A stretch of 64,000 nt of DNA from Terriglobales bacterium (GTDB lineage Bacteria; Acidobacteriota; Terriglobia; Terriglobales; Acidobacteriaceae). Shown piece by piece: positions 1 through 64,000 of the stretch (position 1 is its first letter; every line of letters begins with the position of its first letter). The notes below the pieces were generated by a model. The model was given only the letters and a program-made list of their open reading frames with translations. It made no database searches and was not told the DNA's origin. The stretch lies in contig DATMAB010000007.1 in assembly GCA_035573675.1 (NCBI GenBank), positions 62,001 to 126,000 of the forward strand, in the 5' to 3' direction. The position numbers were made by a program, and so were the translations under genes.

Positions 1-1761
1 CGTCATGCCGAAGGGCGCCACCACCACCGGCTTGGGACAGAATTTGATGGCCTGCGTCATGCCCTGGAACTGGCGGATGGCGAGGTCCACGTCGTCCCAT
101 TCTTCTTCCTGTACCGCCATCAGCAGCAGCATGAGGTTCGCGCCTACGGAAAAGTGTGGCGCGTCGTTGGTGATGACGAAGGCGTCGAAGGCGTCGCCGG
201 GGCCGCCGGGCTTCAGCGCCTGGCTGACGAGCTGCACGATGTCGCCGCCCAAGGAGTTCATCTTGGAGTGGAATTCCAGGCAGCCGACACCGTCTCCCAA
301 ATCCACCAGCGAGCAGCCGGCGTTCTTCTTCACCACGCCGCGCGACTTCTTTACAACCTCCACTGACCACACGCCCGCCGGGACTTCCACGTCGCGGTAG
401 TCGCTCTTGGCCAAATCGAAATAGGAGCGACCGGAAGCGGCTGCAGCCGTGTCGGCATACCAGGACTTCTTGCCCGCGGCCAGCAGCTTCCTGGCGTTGG
501 CGGCGACCGGCTTGCCTTCCTTCTCCATGCGGGCAACGGTGGTTTCGACACCGGCGGCGTCCCACAGCTCGAACGGTCCCAGCTCCCAGTTGAAACCCAG
601 GCGCATGGCGCGGTCGATCTCGACGATGGAATCGGCGATCTCCCCGATGCGATTGGCCGAGTAGGTCCATAGCTCCGCGAGCGCGGTCCACAGGAACTGC
701 GCAGCTTTGTCCCTCGGATCCCCGGAAAGCAAGGTGCGCAGCCGTTCGGGCAGGCTCTCGAGGTTGCGCGCCATTTCGAGCGCCGCGAACTTTGGCTTCT
801 GCTGCGGGCGATACTCGAGCGTCTTCCAGTCCAGGCTGAGCCGCTCGTCGCCGTTAGCGCCCTTGGTTTTCTTGTAGAAGCCGCCGCCGGTCTTGTCGCC
901 CAGCCACTTGCGGTCAAGCATCTGCGTGAAAAACCCGGGGAGGGCCAGGTCACTGCGCTCGTCATGCACGTTCTCGGTCAGGTTGCGGACCACGTGCCCG
1001 AGAACGTCGAGTCCTACGAGGTCGATGGTGCGGAAGGTTGCCGAGCGCGGCCAACCGACCGCGGTGCCGGTGAGCGCGTCGACCTCTTCGATGGTCAGGT
1101 CCATCTCCTGCATCAGCCGCATGACGTTGAGCACCGAAAACGTCCCAATGCGGTTGGCGATGAAGTTCGGGGTATCCTTGGCGAAGACGATGCCCTTGCC
1201 CAGAACGACATCAGCGAAGTGGGTTACCGCGTCGAGCGCGGCGCGGTCCGTTTCCGGCGTGGGGATGATTTCCAACAAGCGCATGTAGCGCGGCGGGTTG
1301 AAGAAGTGCGTGCCGAACCAGTTGCGCCGGAAATCCTCGGAAAACCCCTCGGCGATCTTCGCCACCGGAAGCCCGCTGGTGTTGGTGGTGACGATGGCGC
1401 CCGGCCGCCGTGCAGCCTCTACCTTCTTCAGCAGTGCGCGCTTGATCTCCAGGTTCTCCGTGACCGCTTCGATGACCCAGTCGCAATCACGGATGCGCTC
1501 CAAGTCGTCTTCGAAGTTTCCGACCGTAACCAGGCGGGCCAGTGCAGGCTCAAAGAACGCCGCGGGCTTCGACTTCAGCGCCCCATCAAGTCCCGCTTGG
1601 GCGATCCTGTTCCGCGCCGCCGGTGGCGAGTTGGCCGGGGCATCCGGCGGAACGACATCCAGCAGCAGGGAAGGGATTCCGGCGTTGGCCAGATGGGCGG
1701 CAATCCGCGCCCCCATGGTGCCGGCTCCGAGTACCGCGACTTTATGAATGCGCTTATGCAT
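1..1761 (-). CDS. fadN: 3-hydroxyacyl-CoA dehydrogenase/enoyl-CoA hydratase, FadN type (3' end cut off by window)
   Basis: This is a fatty-acid beta-oxidation enzyme that oxidises 3-hydroxyacyl-CoA with NAD and hydrates enoyl-CoA in the cytosol. About 587 codons are present. The protein begins MHKRIHKVAVLGAGTMGA, a Rossmann NAD-binding loop, followed by the dehydrogenase core (FGTHFFNPPRYM, FIANRIGTF) and the start of a crotonase-like half (the DAPHFSVGANL region) that runs off the window. The dehydrogenase-first order matches FadN-type proteins of about 790 residues; FadB has the reverse order. The start is the ATG just before the GAGTMG loop. A promoter with a FadR-like operator lies about 260 bp upstream, which fits fatty-acid-responsive control. 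The family is secure; the exact orthology is inferred. Confidence 0.9.
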   Translation of the reverse strand, partial: MHKRIHKVAVLGAGTMGARIAAHLANAGIPSLLLDVVPPDAPANSPPAARNRIAQAGLDGALKSKPAAFFEPALARLVTVGNFEDDLERIRDCDWVIEAVTENLEIKRALLKKVEAARRPGAIVTTNTSGLPVAKIAEGFSEDFRRNWFGTHFFNPPRYMRLLEIIPTPETDRAALDAVTHFADVVLGKGIVFAKDTPNFIANRIGTFSVLNVMRLMQEMDLTIEEVDALTGTAVGWPRSATFRTIDLVGLDVLGHVVRNLTENVHDERSDLALPGFFTQMLDRKWLGDKTGGGFYKKTKGANGDERLSLDWKTLEYRPQQKPKFAALEMARNLESLPERLRTLLSGDPRDKAAQFLWTALAELWTYSANRIGEIADSIVEIDRAMRLGFNWELGPFELWDAAGVETTVARMEKEGKPVAANARKLLAAGKKSWYADTAAAASGRSYFDLAKSDYRDVEVPAGVWSVEVVKKSRGVVKKNAGCSLVDLGDGVGCLEFHSKMNSLGGDIVQLVSQALKPGGPGDAFDAFVITNDAPHFSVGANLMLLLMAVQEEEWDDVDLAIRQFQGMTQAIKFCPKPVVVAPFGMT

Positions 1762-1900
1762 AGGAACAGAAGGCAGTCGATGAAACCAAACCGCTGGGAC
1801 AGCGCGACGTTCGGACAAAAATCGTAGCAGCTTCGATAAGACATCGCTGCGGAGGCAGGCAAGAGAAGAAGCAGGAGCCGGTCATTGGTTCACCCTCCTC

Positions 1901-1918
1901 CGGGCCCCCGGGGGCCCG
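1901..1918. other. 18-bp perfect GC palindrome in the fad leader
   Basis: CGGGCCCCC followed directly by its reverse complement. It lies inside the roughly 260-nt untranslated leader between the FadR-type promoter and the fadN-like start. No coding potential is convincing in this leader. It could form a very stable RNA hairpin or be a protein site; the function is unknown. Confidence 0.4.
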
Positions 1919-2025
1919 TGGCCGCCCGGCCGACCCATAAGACCGGGCCAAAAGACTGCGGCGCGCGCCGCAGTGGATTTCGGGGGTGAGGATGGCAGCG
2001 GCGCGCGCCCTATCAGATTGGTGGT

Positions 2026-2055
2026 ATAGTACTGAATGAGCATTCATTCAGTCAA
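2026..2055 (-). promoter_or_regulatory. Sigma-70-like promoter of the fad gene
   Basis: On the minus strand a -35 box TTGACT (2055-2050) and a -10 box TACTAT (2031-2026) are separated by 18 bp. The spacer is almost entirely the 22-bp FadR-like palindrome. Transcription would start near 2018 and run into the beta-oxidation gene at 1761. The rest of the 394-bp gap between the divergent genes shows no gene, only a GC palindrome at 1901-1918. Confidence 0.7.
2031..2052. promoter_or_regulatory. FadR (TetR-family, Bacillus type) operator
   Basis: A perfect inverted repeat: half-site ACTGAATGA, spacer GCAT, half-site TCATTCAGT. The TGAATGA-N4-TCATTCA core is the form I recall for operators of the acyl-CoA-responsive TetR-family FadR of Bacillus subtilis. 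It sits between -35 and -10 of the promoter reading into a FadN-type gene, so a bound repressor would block RNA polymerase. No fadR gene is in the window. Confidence 0.75.
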
Positions 2056-2155
2056 GCGAATTCGTTACTTCCGGCCCCCGCTGGTGACCCCGGAACCCGG
2101 AAGTAATCTTTCGCCAGCCGAAGAGTAGGAGCATCCTAAGGGTAGGCAGGGGACC

Positions 2156-3061
2156 ATGGCTTTCCGGGTCGCACGCGCGCTCGAAGCCTTTTGGAGGACG
2201 CTCACCCGTCCGGTCACGGAGATCGCTCGTTTCCAAAGCGTACCAGCCATCGGGGTGGCGCTGGGCGGCGGGTTCGCCCGCGGCTTGGCTCACATCGGCG
2301 TGCTCAAGGTGCTGGAGGCGGAGCGCATTCCCATCCGTTATCTGGCGGGCACCAGTGTGGGCGCGCTGTTGGGCGCCATCTACGCCAGCGGCGTCCCGTT
2401 GCGCGACATGGAGACCGTCGCCCATTCGGTGCGCTGGAAGGATTTCGCCCGCTGGACCATCTCCCGCCACGGCCTGGCCTCGAACGACCGCATGATCCCC
2501 TTCCTGCAGAAGGTTCTGCGTGTGCAGAACTTTGAGGAACTGGAAGTACCGCTGGCAATCGTGGCCACCGACTTCCAAAGCGGCGCACCGGTGGTCTTCC
2601 GTTCCGGCCCGCTGATTCCGGCGATCCGCGCCAGTTGCGCGTACCCGGGCGTGTTCGTGCCGGTGGAGGTCAATGGCCGACTGATGGTGGATGGCCTGCT
2701 GGCCTACTCTGTGCCCACCGTGCCCCTGCGCCAAATGGGCGCCGAGCGCGTCATCGGCTCGCACTTGCGGGCCAGTTGGGTGGGCAAGGATGGCCCGCAG
2801 CATGTGCTGGAGATCATCGCGCAATGTTTCTCCATCGCTCAGAACAAGATGAGTGCGGAGTGGAGAGCCGCGGCCGACCTGATCCTCGAGCCGGACGTCG
2901 CCGGCTTTGCGCATGACGCCTTCGAACGCGCCGGCGAACTCATCCGCCGCGGCGAAGAGGCCACCCGCCCGGCGCTGGCGCAGATCCGCGCCTGGCTTGC
3001 TGCACCTCAGGCCACTCCCGCAGCCGCTAAGCCGGCGCCGGCACCGGCCTCTGCCAAGTAG
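2156..3061 (+). CDS. Patatin-like phospholipase family protein (RssA-like)
   Basis: A 301-residue lipid acyl hydrolase using a Ser-Asp dyad. The oxyanion-hole motif GGGFARG is near residue 37, the nucleophile elbow GTSVG near residue 65, and the catalytic Asp is in the VDGLLAYSVP motif near residue 181. This is the complete short bacterial RssA-type patatin domain. The C-terminus ends in a low-complexity Ala/Pro tail. No signal peptide is seen, so a cytosolic or peripheral membrane location is likely. The ATG is preceded by a purine-rich AGGGG. It is divergent from the beta-oxidation gene, so shared lipid-turnover control is plausible but unproven. The natural substrate is unknown. Confidence 0.85.
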   Translation: MAFRVARALEAFWRTLTRPVTEIARFQSVPAIGVALGGGFARGLAHIGVLKVLEAERIPIRYLAGTSVGALLGAIYASGVPLRDMETVAHSVRWKDFARWTISRHGLASNDRMIPFLQKVLRVQNFEELEVPLAIVATDFQSGAPVVFRSGPLIPAIRASCAYPGVFVPVEVNGRLMVDGLLAYSVPTVPLRQMGAERVIGSHLRASWVGKDGPQHVLEIIAQCFSIAQNKMSAEWRAAADLILEPDVAGFAHDAFERAGELIRRGEEATRPALAQIRAWLAAPQATPAAAKPAPAPASAK

Positions 3062-3075
3062 CGCAGGGACGAGAT

Positions 3076-3093
3076 TGCACCGAAAATGGTGCA
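3076..3093. other. Small stem-loop after the patatin gene
   Basis: TGCACC, loop GAAAAT, GGTGCA: a perfect 6-bp stem 15 bp past the patatin stop. No T-run follows, so it is not a clear intrinsic terminator. Confidence 0.3.
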
Positions 3094-3113
3094 CTCCCCG
3101 CGCGTTTCCTTCG

Positions 3114-3143
3114 TTGACCGCATTTCCGGGGCCCGGTTACACT
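3114..3143 (+). promoter_or_regulatory. Predicted sigma-70 promoter for the GAF/transketolase operon
   Basis: TTGACC (3114-3119), 18-bp spacer, TACACT (3138-3143). The predicted start site near 3150 lies about 30 nt before the TTG start of the GAF gene. Confidence 0.5.
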
Positions 3144-3179
3144 AAAGTCGTTCCCTGAAAATTCCAACAGGATCAGCGC

Positions 3180-3791
3180 TTGAAACGCTACCGTTCCCCA
3201 CGCGAAGTCCTCGCTGACGTCGAACGTGTGCTTGCCGCGCGGCCTAGCGCCACAGCACACGCGTCGCCGCTCGATGAGATTGTCGAGCAGCTCCACGACG
3301 CCCGCCATTATTTCTGGATCGGCATCTACCTGGTCGTGGGCGAGCAGGTGGTGCGCCAGGCCTTTCGTGGTCCCGTGCCGCCCTGCCACGCCTTCGCATT
3401 CGGCGTAGGCAACGTCGGCACCACCGGCCAGAGCGGCATCCTCAAGGTGATTCCCGACGTTTCCCAGGACCCTACCTACAGCATGTGCTTCCTGGAGACC
3501 AAATCGGAGATCGTGGTTCCCATCAAGCTGGGCGGGAAGGTCTTGGGCGTGATCGACGTGGAAAGCGACCGCGAGAACGCCTTCGGCAAGACCGACCGCG
3601 TGCTGCTGGAAGAGGTCGCCGATCGCCTGGCGCGTTTCCTCACAAAGTCCGGCCGGTACCTTCTGCGCCACGCTCGCGAGTCGGCGACGGCTTCCAACAG
3701 TCCCGTGCGCGCCTATCCGGCCAGCGCCGAGAAGGCCGTGAAATCTTCCGGCGGACGTCGCGCCGCCGCAGGAGCGGGAACGCGTTCATGA
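3180..3791 (+). CDS. GAF domain protein, fRMsr-like
   Basis: A 203-residue soluble protein with one GAF domain (about residues 28-150) and a basic low-complexity tail. The layout resembles free methionine-(R)-sulfoxide reductase: Cys69 sits in PPCHAFAFGVG and Cys103 in YSMCFLETKSEIVVPI, corresponding to the resolving and catalytic cysteines of that family. The third family cysteine is replaced (GNVGTTG instead of GVCGTA). Either a reductase or a non-catalytic sensor is possible. The start is a TTG preceded by a plausible promoter. The stop overlaps the ATG of the transketolase gene by 4 bp (ATGA), so the two are translationally coupled. Confidence 0.75.
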   Translation: MKRYRSPREVLADVERVLAARPSATAHASPLDEIVEQLHDARHYFWIGIYLVVGEQVVRQAFRGPVPPCHAFAFGVGNVGTTGQSGILKVIPDVSQDPTYSMCFLETKSEIVVPIKLGGKVLGVIDVESDRENAFGKTDRVLLEEVADRLARFLTKSGRYLLRHARESATASNSPVRAYPASAEKAVKSSGGRRAAAGAGTRS

Positions 3792-4627
3792 GCGCATCAC
3801 AGCCCCAGTCCATCGCGGAACTCCAGCGCATCGCCAACCGCATGCGCATCGAAATCATCCGCATGCTGGGCGCGGCGGGCAGCGGCCATCCCGGCGGCTC
3901 GCTCTCCAAGGTCGAGCTGCTGGTGGCGCTCTACTTCCGCGTGCTGCGTCACGATCCCAAGGACCCGGCGTGGCGCGAGCGCGACCGCTTCATTCTCTCC
4001 AACGGGCACAGTTGCCCGGTGCTCTATGCCACGTACGCCGAGACCGGCTACATCGACCCCGCTTTGCTGATGACGCTGCGGAAGCTGGGCTCGCCCCTGC
4101 AGGGCCACCCGGACAAGCGCATGCTCCCTATTCTGGAAGCGTCCACCGGCTCGCTCGGTCAGGGCCTTTCCATCGGCGTCGGGGCGGCGCTGGCGGCGCG
4201 GCTCGACCAGCTTGACTACCACACCTTCGTCCTGGTCGGCGACGGCGAAGTGCAGGAAGGGCAGATCTGGGAAGCGGCCATGTTCGCCGGCCACCAGAAG
4301 CTGCAAAACCTGACCTGCATCGTGGATTACAACAAGATCCAGCTCGATGACTTCGTCACTAACATCATCGATTTGGAGCCGCTGGTGGAGAAATTCCGCG
4401 CCTTCAACTGGACCACGGTCGAGATCGATGGCCACGACTTCGCGCAGGTGATTCCTGCGCTGGAGCGGGCGCGCGCCAATACCAGCGGCCGACCCACGGC
4501 CATCATCGCCCACACCGTGAAGGGCAAGGGCGTCTCATTCATGGAGAACGTGGTGGAATGGCACGGCGTGGCCCCCAAGCCGGACCAGGTGGAGGCCGCC
4601 GTCGCGGAGCTCGAGGCAAAGTTCTAG
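3788..4627 (+). CDS. Transketolase, N-terminal (TPP-binding) subunit
   Basis: A 279-residue half-transketolase carrying the pyrophosphate-binding half of the thiamine-diphosphate site. Motifs: SGHPGGSLS near residue 31, ILSNGHSCPVLYA, STGSLGQGLSIGVG, and the GDGEVQEGQIWEA metal-binding motif. With the downstream C-terminal half it would transfer two-carbon units in the pentose phosphate pathway in the cytosol. The start is the ATG overlapping the GAF stop. The frame is open far upstream, but that part is antisense-like read-through in the GAF gene. Split transketolases are known in archaea and several bacterial phyla. Confidence 0.92.
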   Translation: MSASQPQSIAELQRIANRMRIEIIRMLGAAGSGHPGGSLSKVELLVALYFRVLRHDPKDPAWRERDRFILSNGHSCPVLYATYAETGYIDPALLMTLRKLGSPLQGHPDKRMLPILEASTGSLGQGLSIGVGAALAARLDQLDYHTFVLVGDGEVQEGQIWEAAMFAGHQKLQNLTCIVDYNKIQLDDFVTNIIDLEPLVEKFRAFNWTTVEIDGHDFAQVIPALERARANTSGRPTAIIAHTVKGKGVSFMENVVEWHGVAPKPDQVEAAVAELEAKF

Positions 4628-4648
4628 TGCACGGGAGTCGGCTGTAGA

Positions 4649-4666
4649 GACGTTGCTTGCAACGTC
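4649..4666. repeat. GACGTTGC inverted repeat (dispersed palindrome, copy 1)
   Basis: GACGTTGC, TT, GCAACGTC preceded by TGTAGA. It lies between the two transketolase halves. A related palindrome with the same layout and GTCTCTAC flank occurs at 51775-51796, indicating a dispersed hairpin family. Confidence 0.6.
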
Positions 4667-4672
4667 GCAATT

Positions 4673-4707
4673 CCAGAGCTAGCAGCCAGGAGCTAGAAGC
4701 TATCATG
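4673..4707. repeat. Heptamer array 1
   Basis: Five 7-bp units in phase, of the type CCAGAGC, TAGCAGC, TAGAAGC. The last unit contains the ATG of the transketolase C-terminal gene (4705), so the array takes the place of its leader. Confidence 0.6.
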
Positions 4708-5685
4708 GAAGCGACCGCCGCCATGAAGACGGGGACCAAATTCGAGCTGAAGATGGGCGCGGCCACCCGCGAAGCCTACGGGCAGGCGCTGGTGGAGTTG
4801 GGCCGGGAGAACCCCAACATCGTCGTGCTCGACGCCGACCTGGCCAAGTCCACCTACAGCGCCAAGTTCGGCAAGGAGTTTCCCGACCGCTTCTGGACCG
4901 TCGGCATCGCCGAGGCCAACATGGTGGGGATTGCCGGCGGCCTCGCCCTGCAGGGCAAGATCCCCTTCGCATCCTCGTTTGCCGTTTTCCTCACCAACAA
5001 GGGGTTTGACCAGTTGCGCATGAGCATCGCCTATCCGCGCGTCAACGCCAAGTTCTGCGGCTCGCACGGCGGCATCTCCATCGGCGAGGACGGTCCCAGC
5101 CAGCAGTCGGTCGAGGATATCGCGCTCATGTGCGGTCTGGCGGGGTTCGTGGTACTGGTGCCGGCCGACGAGTTCTCAGCCCGCGCCCTGGTCCGCCGCA
5201 TGGCCGAGCATGTGGGCCCGGCGTACATGCGCACCGGGCGTGCCAAGTCACCCATCATTTACGGTCCGGCGGACACCTTCGAGATCGGCAAAGCCAAGGT
5301 CCACGGCCGTGGCCGCGACGTGGCTATCGTCTCCTGCGGTTACGAACTGCAGTACGCGCTGCGCGCGCAGCACATGCTGGAAGAAGAAAGCATCGCCGCG
5401 CGCGTCATCGACATGCACACCATCAAGCCGCTCGACGAGGCTGCGATCGCGCAGGCTGCGGCAGAGTGCGGCGCCATCGTCACCGCTGAGGAGCACCTGC
5501 TCGACGGCGGACTCGGGTCGCAGGTGGCGCGCGCCGTGGCCCGCACCACACCCGTGCCCATGGAGTTCGTCGGCATCCAAAACACCTATGCGGAATCGGC
5601 CACTCCCGACCAGCTCATGGAAAAGTACGGGTTGACCGCGCCCTACATCGTCAAGGCCGTGCACGAAGTGCTGAAGCGGAAGTAG
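4705..5685 (+). CDS. Transketolase, C-terminal (pyrimidine-binding) subunit
   Basis: A 326-residue partner of the upstream subunit. It has the pyrimidine-binding transketolase domain (NIVVLDADLAKST, then FWTVGIAEANMVGIAGGLA with the catalytic-type Glu) followed by the C-terminal transketolase domain (YELQYALRAQ and MHTIKPLDE). Together the two halves form one active enzyme. The gap between them is 77 bp and is filled by a palindrome and a heptamer array. The ATG at 4705 is preferred; an in-frame ATG at 4723 is an alternative, as neither has an ideal ribosome-binding site. Confidence 0.92.
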   Translation: MEATAAMKTGTKFELKMGAATREAYGQALVELGRENPNIVVLDADLAKSTYSAKFGKEFPDRFWTVGIAEANMVGIAGGLALQGKIPFASSFAVFLTNKGFDQLRMSIAYPRVNAKFCGSHGGISIGEDGPSQQSVEDIALMCGLAGFVVLVPADEFSARALVRRMAEHVGPAYMRTGRAKSPIIYGPADTFEIGKAKVHGRGRDVAIVSCGYELQYALRAQHMLEEESIAARVIDMHTIKPLDEAAIAQAAAECGAIVTAEEHLLDGGLGSQVARAVARTTPVPMEFVGIQNTYAESATPDQLMEKYGLTAPYIVKAVHEVLKRK

Positions 5686-5791
5686 AGCGGTTGGGTAGAG
5701 CCGGCCTTCAGGTGTGCGCGATTACAATCCTCTCGGTCGTGTTACCTTGGTGTCCTTGTGTTGCATTGTCTTGTCGTGCAGGTGAGTCTGG

Positions 5792-6307
5792 ATGAGACTT
5801 GGACTTCATGCTGTCGCCCTGACTGCCGTTCTGCTTCTGCCGCTGGCTGCCGAGGCTCAGCGCGCGGTCATCCTGGTGCGGCACGCCGAAAAGCGCTACA
5901 ACTCCGATGAACCCGCCGTGCCGCTCTCTGAGAAAGGCGACGCTCGCGCCCGAGCGCTGGCGGATCTGTTGAAAGATGCCGGCATTACGGCCATCTATTC
6001 CACGCGCACCATCCGCACCCAGCGCACGGTCGCGCCCCTGGCCCGGGAACTGGGCTTGAAGGTCACTCTAGCCGATCAAAGAGAGCCGAAGGAACTCATC
6101 GAGCGCATCCGCAAGGATCAGCCCAACGGCGTCGTGCTCATCGTCGGCCACGCCAACACCGTTCCGCAGCTATTGCGCGCTCTGGGCGACACCGAGGAAG
6201 TCGACATTCCCTCCAGCGAATACGACAACCTTTTTGTCGTCATTCCCAACGAATCGGCCAAACCCACGGTTCTGCGCCTGCGCTATCCCATCAAGGAAGC
6301 CCACTAG
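5792..6307 (+). CDS. Secreted histidine phosphatase superfamily protein
   Basis: A 171-residue member of the phosphoglycerate mutase/SixA-like branch. A signal peptide (MRLGLHAVALTAVLLLPLAAEA) is followed at once by the LVRHAEK motif with the phospho-accepting His, then YSTRTIRTQRT and the second catalytic His in VLIVGHANT. Export to the periplasm is predicted. The substrate is unknown. The gene ends tail-to-tail with the MFS gene, overlapping by 4 bp. Confidence 0.85.
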   Translation: MRLGLHAVALTAVLLLPLAAEAQRAVILVRHAEKRYNSDEPAVPLSEKGDARARALADLLKDAGITAIYSTRTIRTQRTVAPLARELGLKVTLADQREPKELIERIRKDQPNGVVLIVGHANTVPQLLRALGDTEEVDIPSSEYDNLFVVIPNESAKPTVLRLRYPIKEAH

Positions 6308-7701
6308 TCCAGGCACCTCAGCTCCGGCCGCATGAAGTAGAGAAAGAGGGTCACGATCAGCGCCAGGGCGGACATGGCCGCGATCGCCACCGGCGCGGTC
6401 ATCACTCCGGCCAGCGACCCAGCGATCAGGCTGCCCACAGGCGCAAATCCCAGGAAGGCCGTGGCGTACATGCTCATCACGCGCCCCCGCATCTCTTCCC
6501 GCGAAAGATGTTGCAGCAGCGAGTTCACTGTGGCCACCATCAGGATCATGCTGTAGCCGGCCACCAACTGCAGCGCCAGCGAAAGCGCGAACCAGCGCGA
6601 GAACGAGAACAGGATGACGGAGGCCAGGAACACCGTTCCCCAGGCGGTGACGAACCGTCCCCTCCGCCACACCCGTCCCCGCCAGGCCACGGTGACGGCG
6701 CCGAAAAAGGCGCCCAGCCCGCTGGCCGCCATCAGCAGACCCAGCCCGCGCTCGCCTACGCCCAGGATGTCCCGCGCGAACAGCGGCAGGAACATCAGGT
6801 AGGGGACGCCGAAGATGCTGGCCAGCCCCACCAGCGTCACCAGCATGAGCATGGAGCGCTGTCCGAACAGGTAGCGGAAGCCCTCGCCCAGCTTCTCCAG
6901 CATTCCGGCCCCGTCATCGTTGGCCGCGGCCGGCGGGTATTCCATGCGGGCCAGTGCCACCAGCACCGCCAGGAAGCTCAGACCGTTGAGGAAGAAATTG
7001 CCCGCCACGCCGAACCAGGCCATGGCAAATCCGCCCAGGGTCGGCCCGATCACGCGCGACATGTTGAACTGCGCCGAGTTCAGCGCGATGGCGTTGGTCA
7101 GGTCCTTGCGCGGCACCAGTTGCGGCACCAGCGCCTGGTAGCTGGGCGCGTTCAGGGACATGGCCACTCCGGTGGCGAAGGCCAGCAGCAGAATCTCCGG
7201 CAGGTTGACGACCTTGAACCAGGTCAGTGCGGCGAGCACGAAGGCGAAGACCATCATCGCCGCCTGCGTGCGCATCAGCAGCCGCCGGCGATCCATCTGG
7301 TCGGCGATCACGCCGCCCAGCAGCGTGAACACCAGCATGGGCGCCGAGGAGGCGAAGCCCACCACGCCCAGCCAGAACGCGGAATTGGAGAGCTCCAGCA
7401 CCAGCCAGCCCTGGGCCACGTTCTGCATCCAGGTGCCGATGTTGGAGAGGAAGTTGCCCGTCCAGAACAGGCGGAAGTTGCGGTGCCGCAACGCGCTCGC
7501 CATGCGCGTCATGGCGAGCGAAACCGGCGGAAGCTGCGGCGCGACCGGTTCTTCCACCGCCACGCCGCCGAGAGGGCCCTGGGCGGCGACGCCGTTCAGC
7601 GCGACTCCGTCGCCTTCCACGGCGCTGGATGCGGCGTGTTCCCTCGCGGGGCTCGCGTCGCTCGCCGCTTCCGGCTCAGTCGTCTTCATCGCCTCGGTCA
7701 T
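6304..7701 (-). CDS. MFS transporter, EntS/MFS_3 type
   Basis: A 465-residue inner-membrane permease with about 12 hydrophobic segments after a 65-residue polar N-terminus. Motifs include WTGNFLSNIGTWMQNVAQGW and the loop GGVIADQMDRRRLL, typical of the EntS-like drug or siderophore exporter branch. The substrate is unknown. Two starts are possible: ATG at 7701, or the in-frame ATG at 7689, which has GAGG at a better distance. A TATAAA box directly abuts 7701, which favours the inner start. It is divergent from the M28 peptidase with only 65 bp between. Confidence 0.85.
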   Translation of the reverse strand: MTEAMKTTEPEAASDASPAREHAASSAVEGDGVALNGVAAQGPLGGVAVEEPVAPQLPPVSLAMTRMASALRHRNFRLFWTGNFLSNIGTWMQNVAQGWLVLELSNSAFWLGVVGFASSAPMLVFTLLGGVIADQMDRRRLLMRTQAAMMVFAFVLAALTWFKVVNLPEILLLAFATGVAMSLNAPSYQALVPQLVPRKDLTNAIALNSAQFNMSRVIGPTLGGFAMAWFGVAGNFFLNGLSFLAVLVALARMEYPPAAANDDGAGMLEKLGEGFRYLFGQRSMLMLVTLVGLASIFGVPYLMFLPLFARDILGVGERGLGLLMAASGLGAFFGAVTVAWRGRVWRRGRFVTAWGTVFLASVILFSFSRWFALSLALQLVAGYSMILMVATVNSLLQHLSREEMRGRVMSMYATAFLGFAPVGSLIAGSLAGVMTAPVAIAAMSALALIVTLFLYFMRPELRCLD

Positions 7702-7766
7702 TTATAGTTTAAGCGGTGCACTTCCGCGGCGCGTATTGTCGGCGCCGTTACGCCTCAGGAGATTGG

Positions 7767-9896
7767 ATGAACACCAGGCCGCTCACGCTCCTCGCTGTTT
7801 TTGTTCTTTTCGCATCTATCATGGTTGCGCAGGATGCCCCGGCCCCCATCACGGGGTTTCGCGATCCGGCTGCTCAGCGCGAGCTCGAGGACCGTTTCCT
7901 GGCCGTGCCCGACGCGATGCGCGCCGGCGAGCATCTGCGGATCCTGACGGCGGAGCCCCACCTTGCCGGAACGCCCGGGGACCGCAAGACTGCCGAGTAC
8001 GTGGCTGAGCAGTACCGCAAGGCAGGCCTGGAGACGGAGATCGTCGAGTACAAGGTGTGGATGAATTATCCAGCCGAGATCTCCGTGCGCATCCAGTTGC
8101 CCGACGGCCGCACCTTCACCGGCCCGACGCCCGAGCATGTGAGCGGCGATCCCTTCCAGTCCGACCCCCGCGTAGTCACTGCCTACAACGGCTTCTCTCC
8201 CTCAGGCGAAGTCGAGGCGGAAGTGGTGTACGCCAACTACGGCCGCCCGGAAGACTTTCGCAAGCTGAAGGAAATGGGCGTCGACGTCGCCGGCAAGATC
8301 GTCATCGTGCGCTACGGCTCGAACTTCCGCGGAGTGAAGGCTTACACCGCCCAGCTCAATGGCGCCGCGGGCGTCATCATTTATTCCGATCCCATCGACG
8401 ACGGCTACTTCAAGGGAGATATGTATCCCCGAGGCGCCTGGCGTCCGGAAAGCGCCGTGCAGCGCGGCTCCATCAAGTACATCTTCAAATATCCCGGCGA
8501 CCCGACCACGCCCGGCATCGCATCGTTACCCTCGCTTTCCGACGCGCAGCGTACGCCGCCGGAGAAGGCCGCCAACGTTCCACGCATTCCCACCACGCCG
8601 CTCTCGTACGGGGACGCCCGGCCTATCCTGGAGAATCTCGCGGGACCAGTGTCTCCGCGCGAATGGCAAGGCGCTCTCCCCTTCACCTACCACGTAGGAC
8701 CGGGCCCGGTGCGCGTCAAGCTGAGCCTGAAGCAGGATTTCGCGTACCGCACCATCTGGGATGTCATCGGCCACGTGCGCGGGCGGGAACTGCCCGATGA
8801 ATGGGTCATCAACGGCAACCACCGCGACGCCTGGGTGTACGGCGCTGTGGATCCCAACAGCGGAACGGCGGCGCAACTGGAGGCCGTGGCCGGCGTCGGC
8901 GCGCTGCTCAAGACCGGCTGGCGCCCGCGCCGAACCCTGATCTTCGCCAGTTGGGACGCAGAAGAATTCGGGCTTACGGGCTCCACCGAGTGGGTGGAGC
9001 AGCACGCGCGCGAGCTGGCCGGAGCCGTGGCCTATCTCAACATCGACTCCGCCGTTGCGGGTCCCAACTTCACGGCCTCCGCCGTGCCTTCGCTCAAGCC
9101 CTTCCTGCGCGAGGTCGCCAAGGCCGTGGCCAGTCCCAAAGGCGCGTCCCTGTACCAGGCCTGGCTGACGCAGAAGCCCAAACCGGAAATGCCCGGCTCG
9201 GCCGGAGGCCACGAGTCCACAGGCTCCGACGCCGCCGAAGCCAAAGTGGGCGACCTGGGCAGCGGCTCCGACTACACGCCGTTCCTGCAGCACATAGGAG
9301 TCCCTTCGACCGACGTCAGCTCCGACGGCGACTACGGCGTGTATCACTCCGTGTTCGACAACTTCGAATGGTTCCGCCGTTTCGCCGACCCGGAATTCCG
9401 TTACCTGCAGCAGATGGCGCGCGTCGTCGGCATCCAGGCCTTGCGTCTCTCCGAAGCGGACATCCTGCCCTACGACTACGAAAACTACGGGCGGGAAGTC
9501 GTAGCGCACTTGGAGGCGGCGCAGAAGAAGGCCGCCGCAGCGCTGGGCAAGGATGCGCCGGATTTCGCTGCGGCACTGGCGGCCGCGCGACGGCTCCAGG
9601 CCGCCGGAAAATCCATGGGCGACGCCCAGCGCAACCCCGCCACCGATGCCGCTCGCGCGAACCGCGTGCTGCGCGAGGTGGAACGCGCGCTGCTCCTTCC
9701 CGAGGGGCTGCCCAACCGGCCCTGGTATCGGCATTCCATCTACGCCCCGGGCGAATTCACCGGCTACGCCGCCGTGGTTCTGCCCGGCGTAACCGAGGCC
9801 ACCGAAGCCGGGGACGCCGCGCGGGCGCGCGCGCAGCTTGCACAGCTCGCGGAGGCGCTGAACCGCGCCGCCGGCCTTCTGGAAGGTTTTCGCTGA
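7767..9896 (+). CDS. M28 family metallopeptidase, glutamate carboxypeptidase II-like
   Basis: A 709-residue secreted peptidase. A signal peptide (MNTRPLTLLAVFVLFASIMVAQ) precedes a protease-associated domain (about 110-300), the M28 catalytic domain and a C-terminal transferrin-receptor-like dimerisation domain. Zinc ligands and catalytic residues match human GCPII: NHRDAWVYGAVDPNSG (His352, Asp362), FASWDAEEFGL (Glu399/Glu400), the Asp in YLNIDS, and the His in VYHSVFDNFEW. It probably trims C-terminal amino acids from peptides in the periplasm. The ATG at 7767 follows a good AGGAG site; the open frame 17 codons upstream lacks one. Confidence 0.93.
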   Translation: MNTRPLTLLAVFVLFASIMVAQDAPAPITGFRDPAAQRELEDRFLAVPDAMRAGEHLRILTAEPHLAGTPGDRKTAEYVAEQYRKAGLETEIVEYKVWMNYPAEISVRIQLPDGRTFTGPTPEHVSGDPFQSDPRVVTAYNGFSPSGEVEAEVVYANYGRPEDFRKLKEMGVDVAGKIVIVRYGSNFRGVKAYTAQLNGAAGVIIYSDPIDDGYFKGDMYPRGAWRPESAVQRGSIKYIFKYPGDPTTPGIASLPSLSDAQRTPPEKAANVPRIPTTPLSYGDARPILENLAGPVSPREWQGALPFTYHVGPGPVRVKLSLKQDFAYRTIWDVIGHVRGRELPDEWVINGNHRDAWVYGAVDPNSGTAAQLEAVAGVGALLKTGWRPRRTLIFASWDAEEFGLTGSTEWVEQHARELAGAVAYLNIDSAVAGPNFTASAVPSLKPFLREVAKAVASPKGASLYQAWLTQKPKPEMPGSAGGHESTGSDAAEAKVGDLGSGSDYTPFLQHIGVPSTDVSSDGDYGVYHSVFDNFEWFRRFADPEFRYLQQMARVVGIQALRLSEADILPYDYENYGREVVAHLEAAQKKAAAALGKDAPDFAAALAAARRLQAAGKSMGDAQRNPATDAARANRVLREVERALLLPEGLPNRPWYRHSIYAPGEFTGYAAVVLPGVTEATEAGDAARARAQLAQLAEALNRAAGLLEGFR

Positions 9897-10088
9897 CGCC
9901 GCCGTAACAAAAATCCGTCAGCCGCATCCCAGCGTACTGATGCAGGCAGCTTCTGTCGGGCTTTGAGCCCGAAGGTAACCATCGGAGTCCCAGGGAAGGC
10001 GTCCGCGCACACATCGCAGTCCTCCCAGTCGTCCCGCAGAAAGTCCTGTCTCGCTCGTGAATCCATAGAGGTTGGACTCTAGCGGTAG

Positions 10089-10379
10089 ATGCGAACTTCG
10101 CGCAGCATTGTGGTTTCAGCCGCGGTTCTGATCGTCGCACACCTCACGGGAGCTCTCGTCGTCGGTGGCCCGCTCCACCGCATGTGGTCAACGCTGGTGC
10201 AGATGGCAGCCCTGATGGCGGCGCTTTCCTGCTTCCTGGCAGCCTACCGCTCGATTGGCGCGCTGGAACGCACGCTCGACATGCTGGAAAAGCGGAGGAA
10301 AAATTCCGGCTGCTCTTTGCTTCCAATCCCGAGCCCATGCTGGTCTACGATCCGCGCACGCTGCACTTCCTGGAAGTGA
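10089..10379 (+). pseudogene. Frame-shifted N-terminal membrane anchor of the hybrid histidine kinase
   Basis: A 96-codon frame beginning MRTSRSIVVSAAVLIVAHLTG. It encodes two transmembrane helices and a short coil ([10 protein letters not shown]), then loses sense. The continuation, [16 protein letters not shown], a typical PAS start, lies in the -1 frame from about 10297, inside the next feature. The two pieces therefore look like one kinase broken by a 1-nt shift near GGAAAAGCGGAGG. The cause may be an assembly error, a mutation, or recoding. Confidence 0.6.
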
Positions 10380-11863
10380 ACAACGCCGCAGTCGAAAAAT
10401 ACGGCTACTCGCGGGACGAGTTCCTGGCCCTCAAAGTTACCGACATCCGGCCCGTCGAGGACATCCCGCTCTTCCTGGACACCGTGCAATCGCGCCGGCC
10501 GAAGGATTCCGGTCCGCACTTCGGGCACTGGCGGCATCGCCACAAGGATGGCCGCATTCTCAACGTCGAAGTCACCGCGCAAGGGCTGGACTTCGCCGGC
10601 CGCCGTGCTGTGCTGGTGGTGGTGAAGGACGTCAGCGAGCGCATGCACCTGGGCGAGCAGCTTCGCCAGGCGCAGAAGATGGAAGCGGTAGGACGCTTGG
10701 CCGGTGGCGTGGCCCACGACTTCAACAACGTGCTCACCGTGATTACCGGCTACACCAGTATCCTGATGGAGTCTCTGGACCCCGATTCCCCACAGGCGCA
10801 CGACCTGCGGCAGATCGCCAAGTCGGCGGACCGCGCCGCGGCGCTCACCCGCCAGTTGCTGGCTTTCAGCCGCCGACAGGTCCTGCAGCCGCGCGTGCTC
10901 AACCTCAATAGCCTGGTGCTGAACGCGCAGAAGATGCTGGAGCGCCTGATCGGGGAGGACATCGAAATCCACCTGTCGCTGGAGGCCAGCCTGGGCTCGG
11001 TAAGCGCGGACCCCGGCCAGCTCGAGCAGGTCATCATGAACCTGGCCGTGAATGCCCGTGACGCCATGCCGGACGGCGGCAACCTCATCTTCGAAACCCG
11101 CAATGTCGAAGTCGAGACCCCGCGTTCGCTCGGCCACTTCCGGGTTGCGCCCGGCTCCTACGTCATGCTGGCGGTCACCGATACCGGCTGCGGCATGGAC
11201 TTGGAGACGATTGGCCGCATCTTCGAGCCGTTCTTCACCACCAAGGAAAAGGGAAAGGGAACCGGCCTGGGGCTCTCCACCGTGTACGGGATCGTCAAAC
11301 AGAGCGGCGGCTACGTGTGGGTGGAGAGCGCTCCCGGCGAGGGCAGCACCTTCACCATCTATCTGCCGCGCGTGGAAGCGCCTGCCGATGACGAAAGCGA
11401 CGAGCCGTTATCGGCTGCCAGGCGGGGCGGCGAGACCATCCTGCTGGTGGAAGACGATGCTGTGGTGCGCGAGCTGGCGCGCCGCATCCTGGCCGGCAGC
11501 GGGTATCACGTGCTGCCTGCGGGCAGCGTGGTGGAAGCCGAGCGCTTCTGCCGCCAGCACGCCGGCAATCTCGATCTGCTGCTCACCGACGTGGTGATGC
11601 CCGGCATGAGCGGCCGGGACCTGGCCCGCCGCCTGGCGGTCATGCGTCCCCGCATGCGCGTCCTCTACATGTCCGGCTACACCGATAACGTCATCGTGCA
11701 CCGCGGTGTGCTCGATCCCGGAACCCACTTCCTGCAGAAGCCGTTCACGCCTCGCACCTTGCTCGAGAAGGTGCGCGAGGTCCTCGACGGGCGCCTCGAA
11801 CCGGAGCCCAAGCCGGCTGAACGCTGTCCGGCGGAGGAACCGTGGGGCCTTTCTAAGAACTGA
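10184..11863 (+). CDS. PAS domain hybrid sensor histidine kinase/response regulator (N-terminus in another frame)
   Basis: The sensible protein starts near 10297 ([12 protein letters not shown]), not at the formal GTG at 10184. Order: PAS domain; dimerisation/phospho-acceptor helix [16 protein letters not shown] with the His at about 10714; HATPase core ([42 protein letters not shown]); and a C-terminal receiver (ILLVEDDAV, phospho-Asp in [13 protein letters not shown], Lys in FLQKPF). It senses an unknown signal and phosphorylates its own receiver. Its two transmembrane helices are encoded in the overlapping frame at 10089-10300, so a frameshift separates anchor and kinase. It is convergent with thiC, with a heptamer array spanning both stops. 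Confidence 0.85.
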
Positions 11864-11873
11864 GAACCGAGAA

Positions 11874-11876
<3 letters not shown>
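11856..11876. repeat. Heptamer array 2
   Basis: Three units AGAACTG, AGAACCG, AGAACTA. The array contains the stop codon of the kinase (TGA, 11861-11863) and, on the other strand, the stop codon of thiC (11874-11876), so it forms the whole junction of two convergent genes. Confidence 0.6.
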
Positions 11877-13349
<1,473 letters not shown>

Positions 13350-13390
13350 CTATTGCGACTTGATTATAGCGCCCTCGCTGGAGCGATTCG

Positions 13391-13418
13391 AGAAACCAGA
13401 AACGAGAAACCGGCAACC
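13391..13418. repeat. Heptamer array 3
   Basis: Four units of the type AGAAACC/AGAAACG/GGCAACC in the 123-bp gap between divergent thiC and ccmE. Confidence 0.6.
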
Positions 13419-13457
13419 TTGACCCTTTCCCACCCGCAGCGTAGAGTTCTCTTAGCT

Positions 13458-13913
13458 ATGTCTTCCGCTTCCAGCCGCTACCTCCGCTTCGGCGCAGCCA
13501 TCTCCATCATCGTCCTCTCGCTCGGTTATCTCGCCTACACCGGCGTGCAGGAGTCGAAGAGCTACTACGTGACGATCAACGAGCTCAAGCAGATGGACGA
13601 CAGCCGCTACAGCAAGCGCCTGCGGGTAGCGGGCAACGTACAGCCGGGCTCCATCAAGCGCCAGGGCACCCGCGTCGAATTCGTGCTGCTGGAGGAGAAC
13701 GAAGCGCTGCCGGTCGTCTACAAGGGCACCGAAGCGCCACCGGATACGTTCAAAGACGACTCACAGGCACTGGTCGAAGGCCACCTCGACCGCGAAGGCG
13801 TCTTCCGCGCCAACCACCTGCAGGCCAAGTGCGCCTCCAAGTACGCTCCGGCACCCGGCCAGCCCGGCGCGCCGCAAGCCCAGCCGGCGGCTCCCGCACC
13901 TGCCGGTTCGTAG
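13458..13913 (+). CDS. ccmE: Cytochrome c maturation heme chaperone CcmE, CXXXY type
   Basis: A 151-residue membrane-anchored OB-fold protein that carries heme to apocytochromes. An N-terminal transmembrane helix (about residues 11-29) is followed by the beta-barrel (RVAGNVQPGSIKRQG, VVYKGTEAPPDTFKD, ALVEGHLD). The heme-attachment motif reads AKCASKY, so Cys125 replaces the usual His of HXXXY and Tyr129 is kept. CXXXY-type CcmE proteins are known from sulfate reducers and archaea that use a variant Ccm pathway. A Pro/Ala/Gln-rich tail follows. The ATG at 13458 starts just before the helix; a much longer upstream open frame is antisense to thiC and is rejected. ccmABCD follows after an interrupting GIY-YIG gene. 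Confidence 0.9.
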   Translation: MSSASSRYLRFGAAISIIVLSLGYLAYTGVQESKSYYVTINELKQMDDSRYSKRLRVAGNVQPGSIKRQGTRVEFVLLEENEALPVVYKGTEAPPDTFKDDSQALVEGHLDREGVFRANHLQAKCASKYAPAPGQPGAPQAQPAAPAPAGS

Positions 13914-13939
13914 CTTCTCTTCCGCTCATCTCTAGACCG

Positions 13940-14030
13940 TGTCACCCCGAGCGCGCGGCCGCGTATTGTTTCGTTTCCGCGCCGCCGTGCGGCGCGGGCG
14001 CGGCGCGAATCGAGGGGCAAGGCTGTTGCA
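13940..14030. repeat. Hairpin repeat family, left copy bounding the GIY-YIG unit
   Basis: The outer arm is TGTCACCCCGAGCG (13940-13953) and the inner arm CGAGGGGCAAGGC (14011-14023), continuing as TGTTGCA. A second copy in inverted orientation lies at 14354-14416, so the pair encloses the nuclease gene. Related copies are at 25480, 37258 and 57201. Confidence 0.6.
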
Positions 14031-14041
14031 TCTGTTTGCGG

Positions 14042-14335
14042 TTACTCGTACCACCCCTCGCTCAGGTCATGGCAGTTCCGATTCATTGATTCGATTAGCC
14101 AGATCTTCTTCTCGCGGCGGCAGCGCTTGAGCTGTTTCTCGCGATCGATGGCGCTGCGGACATCGCTGAACTTCTCGAAGTAGACGAGGCGGCAGACGTG
14201 CCAGTGGCTGGTGTAACCCGGGAGCATCTTGCTCTTGTGCTCCCATATGCGCTTCCTGAGGCTGCGGGTAATACCGATGTAGAGGAGCTTGGTGGCATTG
14301 GCGACGATGTAGACGTAATACCAGCGCTCTTGCAT
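14042..14335 (-). CDS. GIY-YIG nuclease family protein
   Basis: A 97-residue single-domain nuclease of the YhbQ/UvrC-N-like class. It begins MQERWYYVYIVAN with the GIY-equivalent segment and LLYIGIT as the YIG segment, then RSLRKRIWEHK with the catalytic Arg and AIDREKQLKRCRREKK with the metal-binding Glu. The length is that of a complete stand-alone domain. It is on the opposite strand to ccmE and ccmA and sits between inverted copies of a dispersed repeat, so it looks like cargo or mobiliser of a small element inserted in the ccm cluster. Confidence 0.9.
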   Translation of the reverse strand: MQERWYYVYIVANATKLLYIGITRSLRKRIWEHKSKMLPGYTSHWHVCRLVYFEKFSDVRSAIDREKQLKRCRREKKIWLIESMNRNCHDLSEGWYE

Positions 14336-14353
14336 GGCTTGAAACTCGCAGAA

Positions 14354-14416
14354 TGCACGGCAACGGCCTTGCCCCTCGACTTCGCCCGCCGTTGGCGGAC
14401 TTCGCTCGGGGTGACA
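14354..14416. repeat. Hairpin repeat family, right copy bounding the GIY-YIG unit
   Basis: The inverted counterpart of 13940-14030: TTGCCCCTCG (14369-14378) and CGCTCGGGGTGACA (14403-14416). It lies 48 bp before the ccmA start. Confidence 0.6.
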
Positions 14417-14463
14417 GGGTGGAAGGAGTATCGCAGGATTTGCGATACACTCGCTTGCTTCGC

Positions 14464-15156
14464 ATGGAAGCGACTTCCAACCCGTCCTCCGCCATCGTCC
14501 TCCACGGCGTTTCCAAGATCTTTGGCCGCTTTGCGGCGCTCCGCGACGTGAGCGCCGAGTTCGCTGCAGGCCGCGCCTACGCCGTGTTCGGCGACAACGG
14601 GGCAGGGAAGTCCACGCTGCTGCGTGTCACCGCCGGCCTGGCGCGCCCCACGCGCGGTGCGGTCGAGCTGCTGGGCTCGCGCGACCTGCGCGCGGTCACC
14701 GGCCGTCTGGGCTATATGGCGCACTCGTCGCTGCTCTACGACGAAATGAGCGCAATGGAAAACCTGCGCTACGCCGCTTCGCTTTACGGCATCCTGGGTT
14801 CTGAACGACCGGCGCACTGGATTGCGGCAGTCGGGCTCGACCCCGCGCTCGAGCGCCGGGTGGGCGCCTACTCACAAGGGATGCGGCAGCGACTGGCGCT
14901 GGCCCGCGCCCTGGTGCACGACCCCGACATTCTTCTGCTGGACGAGCCTTTCTCCAACGTGGACGTCTCTTCCGCCCGCGCCATGACCACCCTGCTCGGT
15001 CAGATGCGCGACCGCGGCAAGACCATTGTCGTGGTGACGCACCAGGCAGCGCACATGGCGGAGGTCGCCGATGAATCCGTTTACATGTCCGCAGGGCAGA
15101 TCGTCGCGCGCCGCCGCGGTGTAGAAGCAGCGCAGCCCCAAGGAGCGCGGGCGTGA
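14464..15156 (+). CDS. ccmA: Heme exporter ATP-binding protein CcmA
   Basis: A 230-residue ABC ATPase of the cytochrome c maturation system I. Walker A GDNGAGKST is near residue 41, signature YSQGMRQRLALARAL near residue 138, Walker B DILLLDEPFSNVD, and the switch His in VVVTHQ. With CcmB, CcmC and CcmD it drives release of heme-loaded CcmE. The ATG at 14464 is chosen because the protein then starts directly before the conserved IVLHGVSKIFG strand. It overlaps ccmB by 4 bp. Confidence 0.93.
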   Translation: MEATSNPSSAIVLHGVSKIFGRFAALRDVSAEFAAGRAYAVFGDNGAGKSTLLRVTAGLARPTRGAVELLGSRDLRAVTGRLGYMAHSSLLYDEMSAMENLRYAASLYGILGSERPAHWIAAVGLDPALERRVGAYSQGMRQRLALARALVHDPDILLLDEPFSNVDVSSARAMTTLLGQMRDRGKTIVVVTHQAAHMAEVADESVYMSAGQIVARRRGVEAAQPQGARA

Positions 15157-15830
15157 GCGAACTCTTCCGCGTCACGCAGGCCACCCTGGCCAAGGACCTG
15201 CGCCTGGAATGGCGCTCCAAGGACGCCATCAATGCCATGCTGTTCTTCGCCCTGCTGGTGGTGGTGATCTTCAGCTTTTCCTTTGATCCCACCGCCGAAG
15301 AGGCGCGCCGCATCTCGGGCGGCTTGGCCTGGGTGGCAGTGCTGTTCAGCTCCATCGTCGCCCTGAACCAGACCTGGGTGCGCGAGCTGCGCCACCAGGT
15401 GCTTGACGCGTATCGTGTCTCTCCGGCGCCCGCCAACGCGCTCTTTCTGGGCAAGGCCTTGGGGAACTTTTTGTTCGTTATGGTCATCGAGGCCCTGATG
15501 GCGCCGCTGTTCGTCGTCTTCTACGACCTGCGCGCGCTCGGCGAAGCGCGCCAGCTCGTCTACGTATTCCTGCTGGGGACCTGGGCGCTGGTCGGCAACG
15601 GAACTTTCTTCGCTGCCATCTCCTTGCGCACCCGCAGCCGCGAGGTCATGCTGCCGCTGTTGCTGCTGCCTATCTCCATCCCGGCGGTGCTGGCCATGGT
15701 GGCCGCTACAACGTCCATCCTCACCGGCGAGGATTCGCCCCGCCTCGCCATCCTCTTCCTCGCCGTCTACGATGTGGTATTCACCACCGTCTCGCTGTTA
15801 CTCTTTGAGAGCGTCCTGCACGCCGAATGA
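15153..15830 (+). CDS. ccmB: Heme exporter permease CcmB
   Basis: A 225-residue integral membrane protein with about six helices, permease partner of CcmA. The typical start LAKDLRLEWRSKDAINAMLFFALLV and WVAVLFSSIVALN are present. The start is GTG at 15153, overlapping the ccmA stop (GTGA) and preceded by AAGGAG about 7 nt upstream. Its stop overlaps ccmC by 4 bp. Confidence 0.93.
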   Translation: MSELFRVTQATLAKDLRLEWRSKDAINAMLFFALLVVVIFSFSFDPTAEEARRISGGLAWVAVLFSSIVALNQTWVRELRHQVLDAYRVSPAPANALFLGKALGNFLFVMVIEALMAPLFVVFYDLRALGEARQLVYVFLLGTWALVGNGTFFAAISLRTRSREVMLPLLLLPISIPAVLAMVAATTSILTGEDSPRLAILFLAVYDVVFTTVSLLLFESVLHAE

Positions 15831-16528
15831 AGCCCACTCGCATCCTGTTCGTTGTCGCAACCGTAGTGCTTCTGACCTACGGTTACTACCAGGCCATGTT
15901 CGCCGCGCCCACCGAGCAGACCATGGGCGACATCCAGCGCATCTTCTACTATCACGTGCCTTCGGCCTGGGTGGCGTTCCTGTGCTTCATCGGGAACTTT
16001 GTGGCGTCGATCTGGTACCTGTTCCGTCGCAACCCGAAGACGGACGCCTTCGCCGCCGCCTCGGCCGAAGTCGGCGTGGTGTTCTGCACCATCGTGCTGA
16101 TCACCGGGCCGCTGTGGGCGAAGCCGGTTTGGGGCATCTGGTGGACCTGGGACGCACGACTGACTTCGACCCTGGTCTTGTGGCTGATCTACGTCAGCTA
16201 CCTCATCCTGCGCCGCTTCTCGGCCGGCGACCAGAAGCCGGTGCTGGCGGCGGCTCTCGCTGTCTTCGGTTTCGTGGACGTGGTATTCGTCTACATGTCC
16301 ATCCGCTGGTTTCGCACCCAGCACCCTCAGCCGGTGGTGGGCGGAGGTGCCGGCTCGGGTATCGACGCCACCATGCTGCACGCGCTCCTGGCCAACTTTG
16401 TCGCCTTCCTTGCGTTGGCTGGGCTGCTCCTCGCGCTGCGCTATCGGCTGGAGCGCATCCGCCAGGACCTGGACGAAGCCCACGCGCTCAAGGCGCTGGC
16501 CGCGTCCACGGAGGCTCGTTCGCGATGA
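15827..16528 (+). CDS. ccmC: Heme handling protein CcmC
   Basis: A 233-residue membrane protein with six helices that loads heme onto CcmE. The periplasmic tryptophan-rich motif WGIWWTWDARLTS is intact, and His residues flank it (YYHVPSAW near residue 43 and TMLHALLANF near residue 183). It starts with ATG overlapping the ccmB stop and overlaps ccmD by 4 bp. Overlaps of 4 bp throughout indicate one tightly coupled operon. Confidence 0.93.
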   Translation: MKPTRILFVVATVVLLTYGYYQAMFAAPTEQTMGDIQRIFYYHVPSAWVAFLCFIGNFVASIWYLFRRNPKTDAFAAASAEVGVVFCTIVLITGPLWAKPVWGIWWTWDARLTSTLVLWLIYVSYLILRRFSAGDQKPVLAAALAVFGFVDVVFVYMSIRWFRTQHPQPVVGGGAGSGIDATMLHALLANFVAFLALAGLLLALRYRLERIRQDLDEAHALKALAASTEARSR

Positions 16529-16644
16529 GAAACCTCTACCTCGCCTATGTTGCTACCTGGCTGATCCACGGCCTCTACCTGGTCATCCTCGCCCGCGCGT
16601 TCGCGCGGGTGCGCCGCGAATTCGAAGACCTGAAGAAGGACTGA
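16525..16644 (+). CDS. ccmD: CcmD-like small membrane protein
   Basis: A 39-residue protein, MRNLYLAYVATWLIHGLY then a basic tail RVRREFEDLKKD. One transmembrane helix followed by charged residues is the CcmD pattern; CcmD holds CcmE in the CcmABC complex. It starts at the ATG overlapping the ccmC stop (ATGA). Identity rests on position and topology, since CcmD sequences are poorly conserved. Confidence 0.85.
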   Translation: MRNLYLAYVATWLIHGLYLVILARAFARVRREFEDLKKD

Positions 16645-16647
16645 CGC

Positions 16648-17265
16648 ATGGGCCGCGGTCTGACCAGAGAACAGGCTGAGGCTGTCCTGCGGGTGCAAGA
16701 GCGGGTGATAAGCCCGCTGGCGAGGATTCCCATCTACCTATTCCTCCTGGTTGGCTTGACCATGCTCGGCGGTGCTGGCTGGGCCCTTGCGCAAAGGCTT
16801 GTCGTCCTCAAGACCTGGCCCGAGACTCAAGCGGAAGTCACCCGCAGCAAAATGTTCAGCCACGTGGTCACGACCAACAGGCAAGAGAAGGACTCCATCG
16901 ATTCGTCGCGCACCAGGACGGTTAGCACCAGCACGACTATGTACGGGGCCCAGCTCGAGTTCCGCTACACCGTCAACGGCCGCGAGTACAACACCCCAAC
17001 CGGCGCCGGCTATGAGATTTCCGACGCCGGCAGGATGAGTGAATTGGTTTCCCGTTACGCAGTCGGGTCGCGCCATCCCATCCGCTACGATCCATCGGAT
17101 CCCAGCGACATCCGTATCGAGGCCGATACCGCGATGTTCTTTGCTCCGCTCCTGATTGTGGGTGCCCTGGGGATGATTTCGACCGGCATCGGGGTGCGGT
17201 TGTGGCGTTCCTACGCGCGCCGGACTGCGGAATTGGCGAAGATCCGCGCCGCCGCGCGCCAATGA
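16648..17265 (+). CDS. DUF3592 domain membrane protein
   Basis: A 205-residue protein with one helix near the N-terminus (residues 27-48), an extracytoplasmic beta-rich region (TWPETQAEV through YDPSDPSDIRIE) and a second helix near 165-187. The pattern of tryptophan-pro start, YTVNGREY and RYDPSDPSD is the DUF3592 signature. The function is unknown. It begins 3 bp after ccmD and may be co-transcribed. Another DUF3592 protein lies at 27092-27514. Confidence 0.8.
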   Translation: MGRGLTREQAEAVLRVQERVISPLARIPIYLFLLVGLTMLGGAGWALAQRLVVLKTWPETQAEVTRSKMFSHVVTTNRQEKDSIDSSRTRTVSTSTTMYGAQLEFRYTVNGREYNTPTGAGYEISDAGRMSELVSRYAVGSRHPIRYDPSDPSDIRIEADTAMFFAPLLIVGALGMISTGIGVRLWRSYARRTAELAKIRAAARQ

Positions 17266-17279
17266 GGACCTCCCCCCAC

Positions 17280-18101
17280 TCACGGCAGCAGGGCGATGAT
17301 CCGCACCGGTCCGCCCGTCCCACCCTTGATTTTCATCGGCAGCGCAATGAGCGTGGCTCCGGTGGCCGGCAGCCTTTCCAGGTCCGCGACGTTCTCCAAC
17401 CCGTAGATGTTGGCGGCCGCCAGCACCCGGTGCGCAGGGAAGTCGCGCGACTGCCCATAGTCCGTGCTGGCTGTGTCGATGCCGACCCCGTCCACGCGCC
17501 TTGCTACCAGCAGTTCTGCCGCTTCCCGCGAGATGCCGGGGAAGTGCAGCCCAGTCGTCCGGCCCGGTGTGTCGTCGCCGAGGTACTTTTTCTTGTCCGG
17601 CCAGAACCTGCCCCAGCCCGTGCGCACCAGCACGATCGCGCCTGCGGGGATCGCGCCGTGCTTTTTCTCCCAGGCGGAGATGTCTTCCGGGCGCAGGCGA
17701 TAGTCCGCATCTCTCGCGCACGCCTCGGAGATATCCACCACCACGGCCGGTCCCACGAACTGTGCCACCGGAAGCTCGTCCAGCGCCGCTTTGCCCTCAC
17801 CGAAGTGGATGGGGCTATCCAGATGCGTGCCGCCGTGCTCGCTGGCGGCATAGTGCGCTGCCGTGTACCAGTAGCCGCCTGCCGTCATGCCCCACGATTC
17901 TTTCTTCCACTCGAAAGGTTGCGCATTGGGCCAGTAGACGGTCGAGGAATCGAACGCGTGCGTCAGATCGACGAGCTTGCGCTCGTCAATCGCGCCGCTC
18001 GGGGATTTGTCCTCTTCCTTCGTCGGACGCGCATCCTGGTCCGCAGCGAAGCTCAGCAGACACAGTGCAGAGATTGAAAAAGTGAGAAGGTGACGGCGCA
18101 T
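17280..18101 (-). CDS. Secreted cyclase family protein (kynurenine formamidase-like)
   Basis: A 273-residue metal-dependent hydrolase of the cyclase/KynB family. A signal peptide (MRRHLLTFSISALCLLSFA) precedes the domain. The metal-binding motif HGGTHLDSPIHF is intact near residue 89, and VDLTHAFDSSTVYWPNA marks the family start. KynB hydrolyses N-formylkynurenine, but the secreted forms have unknown substrates. It is convergent with the DUF3592 gene. Divergent promoters are not obvious. Confidence 0.87.
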   Translation of the reverse strand: MRRHLLTFSISALCLLSFAADQDARPTKEEDKSPSGAIDERKLVDLTHAFDSSTVYWPNAQPFEWKKESWGMTAGGYWYTAAHYAASEHGGTHLDSPIHFGEGKAALDELPVAQFVGPAVVVDISEACARDADYRLRPEDISAWEKKHGAIPAGAIVLVRTGWGRFWPDKKKYLGDDTPGRTTGLHFPGISREAAELLVARRVDGVGIDTASTDYGQSRDFPAHRVLAAANIYGLENVADLERLPATGATLIALPMKIKGGTGGPVRIIALLP

Positions 18102-18167
18102 GGCAGCCTTCCTCCGGCTCGCAAGGATACGGAGGACGTTGCGCGTCTCACAAGGCTTTACTGGGAG

Positions 18168-18223
18168 CTTGAAACTTGAAACTTGTTTCCTGCGACCTGC
18201 CGCCAGCCACCGGCGACCTGACT
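18168..18223. repeat. Heptamer array 4
   Basis: Eight units in strict 7-bp phase drifting from CTTGAAA through CCTGCGA to CCTGACT. The array ends at the stop codon of the REC-PilZ gene (18224). Confidence 0.65.
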
Positions 18224-19306
18224 TCAGCCTTCTACTCGCTCCAGTTCCGGTTCCGGCTCGGGCACGGTCGGTTCGGCTGCGGGAACGGGTGTTTCTGTGG
18301 GAACCAGCTCGACACTGCGCTCCATCTTGGGCTTGGAGCGGACCAGCTTCTGCACCACCGCGCTGCCCGGCGTGGCCACGCCCGACAGCCGATACATCAG
18401 GAAGTAGCTGACGGCGAGCGTCGCCAGCAGCCCCGCGGTCACCAGCACCGCCGCGCCGGTTAGCGCCGGCGGCGGCGCCACCAGAAAGACCAGGCCGAAC
18501 AGGCTGGTAGCAGCCAGCACCAGGCCGCCGTCGACCGCCAGAGCGGCCAGGCGTTCAGCCAGGGGCGGTTTCTCCCAGGGGAAGCGATAGGTTTCGAGCG
18601 ACTCGGCGGTGGAGATCACGGCGCTCGCCGGAGCCTCTTCGGGACTCTTTTCCAGCCATTCGAGCAGCTTGGCCCGGTGCTCTTCCGGCACCTCCAGGAA
18701 GCGGATGCCGGCGCGCCCGCTGGGATCGGCCCACACGATCTCGCCTCTGGCTTCTACCTTGAGTGGCGCCAACGGCAGCTCAATGCCGAACTGCATCACC
18801 TCGCCACGGGACAGCGGCTGCAGCGCCTGGATGGCCATGCCGCCTTCGCTCACGTTTAGCAGGATGGCCGCGTCCTGCGCCTGTTCCAGGCTGACGAAAG
18901 AGAGCGAATGCACGGGCCGGCGCACTTGGCGCGGCGCTGCCTGCGGGAACAGTACGCGGCAGGCCTGCAGCGTGCGTCGTGCCGCAGATTCTGAAACCGG
19001 CTTGGAGAGGATGAAGTTCGCTCCCATCTCCTGGGCAGAGCGCATGGCTTCGACGCCGCCCACCATGGCCAGGATGACCGTGTCCTTGTTGGCCGCCAGC
19101 AGCCGCGTGCTGAGCAGCACGTGTCCCGGGCCGTCCACCGATTCCCAGTCGAGCACCAGCAGCTCGAACTTCTGCTGGCTCAGCAGTTGCACGGCGGCCT
19201 CGCGCCGCGAACACACCTCCACCGCGATCTCCAGCTCTTCCAGGACGGGACACAAGGTCCCCAGGGCTTCGGCGTCCGTGCCCAGCAACAGACACTGCGC
19301 AGGCAT
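18224..19306 (-). CDS. Receiver-PilZ domain membrane protein
   Basis: A 360-residue protein. Residues 1-120 resemble a response-regulator receiver with Asp53 (LLVLDWES) and Lys102 (FILSKPVS). A PilZ-like c-di-GMP domain follows (RRPVHSLSF, LLNVSEGGMAI, GEIVWADPSGRAGIRFLEV; about 128-220). Residues 250-310 hold hydrophobic helices resembling an RDD module, and the tail is a Glu/Pro-rich stretch. It may link phosphorylation and c-di-GMP to a membrane process. The first arginine of the PilZ RxxxR motif is present as RRPVH, so ligand binding is uncertain. Confidence 0.75.
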   Translation of the reverse strand: MPAQCLLLGTDAEALGTLCPVLEELEIAVEVCSRREAAVQLLSQQKFELLVLDWESVDGPGHVLLSTRLLAANKDTVILAMVGGVEAMRSAQEMGANFILSKPVSESAARRTLQACRVLFPQAAPRQVRRPVHSLSFVSLEQAQDAAILLNVSEGGMAIQALQPLSRGEVMQFGIELPLAPLKVEARGEIVWADPSGRAGIRFLEVPEEHRAKLLEWLEKSPEEAPASAVISTAESLETYRFPWEKPPLAERLAALAVDGGLVLAATSLFGLVFLVAPPPALTGAAVLVTAGLLATLAVSYFLMYRLSGVATPGSAVVQKLVRSKPKMERSVELVPTETPVPAAEPTVPEPEPELERVEG

Positions 19307-19418
19307 ACTGTCGCCATCTTAGGCGCCCTTCCGGACTCTCCCCAAGTACCCTCGCGGGTTCCGGCCGAGGGCACGGCTTTCAGCGGTTCCGGTTCGCCGG
19401 GTTTGGGCGCGGCTGGCC

Positions 19419-19424
19419 TATAAT
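19419..19424 (+). promoter_or_regulatory. -10 box close to the kinase start (possible leaderless mRNA)
   Basis: TATAAT ends 11 nt before the ATG of the Ser/Thr kinase, and there is no Shine-Dalgarno. Transcription would begin about 5 nt before the ATG. A good -35 box is not visible. Confidence 0.4.
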
Positions 19425-19435
19425 GCGCGGTCGGG

Positions 19436-22120
19436 ATGGCGATCGGAAGCGGGACGCGGCTGGGCGCCTATGAGATCCTCGAGCCCATCGGAGCGGGTGG
19501 GATGGGCGAGGTGTATCGCGCCCGCGATACTCGCCTCGGGCGCGACGTCGCCATCAAGATCCTGCCCGAGGCCTTCGCGCACGATGCCGAGCGGCTGGCG
19601 CGCTTCGAGCGCGAAGCCCAATTGCTGGCGGCGCTCAATCATCCTCACATCGCCATCCTTCACGGCCTGGAGGAGATCAACGGCCAGCGTTTCTTGGTCA
19701 TGGAGCTGGTGGAAGGCGGTCCCCTTGTCCCGCAGCTCCGCTTGCCGGTGCCGGAAGCGCTGGAGCTGGCGCGGCAAATCGCCGAGGCGCTGGAAGCAGC
19801 CCACGGCAAAGGCATCATCCATCGCGACCTCAAGCCGGCCAACATCCGGGTCACGTCCGAGGGCCGGGTTAAGGTGCTGGACTTCGGACTGGCGCGCGGT
19901 GAGGCGCCGGTGAAAACCAGCAGCGACTCCGACTCGCCCACGGCCACGTTCCGCACCAGTTTGGGCGGAGCCATGATGGGCACGGTCGCCTACATGAGCC
20001 CCGAGCAGGCGCGTGGCCGCCCAGTGGACAAACGGACCGACATCTGGTCGTTCGGCTGCGTCCTCTACGAGCTGTTGAGCGGGCGGCGGGCGTTCGCCGG
20101 AGAGACGGCGACCGATTCCATCGCCGCCATCTTGGAGCGGGAACCGGAGTGGAGCGCCCTGCCCGATGCCACCCCGGCCGCAATCCGCCGGCTGCTGAAA
20201 CGCTGCCTGCAAAAGGAACGCAAGCAGCGGCTGCACGACATCGCCGACGCCCGGCTGGAGATCGAAGAAGCCATGGCACAGCCGCGGGACGAACCTGCGG
20301 TCGCCGAACCCCCGGGCAGATTGCCACTCTACGCCGTAGCGGCAATCTGCTTGGTCGTGGGAGCGCTGGCGGCATGGGCGGTGCTGTGGAAGCGGAGGGC
20401 GGAGACCCACACCACGCGCCTCGTGCAGGTGTCGCGGCTGACGCACGACCCGGCGCACTCGGAATGGCCCACCTGGTCTCCGGACGGAAAGCTGGTGGCC
20501 TACTCCGCCAACCGCGGCGGCAACTTCGATATCTACGTGCGGCGGATCGAGGGCGGCCAGGACGTGAATGTGACCAACGATTCGGCAGAAGACATCCAGC
20601 CCGCATTTTCCCCCGACGGGCAGTGGATCGCCTTCATCTCGACGCGCTCGTCGCGCACCGGGATGGTGCGCATCGGGTCGACCTTCGGGATGGAGTTCCG
20701 CACCTCGGGCGGCGACCTGTGGGTTGCGCCCGCCCTGGGCGGCCCGGCGCGACGACTGGCGGAGGATGCCAATGCGCCCGCCTGGAATCCGGACGGCAAG
20801 CACATCGCCTACGTCAGCGGCAGCGAGTACCGCCGCTCGATTCTGGAGGTTTCCACCGAGAACAGTAGGGTGCGCACCATCCTGGGGGAGAAAGACTCGG
20901 CGGCGCAAATGGCTCCGACGTCGGGGATGGAAATCACGCGTGTCCACTACTCACCCGACGGAAGGTGGATCACCTTCGCGACAGTCGACCCGGAGCAGGT
21001 CATGATCATGGCGGCGGGGGGCGGTCCGGCCCGCAAGCTGCTGGACGCCTCGACCCACGCGTGGGGACCGCTGGGACGGCGCATCTACTTCCTGCGCCGC
21101 GACGAGCGCGGCGGCACCGAGCTGGGCATGCTGCCCGTGGACCCGGCCAGCGGCGAGGCCAGCGCCGAGCCGCAGCCAGTGGGCATGCTGACCGGGGTGC
21201 TCACTGACCTGACGTTGGCGCGCGACGGCCGGCAGATCGCGGTCTCTGAGCTCGAAGGTTCCATGAACCTGACCCGCCTGCCGCTCGATGCCAGCGGAGC
21301 GAAGCCCGCCGGGCCGGAGGAAGAACTCAGCGAAGGACGAGTGATCGACCGCTATCCTTCCTACTCGCCCGATGGTAACTACATCGCGTACGCCAGCGAC
21401 CGCCTGGGCGGGCAGGAGATCTGGCTACTGGATGTGGCCAAGAAAGACCGCCACCGGCTGACTTTGCCGGGAACAGACCGGGGAGCGAGCACGCCCTACT
21501 GGTCGCCGGACGGCAAGAAGCTGGCACTGGCCCGCGTGATGCCCGACGGGCGGCGCTCCGTATGGCTGGTGGCCGTGGATGGAAGCGAAGCCGGGGAATT
21601 GATTCCGCCGGCGGAAGGCCTGGGCCACGGCCAGTTCTCTCCCGATGGCCGCCGGCTGGTGTTCAACCAGCGCGTGGGAGGCAATCTGCAACTATTCCTG
21701 CTGGACATGCAGTCGCGAAAGCAGCAACAGCTTACCTCTTCGCCTGGAAACAAGTGGTCGGGAGAAGGCTGGTCGCCGGATGGGAAGTGGATCGTTTACT
21801 TTTCAAACGCGGGAGGCAGCATCCAGGTGTGGCGCATTCCGGCAGAGGGCGGGCACGAGGAACAGCTCACCTTCGGACACGACCGCATTCGACATGCCTT
21901 CTATTCGCGCGATGGAAGGTGGCTGTACGTGCAGCCCAACCACGGCAACATCCTGCGCATTCCGGCTGCGGGCGGCAAGCCGGAAGCCGTGACCCGCTTT
22001 CCCGAGTCGGGACTGTTCATCGAGGAGCCCACCATCTCTCCCGACGGGCGCTACCTCGTGTATTGCCGCAGCAACGGTGCGTCGTCTCTGTGGGTCTTGC
22101 AACTGGAAGGAACGGAATGA
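19436..22120 (+). CDS. Serine/threonine protein kinase with TolB/PD40 propeller
   Basis: An 894-residue transmembrane receptor-like kinase. The cytosolic Hanks-type domain (10-275) has the P-loop IGAGGMGEVYRAR, Lys41 in VAIK, catalytic HRDLKPAN (Asp131), DFG (Asp149) and YMSPEQARG. A single helix (about 297-317) precedes roughly ten PD40/TolB-like repeats of the SPDGKW type (WSPDGKLVAYSAN, FSPDGQWIAFIST and so on) forming an extracytoplasmic propeller. It probably senses an envelope signal and phosphorylates unknown proteins. The architecture is abundant in Acidobacteriota. No antisense frame over it is credible. Confidence 0.95.
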   Translation: MAIGSGTRLGAYEILEPIGAGGMGEVYRARDTRLGRDVAIKILPEAFAHDAERLARFEREAQLLAALNHPHIAILHGLEEINGQRFLVMELVEGGPLVPQLRLPVPEALELARQIAEALEAAHGKGIIHRDLKPANIRVTSEGRVKVLDFGLARGEAPVKTSSDSDSPTATFRTSLGGAMMGTVAYMSPEQARGRPVDKRTDIWSFGCVLYELLSGRRAFAGETATDSIAAILEREPEWSALPDATPAAIRRLLKRCLQKERKQRLHDIADARLEIEEAMAQPRDEPAVAEPPGRLPLYAVAAICLVVGALAAWAVLWKRRAETHTTRLVQVSRLTHDPAHSEWPTWSPDGKLVAYSANRGGNFDIYVRRIEGGQDVNVTNDSAEDIQPAFSPDGQWIAFISTRSSRTGMVRIGSTFGMEFRTSGGDLWVAPALGGPARRLAEDANAPAWNPDGKHIAYVSGSEYRRSILEVSTENSRVRTILGEKDSAAQMAPTSGMEITRVHYSPDGRWITFATVDPEQVMIMAAGGGPARKLLDASTHAWGPLGRRIYFLRRDERGGTELGMLPVDPASGEASAEPQPVGMLTGVLTDLTLARDGRQIAVSELEGSMNLTRLPLDASGAKPAGPEEELSEGRVIDRYPSYSPDGNYIAYASDRLGGQEIWLLDVAKKDRHRLTLPGTDRGASTPYWSPDGKKLALARVMPDGRRSVWLVAVDGSEAGELIPPAEGLGHGQFSPDGRRLVFNQRVGGNLQLFLLDMQSRKQQQLTSSPGNKWSGEGWSPDGKWIVYFSNAGGSIQVWRIPAEGGHEEQLTFGHDRIRHAFYSRDGRWLYVQPNHGNILRIPAAGGKPEAVTRFPESGLFIEEPTISPDGRYLVYCRSNGASSLWVLQLEGTE

Positions 22121-22154
22121 CCTCCGGTGCTTCTCCGCCGGCAGCAGACCCGCC

Positions 22155-23096
22155 ATGACACGCTACCGCCCTCCCGTCGGCGTTCCTCGCTTCGGCGGCC
22201 TCGTCACCTTCAGCCGGCTTCCCCACGTCACCTCGACCGACGGCGTGGACTTCGCCATCGTCGGCGTTCCCTTCGACCTCGGTGCCAGCTTCCGCAACGG
22301 GCAGCGCTTCGCTCCCGCCGCTGTGCGCGAGGCCTCGCGCCTCACGGGCATGTACCACCCCGTCCATCAGATCAACGTCTACGATCACGCTTCGGGTGTG
22401 GACTTCGGCGATGCACCGGTCTTTCCCTCGGACCTGGAGCGCAGCCTTCGTTCGATTGAGGAATTTGTTTCGCCGCTGGCGCGGGCCGGCGTGGTGCCCA
22501 TCGCCATCGGCGGCGACCACACCATCCCGCTGCCGCTGCTGCGCCCGCTGGCACGCGAACACGGCCCGCTGGCCCTGGTTCACTTCGACGCCCACTCCGA
22601 CACCGACGACACGCTCTACGGCACCCGCGTCAACCATGGAACGACCTTCCGCCGCGCCGCGGAGGAAAAGCTCATCGATCCGCAACGCTCCATCCAGGTG
22701 GGGTTGCGCGGTTCTCTGGCTTCTGCGGAAGAATTCGCCGCCGCACGCGCCCTGGGTCTTGAGCTCATTGAAGCCCACGAGATGTTCCGGATGGGTGCGG
22801 AAGCCGTCGCCGCGCGCATCCGCCGGCGGATGGACGGCGCGCGCGCCTACCTCAGCTTCGACATTGATTTTGTGGACGCAGCTTGCGTCCCCGGCACCGG
22901 CACTCCGGAGGTCGGCGGGCCGAGCTCGCGCGAAACCCTGGAGCTGCTGCGTGCGCTCGCCGGCCTCGACTTCGCCGGGTTCGACCTGGTGGAAGTGTTG
23001 CCCTCGCAGGACTCCGGCGGCATCACCGCGCTGCTCGCCGCCAACATCATCTTCGAGTTCATCGCGCTCCTGGCGGTCCGCCGCCGGGGAGCTTAG
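22155..23096 (+). CDS. Ureohydrolase (agmatinase/arginase family)
   Basis: A 313-residue binuclear manganese hydrolase. Metal-binding motifs are intact: GGDHTIPLPLL, HFDAHSDT, and SFDIDFVDAACVPGTGTPEVGG. It hydrolyses a guanidino compound such as agmatine to release urea; the GASFRNGQRFAPAAVREASR segment is agmatinase-like. The start ATG at 22155 (MTRYRPPVG) is preferred over upstream codons that overlap the kinase end. It ends in a palindromic repeat shared with the convergent ATP-grasp gene. Confidence 0.9.
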   Translation: MTRYRPPVGVPRFGGLVTFSRLPHVTSTDGVDFAIVGVPFDLGASFRNGQRFAPAAVREASRLTGMYHPVHQINVYDHASGVDFGDAPVFPSDLERSLRSIEEFVSPLARAGVVPIAIGGDHTIPLPLLRPLAREHGPLALVHFDAHSDTDDTLYGTRVNHGTTFRRAAEEKLIDPQRSIQVGLRGSLASAEEFAAARALGLELIEAHEMFRMGAEAVAARIRRRMDGARAYLSFDIDFVDAACVPGTGTPEVGGPSSRETLELLRALAGLDFAGFDLVEVLPSQDSGGITALLAANIIFEFIALLAVRRRGA

Positions 23097-23135
23097 CCCG
23101 GTTTGATCAATCCTGAGTTCGGCAAGCTGTGAAAG

Positions 23136-23155
23136 GGCGCGGCTTCAGCCGCGCC
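23136..23155. repeat. REP-like palindrome, copy 1
   Basis: GGCGCGGCT, TC, AGCCGCGCC, preceded by GAAAG. It lies between the convergent ureohydrolase and ATP-grasp genes. Copies occur at 25441-25460 and 62631-62650. Confidence 0.7.
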
Positions 23156-23199
23156 GCACTCCGGTTCGGTGCAGGGCTAAGCCTTCTCCCCACCCCCCC

Positions 23200-24252
23200 T
23201 CACCCGGCCGCGTAGCGCGCCCGCGCCAGGTCCACGATTTCGCCGATCAGTTGCGTGTAGTTCCTGCCCGACTTGCGCGCGGCCATGGCGAACTCGGCCG
23301 AACTCGCCAGCCACGGGTTGGGATTGGCTTCGATGACGTACGCCTTGTCTTTTTTCCCCAGCCGCAGGTCGATGCGCCCATAGTCGCGCAGCTTCAGCGC
23401 CTGATAGGCGGCCACGGCTGTCTGCTGCACTTTGCGCACCGTCTCTTCGTCCATGTCTTCCACCGGCGCCGACTTCGTGACTTTGTAGGCCTGCGTCTCC
23501 TTCTCCCACTTCACATCCTCGCCCGCGATGCGTGGCGTGCCCTTGGGCAACTTGGAGAGGTCCAGCTCGATCAGCGGCAGCGCTTCCGGATTCTTGTTGC
23601 CCAGAATGGCCACATAGATCTCGCGCCCTTCGATGTACTCCTCGATCAGCACCGGTGAGTCGAACTCGTCATGGATGTAGTGCGTCTGTTCCATCAATTC
23701 TTTCACGCTCCCCACTACGGAACTGCTGCTGATCCCGATGGAGCCGTCCTCGGCGCTGGGTTTCACGATCAGCGGGAACTCGATGTCGTGGGCGTGGTCC
23801 AGCACGCCGCGATAGGAGGTGGCGAACTTTGGCGAGCGGATGCCGTGGAACGCGAACAGCTTCTTGGCCAGCACCTTGTCGTGTCCCAGGAACAGCCCCT
23901 GTCCGTTCGAGCCGGTGTAGGGCAGTCCCAGCAGGTCCAGGTACGCCGCCACGTTCATGTCTTTCGTGTCGTCGCCGGCGTAGGATTCGGTGAGATTGAA
24001 CACCAGGTCCGCTCCGCACTTGGCCAGGCCCACTAGTGTCTGGTCCCGTCCGTCGAGTGCGTAATAGAACGGCTCGTATCCCAGTTTCTCCAGAGCCTCG
24101 AACACTTCCTCGCGGTCGGCCTTTTCCTGCTTCTTCTTGCGCGACCGCCGGCCGCGCTGAGCCGCCGGCTCTTCCTGCGGCTCGAGCTTGGGTTCCTCTT
24201 CGCCCTCCCACACGTCGTAGAGGACCGCGATTCGGAACTTTTTGCCGTTCAC
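23200..24252 (-). CDS. D-alanine-D-alanine ligase-like ATP-grasp protein
   Basis: A 350-residue ATP-grasp enzyme of the Ddl superfamily. The N-terminal domain carries a Lys/Arg/Glu-rich insert near residues 25-48. Core motifs: DLVFNLTESYAGDD, LPYTGSNGQGLFLGHDKVLAKKLF, FPLIVKPSAEDGSIGI, VLIEEYIEGREIYVAILGN, and the metal-binding DLRLGKKDKAYVIEANPNPWL. The substrate is not D-Ala with confidence; such orphan ligases can join other amino acids or peptides. It is followed 22 bp upstream by the zincin gene in the same direction, suggesting a two-gene operon. Confidence 0.85.
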   Translation of the reverse strand: MNGKKFRIAVLYDVWEGEEEPKLEPQEEPAAQRGRRSRKKKQEKADREEVFEALEKLGYEPFYYALDGRDQTLVGLAKCGADLVFNLTESYAGDDTKDMNVAAYLDLLGLPYTGSNGQGLFLGHDKVLAKKLFAFHGIRSPKFATSYRGVLDHAHDIEFPLIVKPSAEDGSIGISSSSVVGSVKELMEQTHYIHDEFDSPVLIEEYIEGREIYVAILGNKNPEALPLIELDLSKLPKGTPRIAGEDVKWEKETQAYKVTKSAPVEDMDEETVRKVQQTAVAAYQALKLRDYGRIDLRLGKKDKAYVIEANPNPWLASSAEFAMAARKSGRNYTQLIGEIVDLARARYAAG

Positions 24253-24274
24253 CGCATCCTCCTCTCCCCCGCGG

Positions 24275-25303
24275 CTAGGGTTGCGTGAACCTGCCCCGCA
24301 GGATGTAGTTCATCGCCAGTCCGGTCACGTACACGGTGATTTCCGTCAGATGCTCGCGCTCGCGCGCCACTTCATACTTCAAGCCCAGTTCCCCGGCCCG
24401 CTGCTCGATGGCGTCCACCAGCCTCTTCAGCAAGGGGCGCTTCACGCCCGTCCAGTAGGTCAGCTTGTCCAGCAGCGCCGCGTGATTCTCGCGCAACAGC
24501 TCCTGTGCCGGGCGCACGCCCCGCTTGCGCCGCTTGGAGGCGGCAAAAATGTCGGTCAGGTCGTTGTCCAGCGCCAGGTCCGCCGGGGAGAGCGGCTCGC
24601 CCATCGCCTTCTCGTAGAACTCGGCCACCGTGGATTCCATCTCTTCCACCGTGATGTCGGTCGAGCCCTGCGGACGCAACGGGTCCTGGTCCCGCACCTC
24701 CCGCGCGATGCGGTCGATGTACTTCAGCTTCTCCAGCGCGCCCCATCCGCGGTATTTCTGCCTCCACTTCGAACCCGGCGTCAGCCAGACGGCAAAGGTC
24801 TCGGCGAAGTCTTCGTCCGGATGCTTCTGCGCGTACCAGCCCTCGATGTGGCGCACGAAGCTGCGCGAGAACGGCACCGGCCGGTAGTTCTCCCGGTACG
24901 GCCGCCGAAAGGGTCCGAACAGCTGCCGCCACTCCGGCGTCTTGTAGAACTCGTAGGCGTAGTTGAATGCGTGGCCCGCTTCGTGACGCAGGTACATCAT
25001 GATTTCACGCGCGTCCTCGACGTCGTCCATCTCCTTTTCCAGGCGGACCAGGTCGGGATTGGCCAGGTAGAACGGAATGCCGATCACCGGCTCGCCCGAC
25101 GGACATCCCCATTCGTCGGTCAGGTAGCACAGCGGCCGGAATTTTCGCATCCGCTTGCGCTCCAGCTCGCGGTAGAGCTGGTGCACGAATCGCTCCAGCG
25201 GCGTTCCCTCCAGCTTCAGCCCCAGTTCCCGGATGGGCTTGCTCAGGATCGCCTGGATGTCCGGCGGCGCTTTCTCGAAGGCGCGCAAGGCGGCTCGCTC
25301 CAA
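24275..25303 (-). CDS. Putative zinc-binding metallopeptidase (HEAGH motif)
   Basis: A 342-residue soluble protein with the zinc-peptidase signature MMYLRHEAGHAFNYAYEF near residue 107 (HExxH) and downstream HPDEDFAETFAVWLTPG with a possible third ligand Glu. It resembles the uncharacterised putative zinc-binding metallopeptidase family. The only open start is a TTG directly after an in-frame stop. It precedes the ATP-grasp ligase by 22 bp, so the pair may make and mature a small modified product; that is inference. Confidence 0.75.
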   Translation of the reverse strand: MERAALRAFEKAPPDIQAILSKPIRELGLKLEGTPLERFVHQLYRELERKRMRKFRPLCYLTDEWGCPSGEPVIGIPFYLANPDLVRLEKEMDDVEDAREIMMYLRHEAGHAFNYAYEFYKTPEWRQLFGPFRRPYRENYRPVPFSRSFVRHIEGWYAQKHPDEDFAETFAVWLTPGSKWRQKYRGWGALEKLKYIDRIAREVRDQDPLRPQGSTDITVEEMESTVAEFYEKAMGEPLSPADLALDNDLTDIFAASKRRKRGVRPAQELLRENHAALLDKLTYWTGVKRPLLKRLVDAIEQRAGELGLKYEVAREREHLTEITVYVTGLAMNYILRGRFTQP

Positions 25304-25435
25304 AGCCTAGCACACCCCGGCGCGAACTCCGCCAGGATTGCGAAGCCAGAATTCCGCATAGGGCTCATCGTTTGGTCGGTGCTCGCCTCGGCTCTTCGAT
25401 TCAGACCTGCGACGGCTCTGTTGACATCCTGTCTT

Positions 25436-25460
25436 GAAAGGGCGCGGCTTCAGCCGGGCC
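25436..25460. repeat. REP-like palindrome, copy 2
   Basis: GAAAGGGCGCGGCTTCAGCC then GGGCC. It is nearly identical to the copy at 23132-23155 including the GAAAG lead, with one arm mismatch. Confidence 0.65.
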
Positions 25461-25479
25461 GTAAGGGCCCCCAATGAAT

Positions 25480-25538
25480 TGTCATCCCGAGGGCCCGCGA
25501 GGGAGCGACGCGGACCGAGCGGGCCCGAGGGACCTTGG
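25480..25538. repeat. Hairpin repeat family, copy in the MITE
   Basis: Arms TGTCATCCCGAGGG (25480-25493) and CGAGGGACCTTGG (25526-25538). Here TCCC pairs with GGGA, where the 57201 copy has TCCT/AGGA and the 13940 copy CCCC/GGGG. Confidence 0.6.
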
Positions 25539-25771
25539 TTTTTCCGCCATTTCCTGCCAAAAACCCCTGTCGAGGATGTCAACAGAGCCACCTGCACTTG
25601 ACTCCGACACCCATCATGTTCCCGATCCTGGACGAATCGTCCGAATCTGGGGCACTAGGAAGCAACGCCTTGGCCGCATGAATCATGCAATCGCAATCAC
25701 AACAGTGACTTACCGTCGCACCATTCGTGGTGGCTGACGTGCAATACAAACCATGATTGGTTGTGTGCTTC

Positions 25772-26194
25772 ATGGCCACCAGACACTCGACAGCCCGAGG
25801 TCGGCCTCGACGGAAGTGCGGATGGTCCTTCGCCGGCGCAGTCGCCATGGTGGTTGTAGTGGCGCTTTCGCTTGCCGCTTACTTCGCTTCAGCGGGATTT
25901 GGCGGGCGCACCATAGCGGCCGAAGCCGCCGCCCCCGATCCGTCCTCCGCCCCTCCCCCACTCCTCCTGCTGCAAGAGCCGGTGCTGCACGGCCGCATCG
26001 TGGAGGTACGCGGCCGCTCTTGGCCCAACGCCACCGTCATGGTCAACGGCCTGTCCGTGCCCGCCATCTTTCCCGACGGCAGCTTCCGCTACTTCATGCC
26101 TGCGCTCCCCGCGGGCTCCCATGCCATCACCGTCACCGCCCAGACCGCCGCCGGGGACACCAAGACCGTGCGCAGCTCCGTGGTCGTGCAGTAA
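25772..26194 (+). CDS. Membrane-anchored Ig-like domain protein
   Basis: A 140-residue protein. A basic N-terminus (MATRHSTARGRPRRK) precedes one helix (VAMVVVVALSLAAYFASAG), a Pro/Ala linker, then an Ig-like beta-sandwich (VLHGRIVEVRGRSWPNATVMVNGLSVPAIFPDG begins it; it ends DTKTVRSSVVVQ). Such domains stabilise or bind carbohydrates or proteins at the cell surface; no catalytic residues are visible. An earlier in-frame start 5 codons upstream exists. Function unknown. Confidence 0.65.
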   Translation: MATRHSTARGRPRRKCGWSFAGAVAMVVVVALSLAAYFASAGFGGRTIAAEAAAPDPSSAPPPLLLLQEPVLHGRIVEVRGRSWPNATVMVNGLSVPAIFPDGSFRYFMPALPAGSHAITVTAQTAAGDTKTVRSSVVVQ

Positions 26195-26316
26195 AGGGAG
26201 TGCTCCGGTCAACGCAAGCACCGTACGAATGGCCGACACTGGCCCTGCAGGTGTTCGGTTGCGTTCCCATCCCAGCTGCGATATAAGCCCACCCATCGGC
26301 TAGCAGCGGAATCAAA

Positions 26317-26892
26317 ATGGCCAACCGTCTTGGACCGGCTTTGCGAGTCGGGGATGCAGCGCCGCCCCTGGAACTGCCCGCTGCCAACGGCGTCTGCGTG
26401 CGTCTTGAGGACTTCTGCGGGCGCCCGGTGCTCGTGTCGTTTCTCAGTCACGCCGCTTGACCCTTCGGTCGCACTCACCTGGTCCAGGTGATCGAGCAGA
26501 AGGAAGAAATCGAACGGTTGGGCGGGCAGGTGCTGCTGGTCACGCACGCCGAACTCCCCATGCTCGAGCGCAAGATGATGCATGACCTCGAGAATCCCTT
26601 TCCCTTGCTGCTCGACCCGCAAAAAGCCAGCTATCGGCAATGGGGACTGGGTAAGACGAACCTGGCGGGATCCGTGCTTTCGCCCAGCCTGAACTGGCGC
26701 TACCTCAAGCTTCTGCTGCGCGGCGAACGCTTCCTGGGAACCGCGCCCAACATGTTCCAGCTCGGCGGCGACTTCATCGTGGATTCCGCCGGCCTCATCG
26801 CCGCCGCCCACCCCATGCGCAACAACGGCGACCACGTCGAGGTTTCGGTGTTGCTGGACGGACTTCGCCGCCTCGCCACGCCCGTCCGCTGA
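26317..26892 (+). CDS. Candidate selenoprotein, peroxiredoxin-like (AhpC/TSA) family
   Basis: A 191-residue thioredoxin-fold protein if the in-frame TGA at 26458-26460 is read as selenocysteine. The upstream half is a normal peroxiredoxin start (VGDAAPPLELPAANGV, GRPVLVSFLSHAA). The TGA falls exactly at the peroxidatic or CxxC cysteine position: SHAA-U-PFGRTHL. The frame continues without a break through VLLVTHAELP and LGGDFIVDSAGLIAAAHPMR, typical of PF13911-like proteins, to 26892. A hairpin with a GGTCC loop begins 14 nt after the TGA, as expected of a bacterial SECIS. The second cysteine of CxxC is Gly. The alternative is a pseudogene by a Cys-to-stop mutation. No sel genes lie in the window. 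Confidence 0.75.
26475..26491 (+). promoter_or_regulatory. Candidate bacterial SECIS hairpin
   Basis: TCACCT, loop GGTCC, AGGTGA: a perfect 6-bp stem with a 5-nt loop starting with two G, placed 14 nt after the UGA codon (20 nt from UGA to the loop). Spacing and the GGUC loop resemble the E. coli fdhF element. Confidence 0.65.
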
Positions 26893-27091
26893 AGGCGGGC
26901 AAGCCATGCGTGCGCCCCGGTGGCCTGCCCATCACACGCTGGGGTGGCTTAGGTTGCCGCCGGACGTGTGCCACACGCGTGAAATCTGTGAGCGATTGAA
27001 AAAGATGTCGCTGTACGCCAGATTGGGAGAGGAACATGCAGCATACTGCACGCGCACGTGCCGCCTGATTCCCGGAATCGACTGACCCCGG

Positions 27092-27514
27092 TTACCGTGC
27101 AAACCACAGGCAGAAGATTGCCACGCCCACCGTCACGCTCCCTCCGACCGCCATCAGAACCGGGCCCAGCCAAAGGCTGTCAAAGCTTTCGATCTGCGCC
27201 CCGCCGGGATCGGCAGGATCGTACAGGACCGTGACCTCATCGCCCTCGTTGTGACTGGGTGCGTTGGACGCGGTGTCGGACACGATCCGGTGGATCCTTC
27301 CATCCGCAGTCGCAAACTCGAACACCGGCGCGTAGGCGGTGTCTTCGGACGATTCCACCGTCTTGAGTTCGCGGACAATCGCCGTGCTGCGAGCGCCCGT
27401 CCGCTGCAGGCGCAGCGTCTGCCGGGCGCTCCGCACCGCCGCCCCAAGCAGCGTCACAGCCGCCGCTCCGAACGCCACCCCAACGCCGCCCAGCAACAGT
27501 TTGTTGTCACTCAT
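27092..27514 (-). CDS. DUF3592 domain membrane protein
   Basis: A 140-residue protein with two predicted helices (about 6-26 and 115-137) around an extracytoplasmic beta-rich loop (RSTAIVRELKTV, YAPVFEFATADGRIH, VTVLYDPADPGGAQIESF). The YDPADP turn is the DUF3592 hallmark, as in the protein at 16648-17265. Function unknown. The 199 bp between it and the selenoprotein gene contain nothing recognisable. Confidence 0.75.
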   Translation of the reverse strand: MSDNKLLLGGVGVAFGAAAVTLLGAAVRSARQTLRLQRTGARSTAIVRELKTVESSEDTAYAPVFEFATADGRIHRIVSDTASNAPSHNEGDEVTVLYDPADPGGAQIESFDSLWLGPVLMAVGGSVTVGVAIFCLWFAR

Positions 27515-27603
27515 TCGCGATAGGTGCTGAGTTCGCTCCGCCCCGTAGGCGAGCGCAGTATAGCGTGGGCAGTGCCTAGGGCTACGGAAAAGCGATAGAT
27601 ATC

Positions 27604-27680
27604 TGGCGCGCCCGAAGGGATTCGAACCCCTGACCTATTGCTCCGGAGGCAATCGCTCTATCCAGCTGAGCTACGGGCGC
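27604..27680 (-). tRNA. tRNA-Arg (anticodon CCG)
   Basis: A complete cloverleaf read on the minus strand: acceptor stem GCGCCCG/CGGGCGC, D-arm GCTC-GAGC, anticodon stem ATTGC/GCAAT with the 7-nt loop CTCCGGA (anticodon CCG), T-arm AGGGG-TTCGAAT-CCCTT, discriminator G and encoded CCA. A TATAAT-like -10 box lies at 27692-27697, 12-17 bp upstream. Confidence 0.97.
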
Positions 27681-27691
27681 GCAGTATATCG

Positions 27692-27697
27692 ATTATA
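27692..27697 (-). promoter_or_regulatory. -10 box of the tRNA-Arg gene
   Basis: TATAAT on the minus strand 11 bp before the tRNA 5' end. No convincing -35 box was found; it overlaps the space after the LLM gene stop. Confidence 0.45.
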
Positions 27698-27711
27698 GCT
27701 TGCGCACGGGC

Positions 27712-28728
27712 TCAATCGCGGAACTCTCTCGCCAGCGCAGTCAGCCGCGCATCGTCCACGGAAGTCTCGTACGGCTGATACAGCGCCACGCGGTCCAGCA
27801 ATCCCTGGTAGCGTTCGCGCAGCTTCGGCCCGATGGTCTCGTAGGTTCCGCTCACCGCAATGGCATCGAGCATCTCATCGGTGATGAGCCGTGCCATCCC
27901 CTTCCAATCACCTTCCAGCGATTTGCGGTGCAGCTCCGGCGCAACGCCTTCCCAGCCGTGCGTCTCCAGCACCGGCGCATAAGTCCGAGTAGAGGCGTAA
28001 AACGCGATTTGCTGCCGTACCGCTTCCGTGTTCCGGGCACGCTCCTGCTCGCTGTCTCCCACCACCACGAAGCTGGCGGTGGCCAACGTGAAGTTTGCGC
28101 GTGAACGTCCGGAGGCGCGCAGTCCTTCCTCCACCGCCGGGTGCACATACTCGCGCAGGTACTTGGGCGTGTGGAAGGGGTGTACGTGCAGCCCGTCACA
28201 CACTTCTCCTGCCATGCGGCACATGTACCGGTTCACGCCCGCGATGAAGACAGGGATGTCGGGGTGCGCGATAGGACCGGGGTTGAAGAAGGGCGTCATC
28301 AGATCGAAGCGGTAGAAGTCACCCTGGAAGCGCAGCGGTGTTCCGTTCTGCCAGCACTCCCAGATGGCCCGCAGCGCCTGCACTACCTCGCGCAGCTTCG
28401 GTCCCGGCGACTCGAACTTCACCGAGAACCGCCGCTGGTTGTGCGCTTTCACCTGCGACCCCAGTCCCAGGATCAGCCGCCCGCGGGAAGCCTTCTGAAG
28501 GTCCCACGCGGTATAGGCCAGGACCATGGGGCTGCGGGGGAACGCCACGGCAATCGACGTCCCGAGCTTCAGGGAGGAAGTCGCGGTGCTCGCGACCGCC
28601 AGAGGCAGAAAGGGATCGTGCTGCGTCTCCTGTGTCCACAGGCAGTCGTAGCCGGCCGCCTCTGCCTTGCGCGCTTCTTCCGGGACAGCTTGCAGATCGT
28701 AGTCGCGCAGCCCGACGTCGAGCTTCAC
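27712..28728 (-). CDS. LLM class F420-dependent oxidoreductase (TIGR03617-like)
   Basis: A 338-residue luciferase-like TIM-barrel flavin enzyme. Family marks: AEAAGYDCLWTQETQHDPFLPLA, LKLGTSIAVAFPRSPM, GRLILGLGSQVKAHNQRRFS, and PVFIAGVNRYMCRMAGEVCDGLHVHPFH. The sequence resembles the TIGR03617 subgroup annotated as probable F420-dependent enzymes. Whether the organism makes F420 cannot be judged here. The start is GTG at 28728. The substrate is unknown. Confidence 0.87.
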   Translation of the reverse strand: MKLDVGLRDYDLQAVPEEARKAEAAGYDCLWTQETQHDPFLPLAVASTATSSLKLGTSIAVAFPRSPMVLAYTAWDLQKASRGRLILGLGSQVKAHNQRRFSVKFESPGPKLREVVQALRAIWECWQNGTPLRFQGDFYRFDLMTPFFNPGPIAHPDIPVFIAGVNRYMCRMAGEVCDGLHVHPFHTPKYLREYVHPAVEEGLRASGRSRANFTLATASFVVVGDSEQERARNTEAVRQQIAFYASTRTYAPVLETHGWEGVAPELHRKSLEGDWKGMARLITDEMLDAIAVSGTYETIGPKLRERYQGLLDRVALYQPYETSVDDARLTALAREFRD

Positions 28729-28793
28729 GGGTGCCTCCGTGCGCGGATTCTAACGGATTGCGTAGGGAATGCGCCGGGCGCAGGTCGCGCCGG

Positions 28794-29237
28794 TTACGCC
28801 TTTTCCACCGCCGACAGGTGCTCGTGCACGATGCGCAGATGGCCGTCAGCGTCCAGGGCGAATACCTGCGTCGCGCGGCCGTTGCGGATCTCCTCGCCCA
28901 CCGTCTTGCCCATGGCGCCGGCGATGCGTTCGGCGCGGAATTGGAAGGTGTAGCTGGCCACGGCGACGCTCTCACCCAGCATGGTGACCTCGATGGGCCC
29001 CAGTTGCACGCGGATGCTGGCCTGCGGATGGAAGTATTCGCGCTGCCGCCGGGCTGCCGCCAGCCGTCCCGGTTCGGAGCGCAGCGACGCGGAGCCAAAC
29101 ACCGTCGACTCCGGCCCGTAGAACTGCGTCAAGACTGCCGCCGACTTCGAGGTGAACGCGTTCCAGAAGCGCTCCACCTCGGCCTGCACCTGAGTGGCGG
29201 TCAACCGTTCGATGGTGTTGGTGGACACGTCCGCCAA
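28794..29237 (-). CDS. SnoaL-like (NTF2 fold) domain protein
   Basis: A 147-residue protein with the NTF2-like cone fold: VERFWNAFTSKSAAVLTQFYGPESTVFGS, then IRVQLGPIEVTMLGESVAVASYTFQF and ATQVFALDADGHLRIVHEHLS. It resembles DUF4440/SnoaL-like proteins acting as enzymes or binding modules; no function can be named. The start is ambiguous: TTG at 29237 or a GTG four codons on. It is in the same direction as the LLM enzyme, 65 bp upstream. Confidence 0.7.
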   Translation of the reverse strand: MADVSTNTIERLTATQVQAEVERFWNAFTSKSAAVLTQFYGPESTVFGSASLRSEPGRLAAARRQREYFHPQASIRVQLGPIEVTMLGESVAVASYTFQFRAERIAGAMGKTVGEEIRNGRATQVFALDADGHLRIVHEHLSAVEKA

Positions 29238-29284
29238 ACTACAACAGGAGCGCAGCGAACGCTATCAACTAGGTTGGTACGTCC

Positions 29285-29320
29285 GTCAGTACCCAGTACC
29301 CCAGTACGCAGTACCCGGTG
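29285..29320. repeat. Heptamer array 5a
   Basis: Five units of the type GTCAGTA, CCCAGTA, CGCAGTA (one unit is 8 bp). It lies between the SnoaL-like and anti-sigma genes. Confidence 0.6.
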
Positions 29321-29330
29321 GGGGCCTTTG

Positions 29331-29372
29331 GCGGAAAGCGGAAAGTGGAAGGCGGACAGCGGAGAGCGGAAA
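29331..29372. repeat. Heptamer array 5b
   Basis: Six units in exact 7-bp phase, consensus GCGGAAA, ending 6 bp before the anti-sigma stop codon. A second unit type directly after array 5a. Confidence 0.65.
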
Positions 29373-29378
29373 GCGCCT

Positions 29379-30170
29379 CTACATTCCCGCCGCGCCCAGC
29401 ATGATGATGGGCATCGTCGGCGTGCTGGAGCCTTGTTCGGGCTCGAGCGTGATGGCGAACGCCTTGGCCTCGACTCCGGCGGGCAGCGGAGGCGCAGCCA
29501 CCACCGCACTGCCGCGTGCGTCGGGCTTGAAAACGCCGGCGGGGATGGGTGGCTGGCCGCTCGTCGGTACCAGCCACAACTCGTACGCTTTCCCTGGCGG
29601 CGCGGGAGTAAAGTTGCTGGCCACGAACACCAGCGCTCCCTTCGATTGCAGGTAGATGGCTTTGCCCTGGGGCTGGGGTTTCGACTTGATGTCCACCAGG
29701 GTGAACTGCACGGTGTCGGGCGCCATGAGCACGTCGGCGATGCGCCGCGCGGCCTCCAGTTCCGTGCGCTGCTGTTGCAGTTCGGCGCGCAGTTGCTCCA
29801 AGTGGATGTTGGCGTAGGCCAGCTTGCGGCGCACCTGCACGTTCTCCCGCCACAGCAGGATGCCGAACAGCGCCATCGCGATGGTGGCGAACACCGGGGC
29901 CAGCGTCCACCAGGGACGCTTCAGGCGCACCAGGCGCGAGCGTGGCTCCTCCGCGATGGCCGCCAGCAGGCGCTTGCGCGCGCGTTCCGGAGGGGCGGGA
30001 CCGGTGGCGGTCAGCGCCAGCAGCGCCACGTCTCCCCGCAGCCGCTCCAGCTCCTGCCGGCAGGCGGAGCACCCGGCCACGTGCTGCTCCAGCGTGGCGC
30101 GCTCCTCGCCCTCCAGCGCTCCCAGCGCCAGGAGGGCGAGGTCGTCGGCGAATGGTTCGTGCGTCGTCAT
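29379..30170 (-). CDS. Anti-sigma factor, RskA-like with zinc finger
   Basis: A 263-residue single-pass membrane protein. The N-terminal anti-sigma zinc finger (HVAGCSACRQEL: His30, Cys34, Cys37) binds the ECF sigma factor, one helix spans about 86-106 (LAPVFATIAMALFGILLW), and a periplasmic RskA-type domain follows (QFTLVDIKSKPQPQGKA, AYELWLVPTSGQPPIPAGVF). It starts at the ATG overlapping the sigma factor stop by 4 bp. Control is by sequestering the sigma factor until a signal triggers release or proteolysis. Confidence 0.92.
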   Translation of the reverse strand: MTTHEPFADDLALLALGALEGEERATLEQHVAGCSACRQELERLRGDVALLALTATGPAPPERARKRLLAAIAEEPRSRLVRLKRPWWTLAPVFATIAMALFGILLWRENVQVRRKLAYANIHLEQLRAELQQQRTELEAARRIADVLMAPDTVQFTLVDIKSKPQPQGKAIYLQSKGALVFVASNFTPAPPGKAYELWLVPTSGQPPIPAGVFKPDARGSAVVAAPPLPAGVEAKAFAITLEPEQGSSTPTMPIIMLGAAGM

Positions 30171-30781
30171 GCGGCAATCGCCTTTCGCAGCGCCAGCAGC
30201 GCCGTACGGATGCGGGTCTTCACCGTGCCCAGCGGTTCGCCCAGTTGGGCCGCGATCTCGGTGTGCGTCAGTCCGTCGAAGAAGGCCATTTCCAGCGCCT
30301 TGCGCTGCTCGGCGGGCAGTCCGCCCAGCACTCCGCGCACTTTTTCCATCGCCCGGCTCCGTTCGGCCGCGTCATCCAAGTCGGCTTCGACGGACAGCAT
30401 CACCTCGCTGACGTCATCCTCCGGGCGCCGCTTGCGCTGCAGGTCGATGGCCTTGTGGCGCGCGATCACCGCCAGCCAGGCCGTCATGGTACCGCGGCTG
30501 GCGTCGAACACTCCGGGATTGCGCCACAGTTGCATGAAAACGTCCTGCAGCACATCCTCGGCGGCGGCCGTATCTCCCAGCACCCGCAGCGCCACGGCGT
30601 AGACCACGCGCGAGTAGCGGTCATACAGCTCCGCCATGGCAGACTGGTCCCCTCCCCGCACCCGTGCGACGAGCGCCGCGTCCGTCAGGCCTGGTTGTGT
30701 CTGCGCACCCGGCACGCCGGTGTCTGCTGCTTCTCCTGAAGTACGGCCCGGCGGCGATAGCGGTTTTCCGGGCAACCGCAA
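30167..30781 (-). CDS. ECF RNA polymerase sigma factor (SigK/RpoE-like)
   Basis: A 204-residue sigma-70 family factor. Region 2 (AMAELYDRYSRVVYAVALRVLGDTAAAEDVLQDVF begins it, WLAVIARHKAIDLQRKR ends it) and region 4 (LPAEQRKALEMAFFDGLTH, HTEIAAQLGEPLGTVKTRI) are both complete. It directs transcription of an unknown regulon and is held by the overlapping anti-sigma gene. The start is uncertain: the TTG at 30781 gives an unusual 30-residue leader. Confidence 0.92.
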   Translation of the reverse strand: MRLPGKPLSPPGRTSGEAADTGVPGAQTQPGLTDAALVARVRGGDQSAMAELYDRYSRVVYAVALRVLGDTAAAEDVLQDVFMQLWRNPGVFDASRGTMTAWLAVIARHKAIDLQRKRRPEDDVSEVMLSVEADLDDAAERSRAMEKVRGVLGGLPAEQRKALEMAFFDGLTHTEIAAQLGEPLGTVKTRIRTALLALRKAIAA

Positions 30782-30946
30782 TCCGCCGCCCCGCCTCTCA
30801 CGTACTGATAGCAGCGAGCGGGTGGGCCACCTGCTGAACCGCGGCCTACCTTAGCAGCATTCGTCCCTGTCCACAACCGGCCTTCGAGCCCGGAATCGCG
30901 GTACAATCTCGGGCCTCGAAGTTCGCATTCCAAAGGAGAGCGTGCG

Positions 30947-31261
30947 ATGAAGAAGCTGATTGCTCTGGTGAGTGTCGTAGTACTGGTCGGCGGCATGGCG
31001 CTGGCCGGCGAAGCCAAGAAGGGCGAGTGGACCGGCACCGTAAGCGATTCCATGTGCGGCGCCAAGGCCAACCACTCCGCCGAGTGCACCAAGAAGTGCA
31101 TCGCCGGCGGTTCCAAGATGGTGCTGGTCAACGACGCCGACAAGAAGCTGCTGGAGGTCGCCAACCCCGACAAGCTGGCCGGCCATGAAGGCCACAAGGT
31201 CAAGGTCACGGGCTCGGTGGAGAATGACAAGCTCACCGTGGATACCGTGGCCATGATGTAG
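30947..31261 (+). CDS. Small secreted protein of unknown function
   Basis: A 104-residue protein. A signal peptide (MKKLIALVSVVVLVGGMALA) is followed by GEWTGTVSDSMCGAKANHS, two further Cys-rich turns (ECTKKCIAGG) and an OB-like strand pattern (GHKVKVTGSVENDKLTVDTV). Three cysteines could form a disulfide or bind metal. Many Acidobacteriota carry similar proteins without known role. AAAGGAGAG precedes the ATG, and a strong intrinsic terminator follows the stop. Confidence 0.75.
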   Translation: MKKLIALVSVVVLVGGMALAGEAKKGEWTGTVSDSMCGAKANHSAECTKKCIAGGSKMVLVNDADKKLLEVANPDKLAGHEGHKVKVTGSVENDKLTVDTVAMM

Positions 31262-31300
31262 CAAGAACGCCCCGCAATCATTGCATCCTGTGGAGCGTCG

Positions 31301-31343
31301 AAGGCCGCAGGCTTCGTGGGGGAGCCTGCGGCCTTTTCTTGTT
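31301..31343 (+). terminator. Rho-independent terminator
   Basis: AAGGCCGCAGGCT (31301-31313), 9-nt loop, AGCCTGCGGCCTT (31323-31335): a perfect 13-bp stem followed by TTCTTGTT. It ends the transcript of the small secreted protein. Confidence 0.85.
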
Positions 31344-31577
31344 AATCGCCCTTACTCCACTCCGGCCTCCCGCAAGGCGGCGGCCATGCGGCGGTCTTTG
31401 CTTTCGGACCCGCGCCCGGCCGATTCTACTCCGCAGGGCGGGAGGTGAAGGCGGGAATGCAATTCGTCGCCCAGGCGCTTCTCGGGGAGCCCATTCGCCA
31501 CTCTTCCCCTCTCCCAAGGCGTTTGAGTTTTCCTTGCCCTTCCGGTATGGTTGTGTCCTTCCCGAAAGGCCCTCCCG

Positions 31578-32513
31578 ATGCCTGTGGATTACGAACGCAG
31601 CCGGCTGCTGTTCAGGCGCCTGAGCCGTCTGGTTGGTCGCGCCCGCAAGAAGCCCCAGGTGGAAACCGTGCACCAGATCCGCACCACAGCCCGGCGCTTG
31701 GAGGCGCTGCTCGAGGCCCACGCCGAGCACACCGGTACGGCCCACACCAAGCTGGCCAAGCGCCTGCGGCGGTTGCGGCGCCGCGCCGGCCGGGTGCGCG
31801 ACTTGGACGTGCAGATGGCAGCCCTGCGCACGGTGAAGATCGGCCGTGACGCCGCCCGCAAGACCCAGCTGATGGATTACCTGGCCGCCGAGCGCGCCCG
31901 CCGCGAGCGCAAGCTCGTGGCCGCGCTCGACGACGACTCCCTGCGCAAGCTGCGCCGCCAGTTGCGCCGCGCCCAGGCCGAAGTCGCACCTATGGAGAAT
32001 CCCGGCCCGGCCGGCGATTCTCCCGTTCGCCCGCGCCACCGTTCGCCGCTGGAGCCGCTGCCTATGGCCCTGCGCGCCTTCGCCCGGCTGGTGCGCGAGA
32101 CCGGCCCCCTCACGGAAGCCAACCTGCATGAATTCCGCACCCGCGGGAAACGTGTCCGCTACCTGGCGGAGATGGCCGGTGACGATCCCGACGCCAAGCG
32201 CGTCGTCAAGGAACTCAAACGCATGCAGGATGCCATCGGCGAATGGCATGACTGGCTCGTGCTCACCCGGAAGGCCGAGGAACTGTTCGCCGACGGCGGC
32301 GAGTCTCCCCTGCTTTCCGCCCTGCGCAATCTCACCCGTGCCCGCTTCATGCGCGCCCTGCGCTCGGCCTCCGACGTCAAGCGCACCCTGCTCGAGATGC
32401 ACAAGGCGCTGGGCGGCCGCGGAGGCCCCGGCGTACCCGTCTCCCCGGAGCAGCCCAAGCCCAGCCGCAGCGAACAGCCGCCGACCGTGCTCGCGGAAGA
32501 GGCCAGCGCCTAG
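31578..32513 (+). CDS. CHAD domain protein
   Basis: A 311-residue helical, highly basic protein (many Arg/Lys/His). The CHAD signature is VHQIRTTARRLEALLEAH and, in the second half, LHEFRTRGKRVRYLAEMAG with HDWLVL. CHAD domains bind polyphosphate through conserved histidines and basic residues and locate to polyphosphate granules. It starts at ATG 31578 and precedes ppk1, fitting a role in polyphosphate organisation. A Pro-rich tail follows residue 285. Confidence 0.9.
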   Translation: MPVDYERSRLLFRRLSRLVGRARKKPQVETVHQIRTTARRLEALLEAHAEHTGTAHTKLAKRLRRLRRRAGRVRDLDVQMAALRTVKIGRDAARKTQLMDYLAAERARRERKLVAALDDDSLRKLRRQLRRAQAEVAPMENPGPAGDSPVRPRHRSPLEPLPMALRAFARLVRETGPLTEANLHEFRTRGKRVRYLAEMAGDDPDAKRVVKELKRMQDAIGEWHDWLVLTRKAEELFADGGESPLLSALRNLTRARFMRALRSASDVKRTLLEMHKALGGRGGPGVPVSPEQPKPSRSEQPPTVLAEEASA

Positions 32514-32715
32514 GGATTTGGTAATTGTGTGATTTAATAATTCGGCGATTTTCTTTCCGATTCCAAATTTCCAAACTACCAGATTTCCCAGTCCCAAGGC
32601 TCCGCTCGTTCGTCTACTTAACCTATTGCAAAAAAACAACTTATAGTGCTATTTCGCGCCTTGTTCCGCTCCTTGCGCTCAGGCATACTAGAGGCGTTCC
32701 CCCGCCGTTGGCTTT

Positions 32716-34842
32716 ATGACCCGGGCATCTCTGGAGAGTTCAGCCTTTTACCTCAACCGCGAGTCCTCCTGGCTGGCGTTCAACCGCCGTGTGCTGGAGG
32801 AAGCCGAGGACGCCCGCAATCCTTTGCTCGAGCGGCTGAAGTTCCTGGCCATCACAGCCAGCAACCTGGACGAGTTCTTCGAAGTGCGCGTGGCCAGCCT
32901 GCTGCAGCGGATCGAGGACGGCCACGGTGAGACCGGCCCCGACGGTACGCCGCCACTCGAGGAGCGCGACCTGCTCGCCCGCCTGACCCATGAGTTCGTG
33001 GACGCGCAGTATCGCTGCTGGAACCAGCAGTTACGTCCGGCGCTGGCTGAGCAGGGCATACGGGTGCTGGGGCTGGACCAGCTCGACACCGACCAGCTCG
33101 CCTTCGTCACCGACTACTGCGAACGCGAACTCGACCCCTTGCTGACGCCCATCACGGTGGACCCGGCGCATCCGTTTCCGCGGGTCATCAACAAGGCGCT
33201 GTGCCTCGCGTTCCTGCTCAAGCGGCGCCGGCGCGCCGCCGCCGCCTACATGGGCGTGGTCACGGTACCGCGCGTGCTGCCGCGCCTGGTGCGGTTGCCC
33301 TCCAGCGGTTCCACCGATGACTACATCTTCCTGGCCGACCTGGTGGCCTTCCACGCCGCCGACATGTATCGCGGCTACGACATCGTTTCCGCGGCCGCCT
33401 TCCGCGTCACCCGCAACTCGAATCTTTACCTGCAGGAAGAGGAGGCCCGCAGCCTCCTGGACTCCGTGCGCACCGAACTGCACAACCGTCGCAAGGGCGA
33501 CGCCGTGCGCCTGGAGATCGAATCGGAAGCCGACCCGCAGATCGTCGAGCGTTTGCGCACCACCTTCGACCTCGAGAACTGGCAGGTCTACCCGGTCGAC
33601 GGTCCGCTGAACCTCTCCCGGCTGATGGCCATCTATGACGAGATCCAGCGCCCGGAACTGAAGTTCAGGCCTTTTACGCCGCGCGAGCTGCGGCTGACGG
33701 CGAAGTCCCGCGATCTGTTCGAGGAGCTGCGCCGCCACGACGTCCTCCTGCACCATCCTTTCGATTCCTACGACGCCGTGGTCAGCTTCATTCGCGCGGC
33801 TGCCGAGGACCCGCGCGTCCTCTCCATCAAGCAGACTCTCTACCGCACCAGCGAGGATTCTCCCATCCTGCAGGCGCTGATGGAGGCCGCGCAGCAGAAG
33901 GAAGTCACCGTCGTCGTCGAGCTCAAGGCGCGCTTCGACGAGGCCTCCAACATCCGCTGGGCGCGGAGCCTGGAAGACGCCGGCGTACAGGTCTTTCACG
34001 GTCTGGTGGGCCTGAAGACCCATTGCAAGCTGGCGCTGCTGGTGCGCCGCGATCCCGACGGCGAGACCCGCCGCTACGCCCATCTCGGCACCGGCAACTA
34101 CAACCAGATCACGGCCCGCTTCTACACCGATATGAGCCTGCTCACCGCCGACGAGGAAGTCACCGGCGCGGTGCACAGCGTGTTCAATTTCCTCACCGCC
34201 TACGCGGAACGTTCCGAATATCATCCCCTGCACGTGGCTCCGCTGGATCTGGCGGAGAAATCCCTGGGGCTGATCGCGCGCGAAGCCGAGCACGCGCGCG
34301 CCGGCCGTCCGGCGCGCATCATCGCCAAGATGAACGCGCTCCTCGACAAGAACATCATCCAGGCGCTCTATCGCGCTTCGCAGGCCGGGGTGGAAATCGA
34401 CTTGATCGTGCGCGGCATGTGCGCCCTGCGCCCGGGCGTGCGCGGCGTCAGCGACCACATTCGCGTGCGTTCCATCGTAGGCCGCTTCCTGGAGCACAGC
34501 CGCATCTTCTACTTCGCCAACGGGGGCGAGGACGAGGTCTATCTCTCCAGCGCCGACTGGATGCCGCGCAACCTCTATGAGCGCGTCGAAGTCACCTTCC
34601 CGCTGCGCGATGCGCTGCTCCGCCAGCGCGTCAAGCAGGAGGTCCTCGAAACCTATCTCGCCGATACCCTCAAGGCCCGCCTGCTCCGCCCCGACGGCAG
34701 CTACGTGCGGCCTCCCCAGCCCGTTCGCGGCGGCCTGAACGCTCAGGAGTTCCTCATCGGCTTGGCCGAGGGCCGCTTCGCGCTGGAGAAACTGCCGCGC
34801 CCCGCGCGCCGTCCCATCCGCATGCGCAAGGGACCGCGCTGA
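32716..34842 (+). CDS. ppk1: Polyphosphate kinase 1
   Basis: A 708-residue enzyme that polymerises the terminal phosphate of ATP into polyphosphate, and can run in reverse. Order: N-terminal domain (SWLAFNRRVLEEAEDARNPLLERLKF begins it), head domain, then two catalytic domains with the autophosphorylated His456 in AHLGTGNYNQ and the second His594 in FLEHSRIFYF. VRGMCALRPGV is the CCLRPG-like motif. The length matches the family. It is preceded by CHAD and followed by sixA and ppx-type genes. The start ATG lacks a clear ribosome-binding site. Confidence 0.96.
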   Translation: MTRASLESSAFYLNRESSWLAFNRRVLEEAEDARNPLLERLKFLAITASNLDEFFEVRVASLLQRIEDGHGETGPDGTPPLEERDLLARLTHEFVDAQYRCWNQQLRPALAEQGIRVLGLDQLDTDQLAFVTDYCERELDPLLTPITVDPAHPFPRVINKALCLAFLLKRRRRAAAAYMGVVTVPRVLPRLVRLPSSGSTDDYIFLADLVAFHAADMYRGYDIVSAAAFRVTRNSNLYLQEEEARSLLDSVRTELHNRRKGDAVRLEIESEADPQIVERLRTTFDLENWQVYPVDGPLNLSRLMAIYDEIQRPELKFRPFTPRELRLTAKSRDLFEELRRHDVLLHHPFDSYDAVVSFIRAAAEDPRVLSIKQTLYRTSEDSPILQALMEAAQQKEVTVVVELKARFDEASNIRWARSLEDAGVQVFHGLVGLKTHCKLALLVRRDPDGETRRYAHLGTGNYNQITARFYTDMSLLTADEEVTGAVHSVFNFLTAYAERSEYHPLHVAPLDLAEKSLGLIAREAEHARAGRPARIIAKMNALLDKNIIQALYRASQAGVEIDLIVRGMCALRPGVRGVSDHIRVRSIVGRFLEHSRIFYFANGGEDEVYLSSADWMPRNLYERVEVTFPLRDALLRQRVKQEVLETYLADTLKARLLRPDGSYVRPPQPVRGGLNAQEFLIGLAEGRFALEKLPRPARRPIRMRKGPR

Positions 34843-34976
34843 CGGTGCTCCATGTCTGCGCCTAGCCTTCCGGCGCAGAGGTGGGGTGTCGCCCGCCAAG
34901 TGCGCCGAGACGGCCAGAAGACGATTCGAACCCCACGTTTTCACCCATTCGCACGAATCGTCCTGGGGCCAAGTGC

Positions 34977-35004
34977 TGATTGCTTATCGCTTATTGCTTA
35001 TTGC
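34977..35004. repeat. Heptamer array 6
   Basis: Four units TGATTGC, TTATCGC, TTATTGC, TTATTGC, the reverse-strand form of the AGCAATA/AGCGATA type seen in other arrays. It lies in the gap before sixA. Confidence 0.6.
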
Positions 35005-35078
35005 GCTTATTCCTCCCCAACGTTTCATCATCTGTTAATCTCTCTGTAATCTTTTCCTGCTGAGATGAGCCCCGGAAA

Positions 35079-35606
35079 ATGATCGTCTACTTCGTGCGTC
35101 ACGCCAGCGCCGGCCAGAGGAAGAACGATCCGGTCAAGGATGAAAAGCGCGCGCTCGATGAGTCCGGAGTCGAGCAATGCAGCCTGATGGGCCGTACTCT
35201 GGCGGCGTTGGACGCCCACGTGGACGCCGTGGTTTCCAGCCCGCTGAAGCGCGCTTCGCAAACTGCGTCGCTGGTGGGCAACGAGATGGGGCACGAAGGG
35301 CGGCTCATCCTCGACGACGCTCTGCGGCCCGAAGCCACTTTCGCGCAGTTCCGCGAACTGCTCGGACGCCACGAGCGCGCCGAGGCCATCATGGTGGTCG
35401 GCCACAATCCCAATCTCAGCGAGTTCCTCGGACGCCTGCTGGGCGGCGCTTCCGCCGAATCCGCTTTCGACCTGAAGAAGGGCGCGGTGGCCAAAGTCGA
35501 AGTGGACCGCCGCGGCGCCCTGCTGCACTGGGTGCTCACACCCAAACTCGTGCGCGCCGTTCAGGAAAGCCTGGCGGCCGGCTCGCGCTCCAAGAGCAAG
35601 AAATAG
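35079..35606 (+). CDS. sixA: Phosphohistidine phosphatase SixA
   Basis: A 175-residue short histidine phosphatase. YFVRHASAGQ at the N-terminus holds the nucleophilic His, VSSPLKRASQTA follows, and VVGHNPNLSEFLGRLLGG carries the second His. SixA removes phosphate from phosphohistidine proteins. Its neighbours are polyphosphate genes, so it may act on a histidine-phosphorylated enzyme such as PPK1; that is a guess. The ATG is at 35079 after CCGGAAA. Confidence 0.9.
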   Translation: MIVYFVRHASAGQRKNDPVKDEKRALDESGVEQCSLMGRTLAALDAHVDAVVSSPLKRASQTASLVGNEMGHEGRLILDDALRPEATFAQFRELLGRHERAEAIMVVGHNPNLSEFLGRLLGGASAESAFDLKKGAVAKVEVDRRGALLHWVLTPKLVRAVQESLAAGSRSKSKK

Positions 35607-35619
35607 AGCCTGAACCGCG

Positions 35620-37167
35620 CTACGCGAGTCTTGCTTCCAATTCCCGCCCGAACACCTCGCGGAAGTACCCGCGCTCTTTGCCCAGCGCCCACAGTTCCAG
35701 ATCGGCCCCGGTGCGCCGCCGCGCTTTCAAACGCAGCGCGACGCGCCCGTCCTTCACCTGTGCGGCCAGGCCGGTGACGGCGTCGCGGCGTCCCTGGTTG
35801 AGCGCCGCCGCCAGCCGGATGAGGCAGACGGCCTTGGGCAGCCGCACGCGGTCCGCCGCCGACAGCACTTTCACCATGCGATCGCCGGAGGCCGGCTTCG
35901 ATTTGCCCAGATACCGCGCCATGGCGGCGATGATCCTCCGCTGCCCGGGCGTGAATCCGAAGATCTCCGAGTGCGCGATGATGTAATAGCTGTGCCGCCA
36001 GCGCCCGGCGCGGTTGATGAAGTTGCCTACTTCGTGCAGCATGGCCGCCGCCGAAAGCCACTCCTGGTACTCAGGCGGGAGGCGATGCACCCGGCGCAGC
36101 CGGCGGAACAGCTCCATCGCCAGGTCCCGGACCTTGCGGGCGTGCGGCATGTCCACCTGGTAGTGCTCGCCGGCGCGCAGCAGCGCGTCCCAGCGGTCGC
36201 TCTCGATCTGCCGGCGCGAGCGCGTGCGCCGGTCGTAATGGGCGGCCATCTCCGCCAGCACTCCGTCGCGCAGGCCCAGCGGCGAATAGCGGAAGGAGCG
36301 CAGCTCGCAGCGCTGCATCACCTCCGCGAAGACGGTGGCGCCGGCCACGATGATCTCCGCCCGTCGCGGCCCGATGCCCTGCAGGTGCATGCGCTCGTCC
36401 AGGCTCATCTTGGCCAGCTTCTTCGCCAGTTTCGTCGCGGCCGCACGCGAGACCACCACGCGCCGTTCCTTCCGCCGTCCGCGCCTGCGGCCCTCGCGCT
36501 TGCGCGATGCCATGTAGCCCGCGATCGCCGCCGCCGTGCCCGAGGTCGCGATCACCAGTCGCGGACGCGCCGCCGCTATTCCTGGTGCGTTGCGGGCGAC
36601 TTCTTCGGCGATGAACTCGCGCAGCCGTTCCATCTCGTATTTCTTGGGCGGGTCGTGCTCCAGGAACTCACGCGTCAGGCGCACCGCGCCCAGCGGCAGG
36701 CTCACCGTTTCGCGAATGTGCCCGCGCGCCGAGACGGTCAGCTCGCAGCTCCCGCCGCCCAGGTCGATCAGCAGCACCGGAGCTTCCGGCAGCCGCAGAC
36801 TGGCCAGGATGCCCAGGTGGATGAGGCGCGCTTCCTCGAGGCCCGAGATGACCTCCACGCGCCAGCCGGTCGTGGAGTGCACCCAGTCACTGAAGGCCTG
36901 GGCGTTGCGCGCGTCGCGCAGCGCGCTGGTCGCCACCACCCGCACCGCGTCCGCGCCATGCTTCTGCACCGCGCGATGGAAGCGCTCCAGCACCTTCACC
37001 GTCTGCGCCATGGCCTGCGGCGCCAGCAGCCCGGCAGCGAATACCGATTCGCCCAGCCGCGTCACTTCGCGGTCCTCGTGCAGCGGCTCCAGCCGCCGCC
37101 GCGCCAGGCGCGCGATCTTCAGCCGCACCGAGTTCGACCCGATATCCACCGCCGCGAACACCGGCAT
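35620..37167 (-). CDS. ppx: Ppx/GppA family phosphatase with HD-like domain
   Basis: A 515-residue exopolyphosphatase or guanosine pentaphosphatase. The ASKHA-fold phosphatase domain has VDIGSNSVRL, VVATSALRDARN, LLIDLGGGSCELT and VIATSGTAAAIAGY. A C-terminal HD-type domain follows (AAAMLHEVGNFINRAGRWRHSYYIIAHSEIFGF). It degrades polyphosphate made by PPK1 or hydrolyses pppGpp; which one cannot be told from sequence. It converges on sixA with 13 bp between. Confidence 0.92.
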   Translation of the reverse strand: MPVFAAVDIGSNSVRLKIARLARRRLEPLHEDREVTRLGESVFAAGLLAPQAMAQTVKVLERFHRAVQKHGADAVRVVATSALRDARNAQAFSDWVHSTTGWRVEVISGLEEARLIHLGILASLRLPEAPVLLIDLGGGSCELTVSARGHIRETVSLPLGAVRLTREFLEHDPPKKYEMERLREFIAEEVARNAPGIAAARPRLVIATSGTAAAIAGYMASRKREGRRRGRRKERRVVVSRAAATKLAKKLAKMSLDERMHLQGIGPRRAEIIVAGATVFAEVMQRCELRSFRYSPLGLRDGVLAEMAAHYDRRTRSRRQIESDRWDALLRAGEHYQVDMPHARKVRDLAMELFRRLRRVHRLPPEYQEWLSAAAMLHEVGNFINRAGRWRHSYYIIAHSEIFGFTPGQRRIIAAMARYLGKSKPASGDRMVKVLSAADRVRLPKAVCLIRLAAALNQGRRDAVTGLAAQVKDGRVALRLKARRRTGADLELWALGKERGYFREVFGRELEARLA

Positions 37168-37179
37168 GGCCGACAGTGT

Positions 37180-37214
37180 GAAGGAAAAAGGAAAAATGAA
37201 AAAGGAAAAAGGGA
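37180..37214. repeat. Heptamer array 7
   Basis: Five units of the type GAAGGAA, AAAGGAA, AAATGAA immediately upstream (minus sense) of the ppx-type start at 37167. Confidence 0.55.
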
Positions 37215-37257
37215 GACCGATCCAATCGGCCGCTTACTTGCTCGCCTCTGGCTGCCT

Positions 37258-37324
37258 TCATCTCGAGCGCGGGAGGGACCCAAGCGAACTCACCAGCTTG
37301 GGAAACCCAAGCGAGGGACCTCGG
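37258..37324. repeat. Hairpin repeat family, diverged copy
   Basis: TTCATCTCGAGCG (37257-37269) and CGAGGGACCTCGG (37312-37324), with an internal partial duplication of CCCAAGCGA. The arms are less complementary than in other copies. Confidence 0.5.
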
Positions 37325-37369
37325 TTTTGCTTTCCGAAAAATTCCAGCTTGGCCGTCTCTGTCCCGTCC

Positions 37370-37375
37370 TATAAT
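37370..37375 (+). promoter_or_regulatory. -10 box adjacent to the MEDS gene start
   Basis: TATAAT ends 7 nt before the ATG at 37383, so transcription would start at or next to the start codon: a leaderless mRNA candidate. Confidence 0.45.
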
Positions 37376-37382
37376 CGCCAGG

Positions 37383-38252
37383 ATGCCCGAGGCGCACGTC
37401 GTCGAGATCGGTTGCGAAGAAGTCTGGCGCCAGATCTCCAACTACGTGGAAAACGACCTTGACCCCGCCCTGCGCCTCCGCATGGAAGAACATTTCAAGG
37501 CCTGCAAGCGCTGCAGCGCCGTGCTCGACGGCGCCCGCAATCTGGTGCAGTTGGTCGGCGACGGCAAGGCATTCGATCTGCCCGCCGGCTTCTCCGAGCG
37601 CCTCCGTGCCCGCCTGCAGGAGCATGCGGCTTCCGCTTCGGCCCAGGTCGTCCCCGCGCCGCTGGAAATCCCCATCGGCATTACCGGCGACCGCGTCCCG
37701 CTCGGCTCCCACCTCATCTATTTCTGGGAGAGCGACCAGGACTTTGACCGTGGCGTGCGCTTCTTCCATCCCGGACTGGGCAAGGGCGAGCATTGCATCG
37801 CCTTCGGCCACGACGAGGCGCTGGAAAAAGTCCTCATGGCTCTGCGTGCGCAGGGATACGACCCCGACCTGCTCATCCAGAAACGCGAACTGACTGTGCT
37901 GCGCCGCCACGCCGCTGCCGAGGTCACACTCTCCGACATCAGCGACGTGATGCACGCCGCCCTGAACTCCGGCTCTACCGCCATCCGCTTCCTCGGCAAC
38001 CTCGGCCTGGGACGCGATCCGCTGCCCGCGGGCGAGAACGATGTGCTCGAACTGGAGAACCGCGTGGACGCGCTCATCACCGGCTTCCCCTGCGTGGTGG
38101 TCTGCATGTACGACGTGCGCACCCTGCCCGGCCGCATGATCCTCAAGGGCGGCTTGGAGCAGCATCGGCTCGCGGTGCACGCCGACGGCGTCCATGAGAA
38201 CCCCTACTACCGCCCGGGGCCCTTCTCAGCCGCCTCGCGGCATGTGCACTAG
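37383..38252 (+). CDS. Zinc-finger plus MEDS domain protein
   Basis: A 289-residue soluble protein. Residues 10-50 form an anti-sigma-type zinc finger (CEEVWRQISNYVENDLD, HFKACKRCSAVLD). Residues 100-275 form a MEDS (DcmR sensory) domain: GSHLIYFWESDQDFDRGVRFFHPGLGKGEHCIAFGHD starts it and VVVCMYDVRTLPG is near its end. MEDS domains are thought to sense small molecules and share a fold with KaiC-like ATPases, but no Walker A is visible here. The combination suggests an anti-sigma switch controlled by ligand binding; partner unknown. Confidence 0.8.
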   Translation: MPEAHVVEIGCEEVWRQISNYVENDLDPALRLRMEEHFKACKRCSAVLDGARNLVQLVGDGKAFDLPAGFSERLRARLQEHAASASAQVVPAPLEIPIGITGDRVPLGSHLIYFWESDQDFDRGVRFFHPGLGKGEHCIAFGHDEALEKVLMALRAQGYDPDLLIQKRELTVLRRHAAAEVTLSDISDVMHAALNSGSTAIRFLGNLGLGRDPLPAGENDVLELENRVDALITGFPCVVVCMYDVRTLPGRMILKGGLEQHRLAVHADGVHENPYYRPGPFSAASRHVH

Positions 38253-38293
38253 AGTCTTTCTCTGCCGGCAGAGATTGCCGTCTGCCACCCGGC

Positions 38294-38561
38294 TTAGGCC
38301 TTCCAACCTCGCAAGGCGTAATATTTTTCTTTTGGTTCCGCAGTCAGCGGATGGATGCCGTGCTTGCGGGTCCACCAGAAATGCACACTCAGCCCGATGG
38401 CCGCCATCGCCACCAGCCACAGCCACGACCAGGGCGGCCCACCGTTCGCCACAACCCGTAGCTGATTCCCAGCACCATCCCGTGCTTCAGCAAGCGTCTC
38501 CAGGCCGGCGTGCGCTCTTCAAAACGCCGAAGATCAGCAGTCCGGGAATGATGATGGCGGC
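38294..38561 (-). pseudogene. Remnant of a small membrane protein gene
   Basis: Reading the minus strand in changing frames gives IIIPGLLIFGVLK, then ERTPAWRRLLKHGMVLGISYGLW, then NGGPPWSWLWLVAMAAIG and a normal C-terminus (FWWTRKHGIHPLTAEPKEKY through RGWKA, stop at 38294). At least two frameshifts break it. It appears to be a decayed 2TM-type membrane protein. No intact gene lies in 38253-38533. Confidence 0.55.
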
Positions 38562-39052
38562 CTACACCAGGAGTTCGACGAGCAGAAGTTGTCGTCGAGA
38601 AACGTTGCCCACGGTTTGATGAGCCAGACCGGTAAGCGCTCTAGGAAGCGAGTACGCTCTTGGTCCTTTGGCGACCAGTAGCCGGGTGCGTCATAGCCGA
38701 AATCGAGGGGAGCGCCCGTGTGCCATTCCTCATAATGACCGCATTTCCAGCGCATTTCCTTGAGGTCGTCGAGAGTGACGCCCGTCCGCGTGTTGCGGAT
38801 ACGGGCACGGTTGTAACAGTCGGAGCAGAGCAGGCTGATTTGGGTCAGCTTCTCCGATTCCTCGTTCCAACCATCGTGGGTGGCACGGATCAGTTCGCAC
38901 TCGTCGCACCAGGCGTCGGGGAAGGGATTGTCCTCGGTCGGCTCATTGCGGTTGAAGCCTCGGCCGATAGCGTCGTCGCCGATCAGGTGGTGACAGACGA
39001 AGGCTTCGGCGCGCTCGCCGCGCGTCTCGCACTGGACGGTTTTCGGGGCCAT
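38534..39052 (-). CDS. Zinc-ribbon/DUF2199-like protein, probably truncated
   Basis: A 172-residue protein. Residues 1-80 carry cysteine/histidine pairs (CETRGERAEAFVCHHL, WCDECE, CSDCYNRAR). Residues 100-135 (KCGHYEEWHTGAPLDFGYDAPGYW) resemble the start of DUF2199. The final residues FCSSNSWCRPPSSFPDC run into the broken membrane-protein gene and are not family-like, so the true C-terminus has been lost. Function unknown. Confidence 0.55.
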   Translation of the reverse strand: MAPKTVQCETRGERAEAFVCHHLIGDDAIGRGFNRNEPTEDNPFPDAWCDECELIRATHDGWNEESEKLTQISLLCSDCYNRARIRNTRTGVTLDDLKEMRWKCGHYEEWHTGAPLDFGYDAPGYWSPKDQERTRFLERLPVWLIKPWATFLDDNFCSSNSWCRPPSSFPDC

Positions 39053-39143
39053 GCGTGCACTATCCTAACCCCACCCCCCTCCGCACCCGGCGGCTGTAGC
39101 CGTCATGCTCCCGCCCTAAGGAGCGAAAGGGTTCGGATTCCTA

Positions 39144-39170
39144 GCTTATCGCTGATTGCTTATTGCTGCA
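39144..39170. repeat. Heptamer array 8
   Basis: Units GCTTATC, GCTGATT, GCTTATT, GCTGCAT just before a strong promoter. Confidence 0.55.
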
Positions 39171-39178
39171 TTTTTTCC

Positions 39179-39206
39179 TTGACAAACCGCTATGTCATGC
39201 TATACT
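39179..39206 (+). promoter_or_regulatory. Strong sigma-70 promoter
   Basis: TTGACA (39179-39184), 16-bp spacer, TATACT (39201-39206). It lies in the 316-bp AT-richer gap before the gene at 39369, leaving a leader of about 155 nt that contains three AATATTTTG-like repeats. Confidence 0.75.
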
Positions 39207-39249
39207 CTCACGTGATTGAATCGCATTGTGCAATAACCGCTTTGTTATG

Positions 39250-39331
39250 AATATTTTGACCCTTAATCTCTTTGGCCTCAATATTTTGCCCGCTTCCCTC
39301 TCGTTAACCAGCGCCTTTTCAATACTTTAAC
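39250..39331. repeat. Three AATATTTTG-type direct repeats in the leader
   Basis: AATATTTTGAC at 39250, AATATTTTGCC at 39280 and AATACTTTAAC at 39321, spaced 30 and 41 bp. They lie between promoter and gene; a regulator binding site is possible. Confidence 0.4.
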
Positions 39332-39368
39332 GGAAATGGGGGGAGGGGTATCTACCGGAGTCTCAGCC

Positions 39369-39872
39369 ATGTCCCAGCTTCGCCTCTGCCGTCACGTCAA
39401 GGCCAACGGTACCTTCTGCGGGTCCGCTGCCCTCAAGCGCGAGTACTTCTGCTACTTCCACCTCCGCGACCGCCAGCGCCGCGAGGTCCTGCGTCGCGCT
39501 TGCCAGGCGTCCGTGAAGGACACCGACGTCTTCGAAACCCTCGACCTGCCCGTCCTCGAGGACGCCAACGCCATCCAGGTCGCAACTTCCGCCGTTTTCC
39601 ACGCTCTCGGCGCGCGCCAGATTCGCCCTCGCCGCGCCGCCCTCATGCTCTACGCCCTGCAGATCGCCCACGCCAACCTGCCCGGCGTCAAACTCAAACA
39701 CTGGCCCGGCGACCTTGTCCTCGACCGTGACTACAACCCCATCGAACTCGACCTCGAGGAGGACGAACCGAAGGAAGAGGAAATGGAAGAGGAAGAAGCA
39801 GGGAAGAAGGAACCCGCCCTCGCGGCTGGCGCTCTCCCTGAGGCCGCCTCTGCCACCGAAGCCGCATCCTAG
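39369..39872 (+). CDS. Conserved hypothetical protein with CxH/CYFH motif
   Basis: A 167-residue soluble protein. The N-terminus MSQLRLCRHVKANGTFCGS and REYFCYFHLRDRQRR supply a C-H-C-C-H set that could bind zinc. A helical middle (ANAIQVATSAVFHALGARQIRPRRAALMLYALQ) and an acidic Glu-rich tail follow. I know related N-termini only from Acidobacteriota-type hypothetical proteins. The ATG at 39369 starts directly before the motif; the upstream 11 codons look non-coding. Function unknown. Confidence 0.7.
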   Translation: MSQLRLCRHVKANGTFCGSAALKREYFCYFHLRDRQRREVLRRACQASVKDTDVFETLDLPVLEDANAIQVATSAVFHALGARQIRPRRAALMLYALQIAHANLPGVKLKHWPGDLVLDRDYNPIELDLEEDEPKEEEMEEEEAGKKEPALAAGALPEAASATEAAS

Positions 39873-39903
39873 ACATGAGTACAATGGCGCTCAGGAAGAC
39901 CTG

Positions 39904-39931
39904 CTAGAAACTCGAAACTGGAAACTCGAAA
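39904..39931. repeat. Heptamer array 9
   Basis: Four units CTAGAAA, CTCGAAA, CTGGAAA, CTCGAAA ending 2 bp before the GTG start of the next gene. Confidence 0.6.
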
Positions 39932-39933
39932 CG

Positions 39934-40665
39934 GTGGTTTTCACTCCCCAACTCCGTCGCCGCATCCAGGTTGTCCTGCTGTTCTTGATGATCGTGGCCA
40001 CGATTCGCTTGGTGCGCGTGTTCCAGGAACGGCGTGAGACTACCGCAGATTTGGAACAAGCTGCGCAGAAGGCAGCGACGCCGCCGCTCCCGGCCGACTA
40101 CTATGTGGTTCCCAAGAAGCTGCACGCCTATGACCTGAAGTCCGCCGAGCAACTTACCAGGCAGCCGGTGTGGGTGCGTGAGGGCTACCGGTTCACGTTC
40201 TATCCCTGGGACGAAGTGCGGAAGCGTTCGGATTTCGGCCATCCTGCCGGATTGCTCGGTCCCATCGAGCGGCTGGAGATCAAGCAGGTCGTGCTCGACC
40301 GCTCCCCCGGCTCGCCCGACCAGCGCCAGGTGATGGCGGTATTCGAAAAGGAAGGAAAGAGCTACGCCTTCCCCTTCGGCGCCGAGCGCAAGGGCGAGTT
40401 CCGGATCTATGCCGACGAGATGCTCTTCATCCAGGACCCGCGGGAGCTCTACCGTCATTGGCCCGCCGACACCTGGGCGGCCGTCGAGCGCCATCAGGTG
40501 CTGCCCGGCATGAACGAGTTCCAGGTGACCTTCGCGGTAGGCATGGGGAGGCCCGAGCCGGAGACCGAGCCCGGCGTCAAACGCGTAACTTATCCGCGGG
40601 ATGGAAGGCCGCTTCTTGTGGTGTATCGAGATGGGAAAGTCGCGGCGGTGAGCGATAAGCAATAA
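39934..40665 (+). CDS. Membrane-anchored hypothetical protein
   Basis: A 243-residue protein with an N-terminal anchor (RRRIQVVLLFLMIVATIRLVRVF), a coiled linker and a beta-rich extracytoplasmic region (DYYVVPKKLHAYDLKSAEQL, VWVREGYRFTFYPWD, SYAFPFGAERKGEFRIYADEMLF, IQDPRELYRHWPADTWAAV). No known family recognised. The GTG at 39934 is chosen because the anchor follows at once and a heptamer array ends 2 bp earlier. The stop codon lies within the next array. Confidence 0.65.
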   Translation: MVFTPQLRRRIQVVLLFLMIVATIRLVRVFQERRETTADLEQAAQKAATPPLPADYYVVPKKLHAYDLKSAEQLTRQPVWVREGYRFTFYPWDEVRKRSDFGHPAGLLGPIERLEIKQVVLDRSPGSPDQRQVMAVFEKEGKSYAFPFGAERKGEFRIYADEMLFIQDPRELYRHWPADTWAAVERHQVLPGMNEFQVTFAVGMGRPEPETEPGVKRVTYPRDGRPLLVVYRDGKVAAVSDKQ

Positions 40666-40811
40666 GCGATAAGCCAAGGGCCAAAGCCAAGAACCAAGAA
40701 GCGGCTGGCGGCCGGCAGCGTGCGGCTAGCCGCTAGGGAGCTAGAAGCCAAAAGCCAAGAGCCAAAGGCCAAGAGCTAAGAGCCAAAAGCCAAAAGCGAA
40801 CCACGAAGGAC
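40651..40811. repeat. Heptamer array 10a (longest)
   Basis: About 23 units, mostly 7 bp, drifting from AGCGATA/AGCAATA through AGCCAAG to CAAAAGC/CAAGAGC. It overlaps the last codons of the preceding gene. With array 10b it fills most of the 319-bp gap 40666-40984. Confidence 0.7.
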
Positions 40812-40836
40812 GCGAAGGCAACACGAAGGGAAGGCC
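40799..40836. repeat. CACGAAGG-type repeat, copy 1
   Basis: CCACGAAGGAC, then GGCAACACGAAGGGAAGGCC. The same phrase recurs at 56078-56131. Confidence 0.5.
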
Positions 40837-40872
40837 CATCAGCAATCGTCAAGTCAGCCCTCATCAATCGTT

Positions 40873-40928
40873 CTGACCACTGACCACTGGCCACTGAACA
40901 CTGGCCACTGACCACTGGTTACTGCAGT
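40873..40928. repeat. Heptamer array 10b
   Basis: Eight units in exact phase, consensus CTGACCA/CTGGCCA, upstream of the LuxR-type gene. Confidence 0.7.
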
Positions 40929-40984
40929 TCACGTCCTTCCGGACTCTTTTCATCCTGGCCCAATGCCGCTATGCTACGCGCACC

Positions 40985-41665
40985 TTGGTAACGAAGGACT
41001 CCAAGTCGAAGAAGGCGGAGAAGCCGGGCACGCGCATTGCCGTGGTGGAGACGGATCCGCTGCGGCTGGTGGGTTTTCACGCCTTGTTTGACTCTGAGCC
41101 GGACCTGGAGATCGTGGGCGCGGCCTCGCTGGCGGAGATCACGGCGCGCTCCGACATCGACCTGGTGCTGCTGGGCAGCCGCGGCGGGCAGAACCTGTTC
41201 GACGTGATGGCGGGCGTGAAGGCTGCCCGGCCCGATCTGCGCATCATCGTGACCGGCTCGGGGGCCGACGATGAGACCATCCTGAAGGCGGTGATGGCGG
41301 GCGCCAAAGGCTACGTGGACGAGGCCGCCAGCCCGCAGGAGTTCGTGCAGGCCATCCGCATCGTGTGCCAGGGTTCGGTGTGGGCGCCGCGGCGCGTGCT
41401 TTCGATGTTCATCGAGCGCGTCACCTCCGCGCCCGGCCGCATCTTCCCGGCGGGACGCGTCACCTTCACCGACCGGGAGAAAGAAGTCCTGGAGCACCTG
41501 GTGGCAGGCCGGTCGAACAAGGAGATCGGCGCCGCCATGGGCATCGAAGAACGCACTGTCAAGGCGCACGTCGCCAAGCTGATGCGCAAGGTGGGCGTGA
41601 AGAACCGCATCGAGCTTTCCGTGCACGCCATCACCCACTCGCTGGTTTCGGCCCACTCAGCATAA
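40985..41665 (+). CDS. LuxR family regulator with degenerate receiver
   Basis: A 226-residue protein. Residues 16-130 have the receiver fold (RIAVVETDPLRLVGFHALF, IIVTGSGADDETILKAVMAGAKGYVDEA), but the phospho-Asp position is Gly64 (DLVLLGSRGGQ) and the conserved Lys is Glu (GYVDEAAS), so classical phosphorylation is unlikely. A LuxR-type HTH follows (FTDREKEVLEHLVAGRSNKEIG, TVKAHVAKLMRKV). It probably binds DNA in response to something other than phosphorylation. The start is TTG at 40985. Confidence 0.85.
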   Translation: MVTKDSKSKKAEKPGTRIAVVETDPLRLVGFHALFDSEPDLEIVGAASLAEITARSDIDLVLLGSRGGQNLFDVMAGVKAARPDLRIIVTGSGADDETILKAVMAGAKGYVDEAASPQEFVQAIRIVCQGSVWAPRRVLSMFIERVTSAPGRIFPAGRVTFTDREKEVLEHLVAGRSNKEIGAAMGIEERTVKAHVAKLMRKVGVKNRIELSVHAITHSLVSAHSA

Positions 41666-42124
41666 GAGCGGTAACCTGGGTAACCGGCGGAAGGCGCACC
41701 AGGACGCTGGCCTTCGGTAATCTTGGCCGCGACCGTCCGGTGCCGCATACTCCGCGCACCTACCACAGAACCTGGGAGACAGGGGCTGGGATCGGCGATG
41801 AGGGTCACCGGTTCCAGCCCTTAAAACTTTGGCCTGAAACCTGTTAGCGATTCTGTGACGTGCCCGATGGAGCGGCCGACCCGGTTTTGGCGGTTTCCTC
41901 TATCCCATTGAAGAACCTAGGGTTACGGTTGCAATCCTCTTATCGTATTGATTTATAAGGCACATTTCTCCCATTTAGCAGCATTTCTGCTGCGCTTTGG
42001 CCGATTTGGTGTGTTGTTTGGCCACAGAATTCTCGTCATGTCTTTTGGAATCAATAGATTGTGGAGGCACCCCTCGGCTAACTGCGGCCATCCCAGTTAA
42101 AGGTAATCCCAGGAGGTGATGGTC
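41666..42124. other. 459-bp intergenic region with promoter-like sequence
   Basis: No gene seen. A promoter-like pair TTGCAA (41929-41934) and TTTATA (41952-41957, 17-bp spacer) and a small stem GCAGCA-TTTC-TGCTGC (41978-41993) lie in an AT-richer part. A perfect anti-rRNA match AGGAGGTGA (42111-42119) closes it before the next gene. I do not recognise a riboswitch. Confidence 0.45.
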
Positions 42125-42730
42125 ATGAGTTTTTCCAAGCGCACTTATCTGATTCTGGCGATTCCGATCTTAGCGGCCTTGGTTTGGGCGAGCACAACTC
42201 TGGCGGCGCAGGGTGAGCTAACGGTTCCGGCGGGCACGGCGCTGCATGTGCGGCTGGACCACAGTCTGGCCACGAACCAGGTGAGATCGGGCGACATGTT
42301 CACGGCCACGGTTACGCGGCCGGTTGTGGTGGACGGCACGGCGGTGATTCCGGAGGGCGCGCGCGCCCGCGGCCTGGTGACATATGCCAAGGAATCCGGC
42401 CGGTTGAAGGGCGTGGCCCAACTGCAACTGACACTGGATGCCATCCAGGTGGGCGACCGCTGGTATGAAGTGCAGACCAGCGGAATCACGCGCGTGGGCG
42501 GGAATCACAAGAAGCGCAACATCCTGCTGATCGGCGGCGGCGGCGGTGGCGGCGCGCTGATCGGAGCGCTGGCGGCGGGCGGCAAGGGCGCCCTGATCGG
42601 CGGCCCCATCGGCGCCGGCGCAGGAATCGCCGTGGCCGCACTGACGGGCAAGAAGGATTTTCGCCTGCCGGCGGAGACGCCGCTGCAGTTCCGCCTCACG
42701 GAGCCCGTTTCCATGCCGCCGGTGAGCTAG
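42125..42730 (+). CDS. Secreted glycine-zipper protein (paralog A)
   Basis: A 201-residue protein. A signal peptide (MSFSKRTYLILAIPILAALVWASTTLAA) is followed by a beta domain resembling conjugation/TrbI-like barrels (LTVPAGTALHVRLDHSLATNQVRSGD, FTATVTRPVVVDGTAVIPEGARARGLV) and a glycine zipper (GGGGGGGALIGALAAGG). More than half of the residues match the protein at 50986-51630. The start ATG at 42125 lies 8 nt after AGGAGG. Function unknown, probably envelope-associated. Confidence 0.75.
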   Translation: MSFSKRTYLILAIPILAALVWASTTLAAQGELTVPAGTALHVRLDHSLATNQVRSGDMFTATVTRPVVVDGTAVIPEGARARGLVTYAKESGRLKGVAQLQLTLDAIQVGDRWYEVQTSGITRVGGNHKKRNILLIGGGGGGGALIGALAAGGKGALIGGPIGAGAGIAVAALTGKKDFRLPAETPLQFRLTEPVSMPPVS

Positions 42731-42774
42731 GCGGCGAGTCCTTCGTACGCAAGGCACTGATCTGAGGGAATGCA

Positions 42775-42813
42775 GCCGGTTCCGGCGGGTTTTTCCAGCC
42801 CGCCGGAACCGGC
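42775..42813. other. 15-bp perfect stem-loop between two envelope genes
   Basis: GCCGGTTCCGGCGGG, loop TTTTTCCAG, CCCGCCGGAACCGGC. Very stable, but no T-run follows on either strand. It may act as a transcript-stability or processing element. Confidence 0.5.
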
Positions 42814-42849
42814 GCTCATCCCCGGCGGTTCATAGAAAGGAGTGCACTC

Positions 42850-44355
42850 ATGTTACGAGAGACCTTGGTCACGCTCGTGACCTGCGGTTGTCTGATTCTT
42901 CCGGCCCATTCCCAAGTGCAAGTCCAACCGAGCCATCCACCGCCGGCTGCCGATAAGATCCCGGTGTATCGCGTGACGGTGGTGGGACGCACCACCAAAG
43001 CCATCAATTATCGGCATCGCGGCGGCTCGACGACGATCGACTTTCGCGGCACGCCGCTGCTTCCGGACGGGCGCGGTGAAGCCAAGGTGGAGAGCAAGCA
43101 AGGCTACATCGAGATCGAAGTGGAGTTCGACGATCTCGCACCGGCGACGCGGTTCGGCCCTGAGTATTTGACCTACGTCCTGTGGGCCATCACGCCGGAA
43201 GGCCGCGCCACGAACCTGGGTGAAGTGCTGCTGAACGGCACCAAGAGCAAGCTGAACGTAACCACCGAGCTGCAGGCCTTCGGGCTGGTGGTGACGGCGG
43301 AGCCGCACTTCGCGGTGACGCAGCCGAGCGACGTGGTGGTTCTGGAGAATGTGGTGCGGCGCGGAACCAAGGGCCAAATCCAGGAGATTGACGCGCGCTA
43401 CGAGCTGTTGCAGCGCGGACAGTACACGGCGAACGTAAGCCCCGACGAGTTGCGTCCTCTGGAGCTGGACAAGAAAACGCCACTGGAGCTGTACGAAGCG
43501 CGCAACGCGCTGCGAGTGGCGCGCTGGGCAGGAGCCCAACAGTACGCGGGCGAGACGTACCAGAAGGCCGAGCAGCTGCTGAGCACGGCAGAGGGCTATC
43601 ACCAGCAGGGCGCGAAGAAGCGCACCATCATCATGGCGGCGCGCGAGGCGGCGCAGACCGCCGAGGACGCCCGCCTGGTGGCGGTCCGCAAGCAGCAGGA
43701 GGTACAGCAGGCGGCCCTGGTGGACCGTGAGGCTGCAGCTCAAGCTGAGGCCGAGGCCGAGGCTGAACGACGTGCCCAGGTGCAACTGGAAGCCGATGCC
43801 GCGAAGCGCGCACGCGAGGAGGCTGAGCGCGAACGGCGCCAGGCTGAACTCGCCGCCCATCGCGCCGAGCGCGAGAAGCAGGAAGCCGAGCAGGAGAAGC
43901 TGGAACTGCGCGGCGCCATCATCGATCAGCTTAACCGCATCCTGGATACGCGGGAGACGGTGCGCGGACTGGTGGTCAACATGCCCGACCTGCTGTTCCA
44001 GTCGGGTAGCCACACCTTGAGGCCGGCGGCGCGCGAGAAGCTGGCCAAAGTGGCGGGCATCATCCTGGCGCATCCCGGGCTGCGCCTGGAGGTCGAGGGC
44101 CACACCGACAGCGTCGGCACGGAGGAATTCAACCAGCGTCTATCGGAAAGACGCGCGGCGGCGGTACGCGATTTCCTGGTGCAGCAGGGCGTTCCGTCCT
44201 CGGCGATCGGGAGCCTGGGTTTCGGAGAATCGCACCCGATCGCATCGAACGACACTTCCATCGGGCGGCAGCAGAACCGGCGCGTCGAACTGGTGGTGAG
44301 CGGCGACGTGATCGGGATTCCGATCGAAGCGGCCAGCGCGACGCGGCCCCGGTAA
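42850..44355 (+). CDS. OmpA family protein
   Basis: A 501-residue envelope protein with an N-terminal signal peptide (MLRETLVTLVTCGCLILPAHS). A beta-rich domain spans about 30-170, a helical DUF4398-like stretch about 205-290, a long Ala/Glu/Arg coiled coil about 290-360, and a C-terminal OmpA peptidoglycan-binding domain (LLFQSGSHTLRPAAREKLAKVA, VEGHTDSVGTEEFNQRLSERRAAAV, NRRVELVVSG). It likely links outer membrane and cell wall. AAAGGAG precedes the ATG. An intrinsic terminator follows. Confidence 0.9.
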   Translation: MLRETLVTLVTCGCLILPAHSQVQVQPSHPPPAADKIPVYRVTVVGRTTKAINYRHRGGSTTIDFRGTPLLPDGRGEAKVESKQGYIEIEVEFDDLAPATRFGPEYLTYVLWAITPEGRATNLGEVLLNGTKSKLNVTTELQAFGLVVTAEPHFAVTQPSDVVVLENVVRRGTKGQIQEIDARYELLQRGQYTANVSPDELRPLELDKKTPLELYEARNALRVARWAGAQQYAGETYQKAEQLLSTAEGYHQQGAKKRTIIMAAREAAQTAEDARLVAVRKQQEVQQAALVDREAAAQAEAEAEAERRAQVQLEADAAKRAREEAERERRQAELAAHRAEREKQEAEQEKLELRGAIIDQLNRILDTRETVRGLVVNMPDLLFQSGSHTLRPAAREKLAKVAGIILAHPGLRLEVEGHTDSVGTEEFNQRLSERRAAAVRDFLVQQGVPSSAIGSLGFGESHPIASNDTSIGRQQNRRVELVVSGDVIGIPIEAASATRPR

Positions 44356-44376
44356 GACCAGCAGCGGCAGAATTTT

Positions 44377-44417
44377 CTGGGACCAGGCGGCTTCCCTGCG
44401 GCTGGTCCCAGGTTTTT
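44377..44417 (+). terminator. Rho-independent terminator after the OmpA gene
   Basis: CTGGGACCAG (44377-44386), loop, CTGGTCCCAG (44402-44411), then GTTTTT: a perfect 10-bp stem and T-run. It separates the OmpA gene from the TetR-RND operon. Confidence 0.85.
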
Positions 44418-44484
44418 GTGCACCGCGCGAGGCGTTCCACGAGTTTTTTCTGCGACCTCCGCCCCTCAAGCGGCATCGAAGCTT

Positions 44485-44500
44485 CATACCGTTCGGTATG
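44485..44500. promoter_or_regulatory. TetR-type operator
   Basis: CATACCG, TT, CGGTATG: a perfect inverted repeat 24 bp before the TetR start. ATACCG-type half-sites are common for AcrR-like repressors, so it is probably the autoregulatory operator. Confidence 0.65.
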
Positions 44501-44523
44501 TTAGCCGGGCGGGAGAGGGAACA

Positions 44524-45204
44524 ATGCCTCCGCTGGAGCGGAATCCGGACCTGACTCGCAAGACGCTGCTCGAGGCAGCGTTCCAGGAGATCTATCGCTG
44601 CGGGTACCAGGCGGCGAGCCTGGAGCAGATCCTGACGCGAGCGGGCGTGACCAAAGGGGCGCTGTACCACCATTTCCGCAACAAGCGCGCACTCGGCTAC
44701 GCGGTGGTGGATGAGCTGATCCGGGGCCACATCCTGGCGAACTGGGTGCGCCCCATCGAGCAGGCAGAGGACCCCATCGACGGGCTGCTGGCCGTGCTGC
44801 TGCGGAAGGAGTGTTTCCCGCACTACGACCAACGGCTGGGATGTCCGCTGAACAACCTGGCGCAGGAGATGTCGCCGCTCGACGAAGGCTTCCGCAAGCG
44901 GCTGCAGGGCCTGTACCGGGAGTGGAGGAACGGGATCGCGAAGGCGCTGCGGCGCGGCCAGGCCAGAGGGCAGGTGCGAGCCGACCTGGATCCGTTTGAG
45001 GCCGCCGATTTCCTGACCGCGGCGCTGGAAGGAAGCATCTCGCTGGCCAAGAGCGCACAGAGCCGCAGCCCGCTGGACCATTGCCGGGCGGGCCTGGCGC
45101 GATACCTCGAAAGCCTGCGGGTCACCGAGGCTGGCGCAGCGGAATCCGTTGACCGTGGACGGCACAGGCAAAGGACGATGAGAGACCAAGCAAGTGGAAG
45201 GTGA
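44524..45204 (+). CDS. TetR/AcrR family transcriptional regulator
   Basis: A 226-residue repressor. The N-terminal HTH is LTRKTLLEAAFQEIYRCGYQAASLEQILTRAGVTKGALYHHFRNKRALG in part (residues 10-58); the C-terminal half resembles the TetR_C_11-like ligand domain (RLGCPLNNLAQEMSPLDEGFRKRL). It likely represses the RND operon directly downstream, with which it overlaps or abuts. The ATG at 44524 follows GAGAGGGA. Ligand unknown. Confidence 0.9.
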   Translation: MPPLERNPDLTRKTLLEAAFQEIYRCGYQAASLEQILTRAGVTKGALYHHFRNKRALGYAVVDELIRGHILANWVRPIEQAEDPIDGLLAVLLRKECFPHYDQRLGCPLNNLAQEMSPLDEGFRKRLQGLYREWRNGIAKALRRGQARGQVRADLDPFEAADFLTAALEGSISLAKSAQSRSPLDHCRAGLARYLESLRVTEAGAAESVDRGRHRQRTMRDQASGR

Positions 45205-45212
45205 AGGCAATC

Positions 45213-46334
45213 ATGACGAAGCGAATGATTCTGATGTTGAGCGTGGTCGCGGTAGTCCTGGGCGGCCTTGGTTTTGTGAAGTTCCAGCAGATTCAGGCAG
45301 CGGCACAGGCCGGCTTCCAGCCGCCTCCTGAAGCGGTGACCACGATCGTGGCGCAACAAGAGGAATGGCCGGCGACGCTGTCGGCGATCGGCACGGTGGT
45401 GGCGGTCCAGGGCGTGACGGTGAGCGCGGACCTTCCCGGCATTGTCGATCGCATCGCCTTCGAGTCCGGCAAGCCGGTGCGCGAGGGAGACGTGCTGGTG
45501 GAGCTTGATACCCGGCAGGAGCGAGCTCAACTGGTGGCCGCGGAGGCGCAGCGCGATCTGGCCCGGGTCAACTTCGAGCGGCTGCAGGGCCTGGTGAACG
45601 AAGGCGTGATTTCCCAGGCGGAGTACGACCGTGCGGCCGCCGAGCAGAGAGCTACCGAGGCCCGGGTGGCGGAGATCCGGGCGACCATCGAGCGCAAGAC
45701 GATCCGTGCGCCCTTCTCGGGGATCCTCGGCATACGCCAGGTGAACCTGGGACAGTACGTTTCGGGCGGGAGCGCGATCGTCCCGCTGCAAGCGCTGCAC
45801 CCCATCTACGTGAACTTCGGCGTGCCGCAGCAGGTGGCGGGCCAGGTGAAGGTCGGGCATAACGTGCGCGTCACCACCGACGACCTGGCAGGAGTGGAGT
45901 TCGAGGGCCGGGTGACGGCGATTGACTCGATCGTGGACGAACGCACGCGCAACGTGCAGGTGCAGGCGACGCTGGCGAATCCGCAAGGCAAGCTGCGCCC
46001 CGGAATGTTCGTGCGGGCCGCGCTTGGGCTGGGCGCCAGCCGCCCGGTGGTGACGCTGCCGGCCTCGGCGATCAGCTACGCGCCCTATGGCGACTCGGTG
46101 TTCGTGGTCTCCGACCTGACGGACCAGAACGGCCGGACTTACCGCGGGGTGCGGCAGCAGTTCGTCAAAGTCGAAGGGGCGCGGGGCGACCAGGTGGGCG
46201 TGGTCTCCGGAGTGAATCCGGGCGATGAAGTCGTGACCTCAGGGGTGTTCAAGCTGCGCAACGGCGCCGCCGTCCAGGTGAACAACGAAGTGCAGCCGGG
46301 GAACAATCCGGCTCCCAAGCCTGAGGATAGCTGA
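45213..46334 (+). CDS. RND efflux periplasmic adaptor (MFP)
   Basis: A 373-residue membrane-fusion protein. An N-terminal anchor (MILMLSVVAVVLGGLGFV) precedes the lipoyl half-motifs (VTVSADLPGIVDRIAFESGKPVREGDVLVELD; RKTIRAPFSGILGIRQVNLGQYV), a hairpin of coiled helices between them, then beta-barrel and membrane-proximal domains. It bridges the RND pump and outer-membrane channel. ATG 45213 has GAAGG at a good distance; a GTG at 45201 overlapping the TetR stop is an alternative. Confidence 0.93.
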   Translation: MTKRMILMLSVVAVVLGGLGFVKFQQIQAAAQAGFQPPPEAVTTIVAQQEEWPATLSAIGTVVAVQGVTVSADLPGIVDRIAFESGKPVREGDVLVELDTRQERAQLVAAEAQRDLARVNFERLQGLVNEGVISQAEYDRAAAEQRATEARVAEIRATIERKTIRAPFSGILGIRQVNLGQYVSGGSAIVPLQALHPIYVNFGVPQQVAGQVKVGHNVRVTTDDLAGVEFEGRVTAIDSIVDERTRNVQVQATLANPQGKLRPGMFVRAALGLGASRPVVTLPASAISYAPYGDSVFVVSDLTDQNGRTYRGVRQQFVKVEGARGDQVGVVSGVNPGDEVVTSGVFKLRNGAAVQVNNEVQPGNNPAPKPEDS

Positions 46335-46341
46335 GGACGCC

Positions 46342-49300
46342 ATGCGATTCACCGACATCTTCGTCAAACGGCCGGTGCTTGCGATGGTGGTCAGCCTGGT
46401 GATCCTGATCGCCGGGCTGCAGTCCATCCGGTCGCTGAGCGTGCGCCAGTACCCGCGCAGCGACATCGCGGTGGTGCGGGTCTCGACCGTATACGTGGGC
46501 GCCGACGCCGACCTGGTGCGTGGATTCATCACCACGCCGCTGGAGCGGGTGATCGCGAGCGCCGACGGCATCGACTACATGGAGTCCTCGAGCACGCTCG
46601 GGCTGAGCACGATCACCGTGCACCTGAAGCTGAACTATGACACCAATGCGGCGCTGACGCAGATCCAGGCCAAGGTCGCGCAGGTGCGCAACGATCTGCC
46701 TCCCGAGGCCGAGGCTCCGGTGATCGAACTGGAGACCGCCGACACGCAGTTCGCGGCGATGTACATCGGCTTTTCGTCCACCGACCTCGATCAGAACCAG
46801 ATCACCGATTATCTGACGCGAGTGGTGCAGCCCAAGCTGAGCGCCATCAGCGGGGTGCAGCGCGCCGAGATTCTCGGCGACCGCACGTTCGCCATGCGCA
46901 TCTGGCTGAAGCCGGACCGGATGGCCGCGCTGGCAATCTCGCCCTCGGCGGTACAGGAGGCCCTGGCGCGCAACAACCATCTTTCCGCCCTGGGACGCAC
47001 GAAAGGCTCGATGGTGTCGGTGAACCTGGTGGCCAACACCGACCTGCGCACGCCGGAGGAGTTCCGCCAACTGGTGGTGAAGGAGGAGAACGGAGTCGTC
47101 GTCCGGCTGGGCGAGATCGCCGACGTGGTGCTGGGCGCCGAGAACTACGACGAGGACGTGCGCTTCAACGGGGAAGCGGCCACCTTCATGGGTATCTGGG
47201 TGCTGCCCACCGCCAACTCGCTCGAGGTCATCAAGGAGGTGCGGAAAGCGATTCCCGAGATCGAGGCGCAGTTGCCGGCCGGGATGAAGGTCGGCATCCC
47301 CTACGATTCCACGGAATACATCCAGGATGCCATCGATGAAGTTTTGAGCACGCTGACGGAGACGCTGATCATCGTCATCCTCGTCATCTTCCTGTTCCTG
47401 GGCTCGATGAGGTCGGTGCTCATCCCCATTGTCGCCATTCCCATCTCGCTGATCGGCGCCGTGTTCCTGATGCTGGTGGCCGGTTTCACCATCAACCTGC
47501 TCACGCTGCTGGCCATCGTGCTTTCGGTCGGACTGGTGGTGGATGACGCCATCGTGATGGTGGAGAACGTCGAGCGGCACCTGCACAGCGGCAAGCCGCC
47601 GCAGCGTGCCGCGCTCGATGCGGCGCGGGAGCTGGTGGGCCCGATCATCGCGATGACCATCACTCTGGCCGCGGTGTACGCCCCGGTGGGCCTGCAGGGC
47701 GGCCTGACCGGAGCTCTGTTCCGGGAGTTCGCCTTCACCCTGGCCGGGGCCGTGATCGTTTCCGGCGTGGTGGCGCTGACGCTTTCGCCCATGATGGGTT
47801 CGAAGCTGCTGCGGGCCGGCGACACGGAACGTGGCTTTGCCGGTTGGATCAATCGCCGCTTCGAGAGCGTGCGAGCCGGCTACACCAGCCTGCTTTCCGG
47901 AACGCTTCGTTACCGGCCGGTGGTATTGACGCTGTGGGCGATCCTGGCCTTGCTGGCCTTGCCCTTCTACATGTTCTCCATGCGGGAACTGGCGCCGAAG
48001 GAGGACCAGGGCGTGGTCTTCGGGATCATCCAAGCTTCTCCCAACTCCACCCTCGACCAGACCAAGCTGTTCACGCAGCGGGTCCACGATGTCTACCGTT
48101 CATTCCCCGAGGCCGCGAGCATCTTTCAAATCACGTCTCCCACGGGCGGCTTCGGCGGGATGGTGACCAAGCCCTGGAGCCAGCGCAGCAAAGACACGCA
48201 GCAGCTCCTGGTGGAATCGATGGGGCCGCTGTCGAAGGTCCCCGGCATCCGGGTGATCCCGCTGACGCCGCCGCCGCTGCCCGGAGGCGGAGACTTCCCG
48301 GTGGACCTGGTGATCGCTTCGGCTGCGGAGCCGGAACAGCTCACGCAATTCGCCAACCAACTGGTGCAGAAGGCATATGCCAGCGGCATGTTCATCTATG
48401 CCGACGCCGACCTGAAGTTCGACCAGCCGCAGGCCGAAGTGGTGTTCGACCGCGACAAGCTGCGTTCGCAGGGAGTGGACCTCAGCCAGGCGGGCCGGGA
48501 CCTCTCCACGCTGCTCAGCGGGGACTATGTGAACCGCTTCAGCATCCAGGGGCGGAGCTACAAGGTCATCCCGCAGGTGAAGCGCGCGGAGCGCTTGACG
48601 CCCGAGCAGTTGTCGGAGATCTACGTCACCGGCTCGGACGGCAAGCTGGTGCCACTATCCACCTTTGCCGGGCTGCGCACGTCCACCGAGCCGCGGGAGC
48701 TGAAGAAATTCCAGCAACTTAACGCGGTGCGCATCCAGGGCGTGATTCCGCCGGGGGTGTCGCTCGACCAGGCGCTGAGCTACCTGGAGAACGAGGCACG
48801 GGCAATCCTGCCCCAGGGCTTCACCCTCGACTACGCCGGCGAGTCGCGCCAGTTGCGGGTCGAGGGGAGCAAGTTCCTGGGCACGTTCCTGCTTTCCGGG
48901 ATCCTCATCTACCTGGTGCTGGCCGCGCAATTCGAGAGCTTCCGCGACCCGTTCATCATCCTGGCGGGCTCGGTGCCGCTGGCCCTTTCCGGAGCGCTGC
49001 TGTTCTCGTTCCTGGGGCTGACCACGCTCAACATCTACAGCCAGGTAGGACTGATCACGCTGGTCGGCCTGGTTTCGAAGAACGCCATCCTCATCGTGGA
49101 GTTTGCCAACCATCTGCAGGAAGCGGGCAGAGAAAAGCTGGCCGCGGTCCTCGAAGCCGCCGGCACGCGGTTGCGGCCCATCCTGATGACCACCGCTGCC
49201 ACCGTCGTGGGGCACTTTCCGCTCATTCTTGCCACTGGGCCGGGCGCGGGTGCGCGCAACAGCATCGGAATCATGCTGGTCAGCGGCATGATCGTGGGCT

Positions 49301-49455
49301 CACTGCTCACGCTGTTTGTGGTGCCTTCGATCTACATGCTGGTTTCGCGGGCGCGTGCGCCGCAGATCTCGACCGAGGCGGCAGCGGATGAATTCGGCGG
49401 CCAGTTCCCACTTCCCGCATACCAGGCTGCGGCGCAGGAGGTCGCTCAGCCATGA
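46342..49455 (+). CDS. RND efflux inner-membrane pump (AcrB/HAE1 type)
   Basis: A 1037-residue proton-driven multidrug pump with 12 helices and two large periplasmic loops. Family marks: MRFTDIFVKRPVLAMVVSLVI at the start, GLVVDDAIVMVENVERH with the proton-relay Asp pair in helix 4, and GLVSKNAILIVEFANHL with Lys in helix 10. Length is normal. It exports hydrophobic or amphiphilic compounds; the substrate cannot be predicted. It lies 7 bp after the adaptor gene and overlaps the channel gene by 4 bp. Confidence 0.96.
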   Translation: MRFTDIFVKRPVLAMVVSLVILIAGLQSIRSLSVRQYPRSDIAVVRVSTVYVGADADLVRGFITTPLERVIASADGIDYMESSSTLGLSTITVHLKLNYDTNAALTQIQAKVAQVRNDLPPEAEAPVIELETADTQFAAMYIGFSSTDLDQNQITDYLTRVVQPKLSAISGVQRAEILGDRTFAMRIWLKPDRMAALAISPSAVQEALARNNHLSALGRTKGSMVSVNLVANTDLRTPEEFRQLVVKEENGVVVRLGEIADVVLGAENYDEDVRFNGEAATFMGIWVLPTANSLEVIKEVRKAIPEIEAQLPAGMKVGIPYDSTEYIQDAIDEVLSTLTETLIIVILVIFLFLGSMRSVLIPIVAIPISLIGAVFLMLVAGFTINLLTLLAIVLSVGLVVDDAIVMVENVERHLHSGKPPQRAALDAARELVGPIIAMTITLAAVYAPVGLQGGLTGALFREFAFTLAGAVIVSGVVALTLSPMMGSKLLRAGDTERGFAGWINRRFESVRAGYTSLLSGTLRYRPVVLTLWAILALLALPFYMFSMRELAPKEDQGVVFGIIQASPNSTLDQTKLFTQRVHDVYRSFPEAASIFQITSPTGGFGGMVTKPWSQRSKDTQQLLVESMGPLSKVPGIRVIPLTPPPLPGGGDFPVDLVIASAAEPEQLTQFANQLVQKAYASGMFIYADADLKFDQPQAEVVFDRDKLRSQGVDLSQAGRDLSTLLSGDYVNRFSIQGRSYKVIPQVKRAERLTPEQLSEIYVTGSDGKLVPLSTFAGLRTSTEPRELKKFQQLNAVRIQGVIPPGVSLDQALSYLENEARAILPQGFTLDYAGESRQLRVEGSKFLGTFLLSGILIYLVLAAQFESFRDPFIILAGSVPLALSGALLFSFLGLTTLNIYSQVGLITLVGLVSKNAILIVEFANHLQEAGREKLAAVLEAAGTRLRPILMTTAATVVGHFPLILATGPGAGARNSIGIMLVSGMIVGSLLTLFVVPSIYMLVSRARAPQISTEAAADEFGGQFPLPAYQAAAQEVAQP

Positions 49456-50843
49456 AGTGGCGGCTGATCCCCGTGCTCACGGCAGCCACGGTGCTTGCGG
49501 GCTGCGCGGTCGGCCCGAAGTACCAGCGGCCGGCCGTAGTGCCGCCGGCGGCGTTTCGCGGCGCGGCCCCGTCGCCGGACCCGGCCTCGCTGGCCGATGC
49601 GAAATGGTTCGAGGTGTTCCAGGACGAGCAACTGCAGCAACTGATCCGTATGGCGCTGCAGGAGAACTACGACGTGCGGGAGGCGGTGGCGCGCGTGGAA
49701 GCCGCGCGCGCTGCGGTGGGCATCAGGCGCGCAGACCAGTTCCCCAATGTCGCGGCCGGCGCCGACCTGACCACCCTGCGCACCTCCTCGACGGGCACGA
49801 TACCCTTCGAACAGGAGCGCAGCTTCGGCAGCGTGGCGCTCAATCTGCTCTCGTTCGAGGTAGATGTCTGGGGACGCCTGCGCCGCTCGACCGAAGCCGC
49901 GCGGGCGGAGCTGCTGGCCAGCGAAGAGAATCGCCGGGCGGTGATGACCACGCTGGTGAGCGACGTGGCCACGGGCTACTTCAACCTGCTCGATCTGGAC
50001 ATGGAGCTGGAGATCGCCCGGCGTACGCTGGCCACGCGTGAAGATTCCCTGGAGCTGATCCGGAAGCGGGAGCAGCGAGGCCTCGCTACTAGATTGGAAG
50101 TCCGGCAAGCCGAACAGTTGGTGCTGGTCGCCGCACAAGCCATCCCCCGGCTGGAGCAGCAGATCGAGCAGACCGAGAATCAGATCAGCCTGTTGTTAGG
50201 GAGAAATCCCGGACCCATCGCGCGCGGTCGGGCCCTGCGGGATCAGGAACAGCCTCCGGCCGTGCCGGCCGGGCTGCCGTCGGCGCTGCTGGAGCGACGG
50301 CCGGACATCCGCGCCGCGGAGCAGAACCTGGTGGCTGCCAACGCCATCATCGGAGTGGCCCGGGCAGCGTACTTTCCCCGCATCAGCCTGACGGGCTTCC
50401 TGGGGTTCCAGAGCGACGACCTCTCCGACCTTTTCACCGGCCCGGCACGCACCTGGCAGTTCACGCCCCAATTGGCCCAGCCGATTTTCACCGCCGGCCG
50501 CATCCGCTCGAATGTGAGGCTGGCGGAAGCGCAGCGGAATGTCGCCCTCATCCAGTACGAGCGGGCCATCCAGACTGCGTTCCGCGAAGTGTCGGATAGC
50601 CTGGTTCAGTATGAAAAGGTGCGCGAGGTTCGCGGCAAACAGGAAGAGCTGGTGGAGACGCTTCGCGACCGGTCACGGCTTTCCTACATGCGGTATCGCG
50701 GCGGCGTGGATACGCTGTTGAATGCGCTGGACGCCGACCGCGATCTGTTCGACGCGGAGCTCCGGCTGGCTCAGGTCCGGCGCGATGAATTGCTCACGGT
50801 AGTGCAGTTGTACCGGGCGCTGGGCGGCGGCTGGCAGCAGTAA
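49452..50843 (+). CDS. RND outer-membrane channel lipoprotein (NodT/OprM type)
   Basis: A 463-residue trimeric channel subunit. A lipoprotein signal (VLTAATVLAGC, lipobox Cys at residue 18) is followed by the CAVGPKYQRPAV start typical of the NodT family and two TolC-like repeats (about 60-250 and 270-455). It completes the tripartite pump with the adaptor and RND protein. It overlaps the pump stop by 4 bp (ATGA). Confidence 0.95.
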   Translation: MKWRLIPVLTAATVLAGCAVGPKYQRPAVVPPAAFRGAAPSPDPASLADAKWFEVFQDEQLQQLIRMALQENYDVREAVARVEAARAAVGIRRADQFPNVAAGADLTTLRTSSTGTIPFEQERSFGSVALNLLSFEVDVWGRLRRSTEAARAELLASEENRRAVMTTLVSDVATGYFNLLDLDMELEIARRTLATREDSLELIRKREQRGLATRLEVRQAEQLVLVAAQAIPRLEQQIEQTENQISLLLGRNPGPIARGRALRDQEQPPAVPAGLPSALLERRPDIRAAEQNLVAANAIIGVARAAYFPRISLTGFLGFQSDDLSDLFTGPARTWQFTPQLAQPIFTAGRIRSNVRLAEAQRNVALIQYERAIQTAFREVSDSLVQYEKVREVRGKQEELVETLRDRSRLSYMRYRGGVDTLLNALDADRDLFDAELRLAQVRRDELLTVVQLYRALGGGWQQ

Positions 50844-50985
50844 CCCAGGGACCTGCCTGCCGCCGGCCGTTTTATCTCCTATCCCTTGCTTTATCAATCG
50901 CTTAGGCGGGCATCTCCGTCCACCGTCCCGGGCATCCGACAAAGAGTAGCCAGCAAGAGCAGGTTCCTATGGAAGGAGGTTCTTC

Positions 50986-51630
50986 ATGAAGCTTCCAAGC
51001 ATCAGCCTGACGAAGAGAACTTTGTTGCTGGTCGGCATTCCTCTACTGATCATCACTCTGGCCGGGGCGGCGGTGGTAACGAGCGGCGTTCTGGCTGACG
51101 AGACACTCGCAGTTGAAGCGGGCACGCCGATTCGCGTGCGGTTGGATCACTCGATTGCTTCGCGTACGGCCAGGCCGGGCGACGCGTTCCACGCCACCGT
51201 TTCCCAGCCGGTCACGGTGGATGGCAAGGTCGTGATCCCGGTGGGCGCGCTGGCGCACGGCACGGTGGTGCATGCGCGAGAATCGGGACGGCTGAGCGGC
51301 CGAGCCCAGTTGCAGTTGCAGCTGAATGCCATCGAGGTGAACGGCGAGTCCTATGCGATTGAGACCAACACCCTGGGGCGCGTCGGCGGCAGCCATAAGA
51401 AGCGCAATATCGCGCTGATTGGCGGCGGCGCCGGTGTGGGCGCGCTCATCGGCGGACTGGCCGGCGGCGGCAAGGGTGTGCTCATCGGCGGACCGGTCGG
51501 CGCGGGTGCGGGCCTGGCCGGCGCAGCCCTGACCGGCAAGAAGGACTTCGTTCTGCCCGCTGAAACCAGCCTGACCTTCCACCTGCAAGAGCCGGTTTCA
51601 CTGCCGGTTGCAGAAGAGAAGGAAGAGTGA
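50986..51630 (+). CDS. Secreted glycine-zipper protein (paralog B)
   Basis: A 214-residue paralog of the protein at 42125-42730, with the same order: signal-anchor (TLLLVGIPLLIITLAGAAVV), beta domain (LAVEAGTPIRVRLDHSIASRTARPGD), HKKRNIALIGGGAGVGALIG and a closing LTGKKDFVLPAETSLTFHLQ. The ATG follows a strong AAGGAGGT. The two copies bracket the OmpA-TetR-RND block, suggesting duplication and a shared envelope role. Function unknown. Confidence 0.75.
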   Translation: MKLPSISLTKRTLLLVGIPLLIITLAGAAVVTSGVLADETLAVEAGTPIRVRLDHSIASRTARPGDAFHATVSQPVTVDGKVVIPVGALAHGTVVHARESGRLSGRAQLQLQLNAIEVNGESYAIETNTLGRVGGSHKKRNIALIGGGAGVGALIGGLAGGGKGVLIGGPVGAGAGLAGAALTGKKDFVLPAETSLTFHLQEPVSLPVAEEKEE

Positions 51631-51641
51631 AGTAGCGACGC

Positions 51642-51663
51642 GCCGCCCGCACGTGCGGGCGGC
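51642..51663. other. 22-bp perfect palindrome
   Basis: GCCGCCCGCAC followed by GTGCGGGCGGC, 12 bp after paralog B stop. A second hairpin GCCCGCC-GT-GGCGGGC lies at 51713-51728. Together with the dispersed palindrome at 51775 they fill the 280-bp gap; no T-run terminator is obvious. Confidence 0.5.
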
Positions 51664-51774
51664 TCGTCATGCAGCACAGAAGGTTTTTTCGCGCGAATGC
51701 CGGAGGCCATGCCCGCCGTGGCGGGCGAGCCTCCGGTCTGATTTGCGACCGTTCTTGATGGGGCCTTTTCCAGG

Positions 51775-51796
51775 GAGACGCAGCAAGCTGCGTCTC
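51775..51796. repeat. GAGACGCAGC inverted repeat (dispersed palindrome, copy 2)
   Basis: GAGACGCAGC, AA, GCTGCGTCTC followed by TACG. Same layout as the copy at 4647-4666 (GAGACGTTGC-type arm), but with arm changes on both sides that keep pairing. Confidence 0.6.
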
Positions 51797-51910
51797 TACG
51801 CACACCTTGTTCATTGAGGCTTCGCGGCCTAGTTACTCAGTTGCTTCCCCCACCGGCGGTTGGGCAACCGTGCGCGCCGTGGGCGCATTACTATCGGCCA
51901 AGGTGAACTC

Positions 51911-52627
51911 ATGAAGAGATTCGCATCACTGTTGCTGGTTATTCTGCTTTCCGCGCCGGCGTGGGCGGGCGATCGTCAGGACGAAGTCGGACGGCTGGAG
52001 GATGCCGGGTCCATTCTGAAAGAGATTTGGGAAGCGCCTGACGGGGGCGTTCCCGAGCGCGTCATGACTTCCGCGAAGTGTGTCGCCGTCGTGCCTTCCA
52101 TGCTGAAGGGGGGCTTCGGCTGGGGCGGCTCCTACGGCAAAGGCGTGGCCACCTGCCGCACGGAAACCGGCGCGTGGAGCGCGCCCGCGTTCTTCCAGGT
52201 GAAAGGCGGGAGCTTCGGTCTGCAGATCGGCGGCGAAGCCGTGGACCTGATCATGATCATCATGGACGACCGCGGGATGCAGGCGCTGCTCTCGAGCAAG
52301 TTCAAGCTGGGCGCGGATGCCAGCGTGGCCGCGGGACCGGTGGGCCGCCACGCCGAGGGCATGACCGACTGGAAGCTGCGCGCCCAGGTGCTGACGTATT
52401 CGCGGGCGCGCGGCGTGTTCGCCGGCGTGAGCCTGAACGGCGCCGCCATCCATCAGGACAAGGACGCCACCCGCGACTTCTTCGGGCGTATGGTGCGCTT
52501 CAAGACCATCCTGACCGGCGTGGTGCCGCCGCCCGAAGGCTCGGCGCCGTTCCTCACCGCGGTGGCACGGTACTCGACGCCGGCGGAAGAAGAGAGCGAG
52601 AAGACGGCCGCGGGCGGGAAACCGTAG
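51911..52627 (+). CDS. SYLF domain lipid-binding protein
   Basis: A 238-residue secreted protein. A signal peptide (MKRFASLLLVILLSAPAWA) is followed by the SYLF/YSC84 domain: VMTSAKCVAVVPSMLKGGFGWGGSYGKGVATCR, FFQVKGGSFGLQIGGEAVDLIMIIMD, and YSRARGVFAGVSLNGAAIHQD. Such domains bind phosphoinositides in eukaryotes; the bacterial role is unclear. The ATG at 51911 has AAGGTGA upstream. It is convergent with the cytochrome gene. Confidence 0.87.
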   Translation: MKRFASLLLVILLSAPAWAGDRQDEVGRLEDAGSILKEIWEAPDGGVPERVMTSAKCVAVVPSMLKGGFGWGGSYGKGVATCRTETGAWSAPAFFQVKGGSFGLQIGGEAVDLIMIIMDDRGMQALLSSKFKLGADASVAAGPVGRHAEGMTDWKLRAQVLTYSRARGVFAGVSLNGAAIHQDKDATRDFFGRMVRFKTILTGVVPPPEGSAPFLTAVARYSTPAEEESEKTAAGGKP

Positions 52628-52644
52628 CGCGACCCGCCTCACCC

Positions 52645-53208
52645 TCAGTGCTTGTGTTCCTTGCCGTCCTGGTGCGTGTGCGTCTTGCCGCCCTCTGACT
52701 TCGTGTGCTCGTGCGCCTCGGCTTCCTCTTTGTAGATGCCGGGAACGCCCAGGCTTCCTTTGGGCGGCAGATGGCGGATGTAGAGCACCATCTTCCACAT
52801 CTCATCGTCGGTGAGGATGCCTTTCCACGCGGGCATGCCCGAGGGCGCGATGCCGTTCTCGATGATCCACTTGAGCTGCCCGTCGGTGTATTCCTGGATC
52901 TCCTTCTCGGTCAGGTCGGGGACGGGCGGGTCCATCTTTTCGGCGAAGGGGACGCCGGTCTTCTGGCCGTCGAGGCCGTGGCAGATCTGGCAATGATGCT
53001 GGAAGTGCGTGCCGCCTTCCGCCGCGTTTTCTTTCGTGTCCGGGACCGGATTCTTCCAGTCCTTGCCGCCGATGGTGACCTGCTTCACCTCTTTGACGAC
53101 CTTGGTTTCCAGGCTGCCGGGCGTGGAGACCTGGCAGGCCGTGAGGGCAGCGAAAACGGCGAGGGCGGCCAAAGTCAGAAGATGTCTCACGAATGCGCTC
53201 CGAAGCAT
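52645..53208 (-). CDS. Monoheme cytochrome c lipoprotein
   Basis: A 187-residue electron carrier. A lipoprotein-type signal (LAVFAALTACQVS, Cys25) precedes the class I cytochrome domain with the heme site CQICH (Cys73, Cys76, His77) and the axial Met in APSGMPAWKG. The C-terminus is His-rich (HEHTKSEGGKTHTHQDGKEH), perhaps metal-binding. It would be a client of the Ccm system at 13-17 kb. Its redox partners are unknown. Confidence 0.9.
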   Translation of the reverse strand: MLRSAFVRHLLTLAALAVFAALTACQVSTPGSLETKVVKEVKQVTIGGKDWKNPVPDTKENAAEGGTHFQHHCQICHGLDGQKTGVPFAEKMDPPVPDLTEKEIQEYTDGQLKWIIENGIAPSGMPAWKGILTDDEMWKMVLYIRHLPPKGSLGVPGIYKEEAEAHEHTKSEGGKTHTHQDGKEHKH

Positions 53209-53276
53209 TTTCCTAATGTAACAGAGACGCTTTCACGCCGCAGGTTACACTAGGACGCATTTTTCGACGACCCGGG

Positions 53277-54182
53277 ATGCGTCACCGACTCGAGTATGCG
53301 CCGGTGTGGCTGCTGGTGCACGGCATCGGCGCGCTGCCGCGGGCGCTGGCGCGCGCGGCGGGGATTCTCATCGCGGCGATGGTCTACCTGCTCCACGTGC
53401 GTTTGCGTCGTGTGGGCCTGCGCAACCTGGAGCTGGCGTTCCCGGAGAAATCGTCCGCCGAGCGGCGCCGCATCCTGCGCCGGCTGTTCGTTCACCTCGG
53501 ACGTCAACTGGCGGAGTTCTGCCTGCTGCTGAGCTACACGAAGGAGAACGTCACGCGGGTGGCAGTCTATGACGGCTTCGAGAACTATGAAGAAGCGCGC
53601 CGCCGTGGCAAGGGCGTCATCTTTCTGACGGCGCATCTGGGCGGTTGGGAACTCGGCTCATTCGTACACTCGCTCCACGGCCATCCGCTGCACATCGTGG
53701 TGCGGCCTCTGGACAATCCCTACGTCGGGCGGCTGGTGGATTCCTATCGCACGCGTCACGGCAATACCACGTTCGGCAAGCAGGACTTTGCCCGCGGGCT
53801 GCTCTCCGCGCTGCGTGCCGGGGAGACGGTCGGCATCCTGATGGACCAGAACATCACTCCGCCACAGGGAGTATTCGTTGATTTTTTCGGCATCCCGGCG
53901 TGCACAGCCAGCGGACCGGCGCGGGTGGCGCTGCGCACCGACTGCGCGGTCGTCCCGGCGTTTACCATCTGGGACGAGCACCTGCGCAAGTACCGCATCC
54001 GCTTCGAGCCGGCACTCACGCTGGTTCGCACGGGCGACGATGAGGCCGATGCCGTGGCCAACACCGCGCTGTTCAACCAGGCCATTGAGGCTCATATCCG
54101 CCAGTATCCCGACCAGTGGTTGTGGGTTCATCGGCGGTGGAAGACAAGGCCGGAAGGAGCACCTTCGCTCTATGAAGGGTGA
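53277..54182 (+). CDS. Lysophospholipid acyltransferase family protein (LpxL/HtrB-like)
   Basis: A 301-residue inner-membrane acyltransferase. The catalytic HX4E motif is HLGGWE (His120, Glu125), after KGVIFLTA, and VGILMDQNITPPQGVFVDFFG matches the family. These enzymes add secondary acyl chains to lipid A. The neighbour lpxD supports a lipid A role. The start ATG is at 53277; no membrane anchor beyond the first hydrophobic segment is needed. Confidence 0.9.
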   Translation: MRHRLEYAPVWLLVHGIGALPRALARAAGILIAAMVYLLHVRLRRVGLRNLELAFPEKSSAERRRILRRLFVHLGRQLAEFCLLLSYTKENVTRVAVYDGFENYEEARRRGKGVIFLTAHLGGWELGSFVHSLHGHPLHIVVRPLDNPYVGRLVDSYRTRHGNTTFGKQDFARGLLSALRAGETVGILMDQNITPPQGVFVDFFGIPACTASGPARVALRTDCAVVPAFTIWDEHLRKYRIRFEPALTLVRTGDDEADAVANTALFNQAIEAHIRQYPDQWLWVHRRWKTRPEGAPSLYEG

Positions 54183-54184
54183 AT

Positions 54185-54277
54185 TACGAACTGTGAACTG
54201 CGAACTTAAATCAGGCGGTCAGCGATAAGCGGTAAGCAAATAAGCCAAGGGCCAGAGGCCAAGAGCCAACAGCCAAG
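54185..54277. repeat. Heptamer array 11
   Basis: About 13 units. It starts with TACGAAC/TGTGAAC, then AGCGATA/AGCGGTA, then AGCCAAG/GGCCAAG, with two 8-bp slips. It begins right after the acyltransferase stop and fills the gap to lpxD. Confidence 0.7.
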
Positions 54278-54327
54278 CGTCGAGAGTCAATCGGCATATA
54301 CTCCATTGGGAAGAAGCTAAATAGGAC

Positions 54328-55326
54328 ATGAAATACAGCCTGAAAGAGATTGCTGAAGCCGCGGGCGCGAAGCTGGTGGGAAACGCCGCGCTGGAGATCG
54401 GCGGGGTGGCCGCGATTCCCACGGCGGAGCCGGATGACCTGGTGTTCGCGGAGTCCGAAGCTCTGCTGGAGGAAGCGCTGGCGTCGCGTGCGGGTGCGGT
54501 GGTAACGGGCGAGTTCGGCGCTTCGGCGAAGACGAACAAGCCGCTGCTGATTTCCCCCAAGCCACGCCTGGCGTTCATCCGCGCGGCGGCGTTCATCCGC
54601 CCGCACCGGCGCAGGGAGCCGGGCGTGCACTCGACCGCCATCGTGCACGAATCGGCGAAGCTGGGGAAAGGCGTCTCGGTCGCCCCCTACGCCGTGATCG
54701 GTGAGAGCGTCGTCATCGGCGAACGCACGCGCATCGGGCCGGGAGCGTGCATCTCTTCCAAGGTGAAGATCGGCGTGGAGTGCTACGTGGATGCTCACGT
54801 CACCATCTATTCCGGCACCACGCTGGGCAACCGGGTGACGGTGCTGGCCAACTCCGTGCTGGGCAGCGACGGCTTCGGTTACGTGCGCGACGAGACCACG
54901 GGCCGCTACGAGAAGTTTCCGCAACTGGGCACGCTGGAGATCGGCGACGACGTCGAGATCGGCGCCGGCTGCACCGTGGACCGCGGCGCGCTCGGCCCCA
55001 CCGTGATCGAGCGGGGCGTCAAGCTGGACAACCTCGTGCACGTGGCCCACAACGTGCGCATCGGCGAGAACGTGGTGATCGCCGCGCAGACCGGCATCTC
55101 CGGCAGTTCGGTGGTGGAAAAAGACGTGATCGTGGGCGGGCAGGTGGGCATCGCCGACCATGTGCGCATTGAAGAGGGAGCTATTCTGGGCGCGCAGTCG
55201 GGCATCCCGTCGAAAAAAGTCATCCGCGGCAAGGGCGTGGTGTTCTGGGGAACTCCGGCGCGGCCCATCAAGGAGTACCTCAAGGAACTGGCGGCGTTGG
55301 CGCGACTTGCTCGGAAAGAAAGGTAG
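54328..55326 (+). CDS. lpxD: UDP-3-O-(3-hydroxyacyl)glucosamine N-acyltransferase LpxD
   Basis: A 332-residue trimeric enzyme for the third step of lipid A synthesis. The N-terminal uridine-binding domain ([18 protein letters not shown]) is followed by a left-handed beta-helix of hexapeptide repeats ([22 protein letters not shown]-type) with the catalytic His in [13 protein letters not shown] and the pattern [22 protein letters not shown]. Length is standard. The LPS-type outer membrane is therefore real in this organism. Confidence 0.95.
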
Positions 55327-55377
55327 CTTCTCCCACCCTGTCGCCTCAAGACCGGGTGGGACAAGGGCGGGGCACCC

Positions 55378-55412
55378 GGCCAAGAGCCTAGAGCCAACGG
55401 TCAAGAGCAATG
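55378..55412. repeat. Heptamer array 12
   Basis: Five units GGCCAAG, AGCCTAG, AGCCAAC, GGTCAAG, AGCAATG. The last one contains the ATG of the next gene. Confidence 0.6.
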
Positions 55413-56045
55413 CCTCTTGTCATCATCGGCGGGCATTCGAGGAATATTGGGAAGACGAGTGTAGTTGCGGGGCTGATTGCGGCGCTGCCGGAGTTCGCCT
55501 GGACGGCGGTGAAGATCACGCAGTACGGGCACGGTGTGTGCAGCATCAACGGCGAAGCCTGCGGCTGCACAGTCGATGAGCATGTGTTCGACATCAGCGA
55601 GGAGCAGGATGCAGGCGGGCGGGGCGACACCTGCCGCTTTCTGGCCGCGGGCGCGGCGCGCTCACTGTGGGTGCGCGCGAAACAGGGACGTCTGGCGGAG
55701 GTGATGCCCGATTTGCGGCGCGAGCTGGCCGGTTCAGAGAACGTCATCATCGAATCCAACAGCGTGCTGCGCTTCCTGCGCCCCGACCTCTACCTGACCG
55801 TGCTCAATCCCGGCGTGGCCGACTTCAAGGAATCCGCGCGCGAGTTCCTGGACCGGGTGGATGCGGTGATCGTGCATGAGTCCGCAGGGGACGCGGCGCG
55901 CTGGGAACATGTGTCGCTCAAGCCGGTGGCCGGCCTCCCGATGTTCCGCATCCGCCCGCCGGAGTACGTGACGCAAGAGATGGTCGAGTTCGTTAGAGGC
56001 AGGATCGGCACAAGGCAAGTGCCGGCCACGGATTCGCACGGATGA
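55410..56045 (+). CDS. MobB-like P-loop NTPase
   Basis: A 211-residue soluble NTPase. The Walker A is GGHSRNIGKTSVVAGL at the very N-terminus. VKITQYGHGVCSINGEACGC carries cysteines as in MobB-type GTPases, and VIIESNSVLRFLRPDLYL is the second nucleotide-site region. MobB helps insert guanine nucleotides into molybdenum cofactor, but no other mob gene is near, so the role is uncertain. The C-terminal ten residues run into a CACGGAT-type repeat. Start ATG 55410. Confidence 0.7.
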   Translation: MPLVIIGGHSRNIGKTSVVAGLIAALPEFAWTAVKITQYGHGVCSINGEACGCTVDEHVFDISEEQDAGGRGDTCRFLAAGAARSLWVRAKQGRLAEVMPDLRRELAGSENVIIESNSVLRFLRPDLYLTVLNPGVADFKESAREFLDRVDAVIVHESAGDAARWEHVSLKPVAGLPMFRIRPPEYVTQEMVEFVRGRIGTRQVPATDSHG

Positions 56046-56131
56046 GCAGGGATTCAAATCTACTGCGGAAACCTCACCACGAAGGACACCCTTCGTCAGG
56101 CGCAGGGAAGGCTCCGGCAACACGAAGGAAG
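56030..56131. repeat. CACGGAT-type and CACGAAGG-type repeats
   Basis: CCACGGATTCGCACGGATG and related units (56028-56060) run over the end of the MobB-like gene. CACCACGAAGGAC and CAACACGAAGGAAGG (56078-56131) follow, repeating the phrase at 40799-40836. Confidence 0.5.
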
Positions 56132-56177
56132 GCCGCCGGCTTTCGATCATACGGCTGGCCCGATTGATCTCGGGCGA

Positions 56178-56226
56178 AGTGCTAAGTGCTAACTGCTAAC
56201 TGTTGATTGCTGGTTGCTTATCGCCG
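56178..56226. repeat. Heptamer array 13
   Basis: Seven units in exact phase (AGTGCTA, ACTGCTA, ATTGCTG and so on) ending 1 bp before the ATG of the RibD-like gene. Confidence 0.65.
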
Positions 56227-56227
56227 A

Positions 56228-57097
56228 ATGAGACCCTTCGAGATCCTCTTCGACAAGAGCGAGCCCGGCGAGCGGGAGGACGCCGCGTACGGCTCCTACG
56301 GCTGGCTGGGGTTCCCGCCGGCGCCGGAAGACCGGCCGTGGGTCTTCACCAATTTCGTGCAGTCGCTGGACGGCATCGTGTCATTGCGCGGGCGACAGGC
56401 TTCCGGCTTCCACATTGCGCAGTCGGAAGAAGACCGCTGGCTCATGGATCTGCTCCGCGCGCACGCCGACGCCTTGCTGGTCGGCGTGAACACGCTTCGG
56501 GAGGAATGCGCCTCCGGCAGTTACGGCCCGCGCGGGCCGGTGTATCGCATCGTGCATCCGGACCTGGCAGAGTTACGCCAGCGGCTGGGCCGCGGGCGCG
56601 AAACCTGCATCTTCGTGACCGGTAGGGGCGACCTCGATCTCGCCGCCTACCGCGCGTTCGACGGAGACCACGTGGACGCCGTGGTGCTCACCACGCATGA
56701 AGGGGCGAAGCGTGTGCAGGGCCGCGAAGCCCGGCCCCACGTGCGCGTCCTCGCCGTTGAAGGCGGCCGGTGGGTGGACTTGCTGGCCGCCCTGCGCCTG
56801 CTGCGGCGCGACCTGCATGTGCGCTATTTGCTGAGCGAGGGCGGGCCGACTTTGAACGGGCACCTGACGCGCGCCGGACTGGTGGACGAGCGCTTCCTTA
56901 CCGTCTCGCCGGTGGAAGTAGGGCAGGTGGTCCCGGTCAAGCAGGAACGCGCTCCCGGCGAGCCCGACGGGGTGCCGCTGCTTCGTCCCACCTCGCTCGC
57001 CGGCCCGGGCTTCACCAAGGACGACGCCCTGCATTGGCGCTGGCTGAGCTGCCGCAAAGCGGGAGATCATCAGTTCGTGAGGTATCGGCGGAAATAG
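56228..57097 (+). CDS. RibD C-terminal domain reductase family protein
   Basis: A 289-residue protein of the dihydrofolate reductase-like/RibD-C fold. VFTNFVQSLDGIVSLRGRQASGFHIAQSEEDRWLMDLLRAHADALLVGVNTLR is the substrate and NADPH region, and YLLSEGGPTLNGHLTRAGLVDERFL is the dinucleotide motif. The catalytic-type Asp and the GGxxL signature are intact. It may reduce a flavin precursor or another pyrimidine compound; there is no deaminase domain and no rib neighbour. Start ATG 56228. Confidence 0.85.
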   Translation: MRPFEILFDKSEPGEREDAAYGSYGWLGFPPAPEDRPWVFTNFVQSLDGIVSLRGRQASGFHIAQSEEDRWLMDLLRAHADALLVGVNTLREECASGSYGPRGPVYRIVHPDLAELRQRLGRGRETCIFVTGRGDLDLAAYRAFDGDHVDAVVLTTHEGAKRVQGREARPHVRVLAVEGGRWVDLLAALRLLRRDLHVRYLLSEGGPTLNGHLTRAGLVDERFLTVSPVEVGQVVPVKQERAPGEPDGVPLLRPTSLAGPGFTKDDALHWRWLSCRKAGDHQFVRYRRK

Positions 57098-57103
57098 GAC
57101 ATT

Positions 57104-57195
57104 GGTGATCTGCGATGTGCGAACTGTGAACTAGCGAAAAGCGATAAGCGATAAGCAATAAGCGGAAAGCGGAAAGCGGAGGGCCGAAGGCGAAA
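57104..57195. repeat. Heptamer array 14
   Basis: Thirteen units almost in strict phase: GGTGATC and TGCGAAC types, then AGCGATA, then AGCGGAA/GGCGAAA. It occupies the 225-bp gap after the RibD-like gene together with a hairpin-family copy. Confidence 0.7.
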
Positions 57196-57200
57196 AGAGC

Positions 57201-57265
57201 GAGATCCTTCGACTCGCGCTCCTTCGTCCGCCGCGGCGGACTCGGTCGCGCTCGCTCAGGATGAC
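57201..57265. repeat. Hairpin repeat family, canonical copy
   Basis: GAGATCCTTCGACTCG (57201-57216) and CGAGCGCTC-like to CGCTCAGGATGAC (57253-57265), i.e. on the minus strand GTCATCCTGAGCG ... CGAAGGATCTC. The arms ATCCT and AGGAT pair. Confidence 0.65.
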
Positions 57266-57322
57266 GGCGGCGGACTCCCGCTCGTCCGCTAACGCGGACT
57301 CACTCACGCCCGCCACACGCCG

Positions 57323-59596
57323 TCACTTACACTTCTTCTTCAGCAGATTGAGGATTTCGTCGCGATCTCGGCCCGCATAGTCGCGCGCGAAGCGGGAGAG
57401 TGCCGCGGAGACGATGTCCGAGTGATGGAGCTTCTCCAAACCCTGTTCGCGGGTGATGTTGAGCCACAGGCGGTGGACCAGGTGGATGTCCTCGGTCTTC
57501 AGGTCCGGCGTGTGCGGGCCGATGCGGTAGGTCTCGACTTCGAAGTTGGGTTTGACGACTTGCAGCACGAACTGGCGCTTGGGCTCGGGCATGGCTTCCC
57601 AGGCGCGGCCCAGGTAAAAGCCCTGCATCTGCGAAGGCATCTTGGTGGAAAGGCCGGCGACGACGGCGGAGGATTCCAGCGAGTTGGCGGTCTGCACGAT
57701 GGCGGACCATACGTCGCGGGCCGGCACCACCAGCAGGGAGACGTGCTTGCCGTAGCTTTCGGCGACGGAGACGGCGCGGGTGAACAGGGTCTGCTCGTAG
57801 TCGCTGAAGACCTGCTCGGTGTTCAGGTCGTACTCGCCTGTGCCCGGTCCGGAGATCAGGCGCGCCGCCATGACCACGACGTCCTGTTCCTTGGTGTCCA
57901 CACGCTCCAACACCCACTTGAGGTGGTTCATGGTGTTGTAGTCGCGGACGGTGACCAGGACGTTCCCGGGGCGGATGCCGATGGTCTCGCGCTGTACAGT
58001 TTCTTCGTGCTGGAGCGAGAAGTGTTCCTGGAGCTGGCGGCCGCTGAGGGCCAGCTTGCGCTGGTTGATGCGCTCGGAGACGGCAAAAATCATGAAGAAG
58101 ACGCCGGTAAAGATGAGGCCGGCAATCGTCGCCACCGACTTGGTGAACAGATTCACAATCGCGGTGGAAAGCAGAACCAGGAAGACCGAGCCCAGTCCCA
58201 CGGGGATCTCGACCCCGCGGATGGTGATGTTGGGCGGCACCTTCCAGCCGCGCACACCCTTGTACTTGAAGCGGAGCACCAGCATGGAGAAGCTGTTGAA
58301 CGTGAAGCTCCAGATGACGCCGAAGGCATAGGCTTCGCCGAGAACGTAGACGTCGCCTCGGCTGGCGATGATGGTGAACAACTGCAGTCCCACCACCATG
58401 TTGAGGATGCGGTAGGTGGTGCCGTATTTCCTCTGGGGCTTGCGGAACCAGTCGGTGAGGACGCCGTCTTCACACACGCGGTTGAGCACGCCGTTCGAGC
58501 CGACGATGGAAGTGTTGATGGCGCCGGAAAGCATGAGGAAGCCCACGATGACCACAAAAGCGCGGAAGAACAAGCGCAACAGCTCGGGGCCTGCGAGGTA
58601 CATGGTCAGGGTGCCCAACAGGTTGTCCTTGTTCTCGGGGAGCATGCGGACTTCGTCGGGAACCAGCATGACCACCAGCAGCGAAGAGATGCCGGTGAAC
58701 AGGAAGCTGTAGATGGCGATGATCAGCGCCGTACGCTTGAGGTTCGGCAGCTTGGGATGTCCGAGTTCGCGGTAGACCTGGGCCAGCGTTTCCTCGCCGC
58801 TCATGGCCAGGATGGCGTGGCCGAACGCCACCATGATGCCGAACAGGCCGAACATCTTGTGCCACTCGGCGTTCTTCAGGAAACCGAGAGCGTCTTCGCT
58901 AAACTGGAGATTCTCGGGAATGGGCAGGGGCGGTAGCCGGTAGTTGCCGCGCAGCAGAGTGAATATGGACCAGCCCAGCAGGAGCACCACCATGATGGTG
59001 GTGACCTCCATCACGCGCAGGGCTTTCTCGCTGGATTCCTCGATACCCTTGATGTTCTGCCACCAGTAGTAGAGGGTGACCGCGATCGCCACCACCACGG
59101 CAGTGGTGCTGACCGGAAGCTGCGGGGTCCCGTCGAAAAGCTGGTGAACGGCGCGGGGGATCCAGCCATGCGTGTCGGCGGCGGACAGAACCTCGTTCAG
59201 CAGGCCTCCGATGTACTGGCCTGCAGATACGCCGGAAATGGGGCCGGTGAGGATGTAGTCGAACATCAGGGCAGAGACCGAGACCTTGGCCAGGCCGCTG
59301 CCCATCGCCTCCTTCACCACACGGTAGACGCCGCCGCGCACGAACATGGAGCAGCTCTCCACGTAGACGGCGCGGACCGTAAACGAGAACAGCATGACGC
59401 CGAGGACGAACCAGGGCGCCGCCTTGCCCACGGCCTGTTCAGCGATGCTGCCGGCGTAGAAAGCCGACGAGCCCATGTCGTTGAGCACGATGGCGGCGGC
59501 GCGCCAGAAGGAGATGAAGGTGAGCATCACCGAGGTCGCGACCACGATGCGAACCCGGTTGGAACCGGAAGGGACAGCCTGATCAGGGGCTGACAT
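57323..59596 (-). CDS. APC family permease with C-terminal USP-like domain
   Basis: A 757-residue inner-membrane transporter with about 12 helices. The APC core is VATSVMLTFISFWRAAAIVLNDMGSSAFYAGSI, then FVRGGVYRVVKEAMGSGLAKVSVSALMFDYILTGPIS and AFGHAILAMSGEETLAQVYRELG. From about residue 530 a soluble domain (NVLVTVRDYNTMNHLKWVL, DVVVMAARL, VSLLVVPARDVWSAIVQTAN) resembles universal stress protein domains. The substrate is probably an amino acid or related ion, unproven. ATG 59596 is preferred to the TTG at 59605. An intrinsic terminator lies just upstream. Confidence 0.88.
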   Translation of the reverse strand: MSAPDQAVPSGSNRVRIVVATSVMLTFISFWRAAAIVLNDMGSSAFYAGSIAEQAVGKAAPWFVLGVMLFSFTVRAVYVESCSMFVRGGVYRVVKEAMGSGLAKVSVSALMFDYILTGPISGVSAGQYIGGLLNEVLSAADTHGWIPRAVHQLFDGTPQLPVSTTAVVVAIAVTLYYWWQNIKGIEESSEKALRVMEVTTIMVVLLLGWSIFTLLRGNYRLPPLPIPENLQFSEDALGFLKNAEWHKMFGLFGIMVAFGHAILAMSGEETLAQVYRELGHPKLPNLKRTALIIAIYSFLFTGISSLLVVMLVPDEVRMLPENKDNLLGTLTMYLAGPELLRLFFRAFVVIVGFLMLSGAINTSIVGSNGVLNRVCEDGVLTDWFRKPQRKYGTTYRILNMVVGLQLFTIIASRGDVYVLGEAYAFGVIWSFTFNSFSMLVLRFKYKGVRGWKVPPNITIRGVEIPVGLGSVFLVLLSTAIVNLFTKSVATIAGLIFTGVFFMIFAVSERINQRKLALSGRQLQEHFSLQHEETVQRETIGIRPGNVLVTVRDYNTMNHLKWVLERVDTKEQDVVVMAARLISGPGTGEYDLNTEQVFSDYEQTLFTRAVSVAESYGKHVSLLVVPARDVWSAIVQTANSLESSAVVAGLSTKMPSQMQGFYLGRAWEAMPEPKRQFVLQVVKPNFEVETYRIGPHTPDLKTEDIHLVHRLWLNITREQGLEKLHHSDIVSAALSRFARDYAGRDRDEILNLLKKKCK

Positions 59597-59602
59597 GGGC
59601 CG

Positions 59603-59635
59603 CAAAAGAAACGGCCACGCGAGTTCTCGCGGCCG
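59603..59635 (-). terminator. Intrinsic terminator/attenuator before the APC permease
   Basis: On the minus strand CGGCC-GCGAG, loop AA, CTCGC-GT-GGCCG (10 bp with a 2-nt bulge) is followed by TTTCTTTT, ending 8 nt before the permease ATG. It would stop transcripts of the small upstream gene or regulate the permease. Confidence 0.65.
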
Positions 59636-59676
59636 CTGACAAACCGGGGAAGTCTACGCCGCAGCGCAGGAAGGCG

Positions 59677-59820
59677 TCAACGCTCGGGCGCAGGCCCCTT
59701 CTCGAACAACATGCGCGCATCTTCGACAGCGGTAATGAGCAGAACCAGAGTGGCGCCTGCCATGCCGACCACGAACATGGCTCCGAGGATCCATACGAGC
59801 AAGGTTGCGAGCCAGTCCAC
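59677..59820 (-). CDS. 47-residue membrane protein
   Basis: (M)DWLATLLVWILGAMFVVGM then AGATLVLLITAVEDARMLFE and a short polar end KGPAPER. Two tight hydrophobic stretches suggest one or two helices. The start is GTG with a strong GGAGGAG site 6 nt upstream. It lies 80 bp upstream of the APC permease and ends before an intrinsic terminator. It may be a small subunit of the permease or a leader protein; no homolog is recalled. Confidence 0.65.
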   Translation of the reverse strand: MDWLATLLVWILGAMFVVGMAGATLVLLITAVEDARMLFEKGPAPER

Positions 59821-59905
59821 GACGCTCTCCTCCGCAGAAATACTTCGCCTGCGAGCCGGAAAGATTATCGCATCAAATGGTGCCGGGAAAGCAGAGGTCG
59901 TTTGC

Positions 59906-59911
59906 TACACT
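59906..59911 (+). promoter_or_regulatory. -10 box adjacent to the lnt start
   Basis: TACACT ends 6 nt before the GTG of lnt, again consistent with a leaderless mRNA. No -35 box is clear. Confidence 0.35.
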
Positions 59912-59917
59912 CGCCGC

Positions 59918-61468
59918 GTGCGGCGCATCGGGAAGAAGGCCTGGCTGCTGGCGATCGCCTCCGGCGTCCTGCAGGTGCTGGTTTTTCCCGCGCCCGACCT
60001 CTACTGGTTAGGCTGGATCTGCCTGGCGCCGCTGCTGGTGGCGCTGGGCAGTCCGCGCGCTGACGGCGAGCGTCCTTCGCCCGGGCAAGGATTCCTGCTG
60101 GCGTGGACCGCCGGCATCCTGTGGATCGCAGTCAGTTGCTACTGGATCTATGACACGCTGCGGGTGTACGGGCATCTGCATCCGCTGATTGCGGCCGGAT
60201 TGCTGCTGCTCTTCTGCCTGTATTTCGCGATTCCTCACGGTTTGTTCGGGATGTTGTTCGCCCTAGCGGCGCGCTTGCCGCGGCTGGGCACGGGGCTGGC
60301 GCTGGCGCTCTCCCCGGCGTTCTGGGTAACGGCAGAACTGTTGCGCGCTCGCAGCGGCCCGTTCCCGTGGGACCTGCTGGGCACATCGCAGGTGGAGAAC
60401 GTCCCGCTGGCGCGCATCGCGACCGTGACCGGCGTCTATGGCCTCTCGTTCGCCATCGTGGTGGTGAACGCAGCCTTCGCGCTGGCCTGGTTGCTGCCCG
60501 CCCCACGCCGTCGGGCGACGCTGGTGGCCGGGCTGGCCAGCGTCCTGGCTCTGCAGGCTGGGGTTGTCATGAAGCCGTCGCCCTCGCCGGCCGCCCAGAC
60601 CGCCGTCCTGGTGCAGCCGAACATCCCCATCCTCGACGCCAACTGGACGATGGAGTTTTTCCAGCAGACGCTCGAGCACATGAGCCGGCTGAGCGCCAGT
60701 GGGTCTCAACAGGCGCCGTCGCCGCGCCTGGTGGTGTGGCCGGAATCGCCGGCCCCGTTCTACGAACGCGACCCGCGCTTTCGCGAGCCGGTGAGCCAGG
60801 CGGCGCAGGCCACCGATTCGTGGATCGTCGCCGGGACGCTGGGAACGCGGCCGGCGGGGCCCGAATCTGCGCGCCGTTCCGAGGTGCTGAATTCAGCCTC
60901 GCTGATATCGCCCCAGGGTGAGTGGACCGGTCGCTATGACAAAGTGCATCTCGTTCCCTTTGGCGAGTACGTCCCCTTTCGCCGCATCCTGTTCTTCGCC
61001 GAATCGCTGACCAAGGAAGTGGGCGATTTCACCCCCGGCGAGCGGCGCACCGTGATGCGCATCGACGGGCACGAGATTGCCGTCGTCATCTGCTTTGAAG
61101 CCATCTTTCCAGACGAAGTGCGGCAGTTCGTGGCCGGCGGCGCCGAGGTGCTGGTGAACATCTCCAACGACACCTGGCTGGGGCAGTCGGGCGGCGTGCG
61201 GCAGCACCTGAACATGGCGCGCATGCGGGCCATCGAGAACCGCCGCTGGGTGCTGCGCGCCACCAACAGCGGCATAACCGCCGTCATCGATCCCGAGGGC
61301 CGCGTGGTGGCCAGGGCGGCGCGCGACGCGGCGGCGGCCTTGGTAGCGCCCTACGGGTTCGTTTCCTCCACCACGTTCTACACCCGCCACGGCGATGTGT
61401 TCGCGTTCCTCTGTGCGATAATCACGATAGCGGCGCTCGCTTGGGCGCTGCGCCCCGCCCGAACCTGA
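59918..61468 (+). CDS. lnt: Apolipoprotein N-acyltransferase Lnt
   Basis: A 516-residue inner-membrane enzyme that N-acylates lipoproteins. Six or more helices form the N-terminal half (WLLAIASGVLQVLVFPAPDLYWLGW and so on). A nitrilase-fold domain follows with the catalytic triad Glu276 (VVWPESPAPF), Lys342 (GRYDKVHLVPFGEY) and Cys392 (AVVICFEAIFP). The start is GTG at 59918; the upstream open frame is antisense to the 47-codon gene. It precedes prfB by 20 bp. Confidence 0.95.
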   Translation: MRRIGKKAWLLAIASGVLQVLVFPAPDLYWLGWICLAPLLVALGSPRADGERPSPGQGFLLAWTAGILWIAVSCYWIYDTLRVYGHLHPLIAAGLLLLFCLYFAIPHGLFGMLFALAARLPRLGTGLALALSPAFWVTAELLRARSGPFPWDLLGTSQVENVPLARIATVTGVYGLSFAIVVVNAAFALAWLLPAPRRRATLVAGLASVLALQAGVVMKPSPSPAAQTAVLVQPNIPILDANWTMEFFQQTLEHMSRLSASGSQQAPSPRLVVWPESPAPFYERDPRFREPVSQAAQATDSWIVAGTLGTRPAGPESARRSEVLNSASLISPQGEWTGRYDKVHLVPFGEYVPFRRILFFAESLTKEVGDFTPGERRTVMRIDGHEIAVVICFEAIFPDEVRQFVAGGAEVLVNISNDTWLGQSGGVRQHLNMARMRAIENRRWVLRATNSGITAVIDPEGRVVARAARDAAAALVAPYGFVSSTTFYTRHGDVFAFLCAIITIAALAWALRPART

Positions 61469-61488
61469 TCGGCGAAGGAAACGGAGCC

Positions 61489-62593
61489 ATGCTGGACGAA
61501 CTGGAACGCGAATTCACGGCCGTGCGCGAGAAGGCGCGCGACCTGCGGGAGTACCTTTGACGCGCCCCGGCTCCGCGCGCAACTAGCCGCGATCGAAAAG
61601 AAAGTCGCCGACCCCGCCTTCTGGTCGAACCCCGAACAATCGCAGCAGGTGATGCGCGAGCGCAAACGCCTGGAGGAGACGCTCGCCGATGAGGCGGATC
61701 TGGGACGGCGGCTCGACGACATTACCGCCTACTTCGAGCTGGCGCGCGAAGGGGAGAAGGTCGAAGCCGAACTGGCGCGCGAGCTGGCCGATCTGCGCGC
61801 CAAAGTCGAGAAGCTGGAGACCGAGACCTTGCTCTCCGGCGAGAACGATGCGCGCAACGCCATCGTAACCATCCATCCCGGCGCGGGCGGCACCGAATCG
61901 CAGGACTGGGCGGAGATGCTGCTGCGCATGTACCTGCGCTGGGCCGAGCGCCAGGGCTTTGAGGCCGTCCTCAACGACCGGCAAGAGGGCGAGGAAGCCG
62001 GCATCAAGTCGGCCACCTTCAGCGTCAACGGGCCGTACGCCTACGGGTTGCTGCAGGGCGAGATCGGCGTGCATCGGCTGGTGCGCATCTCGCCGTTCGA
62101 CCAGGCCAAGCGAAGGCACACGTCGTTCGCCAGCGTGTTCGTTTCGCCGGAGATCGACGAGACCATCGAAGTCGTCATCCGCCCGGAAGACCTGCGCGTC
62201 GATACCTACCGCTCCTCGGGCGCCGGCGGACAGCACGTCAACGTCACCGATTCCGCCGTGCGCATCACTCACGTGCCCACGGGGACGGTCGTCACCTGCC
62301 AGAACGAGCGCTCGCAGCACAAGAACCGCGACCGCGCCATGAAAATTCTGCGGTCCAAGCTTTACGAGCTGGAGCTGGAAAAGAAACGCGAAGCCACGCG
62401 CAAGCTCGAGGAATCCAAGCTCGATATCGACTTCGGCTCGCAGATCCGTTCCTACGTGCTCCAGCCCTACCGCATGGTGAAGGACCATCGCACCAAGGTG
62501 GAGATGGGCGACGTGGACCGTGTGCTCGACGGCGACCTCGGACCATTCATACGGAGTTACTTACTGTGGCGGCGGGGAGCGAAAGTGAGCTAG
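61489..62593 (+). CDS. prfB: Peptide chain release factor 2 (RF2), with programmed +1 frameshift
   Basis: RF2 recognises UAA and UGA stop codons. The first frame encodes MLDELEREFTAVREKARDLR and EYL, then meets UGA at codon 24. A +1 shift at CTT TGA C resumes at 61559 with DAPRLRAQLAAIEKKVADPAFWSN. The mature protein has the SPF-type anticodon motif (RISPFDQAKRRH) and the catalytic GGQ (SSGAGGQHVNVTDSAVR). The shift site keeps the SD-like GGGAG 3 nt before CTT, as in E. coli. It is autoregulatory: low RF2 increases shifting. The coding join is 61489-61557 and 61559-62593. Confidence 0.97.
61547..61561 (+). promoter_or_regulatory. prfB programmed +1 frameshift site
   Basis: GGGAG (61547-61551), TAC, CTT, TGA, C: SD-like element, slippery CTT and in-frame UGA with the poor C context. 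Confidence 0.95.
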
Positions 62594-62630
62594 AGCCCCC
62601 GGACTCTCGGCGAGCTCGGTTTCGTATCAG

Positions 62631-62650
62631 GGCATGGCTTCAGCCGTGCC
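62631..62650. repeat. REP-like palindrome, copy 3
   Basis: GGCATGGCT, TC, AGCCGTGCC (one G-T wobble), followed at 62669-62684 by a second small hairpin GGGGCTTTAGTCCC. It lies between prfB and the CDF gene, inside an apparent upstream extension of the latter. Confidence 0.6.
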
Positions 62651-62691
62651 GCAATGATGCAAGAACCTGGGGCTTTAGTCCCTTGGGAGAA

Positions 62692-63336
62692 ATGACGGCA
62701 GTCGCTTCCACGTTCGACGTCCAACGTCAGACGCTGCTCCGCCGTGGCCTGCGCCTCGAATGGCTGACCGTGGGCTGGAATCTTGGCGAAGCGGTGGCCA
62801 GCGTGGCAGCCGGCTTCCTGGCCGGGAGCATCGCGCTCATCGGCTTTGGGCTGGATTCGGTGATTGAGAGCTTTTCCGGCGCCGTGATGCTGTGGCGCCT
62901 GCGTGCCGAGCAGCGCGACGGCGAGCGCGAGCGCCTGGAGCGCCGCGCCCTGCGCCTCGTCGGCCTCAGCCTGTTCGCGCTGGCGGCCTACGTCGCCTTC
63001 GACGCGACGCGGTCGCTCTGGCAGCGCGAAGCGCCGGAGCAGAGCTACGTGGGCATGGCGATCGCCGTGCTTTCGCTCATCGTGATGCCGCTGCTGGCGA
63101 GCGCCAAGCGCCGCGTGGCCGCGCAACTGGGCAGCGCCGCCATGCACGCCGACTCCCGCCAGACCGACATCTGCGCCTATCTCTCCGCCATCCTGCTGGC
63201 CGGGCTGGCGCTGAACGCGGCACTGGGCTGGTGGTGGGCCGACCCCGTCGCCGCTCTCGCCATGGTTCCGCTCATCGCCTACGAAGGTCTGGAGGCAGTG
63301 CGCGGCAAGACCTGCTGCGACACCGTGTCCTCATGA
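62692..63336 (+). CDS. CDF-like cation transporter
   Basis: A 214-residue membrane protein with six helices, the cation diffusion facilitator core without the usual cytosolic C-terminal domain. Motifs: LIGFGLDSVIESFSGAVML and AMHADSRQTDICAYLSAILLAGL with the metal-site Asp/His/Asp. It may export zinc or another divalent cation. The ATG at 62692 follows GGGAGAA; the open frame upstream overlaps prfB and a REP-like repeat and is rejected. It overlaps the HD gene by 4 bp. Confidence 0.85.
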   Translation: MTAVASTFDVQRQTLLRRGLRLEWLTVGWNLGEAVASVAAGFLAGSIALIGFGLDSVIESFSGAVMLWRLRAEQRDGERERLERRALRLVGLSLFALAAYVAFDATRSLWQREAPEQSYVGMAIAVLSLIVMPLLASAKRRVAAQLGSAAMHADSRQTDICAYLSAILLAGLALNAALGWWWADPVAALAMVPLIAYEGLEAVRGKTCCDTVSS

Positions 63337-63959
63337 AGAATCGCAAGCGCCCATCTCGGCTCAAGCTGCAGGTCCGCAAGGTGACGCCGCTTTCCCCGCG
63401 CTTCGTGCGCGCGTTCCGCCTGGCGGCGCGCCTGCACGCTGGGCAGGGAAGGAAGGGAACCGAGGTCCCGTATCTCGCGCACCTGATGGGTGTGGCCTCG
63501 CTGGTTCTGGAGGCGGGCGGCGACGAAGACCTGGCCATCGCCGCGCTGCTGCACGACGCTGTCGAAGACTGCGGCGGCCAACCGACGCTGCGCCTGATCC
63601 GCCGTCAGTTCGGCTCGCGCGTGGCTCGCGTGGTCGAAGAATGCACCGACGCCGACACCCTGCCCAAGCCTCCCTGGCGGGAGCGCAAGCAGCGTTACCT
63701 CGCCCATCTTCCCCAGGCTTCGGCCGATGGGCGACTGGTCTCCGCCGCCGACAAGCTGCACAACGCCCGCGCCATCCTCACTGACTATCGCCTGGTCGGT
63801 GACGGCGTCTGGGACCGCTTCAAGGGCGGACGCGACGGAACCCTCTGGTACTACCGTGCACTGGTCGAAACCTTCCGGAGGCTCGGCACCAACCGCGTGG
63901 TCGAAGAGCTGGCGAGGACGGTGGAGGAGCTGGAGAGGGCAATAGGCAATAAGCGATAA
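63333..63959 (+). CDS. HD domain protein (RelA/SpoT hydrolase-like)
   Basis: A 208-residue soluble metal-dependent phosphohydrolase. HAGQGRKGTEVPYLAHLMGVA supplies the first His, AALLHDAVEDCGG the HD pair plus ED, and VSAADKLHNARAILTDYR the later Asp/Asn, the order seen in small SpoT-hydrolase (Mesh1-type) enzymes. It may break down (p)ppGpp or a similar nucleotide. It starts at the ATG overlapping the CDF stop. Its final codons (AIGNKR) are already part of the terminal heptamer array. Confidence 0.88.
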   Translation: MKNRKRPSRLKLQVRKVTPLSPRFVRAFRLAARLHAGQGRKGTEVPYLAHLMGVASLVLEAGGDEDLAIAALLHDAVEDCGGQPTLRLIRRQFGSRVARVVEECTDADTLPKPPWRERKQRYLAHLPQASADGRLVSAADKLHNARAILTDYRLVGDGVWDRFKGGRDGTLWYYRALVETFRRLGTNRVVEELARTVEELERAIGNKR

Positions 63960-64000
63960 GCAATAAGCGATAAGCCAACAGCCAAGAGCCAAGAGCCAAA
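63938..64000. repeat. Heptamer array 15
   Basis: Nine units in strict phase to the window end: GGCAATA, AGCGATA, AGCAATA, then AGCCAAC/AGCCAAG/AGCCAAA. It overlaps the last codons and stop of the HD gene and probably continues beyond the window. Confidence 0.7.

Follow-up and report, generated by a model that had tools for sequence, protein, structure and literature searches.

The two-Sec motif of SelL is UxxU, in which U stands for selenocysteine (Sec). SelL has been described as a peroxiredoxin (Prx)-like protein with two Sec residues (PMC3473315, PMC2398784), and a 2026 review lists Sec-containing Prx, Prx-like proteins of the UxxC and UxxU types and a Prx-like cd02970 protein with UxxS (PMC13188914, Table 1). 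In the same review table, UxxG is entered for arsenite methyltransferase and for a rhodanese-like protein, with no such entry for the Prx-like family. Three known selenoprotein genes are listed in one paper for a single species of Acidobacteriota (PMC12013277), and a literature search found no paper with the selenoproteins of this phylum as its subject.

The window analysed here is a stretch of 64,000 nucleotides from a Terriglobales bacterium (Acidobacteriota), in which the first-pass annotation had pointed to one frame that was open save for a TGA at codon 48 and protein-like beyond it. Translation of positions 26317-26892 on the plus strand bore this out: the frame comprises 191 codons, TGA 48 (26458-26460) is the sole internal stop, the terminal TGA lies at 26890-26892, and no further stop or frameshift interrupts the part downstream of codon 48. 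The ATG at 26317 is the only possible start, as a stop lies 11 codons upstream and no ATG, GTG or TTG occurs in between; a promoter scan found none. The GC content by codon position after TGA 48 (0.70/0.39/0.83) is coding-like and resembles that of the neighbouring genes, and the values before it, from 47 codons only, are 0.79/0.53/0.70. On the minus strand of the window, a putative zinc metallopeptidase and an ATP-grasp protein resembling D-Ala-D-Ala ligase are encoded side by side (24275-25303 and 23200-24252) and possibly form a peptide-modifying pair.

Translated through TGA 48, the 191-residue product was matched best in NCBIfam by the SelL-related redox protein family NF040769 (103 bits, residues 14-181), which falls short of the 120 bits set as the curated cut-off; Sec relatives from the class of the query scored 92-131 bits on this family in a genome search. 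A match to Pfam AhpC-TSA was also obtained (55 bits). The PxxxTxxC or PxxxTxxU motif of canonical Prx is absent from the query, which reads SFLSHAAU, and the alignment showed that near-invariant residues of the family are kept on either side of the TGA (H45, R52, H54, D100, Q148, G151, D152 and D172). Judged by these sequence features, the query is a divergent SelL-related redox protein and not a canonical Prx. Its predicted structure (pLDDT 90.5) is Prx-like, the best PDB matches being Prx structures, including the 1-Cys AhpE. The earlier description of the protein as peroxiredoxin-like thus holds for the modelled fold, whereas its sequence belongs with the SelL-related proteins.

The proposal that TGA 48 falls at the reactive Cys position agreed with the alignment, in which relatives have Cys or Sec at the same column. 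Among 399 genomes of the class, many NF040769 members with exactly one TGA were found. Searching 396 genomes across the phylum with a profile then brought in closer relatives, nearly all of them with TGA at the column of the query, and 53 relatives from the phylum carry TGA in the column of codon 48. These homologues are not degraded by scattered stops and display a single TGA in this same column. The best nine BLAST relatives among those collected (30-36% identity) were all UxxC or UxxU Sec proteins. On the evidence of this alignment, the position of TGA 48 on the Sec/Cys column of the family is beyond what chance can give.

In the tree, the query lies inside a supported clade (96/83) made up of UxxC and UxxU proteins and a few with Cys. 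Its branch is long, at 2.93 in the first tree and 1.44 in the tree rebuilt after the addition of phylum and cross-phylum relatives. A second scan of genome contigs, which fed into the tree and the fold model, relied on a pattern ending in a Cys codon and favours Cys forms. A branch marked by CPVCNLH (L137, L139 and L145) was considered as the group of the query because L137 was top-scoring in the order search, and was rejected as the tree sets this branch outside with 99/94 support. Close orthologues were found neither by peptide patterns in genome-contig and viral-contig collections nor in the genus, family, order and class genome samples, and TGA 48 and Gly51 are therefore known from one assembly only. 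Two other observations were made among the relatives. A Sec protein (L092, UxxC) and a Cys protein (L129, CxxC) from the class are well-supported sisters, representing a recent Sec/Cys exchange, and the Cys copy has no strong hairpin at the corresponding place. One relative (L043/L098, G143:C21) contained a TAG besides its TGA in the first search, and this TAG is probably outside the gene since the narrower family match contained the TGA only.

According to the published model, a bacterial SECIS element has a loop of 3-9 nt with an early G, a stem of 4-16 bp, a spacing of 16-37 nt and an energy of at most -7.5 (PMC13188914, Fig 2A). A putative SECIS hairpin, TCACCT-GGTCC-AGGTGA, is located at 26475-26491 on the plus strand, beginning 14 nt past TGA 48, and its 6-bp stem and GGTCC loop were found just as the first-pass annotation had described them. 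The element fits the model, with a GGUCC loop, a 6-bp stem, a spacing of 20 nt from the TGA to the loop and an energy of -8.3 kcal/mol; when one extra pair is closed (tcacctg-GTC-caggtga), the stem extends to 7 bp around a GUC loop. In E. coli fdhF, a GGUC loop lies 18 nt past the UGA. However, hairpins fitting the model accompany 202 of the 1448 TGA sites in the window (14%), 159 of which are at least as stable as that of the query. The hairpin by itself is thus modest evidence in this GC-rich window, and its use as stand-alone proof of Sec was rejected. The argument that a chance stop would rarely be joined by such a hairpin therefore stands for the position of the TGA on the Sec/Cys column of the family, and overrated a structure that is not rare in GC-rich DNA. 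When the same peptide was recoded synonymously, 2.0% of samples attained the hairpin score of the query and 0.35% its folding energy over the first 51 nt.

Hairpins were also found among the relatives. A hairpin with an AGUU loop, placed exactly 25 nt past the TGA, occurs in 43 of the 53 Sec relatives and in none of 35 Cys relatives. This hairpin covaries: the 25 distinct stem-loops show pairing in 81% of cells, with several pairs changed on both sides, whereas shifting the 3' side by 1-3 nt lowers this to 18-56%. The hairpin of the query differs from the AGUU type in sequence and in position, lying 4-5 nt closer to the TGA. Nevertheless, its spacing is not out of place in the family, because the hairpins of L152 and L153, both UxxC relatives, share it and have the CACCT/AGGTG stem of the query around another loop. 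Three further relatives from the phylum (L149, L156 and L157) have two TGAs three codons apart, in FLRHLAULPUREH and similar sequences, giving UxxU, and in each the first TGA is followed by a hairpin with an AGUU loop.

The source genome (3.16 Mb in 28 contigs, 99% complete) carries selA, selB, selD and a tRNA-Sec with anticodon tca, so that the selA, selB, selC and selD set named in the first-pass annotation was recovered in full. Its selD has an in-frame TGA at the Sec site (KAAGUAS), and in at least three other redoxin genes TGA takes the place of the active-site Cys (TPGUT, FLRGTWUPNC and FTGGUT). These four likely selenoprotein genes, all outside the window (L002, L003, L131 and L012), encode a BCP/PrxQ-like protein with TPGUT, a Prx-like protein with FLRGTWUPNC, an apparently exported protein with FTGGUT, and SelD.

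Taken with the column that it occupies, UGA 48 almost certainly encodes Sec. In the cell, SelB and Sec-tRNA would act with the hairpin at 26475-26491 to recode this codon. The residue at +3 sets the query apart. Codon 51 (GGT, 26467-26469, plus strand) encodes Gly, as had been noted for the second Cys of CxxC, where the 53 Sec relatives carry Cys in 45 cases, Tyr in 5 and Sec in 3, and the query alone has Gly at this distance from a Sec. It does not conform to the two-residue motifs CxxC, UxxC or UxxU, but is UxxG; a Cys homologue (L075) likewise has Gly at +3. In relatives, the +3 partner would pair with Sec as a selenenylsulfide or diselenide (UxxC, UxxU); in the query this partner appears to have been turned into Gly, and the protein would work with one selenol. 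Sec48 would most likely reduce a peroxide or a disulfide-type substrate, passing through a selenenic acid or a mixed selenenylsulfide, and the oxidised form could then be reduced by an external thiol or redoxin in the manner of 1-Cys peroxiredoxins. This reading, in which one selenol cycles with the help of an external reductant, is the simplest and fits the sequence. Considered as a whole, the explanation by a Sec-containing SelL-related protein of the peroxiredoxin-fold superfamily, with a hairpin-recoded UGA 48 and a lone selenol, is very likely correct.

That the native enzyme is a single selenol without an internal partner is favoured with less assurance, as the partner may have relocated and codon 51 is one base away from a Cys codon. 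In the case of relocation, the protein would be a real selenoprotein in which Sec48 is resolved by Cys27, Cys34 or a Cys residue belonging to a second subunit. The query has only these two Cys residues, Cys27 (26395-26397, plus strand) on a short strand of the fold model (residues 27-29) and Cys34 (26416-26418, plus strand) just before the strand 38-43 that leads to Sec48, and Cys34 is missing from the aligned relatives. Single-Sec UxxY relatives have other conserved Cys elsewhere, which makes relocation conceivable in the family. However, the position of Cys34 before strand 38-43 in the model would presumably separate it from Sec48 by the length of the strand, and we regard a relocated partner as unlikely. 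The UxxY proteins form a SelL-related clade in the class (L108, L119, L121, L123 and L124), with WLRHFGU[PQ]FY, one TGA-encoded Sec and Tyr at +3; their other conserved Cys residues lie in CVVQG, FCGRHG and CIPDPD, and one of these might be a partner.

Two further explanations concern the codons themselves, and both are very improbable. TGA 48 could be a nonsense mutation, or the gene a young pseudogene of a former Cys protein, in keeping with its occurrence in one genome only, its long branch, the loss of the +3 Cys and the want of a close orthologue. Against this, the 191 codons contain no other stop or frameshift, codon-position GC remains coding-like after the TGA, the TGA sits on the one column where relatives have TGA too, the genome has Sec machinery, and the closest relatives are Sec and not Cys proteins. 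Equally improbable is a sequencing or assembly error, by which the real codon 48 would be TGC or TGT (Cys) or the real codon 51 TGT (Cys); the assembly is a single one, and either change requires one base. The genome has Sec machinery and several other Sec redoxins, and an error at codon 48 would have had to fall on the Sec column, whereas for codon 51, where GGT is one base away from TGT, there is no comparable counter-argument. Lastly, although a mechanical ORF caller gives just a 134-residue ORF from GTG 26488, the idea that TGA 48 is a true stop followed by a separate protein is highly improbable, as it would cut the fold just past the active site and strand residues 14-56, which are conserved, on a truncated peptide.

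With the single-selenol reading preferred, the query could represent an enzyme of the SelL lineage in which loss of the Sec/Cys partner led to a stable oxidoreductase with a single selenol (UxxG). This would have happened separately from the UxxY clade, Sec permitting the loss of the resolving residue more than once; we consider the chances of this evolutionary proposal to be evenly balanced. SelL-type proteins are known for their paired redox motif, and Sec relatives that lack this partner, UxxG in the query and UxxY in the second clade, would open to experiment the question of whether an enzyme using selenium can dispense with a resolving residue of its own. The survey also points to TGA-encoded Sec as a common feature of the SelL-related proteins in Acidobacteriota, in genes that ordinary gene callers truncate or miss. 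The claim of a new selenoprotein was thus upheld as regards Sec and narrowed as regards novelty, since Sec-containing Prx-like proteins and SelL are already known and the query is a motif variant of them.

Among known systems, the NF040769 family resembles the query in its active-site column and conserved residues, and many of its members are TGA-encoded UxxC proteins; the query differs in having Gly for the second Cys and in scoring under the cut-off. The TxxU-type Sec peroxiredoxin (PF00578; PMC13188914) shares with it the peroxiredoxin fold, by the Pfam AhpC-TSA match, and an active-site Sec, but the query has neither the Thr at -3 nor the Pro at -7 (S-F-L-S-H-A-A-U). UxxU proteins (L149, L156 and L157), which have the motif of SelL, are among the closest relatives of the query, which in contrast has one Sec and no diselenide partner. 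The cd02970 UxxS Prx-like protein, going by the description of its motif, is like the query a Sec protein without Cys or Sec at +3, with Ser there instead of Gly. The UxxY clade is likewise SelL-related, with one Sec and no Cys at +3, but it is a separate, well-supported clade with Tyr at +3, other conserved Cys residues and a hairpin of the AGUU type. Finally, the 1-Cys peroxiredoxin AhpE of Mycobacterium tuberculosis (PDB 4x0x, 1xvw) is a canonical peroxiredoxin with Cys in place of Sec and 22% identity to the query, yet it matches the fold (TM 0.72/0.88), has a single active residue, and may by analogy offer a model of a lone redox residue at work.
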